Part shown: piece after piece, positions 1 through 39,785 of the stretch
How positions within the stretch are numbered: the first letter of the stretch is position 1
Layout: each line of letters opens with the position of its first letter
Assembly (NCBI RefSeq): GCF_022808955.1
Contig: NZ_JAKZEY010000013.1
Location: 1 to 39,785, forward strand
Direction: 5' to 3'
Length of the DNA: 39,785 nucleotides
From: Anaerococcus sp. AGMB09787
Lineage (GTDB): Bacteria > Bacillota > Clostridia > Tissierellales > Peptoniphilaceae
Notes under the pieces: model-generated
The model's database searches: none
Seen by the model: the letters and a program-made list of their open reading frames with translations, nothing else
What the model was told of the DNA's origin: nothing
Made by a program: the position numbers and the translations under genes

Positions 1-2
1 AA

Positions 3-23
3 AAGGGCCCTAAGCCCTATTGA
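3..23 (-). terminator. Rho-independent terminator of the first gene
   Basis: Read on the minus strand, AGGGC and GCCCT form a 5-bp stem around a TTAGG loop, followed by a short T run. It overlaps and follows the stop codon of the 17-730 gene. The stem is short, so the call is moderate. Confidence 0.45.
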
Positions 24-730
24 TACCTCCTAAAAACATCTCTAATAAGTCCTCTAAAATAATACTCGGCGGAGGTATCAACTACCGCCTTGTAGAGGTA
101 GGTAAGTGTCTTGTCATACATTTTCTTTGATTGACCACTTGTAATATCCTCAGTGTAATAAGAATATTGGTCAAAGCTTAGTTGCTTATCAGTAGTCGTA
201 TCTATGTTATAAATCTTATCCTTTATGCATTGGTCGCTAAAGGCCTTTACATCCCTTGTTAGTCCGCTTACAAAGTCCTTATCATCATAAACATTTTTCT
301 TGATTTCATGAGATATGGCTTCTATTCTTGGATCATGCCTGTTGTAGGATAGATTGGTAGACTCAACTAAAAAGCCAATACCAAATTCCTTAACCAAGAT
401 ATACTCCAACTTATCTATAGCCTTCTTATCCCTAAAGGCCTTGTACTGAGCCTTGATAGAGATTATATACTCATACCTATGGATGTAGGGACCTATCAAA
501 TTATCCAAGGAATCAATGACTTGGTCAATATCCCTAAGGTTCCAAAAATACTTCCTAAGGTTTTTGAATACATAATCTTTTATGTAAAAAGAAGATTTGG
601 AATAGTAGAGAAATCTCTTATCTTGTAACAAAGACATTAACGTATTTAAAGCGTAGATATCTCCATCGACCAAAAATTTATATTCTAATTTTTCTATTAT
701 TGGATATTCTTCACTTACCTTTGCCTTCAT
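17..730 (-). CDS. Hypothetical protein, 237 aa
   Basis: I do not recognise this protein. It is a soluble, tyrosine- and lysine-rich, mostly helical sequence with no signal peptide, membrane segment or known catalytic motif. The start is the ATG after AAAGGAAG with good spacing. It stands apart from its neighbour: 95 bases separate it from the HAD gene upstream, and it has its own probable terminator at the window edge. That gap could hold a promoter, but no convincing -35/-10 pair was found. Codon use resembles the rest of the chromosome. It is a real gene by length and ribosome binding site; its function is unknown. Confidence 0.7.
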   Translation of the reverse strand: MKAKVSEEYPIIEKLEYKFLVDGDIYALNTLMSLLQDKRFLYYSKSSFYIKDYVFKNLRKYFWNLRDIDQVIDSLDNLIGPYIHRYEYIISIKAQYKAFRDKKAIDKLEYILVKEFGIGFLVESTNLSYNRHDPRIEAISHEIKKNVYDDKDFVSGLTRDVKAFSDQCIKDKIYNIDTTTDKQLSFDQYSYYTEDITSGQSKKMYDKTLTYLYKAVVDTSAEYYFRGLIRDVFRRYQ

Positions 731-825
731 TACTCTTCCTTTGTACTAACAAGTAATTTATTATCATAAACTAAATCATAGAACTAAGCTTATCTTAATT
801 CTTATAATCTAGCAAAATTAAAAAC

Positions 826-1566
826 TTAAAACTTTTTAAAATCCACCATTAAATCTTTTAGTTTAAAAGTATAGTTAACATCTTTTCTCTCGATTATGAT
901 TGCGGCCTTCTCCCTAAGGTCCTTATCCGAATAAAGTTTCTCAATAAGTTCAAAACTTGGATTAATGGCAAATGGATGACCTACTGATTGAAACATTGTA
1001 ATATCACCATTTGTGTCCCCATAAGAAAAAGACTTGTCTAGGTCTAAATCATATCTTTCATTTAGATCCATAATAGCAGAGAGCTTTGACCTGCCATCCC
1101 ACATAGGATTTACTTTACCAGTAAATTTATTTTTTTCATCAAAAACATAATTTGTTGAGATAGATTCTGTTGCACCGTAAAATTTGGCGAACTGATCTAC
1201 CAAGAAGTTTGGAGATCCTGATATAAAGAAGATCATATCTCCATTTTCCCTATGCCTTTCCACAGCCTTCCTTGTTGCCATATAGACCTTGTTTTTATTT
1301 TCTTCGATGACTATATCGCCATACTTATAAATAATTTCCTTATCCAGGCCCTTCATAGTATGTTGGTAAACAAGGGCTGCCTTGTCTAGGTAATCTTCAT
1401 AGGCACCTGACCTATTTTCGTATTTTTCATACAAGGGACCTATTTCATTGGTCCAAATGGACTTATCTAAAATCCCAGCTTGGGTTAGCTTTAGAAAATG
1501 CTCTATAAGGAGGGAATTTCTAAAAAGTGTACCATCAATATCAAAAAAAGCTGCTCTCTTTGTCAT
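826..1566 (-). CDS. HAD-IB family phosphatase (SerB-like)
   Basis: A haloacid-dehalogenase hydrolase of subfamily IB. Motif I is DIDGT near the N-terminus (first Asp the nucleophile, second the acid/base), motif II is SGSP, and motif III/IV is GDTNGD, which binds magnesium. Family members dephosphorylate small phosphomonoesters such as phosphoserine; the substrate here cannot be read from sequence. There is no signal peptide, so it is cytoplasmic. The start was moved to the ATG at 1566 (MTKRAAFF), because AGGA lies 7 bases upstream of it; the ATG two codons earlier is too close to that site. The gene begins just downstream of the stop of the small membrane protein gene (TGA at 1569-1571), so the two are probably translationally coupled. 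Confidence 0.85.
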   Translation of the reverse strand: MTKRAAFFDIDGTLFRNSLLIEHFLKLTQAGILDKSIWTNEIGPLYEKYENRSGAYEDYLDKAALVYQHTMKGLDKEIIYKYGDIVIEENKNKVYMATRKAVERHRENGDMIFFISGSPNFLVDQFAKFYGATESISTNYVFDEKNKFTGKVNPMWDGRSKLSAIMDLNERYDLDLDKSFSYGDTNGDITMFQSVGHPFAINPSFELIEKLYSDKDLREKAAIIIERKDVNYTFKLKDLMVDFKKF

Positions 1567-1568
1567 AA

Positions 1569-2000
1569 TCATTTCCTATAATTCTTAGTTGCAAGTCTTT
1601 GCTTCTTATTTATTTGTTTATTCTTAGATGGCTCTGCCTTTTTACTTTTACTAGACTTGGAGCCATTATCGTTGCTATCTTCAATTTCCTTGTAGTCATT
1701 TTTTATTGAAACAAAGAGGTCTATCAAAAATCCCGTTGCCAATCCTACAAGGGCGCTTGTTCCCAAAAATACACCTATCCATGCAAAGCTTAAGCCAGAT
1801 GAGCCAGTAAAATTAAAAATGGCATATATCCCTATACCAAGGGCAATAAATCCAATTACTAAAGATGGTATATATTTTATAAACTTTCCTTGGGTCAAAA
1901 AATGTAATAATACTGTAATAGCAATTACTATTGCAGTAATTATAGGCAAAATCATAAGCCTAGATGAATAGTCTGATAATAAAGCTATTAAACCTGACAT
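1569..2000 (-). CDS. Small integral membrane protein, unknown function
   Basis: A 143-aa protein with about three hydrophobic segments (roughly residues 13-35, 43-64 and 71-94) followed by a hydrophilic lysine- and serine-rich tail of about 45 residues. The ATG is preceded by GGGAGG at good spacing. It sits between the YfcE-like phosphoesterase gene and the HAD phosphatase gene, with only a few bases on either side, so it is part of the same transcript. No family is recognised. By the positive-inside rule the basic tail is probably cytoplasmic. Confidence 0.75.
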   Translation of the reverse strand: MSGLIALLSDYSSRLMILPIITAIVIAITVLLHFLTQGKFIKYIPSLVIGFIALGIGIYAIFNFTGSSGLSFAWIGVFLGTSALVGLATGFLIDLFVSIKNDYKEIEDSNDNGSKSSKSKKAEPSKNKQINKKQRLATKNYRK

Positions 2001-2010
2001 AAGGCCTCCC

Positions 2011-2481
2011 TTAATTTATAAGTATTCTATTTACTTTTATATCTTCATCAATATCAAAGATTATAAAGCCCCCATTCCCATCCCTAGGTAAGGTTGGTGA
2101 AGATGGGTTTAGGAGCAAAATTCCATTTTTCTTTTCATTAACATATTGGTGAGTGTGACCAAAAATAGCCACATCACACTTGAGGCTCTTTGCCTTATCG
2201 ATTATCTTGTCATAGGTAAAATAAACATCATAGCGGTGGCCATGGGTCAAAAATATCTTCTTGCCCCCTAGATCAATTACCTGATCATAGAAAGCCTGGT
2301 CGAAATAATCATTATTGCCATTGACCACATAATAATTAATCCCCGTTTCGTAAGCTATGCTCTTAGCATCACTTACCCCATCACCAGCATGGATTAATAG
2401 GTCTATATCATCGTGGAGGATTATATAATCACTAATAGCACCGTAGCTACCATGGGTATCGCTTGTTACAAGAATCTTCAT
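2011..2481 (-). CDS. YfcE/MJ0936-type metallophosphoesterase
   Basis: A 156-aa calcineurin-like phosphoesterase of the short YfcE class. The metal-binding motifs appear in order: DTHGS near residue 8, a GD motif near 33, GNND near 55, THGH near 79 and GHTH near 108. Proteins of this class hydrolyse phosphodiesters with manganese; the physiological substrate is usually unknown. It begins 2 bases after the rdgB stop. The same rdgB-yfcE order is common in Firmicutes, where the two are often co-transcribed or even fused. Confidence 0.88.
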   Translation of the reverse strand: MKILVTSDTHGSYGAISDYIILHDDIDLLIHAGDGVSDAKSIAYETGINYYVVNGNNDYFDQAFYDQVIDLGGKKIFLTHGHRYDVYFTYDKIIDKAKSLKCDVAIFGHTHQYVNEKKNGILLLNPSSPTLPRDGNGGFIIFDIDEDIKVNRILIN

Positions 2482-2483
2482 AG

Positions 2484-3056
2484 CTAGTCCAAGAATTTCC
2501 TAAATTCTTCTACTGCCCTTGACCTATGTGATATCTTATTCTTTTCGTCACTTGAGATTTCTGCTAGGCTCTTTTGAGATCCTTCAGGAATAAAGATGCT
2601 ATCGTAGCCAAAATTGTTTTCCCCTACTTCTCTAAGACCAATAGAGCCCTCTAAGACCCCTTCAAAATAGAAGGTCTCTCCATTTTTATTAATATAGGCT
2701 ATGGTAGTTTTAAAGGAAGCCCTCCTATCATCCACACCGTGAAGTTCAGATAAAAGTTTCTTGCGATTATCTGAATCGGTTGGATTGAGGCCTGCATACC
2801 TGTGGGCATGGACTCCAGGTCTTCCCCCAAGGGCCTCAACAAATAATCCTGTATCATCAGCAAAAACATCTGTCTTTGTCAAATCGTATAGGGCCTTTGC
2901 CTTTTTGTAGGCATTTTCCCTTAGGGTTTCTCCATCTTCTTCGACTTCAAACTTATCTATTCCAAAGTCGCTTGGAATCTTAACATTATGACTATTAAGA
3001 AGGTTTCTAACTTCCCTAGCCTTATTTTTATTTCCGCTTGCAAATAATAATTCCAT
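2484..3056 (-). CDS. rdgB: XTP/dITP diphosphatase (RdgB/HAM1 family)
   Basis: This enzyme hydrolyses non-canonical purine nucleoside triphosphates (XTP, ITP, dITP) to monophosphates and pyrophosphate, keeping deaminated bases out of nucleic acids. The family hallmarks are visible: ASGNKNKAREV at the N-terminus (nucleotide binding), EEDGETLRENAYKKA, ADDTGLFVEALGGRPGV, FGYDSIF, and SHRSRAVEEF at the C-terminus. At 190 aa it has normal family length. The ATG follows TAGGAG at good spacing. It precedes the phosphoesterase gene with 2 bases between, so they form an operon. Confidence 0.95.
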   Translation of the reverse strand: MELLFASGNKNKAREVRNLLNSHNVKIPSDFGIDKFEVEEDGETLRENAYKKAKALYDLTKTDVFADDTGLFVEALGGRPGVHAHRYAGLNPTDSDNRKKLLSELHGVDDRRASFKTTIAYINKNGETFYFEGVLEGSIGLREVGENNFGYDSIFIPEGSQKSLAEISSDEKNKISHRSRAVEEFRKFLD

Positions 3057-3115
3057 ATATACTCCTACTAAAAATAATAACAGATTTTTTCTATATTAGT
3101 CAAATCAAATATGTG

Positions 3116-4603
3116 CTAGTCTATTATTTTATTATAGTCACTAAAGGCAGATTTTATAGATTCACTATCCTCACCCGACTGCTCATCTATAGAAATTATA
3201 GTGGTAGAATTAACAGTTGGTATTGAAAATATTGGCTTAGGGTCCATCAGTCCCTCATTTATTTCATGAATTAATATTTCATCTGCTGTTTGGATTAAGA
3301 TATACTTGTTATTTTGTAGTATATAGTAATCCTTGGCCTGACTATTTAGATTTTTCACTTGGTCTTTTGATATTGAGGCCTTGTTTGAAGCTTTGTTTAT
3401 CATTTGACTTCCTATGGCAATTTCCATAGGGAAGAACTTTTGTGAAAAGTCATCTCCATTTCCCTTATATACGGAAGATTGGAAGAGCCAATTACCCATA
3501 TCCCTAACTATACCAAAGTTGGTATTATCAAACTTTATATCCTCATCTTTTACATTGTCAAAGCTTAGCCCCGCCTCTTCTATAACCTTTGATCTAAATA
3601 TCAAATCTGAGTCTTCTTCACCAGTATATTCTTCTAAGGATAAGAAATGACTATCCTTGATATTTTTAGTATCGACCATAGCGTACTTAGTTATAGGGCT
3701 AGAATTAGCTATTGATGTGTAGTCGATAGAGATATAATTAGGCGATACGTAATTTATCCTCATATTTAGATTTATATCCTTAAAGGAGTAGGCTTCCTTG
3801 ATCTTATCTTCTGTTAGATTTTCCTTAACTCTAGCAGGATAGGATAAAATTTGGTCGTAGTTATCTGTTATATTGTTGGAATCTACATTTATGGACCAAT
3901 ATTCTTCCTTATCCTTTATAAAGATGTTGTAGGCCTTCTCATAGGAGATGTCTTCATCATAGTTTATTTCTATCAGGTAGGTGTAGTAGTTATATAGGTT
4001 ATCCCCTATACTATTTTCCATCCTCTCCCTGACCCCCAGCAATAGAGCCACATCTTCTGCTACCTCTTCACCCTGAGAATTAGTTGACCTCTCATTAGCT
4101 TCCCTTTTGGAATAGGTGTTTGTTATCTTTGACTCTACTTGGTCAGATACCTTGGTAATAATGACAGCTGCATCATTTACTATAAAAAGGAGCTGGTTAT
4201 TGGTTATCTTTATGAAGTCTTTGGAGAAAAGCTGACCCTGGGAAGCATTAACTATAACTACTTCTTCTTTTTCATCGACATCGTCAACCTTGAAACCTCG
4301 ATTTTGAAGATATTTAGATAAGTTGACATACTTTGATGAGAAGTTTGGTGGGAAGGCATAGGAATCTCCTATGGCAACTAGATTTTTATCTATATAGATT
4401 TCATCTCCCAAGGCTATGCTATCTTCTTTTTTGTTAGGATCAGTATATCTAATGTCTACCACCTGCCAGGTCCCCTTGATACTTAGCTCTCCTTGCTTGG
4501 GTCTTTGAATAAGACTATTTAATTCTTCTGGTGCCTTAGATGAGCAGGAAGAAAGAATTATAAAGGCTATTCCTAGCAAGATATATTTACTTATCTTTTT
4601 CAT
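3116..4603 (-). CDS. Lipoprotein encoded behind a WalKR-like system
   Basis: A 495-aa secreted lipoprotein. The N-terminus has two lysines, a hydrophobic stretch and a lipobox ending LSSC at about residue 20, so it should be lipidated and held on the outer face of the membrane. The rest is hydrophilic with no recognised domain. Its start lies inside the 3' end of the sensor kinase gene (17-base overlap), with GAGG upstream, so the two are translationally coupled. In Bacilli the WalK kinase is followed by the membrane regulators WalH and WalI (YycH/YycI). This protein is not an obvious homologue, but its position suggests that it may tune the kinase. That role is inference. Confidence 0.8.
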   Translation of the reverse strand: MKKISKYILLGIAFIILSSCSSKAPEELNSLIQRPKQGELSIKGTWQVVDIRYTDPNKKEDSIALGDEIYIDKNLVAIGDSYAFPPNFSSKYVNLSKYLQNRGFKVDDVDEKEEVVIVNASQGQLFSKDFIKITNNQLLFIVNDAAVIITKVSDQVESKITNTYSKREANERSTNSQGEEVAEDVALLLGVRERMENSIGDNLYNYYTYLIEINYDEDISYEKAYNIFIKDKEEYWSINVDSNNITDNYDQILSYPARVKENLTEDKIKEAYSFKDINLNMRINYVSPNYISIDYTSIANSSPITKYAMVDTKNIKDSHFLSLEEYTGEEDSDLIFRSKVIEEAGLSFDNVKDEDIKFDNTNFGIVRDMGNWLFQSSVYKGNGDDFSQKFFPMEIAIGSQMINKASNKASISKDQVKNLNSQAKDYYILQNNKYILIQTADEILIHEINEGLMDPKPIFSIPTVNSTTIISIDEQSGEDSESIKSAFSDYNKIID

Positions 4604-6062
4604 CTTCGTACCTCGGAATTACTACACTTACAGTCGTACCAACAGTGTACTTACTCTTTATAACAAGTCTACCCCCATGGGCCTTAACTATTTCTTCACT
4701 AATAGAAAGACCAAGACCAGTATGGGACTTAGATGATGATCCCTTATAGAATTTGGATACTACAAAGGCTATCTCATCTTCCTTGATTCCCTCTCCATTA
4801 TCTATAACAGATATAGAGACATCGTCATCATCTTGGTCAACCAAGATTTCAATTCGTCCCTCTTCATGGCTAAACTTGATAGCATTGTCAATTATATTGA
4901 TAAATACTTCCTTTACCCTTCTCTTATCAGCAAAGACTGGGATTTCCTTGTAGACTGAAGTAAAGACAAAGTCAATATTAGAACTTTCTGTCCTAGGTTT
5001 TAGTTGAGTATAGACTTGCTTAACTAGGTCTACTATATTTAGGACTTCCTTATCATATTTGAAGTTTGAAGAAAATAACCTTGAAAAGTCTAGAAGATCT
5101 TCAACCATCATGGAGAGTCTATCTCCCTCATCCTCTATGATTTTTAGGCCCTGGTTCATCATATCCTCATTTTTTTGCATCTCTGGAGCCTGGAGAGTTA
5201 TAGCCCAACCCTTTATAGAGGTAAGTGGCGTCCTAAGCTCGTGGGATACTGAGGAGATAAATTCATTTTTCATATCTTCCCTTTTGATTATATTTTCGCT
5301 AAGAGAATTGAGGGTATACGCTAGCTCAGATATTTCGTTATTGCCCTCGATCTTTGCCTTTACCATATAATCGCCTTGGGCAAACTTCTCACTAACCTTT
5401 ATAAGTTCATTAATCGGCCTAATAAATCTTGAAGCCGCAAAGAAAGCTAGCGCAAGGGCTGATCCGATCACTATAAGACCAAATAGGATATACCAAAACA
5501 TATCAGCCCTAACCCTCTCAAAGACCTTCTCCCTAGAGGATGTTAGCCTTATAATTCCAATATGTTGGTCAGATGATAAGAGTGGATATGATAGAGAAAC
5601 TACCCTTTCGCCAGTATCTTGCCTCTCTGTTCTAAAAAAGGCCTGTTTTCCTTCTATAGCAGCAATTACATCAGTCGATTCTAGTTTTCTACCGACATAG
5701 TCTGATGCCAAACTGTCAAAAAGAACCTTGCCTGAATTATCCAAGATTTGAACCTGAGTTTCATTTTGCCTATAAAATAAGTTCTTATCACCAATAATTA
5801 TTTCCGATAGGTCGTACCTATTCATATAATTGGAAAATTGAAACTGGTTTATGTTGGCTTGGTTTTTCATAGAATCAGTCAAGGCAGATTCATAATAATA
5901 TTTAATTGATGTGTAAGAAAAAATTTCAAATCCTATAACAATAGTAACCACAAAGCCCATAATTATCATAATCAAGGTAGATTTGATAGATGAATTATGC
6001 CCATCATTGTTATAGGATATGTCCTCTTTAGCTAGAAAATTTTCACTTGTATTTATTTCCAT
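4587..6062 (-). CDS. walK: Sensor histidine kinase, WalK/VicK-like
   Basis: A 491-aa membrane kinase. Transmembrane segments lie at about 29-50 and 189-211 and flank an extracellular domain of about 135 residues. HAMP follows (about 210-262), then the HisKA domain with the phosphorylated His near 274 in SVSHELRTPL, then an ATPase domain with the N box (DNAIKFS), G1 box (DNGEGI) and G2 box (GLGLSI). There is no PAS domain between HAMP and HisKA, unlike classical WalK. It should phosphorylate the response regulator encoded just upstream, which its gene overlaps by 10 bases. The WalK assignment rests on regulator similarity and general layout; PhoR or another envelope-stress kinase remains possible. 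Confidence 0.85.
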   Translation of the reverse strand: MEINTSENFLAKEDISYNNDGHNSSIKSTLIMIIMGFVVTIVIGFEIFSYTSIKYYYESALTDSMKNQANINQFQFSNYMNRYDLSEIIIGDKNLFYRQNETQVQILDNSGKVLFDSLASDYVGRKLESTDVIAAIEGKQAFFRTERQDTGERVVSLSYPLLSSDQHIGIIRLTSSREKVFERVRADMFWYILFGLIVIGSALALAFFAASRFIRPINELIKVSEKFAQGDYMVKAKIEGNNEISELAYTLNSLSENIIKREDMKNEFISSVSHELRTPLTSIKGWAITLQAPEMQKNEDMMNQGLKIIEDEGDRLSMMVEDLLDFSRLFSSNFKYDKEVLNIVDLVKQVYTQLKPRTESSNIDFVFTSVYKEIPVFADKRRVKEVFINIIDNAIKFSHEEGRIEILVDQDDDDVSISVIDNGEGIKEDEIAFVVSKFYKGSSSKSHTGLGLSISEEIVKAHGGRLVIKSKYTVGTTVSVVIPRYEDEKDK

Positions 6063-6751
6063 CTATAACCTGTTCCCCAAACTGTTTCTATATATTCAGG
6101 CTTGGCAGGATTATCCTCTATCTTCGCTCTAATCCTTCTGATGTTTACATCTACTATCTTGGTATCATTGGTTACATCTTCTCCCCAGGTGGCCTTCATT
6201 ATCTCTTCTCTTGACATAGCCTTGCCCTTATTCTTCACAAAATTTTGGAGGATAGTAAACTCTGTTGGAGTTACATCAATCTCTTCGTTATTTTTGTAAA
6301 AGGTTTTGGAGTAGATATCAAGTACAAAAGGCCCATCACTTATAGAGTCCTTATTCTCTTTTTCATCTTGGACTTGGGTTAAGTTAACCCTCCTCATAAG
6401 GGACCTTACCCTAAGCAAGAGTTCTTGAGGATTAAAGGGTTTAATAATATAGTCATCAGCTCCCTTATCTAGGCCTAGTATCTTATCTATATCTTGGCTC
6501 TTGGCTGATACCATAATAATTCCAGTCATAGGCGACCTGCTCCTTATTCTCTCACAGACTTCATAGCCTGAAATCCCTGGTAGCATGATATCCAAAATAG
6601 CTACCGCTGGTCTTTCTTCTTCAAAAATTTTAATTGCCTCTTCCCCACTAGCAGCTTCCAAGGTAGTATATCCTTGGTAATCAAGGTTTATTTTTATAAA
6701 CTGTCTAATTGGGTCTTCATCATCAACGATTAAAATTTTATTATTTTTCAT
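6053..6751 (-). CDS. walR: OmpR-family response regulator, WalR/VicR-like
   Basis: A 232-aa two-domain regulator. The receiver domain (about 4-117) has the acidic pair DDE at 10-12, phospho-acceptor Asp54 in LDIMLPG, and the conserved Lys in IKPF. The C-terminal winged helix (about 138-232) ends with TVWGTGYRW, typical of OmpR/PhoB proteins. WalR controls cell-wall hydrolases and envelope homeostasis in Firmicutes. The ATG follows AAAGGA and overlaps the end of the upstream glucokinase gene by 11 bases. The partner kinase overlaps its 3' end. The orthology to WalR is likely but not proven. Confidence 0.87.
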   Translation of the reverse strand: MKNNKILIVDDEDPIRQFIKINLDYQGYTTLEAASGEEAIKIFEEERPAVAILDIMLPGISGYEVCERIRSRSPMTGIIMVSAKSQDIDKILGLDKGADDYIIKPFNPQELLLRVRSLMRRVNLTQVQDEKENKDSISDGPFVLDIYSKTFYKNNEEIDVTPTEFTILQNFVKNKGKAMSREEIMKATWGEDVTNDTKIVDVNIRRIRAKIEDNPAKPEYIETVWGTGYRWK

Positions 6752-7640
6752 TATTTATCCTTTCAAAGGCAACCTTAGCTGCGCCGATAACCCCAGCATT
6801 ATTTAAAAACTTAGCCGGAATTATATCAACAGTTTCTGGTTTGTTGCAATATTCCTTGAACTTTTGAATCATTCCATCCCAGAAGATATCATTGGAGGCT
6901 ATAACTCCCCCACCAACTACTATGACTTGTGGATCGAAGATATTTCTAATACTTGTTAAATAATGGCCTAGGTTAGATTCATAGTGGGCTAGGACTTCTT
7001 TGGCTGTATCATCAGTATCTACTAGGGCAAAGACTTCCTTGCCAGATAACTTTTTACCTGTGATTTCTTCATATTCTCTTCCTAGGGCAGATCCTGCACA
7101 ATAGGCTTCTGCACAACCATTTTGGCCACAAGTACATGACCTTCCGCCTGGATAGAGGATAAGATGGCCAAGCTCAGCTCCTTGGAAATTAGAACCCCTT
7201 AGCATTTGACCATCACTATAAACTGCTCCACCAAGTCCTGTACCTAGGGTAATCATTACAATATTATCATAATCCTTGGCAGCCCCTATCCATTTTTCAG
7301 CAACTAGGGCAATATTAGCATCATTTTCTACAAAAACAGGTAGGTCAACAAAGCTTTCAACAGTTTCCTTCAAGTTAAGTCCTGTCCATCCCTTAATATT
7401 TCCAGCGAAGGTTACTATTCCATTTTCACTATCTATAAAGCCTGGAGTTCCTATGCCTATAGCTTCAGCTTCCTTATAGTCAAGGGCATAAATTACATCC
7501 TTGATATTATTAAGAACAGTATCCCTTCCCTTATCTGCCTGTGTAGGGACTTCTTTTTTATCTATAATATTTCCTTCTTCATCTATCAAACTGGCATTGA
7601 TCTTGGTTCCGCCTATATCAATTCCTATAACTTTTTTCAT
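6741..7640 (-). CDS. glk: ROK-family glucokinase
   Basis: This cytoplasmic enzyme phosphorylates glucose with ATP to glucose-6-phosphate. It shows the N-terminal phosphate loop GIDIGGTK, the sugar-binding and catalytic motif ENDAN near 105, GTGLGG, and the ROK zinc motif CTCGQNGC (about 169-176) after the conserved GH. Length (about 299 aa) is normal. The start was placed at ATG 7640, preceded by AAAAGGAG; an in-frame codon eight residues earlier lies inside the pseudouridine synthase gene and lacks such a site. Free glucose to be phosphorylated would come from non-PTS uptake or from glycogen debranching. It sits upstream of the walRK genes in one transcript. Confidence 0.9.
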   Translation of the reverse strand: MKKVIGIDIGGTKINASLIDEEGNIIDKKEVPTQADKGRDTVLNNIKDVIYALDYKEAEAIGIGTPGFIDSENGIVTFAGNIKGWTGLNLKETVESFVDLPVFVENDANIALVAEKWIGAAKDYDNIVMITLGTGLGGAVYSDGQMLRGSNFQGAELGHLILYPGGRSCTCGQNGCAEAYCAGSALGREYEEITGKKLSGKEVFALVDTDDTAKEVLAHYESNLGHYLTSIRNIFDPQVIVVGGGVIASNDIFWDGMIQKFKEYCNKPETVDIIPAKFLNNAGVIGAAKVAFERINNEK

Positions 7641-7641
7641 G

Positions 7642-8598
7642 TTAACTCCTTTTAAAAATAACATCTTTTAGCTCATAAATACTTTTCTGCTTATTAGACA
7701 TAAATTCCTTGCCCTCAAGGTATTCAAGGCCTTCTACCTTACCAAATACAAGCTTGTAGGCTAGTAGAATTTGGTTGTTGATACCTAGGTCCTTAAACTT
7801 ATCATTGACTTCCCTTAGTCCATATTTCCTATCTCCAATTATTGGTGTATTATTCTCTCTTAGGGAAAATCTTATTTGATGGGTCCTTCCAGTATCTAGC
7901 CTACACTCTAAGAGAGTGTATTTTCCATTTGTTTCAAGGGGCCTAAAATAAGTTTTTATGGCTTTGCCAGACTTTTGAGCCTTAACCTTGTTTTTATTTA
8001 CGTTTTTTCCGATTGTGCTTTCTACATCAAAGTCCCTGGTAATTTTACCAGATACTATTGTAAGATAATATTTATCAACCTTGTTTTCCTTGATTGCCTT
8101 GTTTAATGACCTTAAGGCAGGTGCATTCTTGGCTCCTATTACAAGCCCTTGGGTATTCCTATCTAGCCTATTTACAACAGCTGGTCTAAAGGTTATATCC
8201 GACCTATCCACCTTGCCAGTCTTATAGAGGTAGGAAGTCATTTGATCTACCAGGTTATTTCCATAGTCCTTTCTGGATGATGAATGGGTCAAGAGGCCTT
8301 CTTTTTTGTCCATAATGATGATATTTTCATCTTCATAGACTATATCTAGGTCAAAGTCTGATGACTTGTAGTCAGTTTTTCTAAGCCACTTCTTGTAGTC
8401 CTCATCGCTAATATACATCTTAACTCTATCGCCTGGGTAGACAAAGTCATCGTTTTTGGCTCTTTTGTCATTTATTTTAAAGTTCTTTTTTCTAATATTT
8501 TTTTGGATAAGTGAAAGAGGTGCGTTTTCTAGGTACTTTCTCAAAAACCTATCAAACCTTTGATTTCCATCATTTCCACTAATTACAATTTCTATCAT
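7642..8598 (-). CDS. RluA/RluD-family 23S rRNA pseudouridine synthase
   Basis: A 318-aa enzyme that converts uridines in large-subunit rRNA to pseudouridine. An S4 RNA-binding domain occupies about residues 1-62. The catalytic domain follows with the signature VNRLDRNTQGL, in which Asp146 is the catalytic residue, and later the GRTHQIR and GDRKYG motifs. Its layout fits the RluC/RluD group. The gene starts right after the stop of the upstream unknown gene with no clear Shine-Dalgarno sequence, suggesting coupled translation, and ends 1 base before the glucokinase start. A second, shorter member of the family is at 20257-21093. Confidence 0.9.
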   Translation of the reverse strand: MIEIVISGNDGNQRFDRFLRKYLENAPLSLIQKNIRKKNFKINDKRAKNDDFVYPGDRVKMYISDEDYKKWLRKTDYKSSDFDLDIVYEDENIIIMDKKEGLLTHSSSRKDYGNNLVDQMTSYLYKTGKVDRSDITFRPAVVNRLDRNTQGLVIGAKNAPALRSLNKAIKENKVDKYYLTIVSGKITRDFDVESTIGKNVNKNKVKAQKSGKAIKTYFRPLETNGKYTLLECRLDTGRTHQIRFSLRENNTPIIGDRKYGLREVNDKFKDLGINNQILLAYKLVFGKVEGLEYLEGKEFMSNKQKSIYELKDVIFKRS

Positions 8599-8600
8599 AA

Positions 8601-9146
8601 CTAATACGACTTATTAACATAAGAATCTATTACACTAGTGCGTTGATCTTCACAGAAGCACTTTTTTTCTTTAAGTTTCTCTAGTATTTTTTTGTTTTTA
8701 CTGTGGAGGACAAGCCTATCCCTGTCTAAAACATTGATTTCATAAATGAAGCCTGATAGCCTCTTGGATTTTAAATTTATGTAATAGCAATCAACATTTT
8801 TATAATCTAATAATTCCAACAACCTATTAGTTGCAAGGTCCTTGAGGTAATAATAATTTTCCCTATCATTAATCAATTTATTGTAGTACTTCTTCTTTTT
8901 CTTGGAATTCAAATAGGACTTGGCTTCACAATTACTTTTTTTGGCCATGACATTATAGTATTGGTAGTTGAAAATAGCCTGGCTAAGGGTACTTATCTTA
9001 GAAAAAGGCTTAAGACCAAGTTTTACAAAAAAATCATAGTTTAAAGATAGGAACTCATCCTTACTTATTTCTGCCTTATCTAATAAGTCAATAGATTCCT
9101 TTCTCCACTTTTCAAAAATTTCTAATTTACTATCTTCTATATTCAT
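8601..9146 (-). CDS. Conserved clostridial protein of unknown function (possibly DUF6648)
   Basis: A 181-aa soluble, lysine- and tyrosine-rich protein. The segments LGLKPFSKI, FNYQYYNVMAK and the C-terminal SVIDSYVNKSY remind me of an uncharacterised family common in Clostridia, which I believe is DUF6648; I could not check this. No catalytic motif is visible. The start was moved to ATG 9146: the longer reading frame begins at a TTG inside a terminator hairpin. That hairpin's 3' arm carries the GAGG that may serve as the ribosome binding site. The gene is followed directly by the pseudouridine synthase gene. Confidence 0.75.
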   Translation of the reverse strand: MNIEDSKLEIFEKWRKESIDLLDKAEISKDEFLSLNYDFFVKLGLKPFSKISTLSQAIFNYQYYNVMAKKSNCEAKSYLNSKKKKKYYNKLINDRENYYYLKDLATNRLLELLDYKNVDCYYINLKSKRLSGFIYEINVLDRDRLVLHSKNKKILEKLKEKKCFCEDQRTSVIDSYVNKSY

Positions 9147-9147
9147 A

Positions 9148-9172
9148 ACAAAAAACCGCCTCAACTGAGACG
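9148..9172 (-). terminator. Terminator/attenuator before the 8601-9146 gene
   Basis: On the minus strand CCGTCTC and GAGGCGG form a 7-bp stem with an AGTT loop, followed directly by six T. It comes just after the stop of the P-loop ATPase gene (9180) and ends immediately before the ATG at 9146. It should terminate most upstream transcription, and its 3' arm (GAGG) is the only ribosome-binding-like sequence for the next gene. Confidence 0.8.
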
Positions 9173-9179
9173 GTCGTAA

Positions 9180-9608
9180 CTAATTTTCTAGTTTAAGCTC
9201 AATGATTTCAGCATCTAGTGAGTCTGGAACCTCTGCCATCTCCCAATCTAGTCCTAAGTAAATATCTGATTTTGAGTACTCAGATAAATTGTTTAGCCTT
9301 TGAGCAATTTCTTCAATATTATCAGAGTTTACATCTACTACATCATAAATTCCATCGATGTAAATCTTTCCTATATCATAGTCACGAGCTAGAATTCCTC
9401 CCACAAATCCTAGAAGGCCATCTACACTGTGAACCTTGTAGCTAGCTGCATTGATAAGTCTAATCTTGTGATCAAGTGTGCTTATTTGATCATCATCTGT
9501 GTCGATGAAAACTATATTGTTGTTTCCCTTTTCTTTTTCCTTGTTAGCATCATCTACTAAATATTTTGTCTTACCAACACCTTGTTCTCCAACTACTAAA
9601 TAAATCAT
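9180..9608 (-). CDS. Small P-loop ATPase-like protein
   Basis: A 142-aa protein starting with a Walker A motif GEQGVGKT at about 7-14. A likely Walker B is the hydrophobic strand ending in YIDG near 88-91. Similar small ATP-binding proteins are frequent in Clostridia, usually unnamed. It has no membrane segment. The ATG is preceded by AGGGGG. It starts right after the stop of the radical SAM gene and is followed by a strong terminator, so it is the last gene of the yitT-to-9180 operon. The real substrate or partner is unknown; the family name often given in databases (twitching motility) is not supported by anything here. Confidence 0.75.
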   Translation of the reverse strand: MIYLVVGEQGVGKTKYLVDDANKEKEKGNNNIVFIDTDDDQISTLDHKIRLINAASYKVHSVDGLLGFVGGILARDYDIGKIYIDGIYDVVDVNSDNIEEIAQRLNNLSEYSKSDIYLGLDWEMAEVPDSLDAEIIELKLEN

Positions 9609-9610
9609 TT

Positions 9611-10558
9611 TTATTCCCCCTTTATTTTATCAAATTTTTTTCTTTTGCTCTTATCACCTTGTTTAATTTGGCGATCATCCATATAGGAAATAATCTCATC
9701 ACGGATAGACCACCAAGATGAATCCCAGTTACAAAATATAGTTTCGTCCTCTGGTGCCCTGCCTAAAAGCCTTGCTATGGCAGTATCTTCATCTATATAT
9801 CTTAAAAACGTTATTACGTTCTTTTGATATTCTCTTTTGCTTATCATCTGAATTTTATCATCGGCATACATATCTGCAAGTTTAGTTCCCTTCACTACAT
9901 ACAAGGAATGAAGTTTGACTTCCTTGACCCCTAGAGCATTTAGGATTCTAGCAGACTCTATTATATCTCTGTCATCATCCCAAGGGAGGGATAAGATAAG
10001 ATGGGCACATACCCTAAAGTCATACTTGTTAATCTCTGTTACTGCCCAGATAAAATCCGCCAGGGATTCTCCCCTATTTAAAATATCTAGGGTCCTATAA
10101 TTTGCTGTTTGAAGTCCTAATTCGATAGTAATGTCTATACCAGTCTTTTCTCTAAAGTCCTTTAAGAATTCTAACTTATCAGTACTTATACAGTCAGACC
10201 TAGTTGAAATAGCTATTCCTACTATATAGTCCTTATCACAAGCCTTCACAACTTCCTTGAAGTCATCCAGGGACATATAGGTATTAGAAAAGTTTTGAAA
10301 ATAAGCTATAAATTTATTTGCCTTATACCTCTTACCTATGTAGGCTCTATTTGTATCAAGTTGGTCAGAAACTGTCATATAGGATGGTAAATTTTCAAAG
10401 GAACCACCTGATTCACTACAAAAAATACAGCCCCCGTATCCTGCCTGCCCATCTCTATTGGGACAAGTAAGGGATAGTTTGATAGGAAGTTTGTATATCT
10501 TTTCCTTGTAAGTATCCTTATAATACTCACTAACTGGATAATATGGGATCTTAGTCAT
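9611..10558 (-). CDS. Radical SAM protein, TIGR01212/YhcC family
   Basis: A 315-aa radical SAM enzyme. The [4Fe-4S] cysteines are Cys32, Cys44 and Cys47 (CPNRDGQAGYGGCIFC), with the long CX11CX2C spacing typical of the YhcC family rather than the usual CX3CX2C. Conserved features follow: ELGLQ around residue 140 and the IRSL/HLI-type strand motifs of the barrel. E. coli YhcC is uncharacterised; related proteins are linked to tRNA modification. The start overlaps the end of the DUF1292 gene by 8 bases. Family assignment is firm; the reaction is not known. Confidence 0.9.
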   Translation of the reverse strand: MTKIPYYPVSEYYKDTYKEKIYKLPIKLSLTCPNRDGQAGYGGCIFCSESGGSFENLPSYMTVSDQLDTNRAYIGKRYKANKFIAYFQNFSNTYMSLDDFKEVVKACDKDYIVGIAISTRSDCISTDKLEFLKDFREKTGIDITIELGLQTANYRTLDILNRGESLADFIWAVTEINKYDFRVCAHLILSLPWDDDRDIIESARILNALGVKEVKLHSLYVVKGTKLADMYADDKIQMISKREYQKNVITFLRYIDEDTAIARLLGRAPEDETIFCNWDSSWWSIRDEIISYMDDRQIKQGDKSKRKKFDKIKGE

Positions 10559-10907
10559 CTATATGATCATCACTATCCATATCTGCTTCATAATCACTAA
10601 CTAAATTATCAAGTGCCTCTTCATCCCAGTAATGACTGAATAGATGGTAAACCTGATCCATTTCTTCTTCATCTTGTATAAATTCTAAATTTACCTCATC
10701 ATTATCAAAGTCATCCTTATAATAGAATAGGTAAATTTGTTCACTATCTTCAGAAAGTAAAGCTACATAATCTGTTTCATCAACTGTAAATATGTCGACT
10801 AGGTAACATTGGTCGGTATTTTCATCAAAACCGATTTCAATTATGGCCTTGCCCTCATTTTTTCCAAATTCAACTTCATGACCTTCTAGATTAAACTTTT
10901 CTGCCAT
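10551..10907 (-). CDS. DUF1292 family protein
   Basis: A 118-aa, very acidic protein. The core (about residues 20-85) has the DUF1292 pattern of short beta strands: YLVDIFTVDETDYVALL followed by IYLFYYK and the late VYHLF segment. B. subtilis YrzB belongs to the same family, whose function is unknown. The C-terminal tail is a run of Asp and Glu. ATG follows TTAGGAG at good spacing. It lies between the PepD-like gene (13 bases upstream) and the radical SAM gene (8-base overlap), so it is co-transcribed with both. Confidence 0.85.
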   Translation of the reverse strand: MAEKFNLEGHEVEFGKNEGKAIIEIGFDENTDQCYLVDIFTVDETDYVALLSEDSEQIYLFYYKDDFDNDEVNLEFIQDEEEMDQVYHLFSHYWDEEALDNLVSDYEADMDSDDHIDD

Positions 10908-10920
10908 TTGTTCTCCTAAC

Positions 10921-12297
10921 TTAATTTAGATTATACAAAGCCCTTTCTAGCAAAGAAATGAGATTAACTAAATCTTCATAACTTACCGTATAGACCTTGT
11001 CTCCTTTCTTATATTTTACCCCAAGAGAGATTATTTTCACTGGTAAATCTGAAAACATTATCGAACCATAGAGACTGTATTGGGTATTTATCAGTCGCAT
11101 ATCCCTATCAAAAATCTCCCTGTAAGACTTCAAAAATATATCTTTTAAATAGCTATCAGGATTGGACCACTTCTTGATATAGTACTTCTCAACCAGGATA
11201 GATGATGAAATTTGTGAGGCAAGACTAGTTTTATCAACCATGGACTTCATACTTTCTTCAGATAAGGACCTTACAACTAAGATCATGTTGACATAATTCT
11301 TAAGGGACCTAACTGAAGCGAGATTACTTGATGAAACCAACTGGTCATCTAAAGAGTTCACAAATACTGTTCCATTAGGGATTAATTCCACAAAGGATGC
11401 CAGGTGGTTAAAGGACTCATTCGTTATAGGCATAAGTTTTATCTTATCTAACTTTCCTAGATATATTTTCATATCAGGATCGTACTTGAGATTCTTCTCT
11501 ATAATTTCATTTTTTACTAGGTCAAATACCTTTTCGATTTCACCTTCATAGTCGCTCTTAATAATAAAATCAGCGTAGGCTTCTGATGGAATATAGTCAT
11601 AGGTTGAGCCTCCGGTAATAGATATTATATCAAGGTCAACTACAGCCTTAATCTTTCTAATAATGCTTAAAATCAACTTGATAGAATTAAGCTTTACCTT
11701 ATCAATTTCATGACCAGCCTCTCCTCCACTTAGTCCACCCAAGGATATCCTATAAGATAGATAATCGTAGTCGGGGACAAATCTCTTGACCCTAACTTGA
11801 TTTAAGAAGAGTTTTAGGGCAGAAAATTCATTGGCTATAGTTTCTCCCTGTTTTAGGTTGAGGTTGATTACATTTTCACTCCTCAAAACCTTTTTAAGCT
11901 CATCTCTAGGCCTACCATCAACATCATGGATTGATATTGATGAAATAAGGACATCGAAATCTTCTTTTGAATTAGCAAGCAGGTAGTAGATTACAAAAAG
12001 ATTTCCTACAAGATTGATGGAAGAGCCTATCCCTTCAAAACAAATTTTTTCATTATCCGAAATTTTGAATTCTTCCTTTTCCTTGTTGTACTCAATATTT
12101 ATGTGGAAGATGGCTTTGGGACTATGACCATTTTTTATGTAAAGGAAGGAATCCGACCTTACAATCTCCAAAGATTTTTCGTTAGCTTTTTTAATTATAA
12201 AGGCCAGAAAATCTTCTAAGATCAGACTACTCCCCTTGTAATTTTTAAGGCAATTTATATAAGAATTTAGATTATTACTTTGTTTGATATAATCCAT
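10921..12297 (-). CDS. PepD-like M20 family protein, probably inactive
   Basis: A 458-aa homologue of aminoacyl-histidine dipeptidase (PepD, M20C). The lid-domain signature is clear: SGGEAGHEIDK at 190-200 matches the PepD pattern SGxxIxxxxxNA, and SSNLASV near 326 matches the family SxNLGVV segment. The zinc site is lost. By alignment, HxD reads HIN (65-67), the GADNG segment reads EGIGSSIN (88-95), the EE pair reads HD near 124, the INLD Asp reads INLN near 145, and the C-terminal HAGLECG reads TQYSLYG. It therefore probably binds a ligand or partner instead of cleaving peptides. The frame is intact and full length, so it is kept under selection. It starts after TAGGAAT and is co-transcribed with the upstream foldase gene. 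Confidence 0.8.
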   Translation of the reverse strand: MDYIKQSNNLNSYINCLKNYKGSSLILEDFLAFIIKKANEKSLEIVRSDSFLYIKNGHSPKAIFHINIEYNKEKEEFKISDNEKICFEGIGSSINLVGNLFVIYYLLANSKEDFDVLISSISIHDVDGRPRDELKKVLRSENVINLNLKQGETIANEFSALKLFLNQVRVKRFVPDYDYLSYRISLGGLSGGEAGHEIDKVKLNSIKLILSIIRKIKAVVDLDIISITGGSTYDYIPSEAYADFIIKSDYEGEIEKVFDLVKNEIIEKNLKYDPDMKIYLGKLDKIKLMPITNESFNHLASFVELIPNGTVFVNSLDDQLVSSSNLASVRSLKNYVNMILVVRSLSEESMKSMVDKTSLASQISSSILVEKYYIKKWSNPDSYLKDIFLKSYREIFDRDMRLINTQYSLYGSIMFSDLPVKIISLGVKYKKGDKVYTVSYEDLVNLISLLERALYNLN

Positions 12298-12305
12298 AAT
12301 TATTC

Positions 12306-13049
12306 CTAGTAGTACTTCTTAACGTCAACATCCTTGCTTGCTTTTTTTACCTTAGCTAGGTAGGCTTCTTGTCTCTTTGCCATTACTAGTCTTTGTTTAA
12401 CTTGGTCTTTTATCTCATCATAGCTATATTCTTCTACATTTTCTATATTGTGTAGCTTAATTATGTGGTAACCAAATTGGGACTTAACAGGTTCTGATAC
12501 TTGGCCTATCTCTATTGAATCAAGTCCATCTTGGAATTCTTTTACCATGACTCCCTTAGGGAATTTGCCAAGGTCTCCTCCATTTTCCTTGGATGGGTCG
12601 ATTGAATACTTCTTAGCTGCTTCCTTGAAGTCAAGTCCCTTATCAATTTCTTCCTTGATTGACTTAGCCTCTTCTAGGTCGTGAACTAAGATGTGGCTTG
12701 CTTCATATAGAGTTTGTGGATTTAAGGTATCCTTGTGGTCTTCATAATATTTTATAGTTTCTTCTTCACTAATCTCGACCCCTTCAAATATTTTGTGCAT
12801 GATATAGTTTATAAGCATAGAATTTTTTACCCTATCAAGCTCAGATGTAAATTCTTCGTCTTGGTCTAGTTTATTCTTGTAGGCATCGTTTAAGAGAATT
12901 TCTTGGTTAACTATCTCATCTGCCAAGGCATTGAAGCCCTCTTCACTTTGAAGGCTTTGGTTGTTCTCAATTCCTGATAGGACATTGTAAACATCATTCT
13001 TATAAATTTTTTTACCTTCAACTTCTGCAATAACTTTATCTTCACTCAT
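12306..13049 (-). CDS. PpiC/PrsA-type peptidyl-prolyl isomerase without signal peptide
   Basis: A 247-aa parvulin-type foldase. The N-terminal helical chaperone region (about 1-115) is SurA_N-like. The PpiC domain follows (about 115-210) with ASHILV, GDLG and the C-terminal FGYHIIKL motif. Unlike PrsA it has no signal peptide or lipobox: the protein starts MSEDKVIAEVEGKKIYK, which is already the first beta element of the chaperone fold. It should therefore work in the cytoplasm, like the short PpiC proteins of some clostridia. Its ATG overlaps the cvfB stop by 4 bases (ATGA), so translation is coupled to that of the RNA-binding protein. Confidence 0.87.
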   Translation of the reverse strand: MSEDKVIAEVEGKKIYKNDVYNVLSGIENNQSLQSEEGFNALADEIVNQEILLNDAYKNKLDQDEEFTSELDRVKNSMLINYIMHKIFEGVEISEEETIKYYEDHKDTLNPQTLYEASHILVHDLEEAKSIKEEIDKGLDFKEAAKKYSIDPSKENGGDLGKFPKGVMVKEFQDGLDSIEIGQVSEPVKSQFGYHIIKLHNIENVEEYSYDEIKDQVKQRLVMAKRQEAYLAKVKKASKDVDVKKYY

Positions 13050-13858
13050 TTTTTACCCTCTTTCAATTCTATTCTGTCATCATAAATATTTATATAGCCA
13101 TCCTTGTAAAGCCTACCTATAGCCCTCTTAAAGGCTGACTTACTTATAGCAAAATACCTGTATATGGTCTCTGGTTTTGACTTATCAGATAGCCTAAGGA
13201 CTCCATCATTTTCGTAGAGGCTATCTAGGATTATATCACAATCATTATCCATTTCTAAGTAGGATCTTTGTCTAAGAGATAGCTCAATTTTGCCATCAGC
13301 CTTTACATTTTTGACCCTGGCGTGGACTAGTTCTCCTTCGACATGGACTCCTCCAAGTTCCTTTATTCTCAGAAGACTATCATACTTATTGTCAATGGCT
13401 ACGAAGGCACCTATAGACTTATTAATTGAATAGATTCTACCGGATACTTCATCATTTTCTTCATAGGAATGGTCATTACTTAGTAAAGATCTAATCTTAG
13501 ATGATAGGAAGACATAGCCATCACCATCTTCCTTAAAGGTTACAGGATAGGTCATGTCCACCATCACCTTGTAGGTCCTCTCAGAAAAAGGCATAAAGAT
13601 ATGCTTCTTATCCTCCATCTCAAAGAAGACACCCTTCTTATCAATAGAAGTTGCCCTTAGGGAATAAATTTTACCAATCTCATAGGGAAAGTTGGAGCTC
13701 GCCCTTATTACTTGACCAGTATCCTGGTATATAAGAGCCTTAATCCTATCTCCAATGTTTCTTCCATGGATTTCTTTTTTGTCTATAACAGCATCTCCAA
13801 ACTTAGTTTTTAGATATACCTTGTTTTTGCTAATTCGTTTAATAGTAAAGTCTTTAAT
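13046..13858 (-). CDS. cvfB: CvfB-like S1 RNA-binding protein, AUU start codon
   Basis: A homologue of the S. aureus virulence regulator CvfB: an N-terminal S1-like segment, two more S1 domains and a C-terminal winged helix with the family segment SAFKRAIGRLYK. The first ATG (13618) would give only 190 aa and cut off the first S1 domain, and has no ribosome binding site. The frame is open upstream to the yitT stop and codes for a typical start of the family (KRISKNKVYLKTKFGDAVID). No ATG, GTG, TTG or CTG occurs in that extension. The only credible start is ATT at 13856-13858 (or the ATT just before it), placed 6 bases after AGGAG, giving about 270 aa, near the family's 280-300. It overlaps ppiC by 4 bases. 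Confidence 0.8.
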   Translation of the reverse strand: MKDFTIKRISKNKVYLKTKFGDAVIDKKEIHGRNIGDRIKALIYQDTGQVIRASSNFPYEIGKIYSLRATSIDKKGVFFEMEDKKHIFMPFSERTYKVMVDMTYPVTFKEDGDGYVFLSSKIRSLLSNDHSYEENDEVSGRIYSINKSIGAFVAIDNKYDSLLRIKELGGVHVEGELVHARVKNVKADGKIELSLRQRSYLEMDNDCDIILDSLYENDGVLRLSDKSKPETIYRYFAISKSAFKRAIGRLYKDGYINIYDDRIELKEGKK

Positions 13859-13867
13859 AATTTTCTC

Positions 13868-14704
13868 CTACTCTATATCAAAGGTAAATCCCCTACCCAA
13901 AACTTGTGAAACTTGGAAGTTAAAGATAAAGGCATTTTCATCAATCTTCAAAATATCTGCCTCCATACGAGGATAATTTCTAACAGGGGTAACAGTCATT
14001 ATGACCTTCTTATCCTCAAAAGAGTATCCTCCTTCTGCTTCAAGCAAGGTAACACCTCTTTGATATTTATTTATTAACATCTTATTTATTTCTATATAAT
14101 TGTCTGAAATAATATAAATTGCAATCTTTCTTCCAAAACCTTGGATAAAGTAATCTATACCAAGACTCTGAATAAGGATAGCAAGGCCTGCATATAAGGC
14201 ATTTTCAACACCTAATACTATAACAGACAAGCATACAACTGTAATATCTGCCAAAAACATACTTATATGAATTGGAAGATTGGTTAGCTTCTTTAGTATT
14301 GAGGCAATTACATCAGTACCACCGGTTGAAGCCCCTTGGTAGAATATAATTGATAGGCCCAAGCTCATAATTATCCCACCCAAGATCAAACTAACTGTCT
14401 TATCTTGAGTCAAGATTGTATCAGGGAATAAATTTTCAAAAACTATTAGGAGGCCTGATAATGAAAGAGAGCCAAATAAAGATTTTTTGGCAAAATCAAA
14501 ACCCAGTACTATTATTCCCAATATAACTACTAGTAAGTTCAAACAGAGGTTTATAAATCCAAGACTAAGCCAAGGTATGGCAACGGATATAATTAGAGAA
14601 AGTCCCGAAATTCCACCAGCTGCTATATCCTGCTGTATCAAAAAGAAGTACAAACCAACCGATAATATAAATGTTCCCAGAAAAATTGACAAATATTTTT
14701 TCAT
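13868..14704 (-). CDS. YitT family membrane protein
   Basis: A 278-aa protein of the YitT (DUF161) family with a C-terminal DUF2179 domain. About five to six hydrophobic segments occupy the first 190 residues, including the conserved QGASTGGTDVIA loop; the soluble tail (about 200-278) contains the family motif GVTLLEAEGGYS. Function in the family is unknown; DUF2179 is thought to bind nucleotides. ATG 14704 follows AAAAGGAGGA. A longer frame to 14812 runs back through an AT-rich leader and the upstream terminator and was rejected. It is the first gene of the operon that continues with cvfB, 9 bases downstream. Confidence 0.9.
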   Translation of the reverse strand: MKKYLSIFLGTFILSVGLYFFLIQQDIAAGGISGLSLIISVAIPWLSLGFINLCLNLLVVILGIIVLGFDFAKKSLFGSLSLSGLLIVFENLFPDTILTQDKTVSLILGGIIMSLGLSIIFYQGASTGGTDVIASILKKLTNLPIHISMFLADITVVCLSVIVLGVENALYAGLAILIQSLGIDYFIQGFGRKIAIYIISDNYIEINKMLINKYQRGVTLLEAEGGYSFEDKKVIMTVTPVRNYPRMEADILKIDENAFIFNFQVSQVLGRGFTFDIE

Positions 14705-14776
14705 ACCAATCCTCCTTTTACCTAATAAAATAGTATCACATAATATCTTTATATTCAATGTTTTCATTAAATAAAT

Positions 14777-14815
14777 AAAAACTCTTGCCCAAAACTTACT
14801 TGCTTCAGGCAAGAG
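14777..14815 (-). terminator. Terminator after the pts operon
   Basis: On the minus strand CTCTTGCC and GGCAAGAG form a perfect 8-bp stem with a 18-base loop, followed by TTTTTATTTATTT. It lies just after the stop of the APH-like gene (14821) and upstream of the yitT ribosome binding site. Confidence 0.85.
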
Positions 14816-14820
14816 CTCAT

Positions 14821-15714
14821 TTATTTAGCCCAAGATGGTACAATTTCATTAAAATTATCGTACATCTTATTTACACTCTCTCTTTGTGCTTGGTCAAGAT
14901 AAAACTCAGTATCAGAACCCAAGATATTGCTATATAAAATAACATAAGCCTGGTATAGACTAAGAAGCCTAAAGAACTTTTTACCTGGCTTCTCGTCATC
15001 TAGATATCCCTTTAAGGTCCCCTTGGCAAAGTCAGGAAAATCGATGGCAATCCTATTTATATCAACAAAATCAAAAATTCCATCACCTAGTTTAATTTCT
15101 TTGATACCTCTAAGGTCTAAGTTACTATCACCATAAACTCTAATATTTTTATCAGAAATATTACCGTAGAGTAAATTAATAGGGGTCGATTTTGTAAGAT
15201 GGATATTATCTCTTATATGGTCAATTATGATATAGTCTTTATCTGTTTTCTTATCAGAAAGTCCATGCATATAAAATAGATAATTGGTCTTTGTTAGAAA
15301 GTCCTTCTCCCAGTCTATACTATTGTGACTCCTAGTTTGGTGGAGCTTTTTTAATATTTCCCCAAAGTCATGGCCAAGCTTGTAGGCCTCATCCCTACTA
15401 GAACTTGTTAAAAAGTCCCTGAGTGAAAGCTCATCCCTGTAGGAAAAGACTTTGTAGGACTTCTTTACATCCGGTAGGATTCCCTCTTCATAAATCTTAA
15501 GGCTATCTAGTCCAATATCTCTAAATCTTTCTTGGATAAAATTTTCAGAACTTATATCCACATGCCTATCTATATCGTAGAGGGATAAGGCGTAGGCCAA
15601 GCCATCAGACGTAGTTATTTTTAGCTTATCATCAGCTAGTTTTTCTACATCCTTAATGGATCCTTCTTTACTAAAAATTTCTATATGGTTCAAGAAATCA
15701 TAAGTTTTGTTCAT
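14821..15714 (-). CDS. Aminoglycoside-phosphotransferase-like protein, degenerate active site
   Basis: A 297-aa protein with the shape of an APH/choline-kinase-like fold. The helix LGHDFGEILKKLHQ corresponds to the segment before the kinase Brenner motif. The motif itself, normally HGDxxxxN, reads YGNISDKN (about 183-190): the catalytic Asp is Asn, while the magnesium-binding Asn is kept. The following DFG-like Asp reads Glu (GIKEI). It is probably a pseudokinase or a binding protein, or has a very changed mechanism. Its start overlaps ptsI by 17 bases (26 if the GTG three codons earlier is used), so it is made together with enzyme I. A role in PTS control is inference from this coupling. Confidence 0.7.
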   Translation of the reverse strand: MNKTYDFLNHIEIFSKEGSIKDVEKLADDKLKITTSDGLAYALSLYDIDRHVDISSENFIQERFRDIGLDSLKIYEEGILPDVKKSYKVFSYRDELSLRDFLTSSSRDEAYKLGHDFGEILKKLHQTRSHNSIDWEKDFLTKTNYLFYMHGLSDKKTDKDYIIIDHIRDNIHLTKSTPINLLYGNISDKNIRVYGDSNLDLRGIKEIKLGDGIFDFVDINRIAIDFPDFAKGTLKGYLDDEKPGKKFFRLLSLYQAYVILYSNILGSDTEFYLDQAQRESVNKMYDNFNEIVPSWAK

Positions 15715-17413
15715 TATAGTCACTTACATATTTTTCTACTTCATCAGTTTCTTCTAGGTCTAGGACCTTGTTGGCAAATTCTGCTTCTACTTCTGTGCTA
15801 GATCTCATCACTATATCTTTGATTTCTGCAATTTTGGCACTTGATCCTGAGAATTCATCCAAGCCTAGGCCAAGTAGGAGTTTAGTAGCTTCTGTATCTG
15901 ATGCAAAGGCTCCACACATGCCTGTCCACTTGCCAGCTTCATGACTTACATCAATTACGTGCTTGATAGCCCTTAGGACTGCTGGGTTATAGTTAGAATA
16001 TAGGTTGGCTATATTATCATTTCCCCTATCTACAGACAAGGTGTATTGGGTTAGGTCGTTGGTTCCTATTGAGAAGAAGTCAGCATATTTTATAAACTTA
16101 TCTGCCATAAGAACTGCTGCAGGAGTTTCTACCATTATTCCTATATCAAGGTCCTTATTATAAGCTATGCCCTTATCGTCTAAGTCTTTTTTAATCTCTT
16201 CAACTAATTCACGAACTTTTTTAAGCTCGCTAGGACTAATTACAAATGGCACCATTATTTTTAGGTTACCGTAGGCACTTGCCCTCACTAAGGCTCTTAG
16301 TTGGTCTTTGAACATAGAAACCTTATCCAGGCAAAGTCTAATAGCCCTATAGCCTAGGAATGGGTTATCTTCCTTAGGGAAGTCAAAGTAATCAAGTCCC
16401 TTATCCCCACCGATATCTAGGGTTCTTACTATAAGTGGCTTATCTCCAAGAAGTTCTGTCGCTTCTTTATATACTTCAAATTGGTAGTCTTCTGTTGGGA
16501 AGTCTGAGCTTTGCATATATAAAAACTCAGTTCTAAATAGTCCAACCCCATCACAACCATTTTCGATGGCAATTTTTAGGTCTTCTATATTTCCTATATT
16601 GGCACTTACTTCAATCTTCTTGCCATCTGTAGTTATAGCCTTACTATCCTTAAGGGTTTTTAGTCTTTCCTTACGGTCTTTTTCTTCTGCTATTAGCTTC
16701 TTATAAGTTTCAATCTCTTCATCAGTTGGGTTAATAATAAGGATACCTTCATTACTATCAATTATAGAAACTTCTCCACCCTTAACTTTTTTAGAAATAT
16801 CTCCCATTCCAACTAGGGCAGGTAGGTCTAGGGTTTGAGCTATGATTGAGGTATGACTAGTCTTACCACCTAGGTCTGTAGCAAAGCCAACTACTGCCTT
16901 CTTGTTCATATTTGATGTATCTGAAGGAGTTAACTCTTCTGCAATAACTATAGAACCCTCGTCTAGGTTAGAAAGGTCCTTGGCCTTTATGCCCTTTAGC
17001 TTATACATAACTTGTAGGCCTATATCCTTATAGTCTGATGCCCTCTCTCTTAGGTAGTCATCGTCTATTTGGCTCATTGTTTCAACCATTTCTTTGATGG
17101 TTTCATCTAGTGCAAGTTCTGCATTTTTAAGATCCTTGGTTATCTTAGACTCGATAGTATCTGTAAAATATGGATCTTGTAGTAATTCTGTGTGTGCGAG
17201 TGCTATGTTTGCTTGGGTTTCACTTTGGCCCATAAGTTTTGATAGGTCATCTATATATGATTGGATAGATTCTTTTACCCTTTGAAACTCAGTTTCTACA
17301 GCGTTTTCTTCTATTTTTGTATTATCTACAACTATTTCTTCTCTTGTAAACAGGTAAATATTACCTATGGCTATTCCAGAGCTTGCCTTCAATCCTTCAT
17401 ATCTTTCAGTCAT
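15698..17413 (-). CDS. ptsI: PTS enzyme I (phosphoenolpyruvate-protein phosphotransferase)
   Basis: Enzyme I starts the sugar phosphotransferase relay by moving the phosphate of PEP to HPr. The 571-aa length is normal. The N-terminal domain carries the phosphorylated His187 in GGKTSHTSIIAQ, next to the swivelling domain; the PEP-binding barrel follows with GVGLFRTEFLY, the DIGGDK motif, EIGIMVETP-type segment and the C-terminal GMCGAFASD active-site loop. ATG follows AAAGGAG. It is encoded 59 bases downstream of ptsH, with a weak terminator between, and overlaps the APH-like gene. Confidence 0.96.
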   Translation of the reverse strand: MTERYEGLKASSGIAIGNIYLFTREEIVVDNTKIEENAVETEFQRVKESIQSYIDDLSKLMGQSETQANIALAHTELLQDPYFTDTIESKITKDLKNAELALDETIKEMVETMSQIDDDYLRERASDYKDIGLQVMYKLKGIKAKDLSNLDEGSIVIAEELTPSDTSNMNKKAVVGFATDLGGKTSHTSIIAQTLDLPALVGMGDISKKVKGGEVSIIDSNEGILIINPTDEEIETYKKLIAEEKDRKERLKTLKDSKAITTDGKKIEVSANIGNIEDLKIAIENGCDGVGLFRTEFLYMQSSDFPTEDYQFEVYKEATELLGDKPLIVRTLDIGGDKGLDYFDFPKEDNPFLGYRAIRLCLDKVSMFKDQLRALVRASAYGNLKIMVPFVISPSELKKVRELVEEIKKDLDDKGIAYNKDLDIGIMVETPAAVLMADKFIKYADFFSIGTNDLTQYTLSVDRGNDNIANLYSNYNPAVLRAIKHVIDVSHEAGKWTGMCGAFASDTEATKLLLGLGLDEFSGSSAKIAEIKDIVMRSSTEVEAEFANKVLDLEETDEVEKYVSDYNEQNL

Positions 17414-17429
17414 TATTAATACTCCTTTA

Positions 17430-17463
17430 TAAAAAAAAGGACACTAAACTAGCATCCCTTTTC
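17430..17463 (-). terminator. Weak terminator between ptsH and ptsI
   Basis: On the minus strand a 13-bp imperfect stem (AAAAGGGATGCTA with TAGTGTCCTTTT, three G-T pairs, GTT loop) is followed by more T. It begins about 10 bases after the ptsH stop and ends about 16 bases before the ptsI start. It is expected to let part of the transcription through, giving more HPr than enzyme I. Confidence 0.6.
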
Positions 17464-17472
17464 CTACTATTA

Positions 17473-17733
17473 TTATTCAGATAAGTTATTGATAAAATCT
17501 ACTAGTTCATCGGCAAATTTATCTTCGTCATCGCCTTCAACTACTATAGTAATTTCTGTTCCCTTAGCTATACCAAGGCTCATTACGTTAAAGATTGACT
17601 TAGCATTTGCTTCTTTTCCTTCTTTAATAATTTTAACTTCACCTGGATAATTTTTTACAAATTGAACTAATGAAGCTGCTGGTCTAGCGTGTAGGCCTGT
17701 TTCATTTGTTACTACTACTTTTCTTTCTGCCAT
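17473..17733 (-). CDS. ptsH: PTS phosphocarrier protein HPr
   Basis: An 86-aa HPr. His15 in GLHARPA accepts phosphate from enzyme I and passes it to sugar-specific EIIA. Ser46 in AKSIFNVMSLGI is the regulatory site for HPr kinase, as in Firmicutes, and P-Ser-HPr would be the co-repressor of CcpA. ATG follows AGGAGG. It lies 64 bases downstream of a CcpA-like gene, a telling neighbour, and 59 bases upstream of ptsI with a partial terminator between. Confidence 0.97.
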   Translation of the reverse strand: MAERKVVVTNETGLHARPAASLVQFVKNYPGEVKIIKEGKEANAKSIFNVMSLGIAKGTEITIVVEGDDEDKFADELVDFINNLSE

Positions 17734-17797
17734 AATTGACTGCCTCCTATTAATATTTACAATTTTATTTTACTATATTTTTCGCATTTAACAACAG

Positions 17798-18808
17798 TTA
17801 AGATAAAGACTTGGTTGATTCTCTCCTAACTATTTGACCTTCTATAATCCAATCATTCTCAAGAATATCTTCTTCTTCCTTGATTCTCTTAATTAAAGCC
17901 CTAATTGCTATGGCTCCTATATCATAGTAAGGAACTGCCACTGTTGTAAGTTTTGGCCTATATATATTGGCAATAGTACTACCACCAAAGCCGGCTATAC
18001 TTATATCTTCTGGAACTCTGATATTATTATCTACACAATAATTTATAAATCCTATGGCTACTTCATCATTTACACAGGTTGCCGCAGTAATTCCTTCGCT
18101 CTCTATGATTTTCTTAGCCTCATCCCCTATACTGTAGCCATCATCAGAAGTTCCACCTTGGCAGTTGATAACAAGCCCCTTCTTAGAATTTTCTTCTGTT
18201 GCTTCCAAGAAGCCCTTCAACATTGATTGGTTTAAGATATTATTTTCATCATGGTTGATGTATAAGAAGTTATCATGTCCCTTGTTTATTAGAAATTCAA
18301 TAAGCTTCTTTTCTTCTTCCTTGTAATCGATTTTTACAGTCTTAATATTATTGTAAACATGGTACTTATCTAATAAGACAAATGGAATTCTTCTGTTTCT
18401 TAGCTTAACTAAAACTTCAGCTGAAATATTTTCGGTAATTATAATTAAACCTTCTACTTGTTTAGTCGCCAAAAAGTCAATGGCATTTTCAAGAGATTCA
18501 TCATCACCATAAGAGCTTGATAGGAGGATATCGTATTTATAAACCCTACCAATTTCTTCAACTCCCCTAATCAATTGGGCCATGTATTCTATACCCAAAT
18601 CTTCTACTATAACACCAATTAGGTTTGACCTACGCATTACAAGAGACCTTGCTAGCTCATTAGGCTTAAATTGAAGTTTGTTAATGGCATCTAAAACTTT
18701 TTTTCTTGCTTCAGGGCTTACAGGTTTAGAATTATTCATAACTCTCGATACTGTAGAAATAGAAACTCCAGCAAGCTTAGCTACATCTTTAATCGTTGGT
18801 TGACTCAT
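17798..18808 (-). CDS. LacI-family regulator, CcpA-like
   Basis: A 336-aa LacI/GalR regulator. The N-terminal helix-turn-helix is TIKDVAKLAGVSISTVSRVM (about 5-24) followed by the hinge helix with NELARSLV. The periplasmic-binding-like effector domain runs from about 60 to the end. In Firmicutes CcpA is the LacI-family member that works with P-Ser46-HPr at cre sites. The gene next to ptsH makes CcpA a reasonable guess, but other LacI members share this layout. ATG follows GGAGGAG. No cre-like site was found in the short upstream regions of ptsH or glgC. Confidence 0.75.
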   Translation of the reverse strand: MSQPTIKDVAKLAGVSISTVSRVMNNSKPVSPEARKKVLDAINKLQFKPNELARSLVMRRSNLIGVIVEDLGIEYMAQLIRGVEEIGRVYKYDILLSSSYGDDESLENAIDFLATKQVEGLIIITENISAEVLVKLRNRRIPFVLLDKYHVYNNIKTVKIDYKEEEKKLIEFLINKGHDNFLYINHDENNILNQSMLKGFLEATEENSKKGLVINCQGGTSDDGYSIGDEAKKIIESEGITAATCVNDEVAIGFINYCVDNNIRVPEDISIAGFGGSTIANIYRPKLTTVAVPYYDIGAIAIRALIKRIKEEEDILENDWIIEGQIVRRESTKSLS

Positions 18809-18818
18809 TTCTCCTCCT

Positions 18819-18843
18819 AAAAAAGGTCATCATAAGATGACCC
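18819..18843 (-). terminator. Terminator of the ytxH-ytxG unit
   Basis: On the minus strand GGTCATC and GATGACC form a perfect 7-bp stem around TTAT, followed by six T. It starts 4 bases after the ytxG-like stop and separates that unit from the CcpA-like gene, ending just upstream of that gene's ribosome binding site. Confidence 0.88.
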
Positions 18844-18847
18844 AATA

Positions 18848-19291
18848 TTATCTACCACCTAATACATTTCTAACTATATCAATTACATCCATAATCAATG
18901 AAGAATAGTCTGTAATAGAGGCTACACCAGAACCTAATGAATCAATACTATCTACTGCTGTTACTCCTACGTAATTTACAGTATCACGTATATCATCAGT
19001 TATGCTATTAACATTTGTCATTGTGTCATTTGCTTTAGCTATAGCCATCTTTAAATTAGGATCGCTTGTTATAGAATTAATATTAGCTACTAAGTTATTT
19101 GCTTCTTCGGTAAGTTTTGGAAGTTTTCCTATTACTTGATCTAAATTATCTTGGTTCTTATCAAGTACTCCTTGAACCTTGTTGAGCAAAGTGATTAAAT
19201 TCTTTAGGAAAAGAATCAAAAATACTAGGGCTACAATACCTAATATTGTAAGAACAACTGACCCAAGAAGTTCAAAATTAATTGTTAACAT
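18848..19291 (-). CDS. DUF948 family protein (YtxG-like)
   Basis: A 147-aa protein with one N-terminal membrane helix (about 8-32) and a long heptad-like helical stretch after it, as in DUF948 and B. subtilis YtxG. YtxG and YtxH are general-stress proteins of the sigma-B regulon in B. subtilis; their function is unknown. Here it is the second gene of a two-gene unit, 10 bases after the YtxH-like gene, with a terminator behind it. Family assignment is by architecture and partner, so moderate. Confidence 0.75.
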   Translation of the reverse strand: MLTINFELLGSVVLTILGIVALVFLILFLKNLITLLNKVQGVLDKNQDNLDQVIGKLPKLTEEANNLVANINSITSDPNLKMAIAKANDTMTNVNSITDDIRDTVNYVGVTAVDSIDSLGSGVASITDYSSLIMDVIDIVRNVLGGR

Positions 19292-19301
19292 TTAAATCCC
19301 C

Positions 19302-19955
19302 TTAGTTTTTCTTTGCCTTGTTGTCTTCTTTAACTTTTTTAGCTGTATCTTTTACTTCTTTTCCTGTGTCTTTTGCAGTTTCCTTAACTTCTTTACCTGT
19401 TTCCTTTGCAGCATCTTTAACATCCTTGCTGCCTTCTTTGATTTCTTCGCCTGCATCTTTTGCAGTTTCTTTTACTTCTTCACCTGTTTTCTTGGCAACA
19501 TCTTTGACATCTTTAGATCCTTCTTTAACAATGTTAGCTACTTCTCCAGCACCTTCTTTGATTTCTTCAAAGGCTTCTTTAGATGATTCTTTGATTTCAT
19601 TTCCAGTTTCTTTTACGATTTCGCTTCCATATTCAAAGCCATCTTTAATAGGTTTTAGGTCTGTGTAAGCTCTGTATTTGATGTCTTCATAAGTATCCTT
19701 AGCTGTATCTATGGCATCTTTAGCGCCTTCTTTAACATTTTCTACTGTATCATTTACAGCATTTGCTAAATCTTCTCTAGTCTCTTTACCTGATTTTGGT
19801 GCAAGTAAAACTCCTGCAGCAACTCCAACTAAAGCACCAAATAATAGACCTTGTCCTCTCATCCTATTATCATGGTTTTTAGCCTTCCAAATTTCATATT
19901 TTATTTCTCTTCTTTTAGCTTTTGCACGTTCTTCAATGTAATCTGATATTGACAT
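19302..19955 (-). CDS. YtxH-like protein with LEA-type repeat tail
   Basis: A 217-aa protein. The YtxH motif is at about 36-60: GLLFGALVGVAAGVLLAP followed by KSGKETR, one glycine-rich membrane helix. The remaining 155 residues are a highly charged tail of roughly 11-residue units (DAKETGKEVKETAKD, EEIKEGSKDVKDAAK and similar), as in late embryogenesis abundant proteins. Such tails are intrinsically disordered and fold to amphipathic helices under drying or osmotic stress. The ATG follows AAAGGAG, with a second copy of the same site 14 bases upstream. A sigma-B-like promoter precedes it. Confidence 0.82.
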   Translation of the reverse strand: MSISDYIEERAKAKRREIKYEIWKAKNHDNRMRGQGLLFGALVGVAAGVLLAPKSGKETREDLANAVNDTVENVKEGAKDAIDTAKDTYEDIKYRAYTDLKPIKDGFEYGSEIVKETGNEIKESSKEAFEEIKEGAGEVANIVKEGSKDVKDVAKKTGEEVKETAKDAGEEIKEGSKDVKDAAKETGKEVKETAKDTGKEVKDTAKKVKEDNKAKKN

Positions 19956-20001
19956 ATTTACTCCTTTATATTTACTCCTTTAAATTTAAGTTTATTTATT
20001 A

Positions 20002-20033
20002 ATTATAATACCCTTTTCTCAAGAAATTTAAAC
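20002..20033 (-). promoter_or_regulatory. Sigma-B-like promoter of the ytxH-ytxG unit
   Basis: On the minus strand GTTTAA (20028-20033) and GGGTAT (20008-20013) are separated by 14 bases. This equals the B. subtilis sigma-B consensus in both hexamers and spacing. A sigma-A-like TATAAT (20002-20007) overlaps the end, but it has only a poor -35 (TTAAAT, 18 bases). The start would lie about 45 bases upstream of ytxH. Whether this organism has sigma-B is not visible here. Confidence 0.55.
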
Positions 20034-20043
20034 GTAAATTAAT

Positions 20044-20206
20044 AAATCCTAAGGTGGCCCTATCTTTAAGACCTTCGCGTATGTGAAGGTGGGCAAGCTG
20101 CCTAAAATCTCTGACTTCCACTCTACGGAGGCGTGTCATCAAAGTTAGGACTCCGCAATCCCTTATAAAAGTTGTAGGTTTAAATTTGGACCAAAACCCT
20201 TAGGAT
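20044..20206 (-). ncRNA. ssrS: Structured RNA, 6S-like candidate
   Basis: About 163 nt on the minus strand. The 5' end ATCCTAAGG (20206-20198) pairs perfectly with CCTTAGGAT (20054-20046), and inside it TGGTCC (20193-20188) pairs with GGGCCA (20060-20055), giving a long closing stem. A side hairpin ACCTTC/GAAGGT lies on the 3' side (20071-20090) and CGGAG/CTCCG closes the distal part (about 20151-20155 with 20124-20128). A long closing stem, an open centre and a small 3' hairpin are the shape of 6S RNA. A strong promoter predicts a start exactly at the closing stem. No coding potential. The 6S identity is inference; the RNA gene itself is better supported. Confidence 0.6.
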
Positions 20207-20212
20207 ATTCTT

Positions 20213-20241
20213 ATTATAATATATGAAAAGGATTTTTGCAA
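20213..20241 (-). promoter_or_regulatory. Promoter of the 6S-like RNA
   Basis: On the minus strand TTGCAA (20236-20241) and TATAAT (20213-20218) with a 17-base spacer, a good sigma-A promoter. The predicted start (about 20206) coincides with the first paired base of the RNA's closing stem. Confidence 0.7.
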
Positions 20242-20256
20242 ATAAAATTTTCATAG

Positions 20257-21093
20257 TTATGAAGTAAATCCTTTGAAATCATAAGGATATTTGATTGATA
20301 TGTTTTCCTTACCATAAAAGCTCTTAAATTTTAAAAAGTAGGAGTGGAGGTAGAATCTTTCAATATCTATATCTGATCCATAGAGCCTATCTCCTACTAT
20401 GGGATGCCCTAGTGAACTTAAGGATAGCCTTATCTGATGGGTTTTGCCCGTAAGGATCTTACATTCTATCAGGGAAAACTCGTCATAGGTCTTCACTGTT
20501 TTAAAAATTGTCCTAGCAAGCTTGCCATTTTCAGATACCTTATATTTTTTATCTTCCTCATGATAAGCTATATTTATTCTTACTTCCCTATCTATATCTA
20601 GCCTTCCTTCTACTAAGGCTAGGTATTTTTTCTCCATTAAATTCTTTTCTATGAGATCTTGGTAGTAACCTTGGGCAAATTTATTCTTGGCTACTATTAG
20701 TAGGCCTGAAGTAGACATATCGAGCCTATTTACAAAACGGATTTTGGCTTTTATATTTTTTTCTTTGAAATAATAAGCAAGATGATTAGCAAGGCTTACT
20801 TGACCCATAGAATTCATGGTGATACCTGGATCCTTATTTATAACCAGGGTATTTTCATCTTCGTAGGCTATTTTTATCTTTCCTGCTATGGGTTCATAGT
20901 CTATTTCCTCTTCTGGAATTGGGATTTTAACCTGGTCAGATGCCTTTAGTTTTTGGCTCTTGTAAACTTTTTTCTCATTTAATAAGTAGCCTTCTTTTAG
21001 GATTTGTTCTATTGACCTTTTGGAAAAACCCAGATCCTTTAGGAACTTTCTTGTTTGAATTCCTTCCTTTACTTTATATGATAAATATTTCAT
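20257..21093 (-). CDS. RluA-family pseudouridine synthase
   Basis: A 278-aa enzyme. An S4-like N-terminal region (about 12-60) precedes the catalytic domain with VNRLDMSTSGL (catalytic Asp125), GKTHQIR and GDRLYG. It modifies uridines in rRNA or tRNA; the exact target cannot be read. It is a paralogue of the 7642-8598 protein and resembles the shorter YjbO/YhcT group. ATG follows GGGGAG. Its start region is shared with the divergent nadK promoter, with 62 bases between the coding starts. The 6S-like RNA follows its stop. Confidence 0.88.
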   Translation of the reverse strand: MKYLSYKVKEGIQTRKFLKDLGFSKRSIEQILKEGYLLNEKKVYKSQKLKASDQVKIPIPEEEIDYEPIAGKIKIAYEDENTLVINKDPGITMNSMGQVSLANHLAYYFKEKNIKAKIRFVNRLDMSTSGLLIVAKNKFAQGYYQDLIEKNLMEKKYLALVEGRLDIDREVRINIAYHEEDKKYKVSENGKLARTIFKTVKTYDEFSLIECKILTGKTHQIRLSLSSLGHPIVGDRLYGSDIDIERFYLHSYFLKFKSFYGKENISIKYPYDFKGFTS

Positions 21094-21123
21094 ATTCTCC
21101 CCTATTTTATCTTCTATTCTCTA

Positions 21124-21132
21124 TGTTATAAT
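21124..21132 (+). promoter_or_regulatory. Extended -10 promoter of nadK
   Basis: TGTTATAAT is an extended -10 element (TG at 21124-21125, TATAAT at 21127-21132). No good -35 is seen. The start should fall near 21138-21140, so the in-frame ATG at 21138 would be at or before the 5' end of the mRNA. This supports the later start at 21156. Confidence 0.55.
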
Positions 21133-21155
21133 ATTATATGAGAAAGGATTTTCAA

Positions 21156-21941
21156 ATGAATAATAAGATTAATATTTTTAAAAATAGATCTAAGTTAACT
21201 AAGTCAACTTATCAAAAAACTAAGAAAATTTTACACAGGTATGGCTACAAAATCACCCCCTACTATGAAGATGACGCAGCTTTAAACCTAGTCTTAGGTG
21301 GTGACGGTGCCTTTATTAATGCCGTCCACCAATCCAAGTTTTCACAAATTCCCTTTGTAGGGATAAACACTGGCCATCTAGGTTTTTACCAAGAAATTGA
21401 ACCAGACAATATCGAGGATTTTGTAAGAGATTTTTCTAATGGCAACTACCACATGGAGATATTATCTGTCCTCGAAACAAAATTTAAAAATAAGACCTTT
21501 GATTCCATAAATGAACTAGTAATCAAGTCCAATAAATCTCAAATGATTAGGCTAAAGGTCTTCATTGATGGGATTTTTATTGAGTCTTTTGCTGGTGATG
21601 GACTTATCATATCTACACCTCATGGGTCAACTGCCTACAGTCTATCAGCAGGTGGTGCCATCCTCCACCAAAGTCTTAACGGCTTTGAATTAACCCCTAT
21701 TTCTCCAGTTTATTCTAATTTAAACAACACCTTGAGAGCCCCTATAGTTCTCCCTCAAGATGCTACTATTGAAATAAGTGTTTCAAAAAGAGATTTTGAC
21801 CATACAGTCCTAATCTTTGATGGTAGGCAAGAAATTAGTGGTGACTTTAGGATTAAAACAACCTTATCTAAGAAAAAGATTAACAAGGTTATCCTCGATA
21901 AGAACCAATATTGGTCAAATATCAAGGACAAGTTAATGTAA
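21156..21941 (+). CDS. nadK: NAD kinase
   Basis: This enzyme phosphorylates NAD to NADP with ATP or polyphosphate. The family signature GGDG is at about 48-51, followed by GINTGHLGF and the second motif GDGLIISTPHGSTAYSLSAGG-like region that binds NAD. Start: ATG 21156 is chosen since AAAGGA lies 7 bases before it; ATG 21138 sits on the promoter. Length about 261 aa is normal. This is the only protein gene on the plus strand outside the prophage. Its stop touches the stop of the PBP gene coming the other way; a small hairpin TCTACA-TTCA-TGTAGA just past the stop may end the transcript. Confidence 0.95.
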   Translation: MNNKINIFKNRSKLTKSTYQKTKKILHRYGYKITPYYEDDAALNLVLGGDGAFINAVHQSKFSQIPFVGINTGHLGFYQEIEPDNIEDFVRDFSNGNYHMEILSVLETKFKNKTFDSINELVIKSNKSQMIRLKVFIDGIFIESFAGDGLIISTPHGSTAYSLSAGGAILHQSLNGFELTPISPVYSNLNNTLRAPIVLPQDATIEISVSKRDFDHTVLIFDGRQEISGDFRIKTTLSKKKINKVILDKNQYWSNIKDKLM

Positions 21942-23465
21942 TTAATCTAGGTCTACATTCATGTAGATTTCATCTAGGATATTTTTGGCTAGGGGAGCAG
22001 CTACCTCCCCTCCTGTCCCTTCACTATCTTCTACCACAAGGGAGATAGTAAGTTTGGGATCATAGGCTGGGGCAAAGCCCACAAACCAAGCATCTACTAG
22101 GTCCCCTTCCTTATCAGCTGTACCAGTCTTTCCTGCTATTTGGAGATAGTCAAGGTAGGCATTAATTCCAGTTCCCTTGGTTACTACTTCTACCATCATA
22201 TCTCTAATGGCCTTGGCATTATCAGCACTTGTTACTTCTGATAGGAGCTTATCCTTATTTTCTTTTACTATATTCCCTTCCTTATCTACTATTTTATTTA
22301 CAAGTCTAGGCGCCATCATCTTGCCCTCGTTTGCTATGGCAGAAGTTATCATAGCCATGTGGAGAGGAGTAATTTGACTTTTTCCATAACCAAAACCTGT
22401 CATCGCAGTATCTACCCTATTTAATTCATCAAAAGGAATTATAGAGTTTAGCTTATCTAGGTCAAAGTTATAATCCCTATTTATCATAAATCTCTCTGCT
22501 AGTGACTCATACTTATCCTTGCCCAAAACATCGGTCTTGTTGGCAAAATAGGTATTGACAGAGTTTACAAAGGCTGATCTTAAGTCAAGAAAGCCATAGA
22601 CTTGATCAGCATAATTTTTGATTTCGTAACCTTGGATTTCTTCACTACCTGTATCTTGGTAGGTCTCGTCTATATCATTTTCCAAGATTCCAGTTGCTGT
22701 TACAATCTTGAAGGTAGAACCTGGCCTATATCCTCCATTGGTTGCCCTATTTACTAGAGAACCGTCATTATTTTGAATTATACTATCCCAGTCTTCATCA
22801 ATGGTATTTGGATCAAAGGTAGGATTTGACACTAAGGCCAAGACCTCACCTGTTCTAGGATCCATAATTACACAGGCTCCCACAATATTTTCCATATATT
22901 TATAGACTATATTTTGGATATTTTGATCAATAGATAGATGTAAGTCATAACCCGTATCGTTATTGATTACCATCTTCCTAAACTTAGACTGGCTATCTTC
23001 ACTAAGTGCCAGGAGGAACTTATTGTAGGATTTCTCAATACCAGACTTTCCATAGGTCTTAGAATTATAGCCAGTAACAAAGGCTGCAGCTCTACCGTAA
23101 TTGTAAACTCGGTACTGGCTTCCATTTTCATCATAGTCACTGTAGGCTAGGACATTTTCGTTCCTATCGTAGATAGATCCCCTATGGACCTTATCTTCAT
23201 CAACCCAAAGCCTCCTATTGTGGGAGTGATTTTCTATCTTGTTACTTTTAAAAAGTTGAAAGTAAACCATATATAGGGCAAGTCCCATAAAGAGTCCCAC
23301 AAATAAAACCATTGTCATAATAAGCCTACGGTTTAGGGTTATTTTTGAAAGAACATTTAGTTCATTATTTTCCTTAAGTCTTTTTTTCTCTTCTTTTTTC
23401 CTTATTTTCGAAAGTAAAGACTCCGAATCTTTTCTTTTTTTGCTTATATTATAATCTTTCTTCAT
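21942..23465 (-). CDS. Class B penicillin-binding protein (transpeptidase)
   Basis: A membrane-anchored D,D-transpeptidase that cross-links peptidoglycan. A basic cytoplasmic tail (unusually Lys/Arg-rich, about 50 residues) is followed by one membrane helix (about residues 60-82 of the long frame), a short non-catalytic domain and the penicillin-binding domain with STFK (nucleophile Ser262), SVN (314-316) and KTG (458-460). It resembles PbpA/SpoVD-type partners of RodA/FtsW. The gene overlaps the 3' end of the RodA/FtsW gene. The start is uncertain: ATG at 23501, 23474 and 23465 are all in frame; the last is preceded by GGGGA at good spacing. Residue numbers refer to the 519-aa long frame. 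Confidence 0.93.
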   Translation of the reverse strand: MKKDYNISKKRKDSESLLSKIRKKEEKKRLKENNELNVLSKITLNRRLIMTMVLFVGLFMGLALYMVYFQLFKSNKIENHSHNRRLWVDEDKVHRGSIYDRNENVLAYSDYDENGSQYRVYNYGRAAAFVTGYNSKTYGKSGIEKSYNKFLLALSEDSQSKFRKMVINNDTGYDLHLSIDQNIQNIVYKYMENIVGACVIMDPRTGEVLALVSNPTFDPNTIDEDWDSIIQNNDGSLVNRATNGGYRPGSTFKIVTATGILENDIDETYQDTGSEEIQGYEIKNYADQVYGFLDLRSAFVNSVNTYFANKTDVLGKDKYESLAERFMINRDYNFDLDKLNSIIPFDELNRVDTAMTGFGYGKSQITPLHMAMITSAIANEGKMMAPRLVNKIVDKEGNIVKENKDKLLSEVTSADNAKAIRDMMVEVVTKGTGINAYLDYLQIAGKTGTADKEGDLVDAWFVGFAPAYDPKLTISLVVEDSEGTGGEVAAPLAKNILDEIYMNVDLD

Positions 23466-24717
23466 CTTCTTCATCCCCGTACTTAATTTCTTCGCCAGCA
23501 TATTGGAGGACTGCTAGGAGTATAAATCCTGCCACCATTGATGATCCTCCCTGGCTTATGAAAGGAAGGGTTACACCCGTTAAAGGAATAATTTGCATGA
23601 CTCCTCCTAAGATTATGAAGGTCTGAAGGGCAAAGAGAATTCCTATACAAAAGGCTAAGATCGAATAGAACCTATCCTTTTGGATGAGGGAAATTTTTAT
23701 TGCCCTGTAAACCAAAATCATAAACAAAAGTATAACGGCAATCCCCATAAATACACCCATTTCTTCACAGATAGCAGGGAAGATAAAGTCTGACTCTGCA
23801 ACTGGTACAAAGTCTGGCCTACCAAGGCCTATACCAGATCCAAATAGTCCACCAGAAGCCATGGCAAAAAGTGCCTGAGTTATCTGATAGCCAGTAACAT
23901 CTATATCTGACCAAGGGTCCTTCCAAGTAGCAACCCTAACCCTAACATGGGCAAATAAGAAGTAGGCCACAATAGATCCTAATATCATCAAAATCATATT
24001 AATAAGAATAAGCTTCCTATCCTTGTCATAGACAAATTGGCTCAAGATCATTGTTCCAAAAAATATAAGGGCAGTTCCCAAGTCCTTTTGCAAGAATAAA
24101 AACCCTATAAACACATAGATTATAAAGTTCATATAGTACTTGCCAAAGGGCTTTTTCGTGTACTCATAGTAGTGAGTATAAAAACTTGCTATGAAAAAAG
24201 CAAGGGGTACCTTGATAAATTCTGAGGGCTGGATACTAATTGGTCCAAGAATAATCCAGTTCTTAGCTCCTCCTATATAAGAACCAAATACTAGGGTTAT
24301 GGCAAACAAAAATATACTAATTCCCACATAAAACTTATTTAGCTTATGCCAAATATGAACCTTCTTCAAGATAAAATATGTAAGGAAAAAGACCACTAGT
24401 CCCACCAAATAATAATTGAGCTGTCTCTTACCAAGTCCTGGATCTAGCCTATAAATTATTGCTACACCAATCGAAAAGAGCATATTTACAATCATAAGCA
24501 AAATTGAACTTGTCGACGAAATCTTCCCTATGATTAATGTTGAAGAAACTGTAGCCAGAAGGATCAAAACATAGGTTATGAAGTCCGGCTTGGTTAGGGT
24601 TTCTATATTATATATCATAGAGAGTGATAAGGATAGGAACTCAAAGATAAAGAGCAAGAATATAGCCCTTTTTTCGACACTTTTTTTCCTTAAGTTAAGA
24701 TCGAAGGCCCTAATCAT
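23449..24717 (-). CDS. RodA/FtsW/SpoVE-family glycosyltransferase
   Basis: A SEDS-family peptidoglycan polymerase of about 422 aa with ten or so hydrophobic helices. Landmarks are GAKNWI (the extracellular loop after helix 3-4), QKDLGTA(L) in a conserved inner segment, GSGIGLGRPDFVP, and the C-terminal TGVTLPFISQGGSS signature. It works with the class B PBP encoded directly downstream, which its gene overlaps. Start: ATG 24717 follows AAGGTGG at good spacing; a GTG three codons earlier is possible. It overlaps the FHA gene by 8 bases. Confidence 0.93.
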   Translation of the reverse strand: MIRAFDLNLRKKSVEKRAIFLLFIFEFLSLSLSMIYNIETLTKPDFITYVLILLATVSSTLIIGKISSTSSILLMIVNMLFSIGVAIIYRLDPGLGKRQLNYYLVGLVVFFLTYFILKKVHIWHKLNKFYVGISIFLFAITLVFGSYIGGAKNWIILGPISIQPSEFIKVPLAFFIASFYTHYYEYTKKPFGKYYMNFIIYVFIGFLFLQKDLGTALIFFGTMILSQFVYDKDRKLILINMILMILGSIVAYFLFAHVRVRVATWKDPWSDIDVTGYQITQALFAMASGGLFGSGIGLGRPDFVPVAESDFIFPAICEEMGVFMGIAVILLFMILVYRAIKISLIQKDRFYSILAFCIGILFALQTFIILGGVMQIIPLTGVTLPFISQGGSSMVAGFILLAVLQYAGEEIKYGDEEDEERL

Positions 24718-25213
24718 TGCTACCACCTTGGATAAATAAGAATTTTAGCCTGCCCATATCTATAATATCTTCACTCTTTAGCTCAATGGCATCTGCTATC
24801 TTTTCCCCATTCAAAAAGGTTCCATTGGCACTTTTTAAATCTTCCAAGAAGTAAATTCCCTCATCTTCTACAATCCTAGCATGGAACTTGGACAAGAACT
24901 TATCCTTTATAGAAATAGAATTCCTATCATCCCTTCCTATGGTGTTATCAGAAGCTAGATAGTAAAACTCTTGGGTAGCAAAGTCAAATCCTTGGTCGAG
25001 ATTGACAAGCTTCAAGAAGGTATCAGACTTGGATTCCTTCTTTAGGGTAGTCCTTACATCGTAGTAGATGATTTTTATAATTGAATATATAAAATAAAAA
25101 ACTATAAAAACAAATATGTATTTTAATATAGTTGAAAGTAATTGGTATAGGGTTAAATTTCCGAATACATTTACTGAAAATATCCTATCAATAAAATTAA
25201 AAAATTTTTCCAT
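24710..25213 (-). CDS. FHA-domain membrane protein
   Basis: A 167-aa protein with one N-terminal membrane helix (about 24-47) and a C-terminal forkhead-associated domain (about 85-165). The FHA phosphothreonine-binding core is visible: GRDDRNSI, then LSKFHARI and LKSANGTFLNG. In Actinobacteria FHA proteins sit with rodA, pbpA and the kinase genes, where they recruit division proteins. Here the FHA-rodA-pbp order is the same, but no Ser/Thr kinase is in the window. ATG follows AAAGGAG. It is the first gene of the three-gene unit. Confidence 0.87.
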   Translation of the reverse strand: MEKFFNFIDRIFSVNVFGNLTLYQLLSTILKYIFVFIVFYFIYSIIKIIYYDVRTTLKKESKSDTFLKLVNLDQGFDFATQEFYYLASDNTIGRDDRNSISIKDKFLSKFHARIVEDEGIYFLEDLKSANGTFLNGEKIADAIELKSEDIIDMGRLKFLFIQGGSND

Positions 25214-25304
25214 ATAGGTCTCCTTTGGATATATATTATGATATTTAGCTCAAAAGTTCAAGTATATCCTATAATAATTATACCAATAATAAAAGCTTGC
25301 AAGC

Positions 25305-25331
25305 AAAAAGACGTAAGCCAAAGCCTACGCC
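25305..25331 (-). terminator. Terminator of the glycogen operon
   Basis: On the minus strand GGCGTAGGC and GCTTACGTC form a 9-bp stem with two G-T pairs around TTTG, followed by TTTTT. It follows the pgm stop (25340) by 8 bases. Confidence 0.85.
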
Positions 25332-25339
25332 TTAATTTT

Positions 25340-27034
25340 TTATTCTATTGAATCAATTTCACCTTGCATGAAGGCATTAATTTCTTTAAGCTTCTTCTCT
25401 GATTTTTCCTTGCTATCATCTATGGCATTGATGTAGAGTTTGATCTTTGGTTCTGTACCTGATGGTCTTATAGCAAACCAAGAATCATCTTCTAGGTAGT
25501 ATTTCAAAACATTTGATTTTGGAAGTCCTGTGTCATCGTTTTGGTAGTCAATTATATTTTTAACCTTTAGGCCAACTACTTCTTCATAAGGATTTTCCCT
25601 GATTTGAGTCATAATTCTTGATATTCTTTCTTGACCGTCAAGTCCTTCTAAGACTATAGAGATTACTTCGTTTGAGTAGTAGCCATATTCTTCAAAGACT
25701 TCATTTATTACATCAAGGAGGGTCTTACCCTTTGCCTTGTAGTAGGCTGCCATCTCTGTTATCATCATAGCAGAGTTAACTGCATCCTTATCCCTTACAA
25801 AGTCCTTGTAGTTATAGCCGATTGACTCTTCAAAGCCAAAGATGAATTTACCAGACTTATTGGCATCAAGTTCATTGGCAACTGCATAGATATTTTTAAA
25901 GCCGGTGAGTACATCATAGACCTTAACACCGTATTTATTGGCAATTGGCTTAACTAGGTCTGTTGATACTAGGGACTTAACTACGGCTCCATCTTCTGGA
26001 AGTTCTCCATTTTCTTCTAAGGCTCCGAGGATATATTTTGTTAGTAAAGATCCGATTAGATTACCTGTCAAGAATACATATTCTCCATTCTCATCTCTTA
26101 CTTCTACAGCACACCTATCTGAATCAGGGTCTGTTGCTAGTAGTAGGTCTGCCCCTACTTCTTCGCCTAATTTTTCGCTGTATTTAAAGGCCTTAGGGTC
26201 TTCTGGGTTTGGATAGCCTACTGTTGTGAAGTCAGGATCAGGGTTTTCTTGTTCCTTAACTACATAAATATTTTTGAATCCTCTCTCATCTAAAATCCTT
26301 CTAACAAGCTTGTTACCTGCACCATTTAGAGGAGTATAGACAACCTTGATGTCCTTATCAATTCCCTCATCATTTATAGTACAGTCTAGGATTTCTTTTA
26401 TATAATCTTCTATTAGCTCATCGCTAACGTATTCGATAATTCCATCTTTTAGGCCTTCTTCAAATGGCAATCTCTCTATCTCAAAGAAATCTTCATGCTC
26501 TGCTATATGGCCTAGGATCTTATCTGCAGTTTCATCTAATATTTGGCTACCTTCGTTGTTGTAAGCCTTGTATCCATTGTATTCTCTAGGGTTGTGGCTT
26601 GCTGTAACCATAACGCCTGCTGCACAATTTAGCTTTCTAATAGTGTATGAACAAACTGGGGTAGGTTGAATTTCCTTGTGGATATAAACCTTGATTCCAT
26701 TTGCTGCAAAAACTTCTGCTGTAACTTTGGCAAATTCTTCTGACATATGTCTTACGTCATAGGCTATAGCCACACCACGTTTTTTGGCTTCTTCTCCCTC
26801 TTCTGCTATGGTATCTGCAAAACCTTGGGTAGCTTGAGCTACATTGTAGATGTTCATTCTATTTGTACCAGCACCGAGTTTACCCCTTAGTCCTGCTGTA
26901 CCAAACTTAAGTGATTGGTGGAACCTGTCTTTGATTTCCTCTTCATCATCCTTTATGCTTTGAAGGTCTTTCTTTGTTTCTTCATCAAATCTATCATCTT
27001 CTAACCATTTTTCAAATCTTTCTTTGTAGTCCAT
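25340..27034 (-). CDS. pgcA: Phosphoglucomutase
   Basis: An alpha-phosphohexomutase of 564 aa that interconverts glucose-1-phosphate and glucose-6-phosphate. The phosphoserine loop is TASHNPREYNGYK with Ser146. The metal loop is DPDSDRC, the sugar-binding loop GFEESIGY, and the C-terminal phosphate loop RPSGTEPKIKLY. All four conserved loops are intact. ATG follows ATAGGAG. It is the last gene of the glg operon, 2 bases after pulA, linking glycogen (via glucose-1-phosphate) to glycolysis. Phosphoglucomutase is more likely than phosphomannomutase because of this place. Confidence 0.93.
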   Translation of the reverse strand: MDYKERFEKWLEDDRFDEETKKDLQSIKDDEEEIKDRFHQSLKFGTAGLRGKLGAGTNRMNIYNVAQATQGFADTIAEEGEEAKKRGVAIAYDVRHMSEEFAKVTAEVFAANGIKVYIHKEIQPTPVCSYTIRKLNCAAGVMVTASHNPREYNGYKAYNNEGSQILDETADKILGHIAEHEDFFEIERLPFEEGLKDGIIEYVSDELIEDYIKEILDCTINDEGIDKDIKVVYTPLNGAGNKLVRRILDERGFKNIYVVKEQENPDPDFTTVGYPNPEDPKAFKYSEKLGEEVGADLLLATDPDSDRCAVEVRDENGEYVFLTGNLIGSLLTKYILGALEENGELPEDGAVVKSLVSTDLVKPIANKYGVKVYDVLTGFKNIYAVANELDANKSGKFIFGFEESIGYNYKDFVRDKDAVNSAMMITEMAAYYKAKGKTLLDVINEVFEEYGYYSNEVISIVLEGLDGQERISRIMTQIRENPYEEVVGLKVKNIIDYQNDDTGLPKSNVLKYYLEDDSWFAIRPSGTEPKIKLYINAIDDSKEKSEKKLKEINAFMQGEIDSIE

Positions 27035-27036
27035 AA

Positions 27037-28953
27037 TTAATCTCCTATTCTATAAACATTAACAGACTTATAATCTATTCTAAGACCCATACTTAGATCC
27101 ACTATTAATTGATTTATACCCTTTTTTGAGAAAACATTTGTAACTTTTAAATCATTGTTCTCAAGAAATTCTTCAAGCCTTTCCTTGTTGATAACCTGGT
27201 CTTTGGTATCTCCATTGATTACTACCAGGTAGTCTTCATCAAAGTTTTTAAGCTCATAGGCTATCAAGCAATCTCTAAGTCCCTCCATAAAGCTCAAAGA
27301 CTTCTTTATATCTTCAACCTTGGTAACTTTTAGGGTCTTAATCTTCTTTCTTAACTTGATAAGATCCTTGGTGTAGGTAAAAATACCAAGATTTTTTTCC
27401 TTTTCGTCCCATCTAATGGCGTTATTAGTTAAAGGCGAATTGTAGGAATTGGCATCGTTGTTCTTGGTATGGTTAAATTCATTACCCTCATAAATAAAAG
27501 GCTTACCAAAGGATAAGAAAATAATTCCCAGAGCCATCTTCACATAATCGTCTATATTTTCACTTTGATTAAGGGAAATTGCTAGCTTATCATAAAGAAT
27601 TAAATTATCATGGCAATTAAAATAATTAATTGTCTCGCTGGCATCATCTACAAAGCCAGACCTTCTTTTATCGTAGGCAATAGATCCTGCAATGCCCGTT
27701 TCTAGATCATTCTTGTAAGAATATATCCCTTGGATATAGCCCTTGCCATAGCCATTCACATCTCCCTTGATGCTATCCCTGAAGTCATCATTGAAGACCC
27801 CAAAGCCAGATGACCTCTGACTCCCCTTTAAGATTTGCTTTTCATAAGGAAGGGGTGAAGTGAAGGCCATCCAAGGCTCACCATATATGATAAGGTTAGG
27901 ATTTATTTGTTTTAGTTTTTTAAGAGCAATTTTTATCGTATCTATATCTATTAAGGCCATTAGGTCAAACCTATAACCATCTATCTTATATTCCAAAACC
28001 CAGTAGGTTAGGGCATCAATAATTAGCTTTCTAACAAAGGCCCTCTCACTGCAAAGCTCATTTCCAACACCTGACCCATTGGAAAAGCTCCCATCATCAT
28101 TCATCCTGTGGTAATAATTAGGGGCCAGGGTGTTTAGATTTGAATCATAGGACTTAAAGGTATGGTTAAAGACCACATCCATCACTATAGATATCCCCTC
28201 TTCATGGAAGGACTTTACCATTTGCTTTAATTCCCTCATCCTTGCTTGGGGGTCGTAGGGGTTGGTACTATAGGACCCCTCTGGGCTAAAGTAAAGCTCT
28301 GGGTCATAGCCCCAATTATAGTTATCATCATCAAAAAATCTATCCCCATCCTCATCAACCGAAATAAAATCATAGATGGGCAGGAGCTGAACATGACTTA
28401 CTCCAAGCTCCTTTAGGTGGCTTAGCCCTGTAGTAAGATTCTTGTAACTAGTATTTTTTTCGCTAAGGCCTAGGAACTTCCCCCTATTTTTAACATTGCT
28501 GGTTGGATCTGCTGTATAATTTTTTACATTTAGCTCATAAATTATAGCATCTTCTTCTTTGTTATCCGGATAACTTGTATCTCTAAAACCCTCAGGGTCT
28601 GTTTTTTTGCGATCAATAACTACTGATGCCAGGGAATTTATAGAGGAGCTAAAGGAATAGGGATCGGTAACTTGGTTTTTATTATCTACCAGGTAGGTAT
28701 AAAAATATCCCTCATAGTCCCCATCAAGGCTTGCTTCATATATGCCAATATCATTTTTGCTCATAGGAATTCTTTCTTTCCTGGCCTTCCTATAGTCATC
28801 AGCAATTAATAGGTCAACTTCTCTTGCAAAGGGGGCAAAAACTCTAAAGGTCGTTTTATCTTTTGTATATAGGGCTCCTAATTTTTCGTCTTTGATATCT
28901 TCATAGTCTAAGTTAAATATTTTTTTCTCATAGTCACTTTGTCTAACTGTCAT
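27037..28953 (-). CDS. pulA: Type I pullulanase (intracellular debranching enzyme)
   Basis: A 638-aa GH13 enzyme that splits alpha-1,6 branches in glycogen or pullulan. An N-terminal CBM48 domain (about 30-115) precedes the barrel. The type I pullulanase signature YNWGYDP is at 212-218, catalytic Asp330 is in DGYRFD, Glu359 in IIYGEPW, and the third acid in NCHDN further on. It has no signal peptide, so it acts in the cytoplasm on stored glycogen. ATG follows AGAGG and touches the stop of the GlgP-like gene. Confidence 0.94.
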   Translation of the reverse strand: MTVRQSDYEKKIFNLDYEDIKDEKLGALYTKDKTTFRVFAPFAREVDLLIADDYRKARKERIPMSKNDIGIYEASLDGDYEGYFYTYLVDNKNQVTDPYSFSSSINSLASVVIDRKKTDPEGFRDTSYPDNKEEDAIIYELNVKNYTADPTSNVKNRGKFLGLSEKNTSYKNLTTGLSHLKELGVSHVQLLPIYDFISVDEDGDRFFDDDNYNWGYDPELYFSPEGSYSTNPYDPQARMRELKQMVKSFHEEGISIVMDVVFNHTFKSYDSNLNTLAPNYYHRMNDDGSFSNGSGVGNELCSERAFVRKLIIDALTYWVLEYKIDGYRFDLMALIDIDTIKIALKKLKQINPNLIIYGEPWMAFTSPLPYEKQILKGSQRSSGFGVFNDDFRDSIKGDVNGYGKGYIQGIYSYKNDLETGIAGSIAYDKRRSGFVDDASETINYFNCHDNLILYDKLAISLNQSENIDDYVKMALGIIFLSFGKPFIYEGNEFNHTKNNDANSYNSPLTNNAIRWDEKEKNLGIFTYTKDLIKLRKKIKTLKVTKVEDIKKSLSFMEGLRDCLIAYELKNFDEDYLVVINGDTKDQVINKERLEEFLENNDLKVTNVFSKKGINQLIVDLSMGLRIDYKSVNVYRIGD

Positions 28954-31194
28954 TTACCTCTTCCTTACAATTTTATCATCTAAGATGAAATTATTAGCCC
29001 ATAAGATATTATCAATTTCCCCCTTGACCCATTTTTCTTCGTCTAGGTAGTCCCTACCTACTTGATCCATTATATTAACAAGGTCTTCTAGGTCCTTAAA
29101 AATCCTAAATGAGTCGTTATACATCATTATTTGATCATACATGACCTTGAAATCGTAGGGGAAATTTGCATAGGGCTCTCTAATTAAATTTTCTATTGTA
29201 TATTTTACCATAGGAGATCCATAGTAAAAATCATTGGCCCTATAAAACTTATCATTTTTTATTTCATCTATGCTTTGACCTAGCTTGTAAATGGAATTTT
29301 TCTGGTCAATATTGTAAGTAATACCACCCCTGGTAGAAATTATATTTGACATATTTAGACAGGAATTTAATAAATGAAAGTCTTCATTATCAAGGCTCGC
29401 AAGGGTTAGGTTATTGTAGATATCACTTGCTTTAACAATTATTTTTGCCTTTTCCACATCCAGGTCTTCAACAAAGACTATCTTTATTTTCTCTCTTATA
29501 ATCTTATCCCTATCAATAAGGCGCTTTAGGGCTAGGATAAATTTGATGGTTTCCTTGGCCATAAAGTAGCCCTCGTTTGCCTTACCAGAAAAGACATAGG
29601 TAGTTGGCGTGTAGGTTAGGTTAGAGTTTTCCCTAAAGGTGAAAAACTTGTAGGCAATAGCAAGCCCCTTCAATATCTGCCTCTTACTCTCATGGATAAT
29701 AGAAAGGCCTACATCAAAGAGAGAATAAGGATTTATTTTTTCTTTTGTTAGGTAGATTAGGTCCTTTTTGTTGGTAAACTTCGCCTCTTCTAGCCTATCT
29801 CGGAAATATCTATCTTCCCTTAGCCTATCGATTTTTATTAATTCTTCTTTTTTGCTAGAGCCTATCCCAAACTCCTTAAAGACTTCCATAAGCTCGTAGT
29901 TGTTGGAATCCACATACTTAGTCCTATCAGTACCTAGTGAGGTAAAGGCTAGGGGCCTAGTTGATGTCTTCTCATCCTTTAAGACCTTGGATAGGTAGTA
30001 ATACTGGTCTGATAGGGCGAGATTTATATTTTTTAGATAGACAGTACCGTAAGAAATAATTTCAAATTTCTCTTCTTCCAAGTTAAGCTCTTCTTGGATA
30101 CTCACTATTGTTGATAGGATATCTTCGTTGACCCTTTTTACCATATCTACCGGATAGGTCTCGATGGTATCATCAGTTATGGAGAAGGCAATATGCTCAA
30201 AGACCTTGCGACACACCTTGATGGCATCATTTATGCTATAGCCATAGTCATCAAGTAAAATTCTTACAAATTCTACCAAAGCCAGGGTCGGATGGACGTC
30301 ATTTACTATAATCTTGATCCTATTTTCTATTCCATCTATTGAATCATACTTGTTGTTATATCTCTTAAAAATATCCCTTACTGCTGAGCTTGTATAGAAA
30401 TATTCTTGCTTTAGCCTTATTAATTTTCCATCATAGGAAGAATCGTCCAGGTACAAAAACTGATTGATACTGCTTGTAGCAATGTAGTCACCATAGGCCT
30501 TGAAGAAATCTCCTCTGGTAAAGTCTTCGTAGTCTACGGACTTACTTGGTTCTGCATCAAAAAGTCTAAGTGTTGCTACAAATTGAGCATCATCAGATAA
30601 GATTGGTATGTCATAGGCTGAAGATTTTATATCCCTCCCATCAATCTTTAAATCATAAGAAAATCCCTTCTTATGCTCCCAATTGTAGCCATTGGCAAGC
30701 CAGTACTCGCTGTATTCTACCTGCTTGCCATCTACAATTTTTTGCTTGAGATTGCCATTTTCATACCTTAAGGCATAGGCGACTGACCTGATTTTTTTGT
30801 TGGCAAGCTCCCCTATAATATAGCTTGACCCTATTCCTATATCTCCAACACCGATATTGGCTTGCTTTTCAAAGTCGACTAAGTCCTTAAGAGTATAACC
30901 GATCTTACTCATTAGGCTTCCCACAACTTCTTCTATGCCTAGCTTATAGATGTAGTCTGTAATAAATTTCCCTGGAAGGTACTCAAAACTTAGGATATAT
31001 ACTTCAAAGCCATCATAATTTGTCTTACAGTCGACCCATTTTTTCCCTATCTCTTCCATTAGTGCCCTACATAGGCAGTCATATATTTCATTTATTCTTG
31101 CGTATTTTATATCCTTAGCATAAAAAGAATACAAATAATCTTGTATTCTTTCTAATAACGCATCTTGGCTTATATTATTTGACTTTAATTTCAT
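28954..31194 (-). CDS. Glycogen phosphorylase homologue lacking the PLP lysine
   Basis: A 746-aa GT35 protein. Clear phosphorylase segments remain: YILSFEYLPGKF (66-77), LKQKIVDGKQVEY (149-161), VNDVHPTLALVEFVRIL (298-313), SLFDVGLSIIHESKRQ (491-506) and SGKANEGYFMAK (536-547). The active site is gone. The PLP-binding stretch GTGNMK aligns without gaps to DFHLLN, so the lysine is Asn610. The phosphate-site Lys-Arg pair of VKRLHEYK reads SI (498-499). The NHT glucose-site motif reads TDD. GNGGLGR reads GVGDIGIG. It cannot do phosphorolysis by the known mechanism, and is probably a glycogen- or partner-binding pseudoenzyme. The frame is complete, without stops. It overlaps glgA by 20 bases. Confidence 0.85.
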   Translation of the reverse strand: MKLKSNNISQDALLERIQDYLYSFYAKDIKYARINEIYDCLCRALMEEIGKKWVDCKTNYDGFEVYILSFEYLPGKFITDYIYKLGIEEVVGSLMSKIGYTLKDLVDFEKQANIGVGDIGIGSSYIIGELANKKIRSVAYALRYENGNLKQKIVDGKQVEYSEYWLANGYNWEHKKGFSYDLKIDGRDIKSSAYDIPILSDDAQFVATLRLFDAEPSKSVDYEDFTRGDFFKAYGDYIATSSINQFLYLDDSSYDGKLIRLKQEYFYTSSAVRDIFKRYNNKYDSIDGIENRIKIIVNDVHPTLALVEFVRILLDDYGYSINDAIKVCRKVFEHIAFSITDDTIETYPVDMVKRVNEDILSTIVSIQEELNLEEEKFEIISYGTVYLKNINLALSDQYYYLSKVLKDEKTSTRPLAFTSLGTDRTKYVDSNNYELMEVFKEFGIGSSKKEELIKIDRLREDRYFRDRLEEAKFTNKKDLIYLTKEKINPYSLFDVGLSIIHESKRQILKGLAIAYKFFTFRENSNLTYTPTTYVFSGKANEGYFMAKETIKFILALKRLIDRDKIIREKIKIVFVEDLDVEKAKIIVKASDIYNNLTLASLDNEDFHLLNSCLNMSNIISTRGGITYNIDQKNSIYKLGQSIDEIKNDKFYRANDFYYGSPMVKYTIENLIREPYANFPYDFKVMYDQIMMYNDSFRIFKDLEDLVNIMDQVGRDYLDEEKWVKGEIDNILWANNFILDDKIVRKR

Positions 31195-32611
31195 TATATA
31201 ATTCTAAATATTTTTCTCCGGACATTTCCCAGTCGTTCTTTTGGCTCATAGCATTTTTGATTAGATTATTAAAGCTTTCCCTATCGTTTCTATATAGGTC
31301 GATAGCATTCTTGATGCAAAATAATAGCTCGTGAGCATTTATATTAGCAAATGAGAATCCCGTTCCCTCTCCTGTATATTCATTGTAGGCTGTAACTGTA
31401 TCCTTAAGTCCTCCAGCTTCCCTTACTATTGGAAGGGATCCATACCTCATAGCTATCAGCTGACTAATACCACATGGTTCTGATATAGAAGGCATTAGGT
31501 AGAGGTCAGATGCCCCATAGATTAGATGGCTCTCATCTGAACTATAGTAAATCCTAGCTGCAAGCTTGTCAGGATACTTCCACTCGAAGTACTTAAACAT
31601 CTCCTCGTAAGTGTATTCTCCAGTACCCAATACAACGAATTGCACATCTTCTTGAAGTAATTCTTCTAGGATATACCTTACTAGGTCAAGTCCCTTCATC
31701 TCGGTAAGTCTAGAGCAAATTCCTATTAGAGGAACATCTTCCCTTTGAGGAAGTCCATATTTTTCTTGGAGGGCTAGTTTATTTTTTACCTTTTGGTCTA
31801 TGGAACCAATATCGAAGTTTTGAGTTAGAATTCCGTCTTTGGCTGGATCCCATATATCAAAATCTATACCATTTACTATGCCCTTGAGCTTACCTGCATA
31901 TTGCCTAATGATACCATCAAGGCCTTCTCCATAGAATGGATATTGGATCTCTCTGGCATAATTTTCTGATACAGTATTTACATAGGATGAGTGGATTATA
32001 CCACCCTTCATAAAGTTAATGGCATCATAGAATTTAAGGTCGTTTTCATTAAAATAATAACCTGAAAGACCAGCAAGTCTTAGGTAGTCAGAGTCGAATA
32101 CCCCTTGGTATTTTAGATTATGTATAGTAAACAAGGTTCTTATATCATCGTAATAATGATCACCCTTTCTAAAATCATTTACAAATACATTTACCATGGC
32201 TGTATGCCAATCATTAGAATGGATTATATCTGGCTTAAAATTAATATATTTCCCCAAAAGTGTTGCGGCTTTGGAGAAATAGATAAATCTTTCTGGATCA
32301 TCATCGAAACCATAGGTACCATCCCTACTGCCAAAATATTCAAGGTTATCTATAAAGTAAAACTTAACCCCATCCCATTCTAGTTCATAGACGCCAGCAT
32401 ATTGATGTTTCCAGTCTAAATCAACATAAAACTCTGTGATTTTTTCCATTTTTTGCCTATACTTATCGTCAATATCCTTATATAGTGGGATTGCTACCCT
32501 ACAGTCTACACCTTTTTTGACAAGTTCTTTAGGAAGGGCTCCAGCAACGTCGGCAAGCCCTCCTGTCTTTATAAATGGTACTGCTTCTCCACTAAGAAAA
32601 AGTACATTCAT
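31175..32611 (-). CDS. glgA: Glycogen synthase (ADP-glucose)
   Basis: A GT5 enzyme of 478 aa that adds glucose from ADP-glucose to the growing alpha-1,4 chain. The ADP-glucose-binding motif KTGGLADV is at the N-terminus, and the C-terminal domain has the catalytic region EPCGISQLIAMRYGSLPIV and GGLKDTV. All key motifs are intact, in contrast to the GlgP-like neighbour. ATG follows AAAGGAA. It follows glgD by 1 base and overlaps the GlgP-like gene by 20 bases. Confidence 0.96.
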   Translation of the reverse strand: MNVLFLSGEAVPFIKTGGLADVAGALPKELVKKGVDCRVAIPLYKDIDDKYRQKMEKITEFYVDLDWKHQYAGVYELEWDGVKFYFIDNLEYFGSRDGTYGFDDDPERFIYFSKAATLLGKYINFKPDIIHSNDWHTAMVNVFVNDFRKGDHYYDDIRTLFTIHNLKYQGVFDSDYLRLAGLSGYYFNENDLKFYDAINFMKGGIIHSSYVNTVSENYAREIQYPFYGEGLDGIIRQYAGKLKGIVNGIDFDIWDPAKDGILTQNFDIGSIDQKVKNKLALQEKYGLPQREDVPLIGICSRLTEMKGLDLVRYILEELLQEDVQFVVLGTGEYTYEEMFKYFEWKYPDKLAARIYYSSDESHLIYGASDLYLMPSISEPCGISQLIAMRYGSLPIVREAGGLKDTVTAYNEYTGEGTGFSFANINAHELLFCIKNAIDLYRNDRESFNNLIKNAMSQKNDWEMSGEKYLELYNEIKVK

Positions 32612-32612
32612 C

Positions 32613-33728
32613 TTAATTTCCTTTCTCTAAAACTTCATTTTTATTTGTAACAAATGGATGAGACCTATTACCAAATAACCTAGTGTCCTTGCTAATCTTA
32701 GTTCTCTTATCAGTTATAACAAAGTTCAAAATTGCGCCATCACCTATATCAGTATCTTGGAAAATAACTGAATTCTTGACTACAGCACCCTTACCTATAG
32801 TAACTCCCCTAAAGATAATTGAGTTTTCAACTTGTCCCTTAATAATAGCACCATTGGCTATGAGAGAATTTCTAACTTGAGATTCCTTGGTGTAGGAGGT
32901 TGAAGGTTCGTCCTTTGACTTGGTATATACTAGGCCGTCTTGGTAGAATAGTTCATTGAATACTTCCCTATCCAATAGTCTCAAATTAGCATCAAAGAAT
33001 GAGTTGGTATCAGATATTATTTCAAATCCCTTATCTTCCCTATAGAAATCTATATTCAAATCTCCACCCAAGGTAAAGATAGCATTTAGGAGGCTCATCT
33101 TGGAGTCTCTTTCCATAGCAAGCCTTAGTACCCTAAGGAAGACTTCAGTCTTAATCATAAATGATCCTAGGAAAAGATCTATCTCATCAGATATACCGAG
33201 GTTGATACCCACACTTTGTGGCTTGCCATTTTCATCAGATGATATAATCTTTCTATTTAAATAATTACCATCTTCATCTACAGTCTTGGTAGAGAAAATC
33301 AAGCAATCTAGGTCTTCATCCTTCATTTTTTCATAGGCATCTGTGATATCTTCCTTGTTGATATACATTGGATTCTTGATATAAACATATTCACTATTAT
33401 GGTCTTCAAAATATCTTATAGTATCATAGTAAGTTTCGATTTCACTGTACTTGCTTGTTCCAGATGAGTTAATCAAAAGTCCACCATTTCTCCTATTAAG
33501 TTCCCATGATTTACCATTACCTATATGGTCGATTGTGGATCTTAACATCCTATCAGAACACAAAATTACTCTAGATATATCATGGTTAGTTAAATTAGAT
33601 AAGGCAAAGTCGATTATCCTGTATCTTCCACCAAATGGAAGCATATAATCAGGTCGTAACTTACATAACTCGCCATAATTGCTTTCGTTAAACTCACTAC
33701 TATATATTAATGCTACAATATTTGGCAT
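32613..33728 (-). CDS. glgD: GlgD, ADP-glucose pyrophosphorylase regulatory subunit
   Basis: A 371-aa partner of GlgC. In Bacilli the GlgC-GlgD pair makes ADP-glucose more actively than GlgC alone. The nucleotidyltransferase fold is kept ([14 protein letters not shown] near 36), but the GlgC signature GDHIYKMDY is replaced by IKNPMYINKED, as expected for a subunit with little or no catalysis. The C-terminus has left-handed beta-helix repeats (GAIIKGQ, GVTIGKGAVV). Start ATG 33728 follows GAGGAGG; an in-frame TTG five codons earlier lies in glgC. It begins 1 base after the glgC stop. Confidence 0.93.
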   Translation of the reverse strand: MPNIVALIYSSEFNESNYGELCKLRPDYMLPFGGRYRIIDFALSNLTNHDISRVILCSDRMLRSTIDHIGNGKSWELNRRNGGLLINSSGTSKYSEIETYYDTIRYFEDHNSEYVYIKNPMYINKEDITDAYEKMKDEDLDCLIFSTKTVDEDGNYLNRKIISSDENGKPQSVGINLGISDEIDLFLGSFMIKTEVFLRVLRLAMERDSKMSLLNAIFTLGGDLNIDFYREDKGFEIISDTNSFFDANLRLLDREVFNELFYQDGLVYTKSKDEPSTSYTKESQVRNSLIANGAIIKGQVENSIIFRGVTIGKGAVVKNSVIFQDTDIGDGAILNFVITDKRTKISKDTRLFGNRSHPFVTNKNEVLEKGN

Positions 33729-33729
33729 C

Positions 33730-34863
33730 CTATTCCTCCTCAATACCCTCTTGACTCACAAGGTAAACGTTGCTATCATTTTCGCTTCCAATATTCTCAC
33801 TAATCTCCATATCAGAAGCTACAACTGAATTATAAACCTTAACCCCACTCTTAACCTTAACATTATTTAGTAGGACACTGTTATAGACTTCTGCTCCCTC
33901 TTCAATTTCAACTGATGAGAAGAGGACAGAATTCTCAGCCTTGCCATCTATAACACAGTCTTCATTTACTAGGCACTCAGACAACTCTCCATTGTTACCA
34001 ATCCTATGAGGAGGTAAATTTAAAGATTTAGTATAAATTCTCCAGTCATCATTGTAAATATCTAGCTCATTTTCAGGATCTATCAAATCAAGATTTGCTT
34101 GCCAATAACTTCTTACTGTTCCAACATCCTTCCAATATCCATCAAACTTATAAACATATAGGTTAAGACCTTCATTGAGCATCTTTGGAATTATATCCTT
34201 ACCAAAGTCGTTAGAAGAATTAGGGTCCTTGCTATCTTCAACCAATTCTTTTCTAAGAACTTGCCAGTTAAAGATATAAATTCCCATAGAAGCTAGGTTA
34301 GACTTAGGATTTGCTGGTTTTTCCTCAAACTCTACAATCCTATCATCTTCATCTGTATTCATAATACCAAACCTAGAAGCCTCATCCCAATCTACTTCCA
34401 TAACTGCTATGGTACAATCAGCCCCCTTTTCCTTATGAACATCTAGAAGCTTCCTATAGTCCATCTTGTAAATATGGTCTCCTGATAAGATTAAAATATA
34501 CTCAGGATTTACTTGGTCTAAATAATTAATATTCTCAAAAATAGCAGAAGCAGTTCCTTCAAACCACCTACCACCTTCTTCAGTATAATATGGGGACAAA
34601 ATTCTAAGGCCACCAAAATTCCTGTCATAATCCCAAGGTGCTCCAATGCCCAAATGCTCGTTTAATAATTGAGGCTTGTATTGGGTCAAGACTCCAATAT
34701 CCTTAACATCAGAATTGGTCGCATTTGATAAGGCAAAATCAATTATCTTATACTTGCCACCAAAAGGTACAACAGGCTTAGCCATATTCCTAGTCAACGC
34801 TTTGAGCCTAGAACCTTGTCCACCAGCCAAAAGCATCGCTGCTATCTTGTTTGAATTTCTCAT
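33730..34863 (-). CDS. glgC: Glucose-1-phosphate adenylyltransferase
   Basis: A 377-aa enzyme that makes ADP-glucose from glucose-1-phosphate and ATP, the committed step of glycogen synthesis. [11 protein letters not shown] is the nucleotide-binding loop, [14 protein letters not shown] follows, and GDHIYKMDY holds the catalytic Asp. The C-terminal beta-helix is present. It heads the operon glgC-glgD-glgA-glgP-like-pulA-pgm; ATG follows AAGGAGGAG. The 120 bases before it must hold the promoter, but no convincing hexamer pair, cre or other operator was seen. Confidence 0.96.
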
Positions 34864-34985
34864 AACTCCTCCTTAACTAAGAAATCTTCAACTATTACAT
34901 ATATACCCAATAAGTCTAATAAAAATTTTAAAATGAGGTTCGTAAAAACCTTTTCTCACTTATATTTTAACTTAAAATTTAACTT

Positions 34986-35013
34986 TTGACAAGGAGATTT
35001 ATTAAAGTATAGT
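34986..35013 (+). promoter_or_regulatory. Promoter of tmRNA
   Basis: TTGACA (34986-34991) and TATAGT (35008-35013) with a 16-base spacer; a perfect -35. The expected start is about 5 bases before the mature tmRNA 5' end at 35023. Confidence 0.8.
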
Positions 35014-35022
35014 TTAGCCTAT

Positions 35023-35377
35023 GGGGATGACTTGGTATCGACGTGGTCAAGGAATCTTTAGTAGCAAGTCGTATGCTAAAACGTAAATTGGCAATTAAAT
35101 ATAAACGCAAACAATAACAGCGAAGCAAACTTCGCACTAGCTGCCTAATTTTAGGCAGCAATAAATATTAGGCTCGTCGCAAGCCTGATATTTGTTTCAT
35201 AAACCACGCGACAACTCTTGTATCTAAGCTTTGCCATACAAGTAGAAAAATGAAGCTAGCCTAGGAACTTTTTGTGAGTTTTTTACTACCTAAGCGAAAA
35301 CGCAAAACTTACTAAGCTTGTAGATGCTATTGGGGAATTTTCTGCGGACAAGGGTTCGAACCCCTTCATCTCCACCA
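35023..35377 (+). ncRNA. ssrA: Transfer-messenger RNA (tmRNA)
   Basis: tmRNA frees stalled ribosomes and tags the unfinished protein for proteolysis. The 5' end GGGGATG pairs with the 3' CATCTCC to form the tRNA-like acceptor stem, followed by ACCA, with CCA encoded at 35375-35377. The 3' T arm GGGTTCGAACCCC and the 5' GACTTGGTATCGACG segment are typical. The internal tag frame starts at GCA 35107. Its 3' end is a common phage integration site, and prophage genes begin after it. Confidence 0.96.
35107..35148 (+). other. tmRNA proteolysis-tag reading frame
   Basis: The resume codon is GCA. The encoded tag is ANNNSEANFALAA followed by TAA (the resume Ala is counted in). The ALAA end is the usual ClpXP recognition tail. 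No start codon is needed. Confidence 0.9.
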
Positions 35378-35543
35378 TATAATTTTTATACACTCATACA
35401 AGCTACTATAAGCTTATACAAGCCAACGATGAATTATAATTATTTATCTGTTTGTATAATAGAAACTGTTAACTACTAGTAACACATTAGTTTGTAGCTG
35501 ATTTGTAGCTAGTGATATTGAAGATAAGTTTGCTAAATTCAAT
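35378..35543. other. Gene-free spacer after tmRNA, presumed attachment region
   Basis: AT-rich DNA with no plausible gene. It has short repeats: TTTGTAGCT at 35491-35499 and 35502-35510 (11-base period), and ATACAAGC twice near 35396 and 35416. Such small repeats can be integrase arm sites next to an att core in the tmRNA 3' end, but nothing here proves it. Confidence 0.35.
35531..35539 (+). promoter_or_regulatory. Extended -10 promoter of the 35544 RNA
   Basis: TGCTAAATT is an extended -10 element (TG at 35531-35532, hexamer TAAATT at 35534-35539). It predicts a start at 35544-35546, exactly at the first paired base of the RNA. No clear -35. Confidence 0.5.
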
Positions 35544-35701
35544 GGGGCTCTTGCAAAACTATGAACAATCATAGTCCCATCGTTATAAGGTTCTCCTAGA
35601 CAATTGGAAGCAAGCCTGCCGGCTCAAGGAGGCCAAATTGTCGTGGAGGTTCTGCTAACGATTTTGTGACGATTTATTCATTACGCAACAGCCCCTTTTT
35701 T
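35544..35701 (+). ncRNA. Highly structured RNA of unknown family, with terminator
   Basis: About 158 nt. GGGGCTCTTGC (35544-35554) pairs with GCAACAGCCCC (35685-35695; one mismatch), followed by six T, so the closing stem doubles as terminator. Inside are a hairpin ACTATGA-ACAA-TCATAGT (35558-35575) and an arm built from ATCGTTA/TAACGAT (35579-35585 with 35656-35662), CTCC/GGAG and GACAATTGG/CCAAATTGTC with a bulged A, ending in a small AGCC/GGCT hairpin. There is no ORF. The nested perfect stems cannot be chance. I do not recognise the family. It is not tRNA, SRP RNA, RNase P or a known riboswitch. No reverse transcriptase is nearby, so retron RNA is unlikely. Confidence 0.75.
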
Positions 35702-35864
35702 CAAAACATGTATATTTTTATTTTAGCAAGACAATAAAGGTAGTAATACAATCTTACCTTATTTATAAACGTTGAAATATAAATAATCGTTCATATTTTG
35801 AGTTCTAAGCGTTTTAAAATCTTTAAAAGTATAAAAGTATGCCTAAATATCACTTGTACTCACA
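35702..35864. other. Gene-free AT-rich stretch
   Basis: Between the structured RNA and the holin terminator I see no gene, strong repeat or promoter. Confidence 0.5.
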
Positions 35865-35897
35865 AGAAAACCTGCCCAGCATTAGGACAAGCCTTAT
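35863..35897 (-). terminator. Terminator after the holin gene
   Basis: On the minus strand AAGGCTTGTCC pairs over 11 bp, with several G-T pairs, with GGGCAGGTTTT around TAATGCT, followed by TTTTCTT. It follows the holin stop at 35905. Confidence 0.6.
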
Positions 35898-35904
35898 TAG
35901 CTAT

Positions 35905-36282
35905 TTACTTTTTGCTCTCCCACACCTTAGACTCAATCGCTTGATTCAAAAACTTATCAGCATTGGCAAATTCTTCATCTAATATCTTTCTTGTTTCCTC
36001 ATCTAGCATATCCACCACAGCCTTTTTAGATGCATTAAAAGCCTCTTCTGCTTCATCTAAGCCAAATGAACCCATATCTTTTAAGTCTTTTACAAAGGTT
36101 TGGTTGGTTGTATTTACAGCTAAGGTTACTAGCTCTAAAGCTTTTTCAATAGCCTTCCTTGCATTAGCATTCTTAACATTCTTCTCTACATAAGTTTTTA
36201 CATATTCAGCTATAAAGCCAATTAAGCCAACTAGGGCTAAGCTGACTAGTGTTAGTATTATATTATTTATTACATCTGCCAT
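35905..36282 (-). CDS. Phage holin, LLH family
   Basis: A 125-aa protein with one N-terminal membrane helix (about 6-28: ILTLVSLALVGLIGFIAEYV) and a long charged, helical C-terminal region. This matches the LL-H holin family (Phage_holin_6_1) from Gram-positive phages, which makes the membrane holes that let the endolysin out. The start was set to ATG 36282, with GGAGG just upstream; the ATG four codons earlier overlaps that site. It is the last gene of the lysis module, close to tmRNA. Confidence 0.82.
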   Translation of the reverse strand: MADVINNIILTLVSLALVGLIGFIAEYVKTYVEKNVKNANARKAIEKALELVTLAVNTTNQTFVKDLKDMGSFGLDEAEEAFNASKKAVVDMLDEETRKILDEEFANADKFLNQAIESKVWESKK

Positions 36283-36304
36283 AATATCCTCCATTTTATT
36301 GAAC

Positions 36305-36334
36305 CAAAAAAGCGACTATCATATGATAATCGCT
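36305..36334 (-). terminator. Terminator of the hicAB unit
   Basis: On the minus strand AGCGATTATCA and TGATAGTCGCT form an 11-bp stem with two internal mismatches and a two-base loop, followed by six T. It follows the hicB stop by 15 bases. Confidence 0.88.
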
Positions 36335-36348
36335 TGTTGTTCTTTATA

Positions 36349-36765
36349 TTAATCTATATCAAATTCTTTTTCCAAAGCTTCCGTTAATACTTTGGAAAAA
36401 TTAATATTCATATTTTTTCCCATTTCATTTAAATAAGATGGTATGGTAACATTCTTTTTAACCGTCTTTTTATCAACCTTTTTCACATAATCAACTATAT
36501 CTAAGCCAACCAAGGTTACAAATGATTCTTCTTTTATAGCATACTCATCATCTTCAATTACTATATCCTCTACATTTGAGGACTTAGGAAATTCCTTATT
36601 TTCAACATAGTAGTCATATAAAACACAACCTAGCCAATCTTGTGCCATATAAAAAGCATCTTGTTGATTATCTCCACAAGTAGCTCCCCCATCAAAGTCA
36701 GGGAAGACAACAGTATAGCCAGATTCTTTATCTTTATAAAATATAGCTGGATAAACTACGTACAT
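36349..36765 (-). CDS. hicB: HicB antitoxin
   Basis: A 138-aa type II antitoxin. The N-terminal HicB fold (about 1-70) has the typical YPAIFYKD...GYTVVFPDFDG...ATCGDN segment, a degenerate RNase-H-like domain that blocks HicA. The C-terminus (about 105-138) is a ribbon-helix-helix or HTH-like DNA-binding region (KKNVTIPSYLNEMGKNM) that would bind the operator in front of hicA. It is encoded after the toxin, as usual for HicAB. Its ribosome binding site, AGGGGG, lies in a hairpin with the end of hicA (see findings). Confidence 0.88.
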   Translation of the reverse strand: MYVVYPAIFYKDKESGYTVVFPDFDGGATCGDNQQDAFYMAQDWLGCVLYDYYVENKEFPKSSNVEDIVIEDDEYAIKEESFVTLVGLDIVDYVKKVDKKTVKKNVTIPSYLNEMGKNMNINFSKVLTEALEKEFDID

Positions 36766-36770
36766 AATAA

Positions 36771-36796
36771 CCCCCTTGTATGTAAGTAAGGAGGGG
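36771..36796 (-). promoter_or_regulatory. Hairpin hiding the hicB ribosome binding site
   Basis: On the minus strand CCCCTCCTT, right after the hicA stop, can pair with AAGGGGG directly before the hicB ATG (7 bp, one bulged T, loop ACTTACATAC). The second arm is the hicB Shine-Dalgarno sequence. Ribosomes ending at hicA could open it, coupling antitoxin to toxin translation. Confidence 0.55.
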
Positions 36797-36797
36797 A

Positions 36798-36989
36798 CTA
36801 TTTAAGTCCCGCTTCTTTCAGAATTTTTTGTTCCGTCCCTTTCTTTAAATCTTTAGAATGGAATGGAACTTCTGTAGCCTTACCGGTTTTAAAATTCTTA
36901 AACTTCCTATGGGAACCCTTACCGCCTTTAATTTCTACAAAGCCGTTGTTCTTTAGAAGCTTAATCATTTCTTTCGAGCTCATCGGCAT
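36798..36989 (-). CDS. hicA: HicA toxin (mRNA interferase)
   Basis: A 63-aa double-stranded RNA-binding-fold toxin that cuts mRNA and tmRNA. The HicA motifs are SSKEMIKLLKNNGF at the N-terminus, GGKGSHRKF with the catalytic His in the middle and VPFHSKDLKKGTEQKILKEAGL at the end. Start: ATG 36989, after AAGGAGG. A longer frame to 37037 begins at a TTG inside the -35 box and is wrong. It is the first gene of the pair; toxin before antitoxin is the usual HicAB order. Confidence 0.9.
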   Translation of the reverse strand: MPMSSKEMIKLLKNNGFVEIKGGKGSHRKFKNFKTGKATEVPFHSKDLKKGTEQKILKEAGLK

Positions 36990-37008
36990 GTTTTCCTCCT
37001 TACATTTT

Positions 37009-37037
37009 AAGTATACTCCTTTATGCGTATACTTCAA
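37009..37037 (-). promoter_or_regulatory. hicAB promoter embedded in an inverted-repeat operator
   Basis: On the minus strand TTGAAG (37032-37037) and TATACT (37010-37015) with a 16-base spacer. An 8-bp perfect inverted repeat, AAGTATAC (37027-37034 read on minus) and GTATACTT (37009-37016), covers both boxes. Binding of HicB there would hide the promoter, a standard autoregulation layout. Confidence 0.75.
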
Positions 37038-37104
37038 GTTATTATTATTTTTTTTATATCATACATAAAATTTCTACATCGTTTTTACACCGTATTTGTT
37101 TCCC

Positions 37105-37833
37105 CTAAAAATCAATCCATTGATCACTTGGAGTAGCCAAAGACCTATAAGCCACGTAGCGTCTAGCTCCACTATATGAGATATAGGAAATCCACCTGTA
37201 GCCATCTCCCTCATATACGCTATCATAGTTGATTGTTTGTTGTGGTCTATATTGAGCCACTATAGGTGCAGAAGTAGATGGTTCACTCCTCACATTACAT
37301 ACAGCCATAGTTACTCCGTGCCAGTTTTCATTTTTAATCTTTCTAGCCTTGTTACTAGTAGACTTAGGTTTACTTGTAGTAGTCTTTCTTCCCCCATACC
37401 TAGGTCTAAAACATCTCTCGTTCCATGACCTATTCATATCAAGGAAGTAGTCCACATAAGATGTGCGGTCATTGTAGGATATACCATTGTTTGAGTAATT
37501 GCAATGGACAATTCCATCTTTCTTATAAAACATTCCTGTATGTCCCGCTGCTCCTAGGGAAGTACCTTCACCTCCACGGATAAAGATATCGCCCGCTTGA
37601 ACATCCCTGTAGGAATAGACTTCATCAAGGTACTTGCCATTCATAGCGAACAAATCTTCAGTATTACCTATCCTTATATTGCTTGGCAAGACCCCTCCAG
37701 CTATTAGTGCATAGTGAACAGCAGATGAGCAATCATAATCAGGATTGCCATACCTATTTACCATTGAATAATGATGTTTCCCCTTGCTTCTGTGCCTATC
37801 GTCAAACCATTTAATTGCTTCCTTTACTCCCAT
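37105..37833 (-). CDS. Phage endolysin, NlpC/P60-like amidohydrolase with SH3b
   Basis: A 242-aa lysin. The N-terminal catalytic domain (about 1-150) is Amidase_5/CHAP-like: DCSSAVHYAL holds the catalytic Cys near residue 35, and GHTGMF the His near 98. A Ser/Thr/Lys-rich linker follows, then an SH3b wall-binding domain (about 165-242; VCNVRSEPS start, WISYIS and RRYVAYR). It cuts host peptidoglycan at the end of the lytic cycle. ATG follows AAGGAGGA. It is upstream of hicAB and holin in the lysis module. No signal peptide, fitting a holin-dependent lysin. Confidence 0.88.
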   Translation of the reverse strand: MGVKEAIKWFDDRHRSKGKHHYSMVNRYGNPDYDCSSAVHYALIAGGVLPSNIRIGNTEDLFAMNGKYLDEVYSYRDVQAGDIFIRGGEGTSLGAAGHTGMFYKKDGIVHCNYSNNGISYNDRTSYVDYFLDMNRSWNERCFRPRYGGRKTTTSKPKSTSNKARKIKNENWHGVTMAVCNVRSEPSTSAPIVAQYRPQQTINYDSVYEGDGYRWISYISYSGARRYVAYRSLATPSDQWIDF

Positions 37834-37855
37834 AACTTCCTCCTTAAATTTATAT

Positions 37856-37880
37856 AAAAAAAGACAGGTAATATCCTGCC
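37856..37880 (-). terminator. Terminator before the endolysin gene
   Basis: On the minus strand GGCAGG and CCTGTC (one G-T pair) form a 6-bp stem around ATATTA, followed by seven T. It would end a transcript from the minus-strand promoter at 38010. Confidence 0.75.
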
Positions 37881-37894
37881 TATAGTTCTTTATG

Positions 37895-37903
37895 TGATAT
37901 AAT
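37895..37903 (+). promoter_or_regulatory. Plus-strand extended -10 promoter of the cassette
   Basis: TGATATAAT, with start expected near 37910. The leader then folds CTCCT/AGGAG (loop GTAA), which covers the Shine-Dalgarno of the small ORF. Confidence 0.55.
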
Positions 37904-37934
37904 ATATTTGTCTCCTGTAAAGGAGGTGATTTTT

Positions 37935-37964
37935 ATGGAGATAGCAATCTTTCTTTTTCCTTGA
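37935..37964 (+). CDS. Small hydrophobic ORF (toxin-like or decayed toxin)
   Basis: A 9-codon ORF, MEIAIFLFP, behind a perfect AAAGGAGGTGAT ribosome binding site at ideal spacing. The start and leader style (SD hairpin, MEI-hydrophobic start) recalls type I toxins of Gram-positive phages, which usually have about 30 residues and a basic end. Here a TGA stops it early; no K/R-rich tail follows in this frame. It may be a decayed toxin, or a leader peptide. Confidence 0.4.
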   Translation: MEIAIFLFP

Positions 37965-38009
37965 TGGTTGGGTCAAGGGCTTTTGCTAAGAGGTTGCTTC
38001 TCTACTAAA

Positions 38010-38018
38010 ATTATATCA
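38010..38018 (-). promoter_or_regulatory. Minus-strand extended -10 promoter of the cassette
   Basis: TGATATAAT read on the minus strand, with start expected near 38003, identical to the plus-strand promoter at the other end and facing it. Confidence 0.5.
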
Positions 38019-38047
38019 CATAGTAATTTTTTTACAAGTTATTTACA

Positions 38048-38082
38048 GGACTAGCCTATAAGCTAGCCCCTAATCTTTTTTT
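38048..38082 (+). terminator. Possible plus-strand terminator of the cassette
   Basis: GGACTAGC and GCTAGCCC pair (7 of 8) around CTATAA, then TAATC and seven T. The five bases before the T run weaken it. It overlaps the stop of the 59-aa minus-strand gene. Confidence 0.45.
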
Positions 38083-38249
38083 AATGTATTTCTTAAATCC
38101 TTTATATCTTCTTTTACTTCAACGACAAAACCAGGGACTAGTTTATTTAGCTCATCAAACCTATCTTGATTAACCGTAAACTCGTCCCCCTCGTGCCTAT
38201 ACACATCTTCTCTAGTATCAAAGAATTGCCTAGTAGTTTTTACCTTCAT
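38070..38249 (-). CDS. Small phage protein downstream of capsid, 59 aa
   Basis: Starts MKVKTTRQFFD and ends NTLKKD. It is a charged, soluble small protein of the type often found right after phage capsid genes, with no recognised domain. The ATG has GGAGGAG at good spacing and starts 10 bases after the capsid stop, so it is translated with it. The function is unknown; a head or connector role is suggested only by place. Confidence 0.75.
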   Translation of the reverse strand: MKVKTTRQFFDTREDVYRHEGDEFTVNQDRFDELNKLVPGFVVEVKEDIKDLRNTLKKD

Positions 38250-38259
38250 TTACTCCTCC

Positions 38260-39123
38260 TTAGGCTGCTATTGTTGCCTTAATGATTACTGCCTTATTTT
38301 CATCTGGTATATACTTAGCTAGTTTTCCAGCTCCTTGGATAGCTACACCATTGTAGTCTGGGCTATCGATTAGTCTGTATACTTCTAGTCCTAGACCAAC
38401 TACACCAACGTTATCAGGTACAAAGATAGCACATACATTTTCGCTGAAATACTCATCAGGTAACTCTCTTAAGACAAATCCTTTAAATTTACTTACTGTA
38501 TGCTCTCCTATATTCGCAGCGGTAATTTTAGATGTAGTTGTTAGCTTAGATTCAACCAAAATATTATAAACATCAGCAGTTACATAAGCTGTCCATGCAA
38601 TACCTGTAGAAACTTTTTTGTTTACAAATTCTTTGCGGGCTTCAAAGAATAATTTGCTAATAGCTTCCTCTGTAAGGCTAGTTGTAAGCTCTTTACCCGC
38701 ATTTTCATTTAGGGCATCAGCCATATATTTATTGAGGTATTCAACCCATTTTCTTGCGTGAAGTCCTGCTCTTTCAGCAATTATTTGTTGATAGTTGTCA
38801 TTAACTGTAAATCTATCAATACCTTCATGGATTGCGATAGGATTATCATATTTTACAGTCTTATCTATAGATTTAATCTCTTGTCTTTCTCCAAATCTTG
38901 AAGAATTTCCAGTACCAGATCCAAAAGCTACATTCTCTCCAGTATCATAATCTTGGATAACCACATTGGTTGGTGAAACCTTTAACTCTAAAAAGTTCTC
39001 ATTATATTCAGCATCGGCTGCTGTTTGTAGTCCACCACCAAAGGTGTTAAAAAAGTGTTGTTGAGTTGTAAAAATATCTGCTACCATTTTTGCATAATTT
39101 TTAGTATAAATTTTTGTTGCCAT
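38260..39123 (-). CDS. Phage major capsid protein
   Basis: A 287-aa protein of the HK97-like capsid type seen in Firmicute siphophages. It has an N-terminal segment MATKIYTKNYAKMVADIF, an extended loop region (GENVAFGSGTGNSSRFGE, about 62-79), and a C-terminal stretch with GVAIQGAGKLAKYIP typical of these capsid proteins. It lies directly after the scaffold gene (11 bases), the classical scaffold-capsid order. ATG follows AAAGGAG. No cleavage site could be assigned; a separate scaffold makes a protease less needed. Confidence 0.85.
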   Translation of the reverse strand: MATKIYTKNYAKMVADIFTTQQHFFNTFGGGLQTAADAEYNENFLELKVSPTNVVIQDYDTGENVAFGSGTGNSSRFGERQEIKSIDKTVKYDNPIAIHEGIDRFTVNDNYQQIIAERAGLHARKWVEYLNKYMADALNENAGKELTTSLTEEAISKLFFEARKEFVNKKVSTGIAWTAYVTADVYNILVESKLTTTSKITAANIGEHTVSKFKGFVLRELPDEYFSENVCAIFVPDNVGVVGLGLEVYRLIDSPDYNGVAIQGAGKLAKYIPDENKAVIIKATIAA

Positions 39124-39134
39124 TATTATCTCCT

Positions 39135-39716
39135 TTATTTGTATTTATTAGTTGCCATGCTCCAGAGTCCTACTTCTGGGTCTTTAGGCTCGTTACCAGC
39201 AGGAGGAGTTGACCCCTTGGTCTTTTCCTTTACTGCTTCTTGTAACTTCTCATCAAAAGTCTTTTTAAACTCTTCAACATTCTTCTTAGTATCTTCTAAG
39301 TCCTTGCCCATTAAGAATTGCTTAAAGCTTTGGTTTATCCCTTGCTCGCTTAGTAAGTCAGATGTGTCATTGCTTAACTGCATAAGCCTTATAGTTTCCT
39401 TTGCATCAGCAAGTTCCTTATCTTTCTTTTCCCTTTCCTCAGCTTCTTTTTCAGCCTGAGTTAGCTTCGCTTGCCTTTTCTCTTCTTCCAATTGCTCTTC
39501 AAACTGTTTGGTTAGCTTCTCCTCTTGTCTTTTTAGCCTTTTATCAAACATGTTATTCAATTCTTCTTGGGTTATCTTTAGATATTCTTTTTCTTCTTGT
39601 CCGTTCTTATCATCACCAGAATTAGTAGGGTCTGTACCTTGTTCTTGACTTGCGTTGTCTGTGCTTTCCTCCGCTAGTCTTTGCAAATCAATATCGCTTA
39701 AAAATAAGTTTTTCAT
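39135..39716 (-). CDS. Phage capsid scaffold protein (DUF4355-like)
   Basis: A 193-aa protein with an acidic N-terminus, a long coiled coil (about 45-110; repeated KRLKRQEEKLTKQFEEQ-like heptads) and a C-terminal segment with FDEKLQEAVKEKTKG. This is the DUF4355 scaffold type found before capsid genes. It guides procapsid assembly and leaves the mature head. ATG follows GGGAGG. Confidence 0.85.
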   Translation of the reverse strand: MKNLFLSDIDLQRLAEESTDNASQEQGTDPTNSGDDKNGQEEKEYLKITQEELNNMFDKRLKRQEEKLTKQFEEQLEEEKRQAKLTQAEKEAEEREKKDKELADAKETIRLMQLSNDTSDLLSEQGINQSFKQFLMGKDLEDTKKNVEEFKKTFDEKLQEAVKEKTKGSTPPAGNEPKDPEVGLWSMATNKYK

Positions 39717-39728
39717 ATTCCCTCCCGT

Positions 39729-39785
39729 TTAAAGTCCGTATGACTCTATATTCCACACTTCTTTAACGTCGAGTGAGTCAAAGAC
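39729..39785 (-). CDS. C-terminal end of an upstream phage gene (partial)
   Basis: Only the last 18 codons are in the window, ending WNIESYGL then TAA, 12 bases before the scaffold start. By usual phage order it could be a portal or minor head protein, but so short a stretch cannot decide it. Confidence 0.55.
   Translation of the reverse strand, partial: VFDSLDVKEVWNIESYGL

Follow-up and report, generated by a model that had tools for sequence, protein, structure and literature searches.

Plants possess several paralogues of starch enzymes, ISA2, BAM4, BAM9, and SS5, that are inactive and have binding or regulatory roles. These are plant, not bacterial, proteins and, to our knowledge, none of them is a phosphorylase. 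In the glycogen operons of Firmicutes, a comparable case is GlgD, an inactive ADP-glucose pyrophosphorylase subunit which is reported to lack activity and to modulate GlgC in other Firmicutes (PMC9093745). The phosphorylases themselves, that is, the GT35 alpha-glucan phosphorylases (GlgP/MalP; TIGR02093, PF00343), are dimers in almost all studied cases, and heterodimers between isozymes are possible; two phosphorylase paralogues of one cell, potato Pho1a and Pho1b, are reported to heterodimerise (PMC12267944). Both plant subunits are described as isozymes, whereas in the locus described here one of the two subunits looks dead. Among the matches listed in the open-licence literature (titles and abstract starts), we found no description of a dead or duplicated bacterial glycogen phosphorylase, nor of one from Anaerococcus.

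The DNA analysed is a stretch of 39,785 nucleotides from Anaerococcus sp. AGMB09787 (contig NZ_JAKZEY010000013.1), hereafter called the window, which carries a glycogen operon on its reverse strand. The operon contains glgC (33730..34863), encoding the catalytic ADP-glucose pyrophosphorylase subunit; glgD (32613..33743), encoding the inactive-type partner of GlgC; the glycogen synthase gene glgA (31175..32611); an eroded homologue of glgP (28954..31194), the GT35 pseudoenzyme candidate considered here; pulA (27037..28953), a debranching enzyme with CBM48 and alpha-amylase domains; and, at the operon end, a pgm-like phosphohexomutase gene (25340..27034). GlgD of the window aligns with GlgC but lacks the stretch LAGGQGSRL of the latter; judged by its sequence, the operon already encodes one inactive-type subunit. 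The initial annotation had placed an intact reading frame between glgA and pulA, and the coordinates of the open reading frame (ORF) agree, with 746 codons for amino acids that are uninterrupted. The resemblance to GlgD lies in an apparently dead paralogue being kept in the same operon beside active enzymes; GlgD belongs to another enzyme family and has an established partner, GlgC, whereas GlgA, PulA, and canonical GlgP are candidate partners of the eroded GlgP.

In the window, glgA and the eroded gene share 20 nt, and the ATG of pulA comes immediately after the stop codon of the eroded gene (gap of 0 nt). The distance to pulA is at most 25 nt in 22 of the 26 other loci measured, the first start codon of each ORF being used. 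Such tight coupling might suggest that the gene serves only to set the ribosome supply of pulA, the protein itself being of little matter. We consider this highly improbable, because purifying selection acts at the amino-acid level (see below) and because pulA follows glgA directly, the gene being absent, in nine loci.

Membership of the encoded protein in GT35, as first annotated, is well supported. PF00343 matches it with 356.6 bits (E = 3.5e-106; family cut-off 27), and in HMMER comparisons with solved phosphorylases, residues 7–367 and 465–736 align, the intervening stretch being unaligned, so that the protein is homologous to these enzymes over most of its length. It does not reach the curated cut-off of TIGR02093 (NCBIfam; 369.7 vs. 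552.9 bits). Motifs were called from a MAFFT alignment guided by the canonical GlgP of the same genome. In this alignment, Asn610 (codon at 29365..29367, reverse strand, as for the following motifs) stands at the position of the invariant pyridoxal phosphate (PLP) lysine, Ser498-Ile499 (29698..29703) at the phosphate-site Lys-Arg pair, AFS (residues 336–338; 30181..30189) at the glucose-site NHT motif, GVGDIGI (residues 115–121; 30832..30852) at the GNGGLGR loop, and SLGTDRTKY in place of TNGITPRRW. The replacement of the lysine had been proposed from an ungapped comparison, along with the loss of the first three of these other motifs, and all were reproduced here. We further scored 31 active-site positions, with roles as in rabbit phosphorylase: the window protein retains 9 of these residues and canonical copies 27–31. 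It thus has neither the PLP lysine of an active alpha-glucan phosphorylase nor the corresponding phosphate and glucose sites.

An ordinary, weak phosphorylase in which PLP is kept in place by a different lysine, or with none at the usual position, would fit the GT35 homology over most of the length, as well as the persistence of the lysine in 11 of the 56 eroded copies. It is nevertheless very unlikely: along with its lysine, the window protein has lost NGITPRRW, NHT, and the sites for the cofactor phosphate and the substrate phosphate, and we found no lysine within residues 589–631, nor any genus-conserved lysine in that segment. The missing lysine alone is no proof of inactivity, because the archaeal phosphorylase MmGP is reported to be PLP-independent (PMC12267944). 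The joint loss of phosphate and glucose sites is the stronger argument, and the window protein, probably devoid of phosphorylase activity, should not be filed as a glycogen phosphorylase. An annotation relying only on PF00343 would give these anaerobes two glycogen phosphorylases, one of them dead-looking.

The suggestion that glycogen breakdown would follow another route had been made for the case of a genome with no other GlgP, which is not the case here. A second, canonical GlgP of 802 amino acids, with GKEASGTGNMKF intact, is encoded on another contig of the same genome, where it adjoins malQ, and glycogen breakdown therefore need not take another route. Of the 59 genomes that carry an eroded copy, 57 have a high-scoring PF00343 match at another place, the two others (G026 and G058, in which only the eroded copy was found) being 86% and 91% complete, respectively, and some of the genomes surveyed being metagenome-assembled (MAGs) or incomplete. 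Within the family to which Anaerococcus belongs (f1; Peptoniphilaceae, order Tissierellales), such a match elsewhere was found in 70 of the 72 phosphorylase-bearing genomes (split over pieces in G014 and G076), the canonical active site having been checked in the canonical copies among the 39 scored.

A phosphorylase match was found in 72 of 130 genomes of this family, and 52 of these 72 have an eroded copy downstream of glgA; they comprise every one of the 31 Anaerococcus genomes, plus 21 from other genera. Thirteen named relatives were found, all of them Anaerococcus, with identities of 95% for one MAG and 64% for A. tetradius. In a second family of the same order (f18), seven genomes have an eroded copy in this slot together with a match of more than 1000 bits elsewhere. 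The gene order glgC-glgD-glgA-P-pulA, where P is the eroded copy, is that of the window, and 55 of the 58 fetched loci with such a copy share it; the remaining three (G026, G222, and G023) are truncated by the end of the stretch or contig before the order is complete. In G222 (locus L110), glgA is separated from the eroded copy by 546 nt, most other loci being tightly spaced.

The reading frame is largely preserved. It spans at least 697 amino acids in 56 of the 59 genomes, although identity to the window protein falls as low as about 30%, and at least 701 in 30 of the 31 Anaerococcus copies. Among the 56, G036 has a 701-residue ORF without the first residues, which sit in a separate ORF of 80 amino acids. 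The copies of G037, G068, and G095 are broken into two or more frames, and in G037 pulA is also split. These three were classed as eroded from their pieces, which in G037 and G068 are much closer to the window protein than to canonical GlgP and in G095 have lost several motifs while keeping the lysine. In 20 genomes of the family, the canonical copy is the only one, and we examined the glgA locus of 12 of these. In nine of them (L142–L146, L148, and L151–L153), glgA is directly followed by pulA with no phosphorylase in the slot; in the three others, a weaker pulA match adjoins (G071), an ORF of 349 amino acids intervenes (G073), or no pulA follows glgA (G060). Because glgA runs into pulA in these nine loci, the role of the gene is dispensable in some relatives. 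A further arrangement was observed in two genera (L134–L141, from genomes G044–G047 and G049–G052), in which glgA lies outside a glgCDA operon and the genome has no PF00343 match.

Outside the order, a canonical GlgP occupies the same operon slot in four genomes of families f49 and f63 (L116–L119) and keeps 30 of the 31 residues. In a class-level search (query A1), 255 of 391 genomes matched, and the 16 proteins scored from 15 fetched places were all canonical (27–31 of 31). In a phylum-level search with the window protein, 35 of 398 matched at E ≤ 1e-70, and the eight proteins scored, from eight fetched places, were again canonical (26–29 of 31, the score of 26 including two gaps due to a late ORF start). 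No eroded copy was seen outside the order among the proteins scored from the matches listed; some may have been missed, since these queries give a strongly eroded copy a lower score than a canonical one.

Erosion is graded among the copies. Scoring was performed on the 95 proteins with an ORF longer than 650 amino acids, 39 of them canonical and 56 in the operon slot: the former keep 27–31 of the 31 active-site residues and the latter, all with an ORF of at least 697 amino acids, 6–22, with the PLP lysine present in 11. The 30 scored Anaerococcus copies all lack this lysine, which is replaced by Asn in 28, Ala in one, and His in one (the broken copy of G037 was left unscored). Its loss is hence due neither to chance nor to assembly error, and it appears ancestral in the genus, a point that had been raised with the original observation. 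Strong erosion is also seen in f18, where the operon GlgPs (L107–L113) have Thr or Ile at the lysine position. At the other extreme, three intermediates from genera g20 and g29 (L050, L051, and L052) retain 20–22 residues and the PLP lysine, their GTGNM loop being replaced; from their residues, phosphorylase function may persist in these copies. The gradation from 22 to 6 of 31 residues in a single syntenic slot allows the stages between enzyme and pseudoenzyme to be followed one after another, and turns non-catalytic action of GT35 proteins into a question that can be tested directly.

In a phylogenetic tree computed after removal of the 31 columns, a branch with support 98 separates the 56 eroded copies from all others, and one with support 100 does so for the 49 eroded copies of f1, the long branches making a single origin less certain than these support values suggest. 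The 39 canonical copies were also on one side in a first FastTree analysis that included the 31 columns. The fewest changes on the tree are one for the intact or eroded state and seven for the lysine. These relationships support a scenario in which erosion started once in the operon copy, the lysine probably being lost several times later.

Another possibility is that a redundant operon copy is slowly on its way out, with no present function. The dN/dS ratio of the eroded gene (NG86) is 0.055–0.11 in 11 of 12 Anaerococcus pairs, the 12th pair having given no value and some pairs having a genome in common. The NG86 values of its neighbour pulA are similar (0.05–0.10); those of glgA and glgC are 0.02–0.06 and 0.02–0.07, respectively. 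The ratio is not near 1, the value for relaxed selection in a decaying pseudogene, and such low values indicate a selected protein and not a dying gene; together with the residue scoring, they describe a selected protein with lost catalytic residues, as expected of a pseudoenzyme. Canonical copies were fetched for 24 of the 31 Anaerococcus genomes, and the paired comparison with the eroded copy was made for 23 of these, G037 being dropped because its eroded copy is broken. Mean pairwise identity is 0.546 for the eroded protein vs. 0.797 for the canonical one, and the eroded copy evolves 2.2 times as fast. This faster evolution, the broken copies of G037, G068, and G095, the split N-terminus of G036, and the nine loci without a phosphorylase between glgA and pulA are what one would expect of a gene being lost. 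We still consider such a fate unlikely, given the dN/dS values, the persistence of long ORFs in 56 of 59 genomes at identities down to about 30%, and the presence of newly invariant residues in the N-terminal segment, described hereafter.

The acceleration is uneven along the protein. The ratio of eroded to canonical differences is 1.48 in residues 1–75 (30970..31194, reverse strand) vs. 2.36 elsewhere, the 95% confidence interval of the difference being −1.28 to −0.40 (23 pairs). By region, it is highest at 76–125 and 601–625, where lost loops are located, and lowest at 1–75, 551–575, and 651–725, the interval for 551–575 crossing zero and those for 101–125 and 601–625 being very wide. Invariant sites give a similar picture. 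In nine matched genomes from five genera, picked because both copies were at hand, 89 sites are invariant in the eroded vs. 299 in the canonical copies: 13 vs. 14 in residues 1–75, 22 vs. 56 in 76–200, 16 vs. 52 in 201–300, 6 vs. 36 in 301–400, 4 vs. 34 in 401–500, 22 vs. 52 in 501–600, and 6 vs. 55 in 601–746. Residues 1–75 are also enriched in sites that have become invariant only in the eroded copies (9 of 75 vs. 29 of 671; P = 0.0095, uncorrected for the eight regions tried). Constraint is thus mostly gone from the catalytic half and kept on residues 1–75, a segment that we take to be the dimer-contact region of known phosphorylases (the cap and the helix meeting the second subunit).

We expected active-site residues to be eroded beyond the rest, and this was not found: with 23 canonical copies as a reference, the kept fraction is 0.32 for active-site vs. 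0.34 for other canonical-invariant residues (P = 0.39), and a test on 144 columns was likewise null (Fisher P = 0.37). Because catalytic residues are lost no more than other once-invariant ones, there is no sign that catalysis was specially removed; the extra constraint on them is gone. These figures bear on a further explanation, namely that the protein is an enzyme of changed chemistry, whose GT-B cleft would still process glucans or sugar phosphates PLP-free; it might be a glucosyltransferase, for instance, or a phosphorylase that needs no PLP. Asp299, His301, His501, Glu502, Arg505, and Lys538, polar residues that would lie in the cleft, are invariant across the nine eroded copies, deeply diverged as these are, and the canonical copies of the same genomes, and all 30 Anaerococcus copies have Lys504. 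The PLP-independence reported for MmGP (PMC12267944) gives a precedent. A new chemistry is nonetheless improbable, given that the active-site set is kept no better than other canonical-invariant sites, that the genus is variable at most residues of the glucose and phosphate sites, and that few sites are invariant in the catalytic half (10 vs. 70 in residues 301–500 and 6 vs. 55 in 601–746).

The reading that we prefer, and to which we give about an even chance, is that the gene encodes a pseudoenzyme of phosphorylase fold, which would owe its retention to a non-catalytic role as a partner protein, forming dimers and binding either glucan or an enzyme of the pathway. We propose it because the N-terminal segment is retained, phosphorylases dimerise, and the operon already has an inactive GlgD. 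In this scenario, the operon GlgP would no longer have been needed for phosphorolysis once the second GlgP, encoded beside malQ in this genome, took over, and the operon copy would then have been retained as a partner protein, dimerising most likely still via its N-terminal surface. It might act by binding glucan and its operon neighbours GlgA or PulA; alternatively, it might form the dead half of a heterodimer with the canonical GlgP, in the way GlgD modulates GlgC. The evolutionary rate of the eroded copy correlates to a similar degree with those of all three candidates (glgA, 0.38; pulA, 0.39; glgP, 0.36; 22 genomes).

More tentatively, and with some doubt, the eroded copies may constitute a class of GT35 regulatory subunits, old, widely kept, and non-catalytic, which would pair with GlgP or with GlgA/PulA and tune glycogen turnover. 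If this is true, the operon encodes two pseudoenzyme subunits, GlgD for synthesis and the eroded GlgP for synthesis or breakdown. As to what set off the erosion, loss of the branching enzyme was considered and ruled out as a cause, GlgB scoring over the cut-off in all 31 Anaerococcus genomes.
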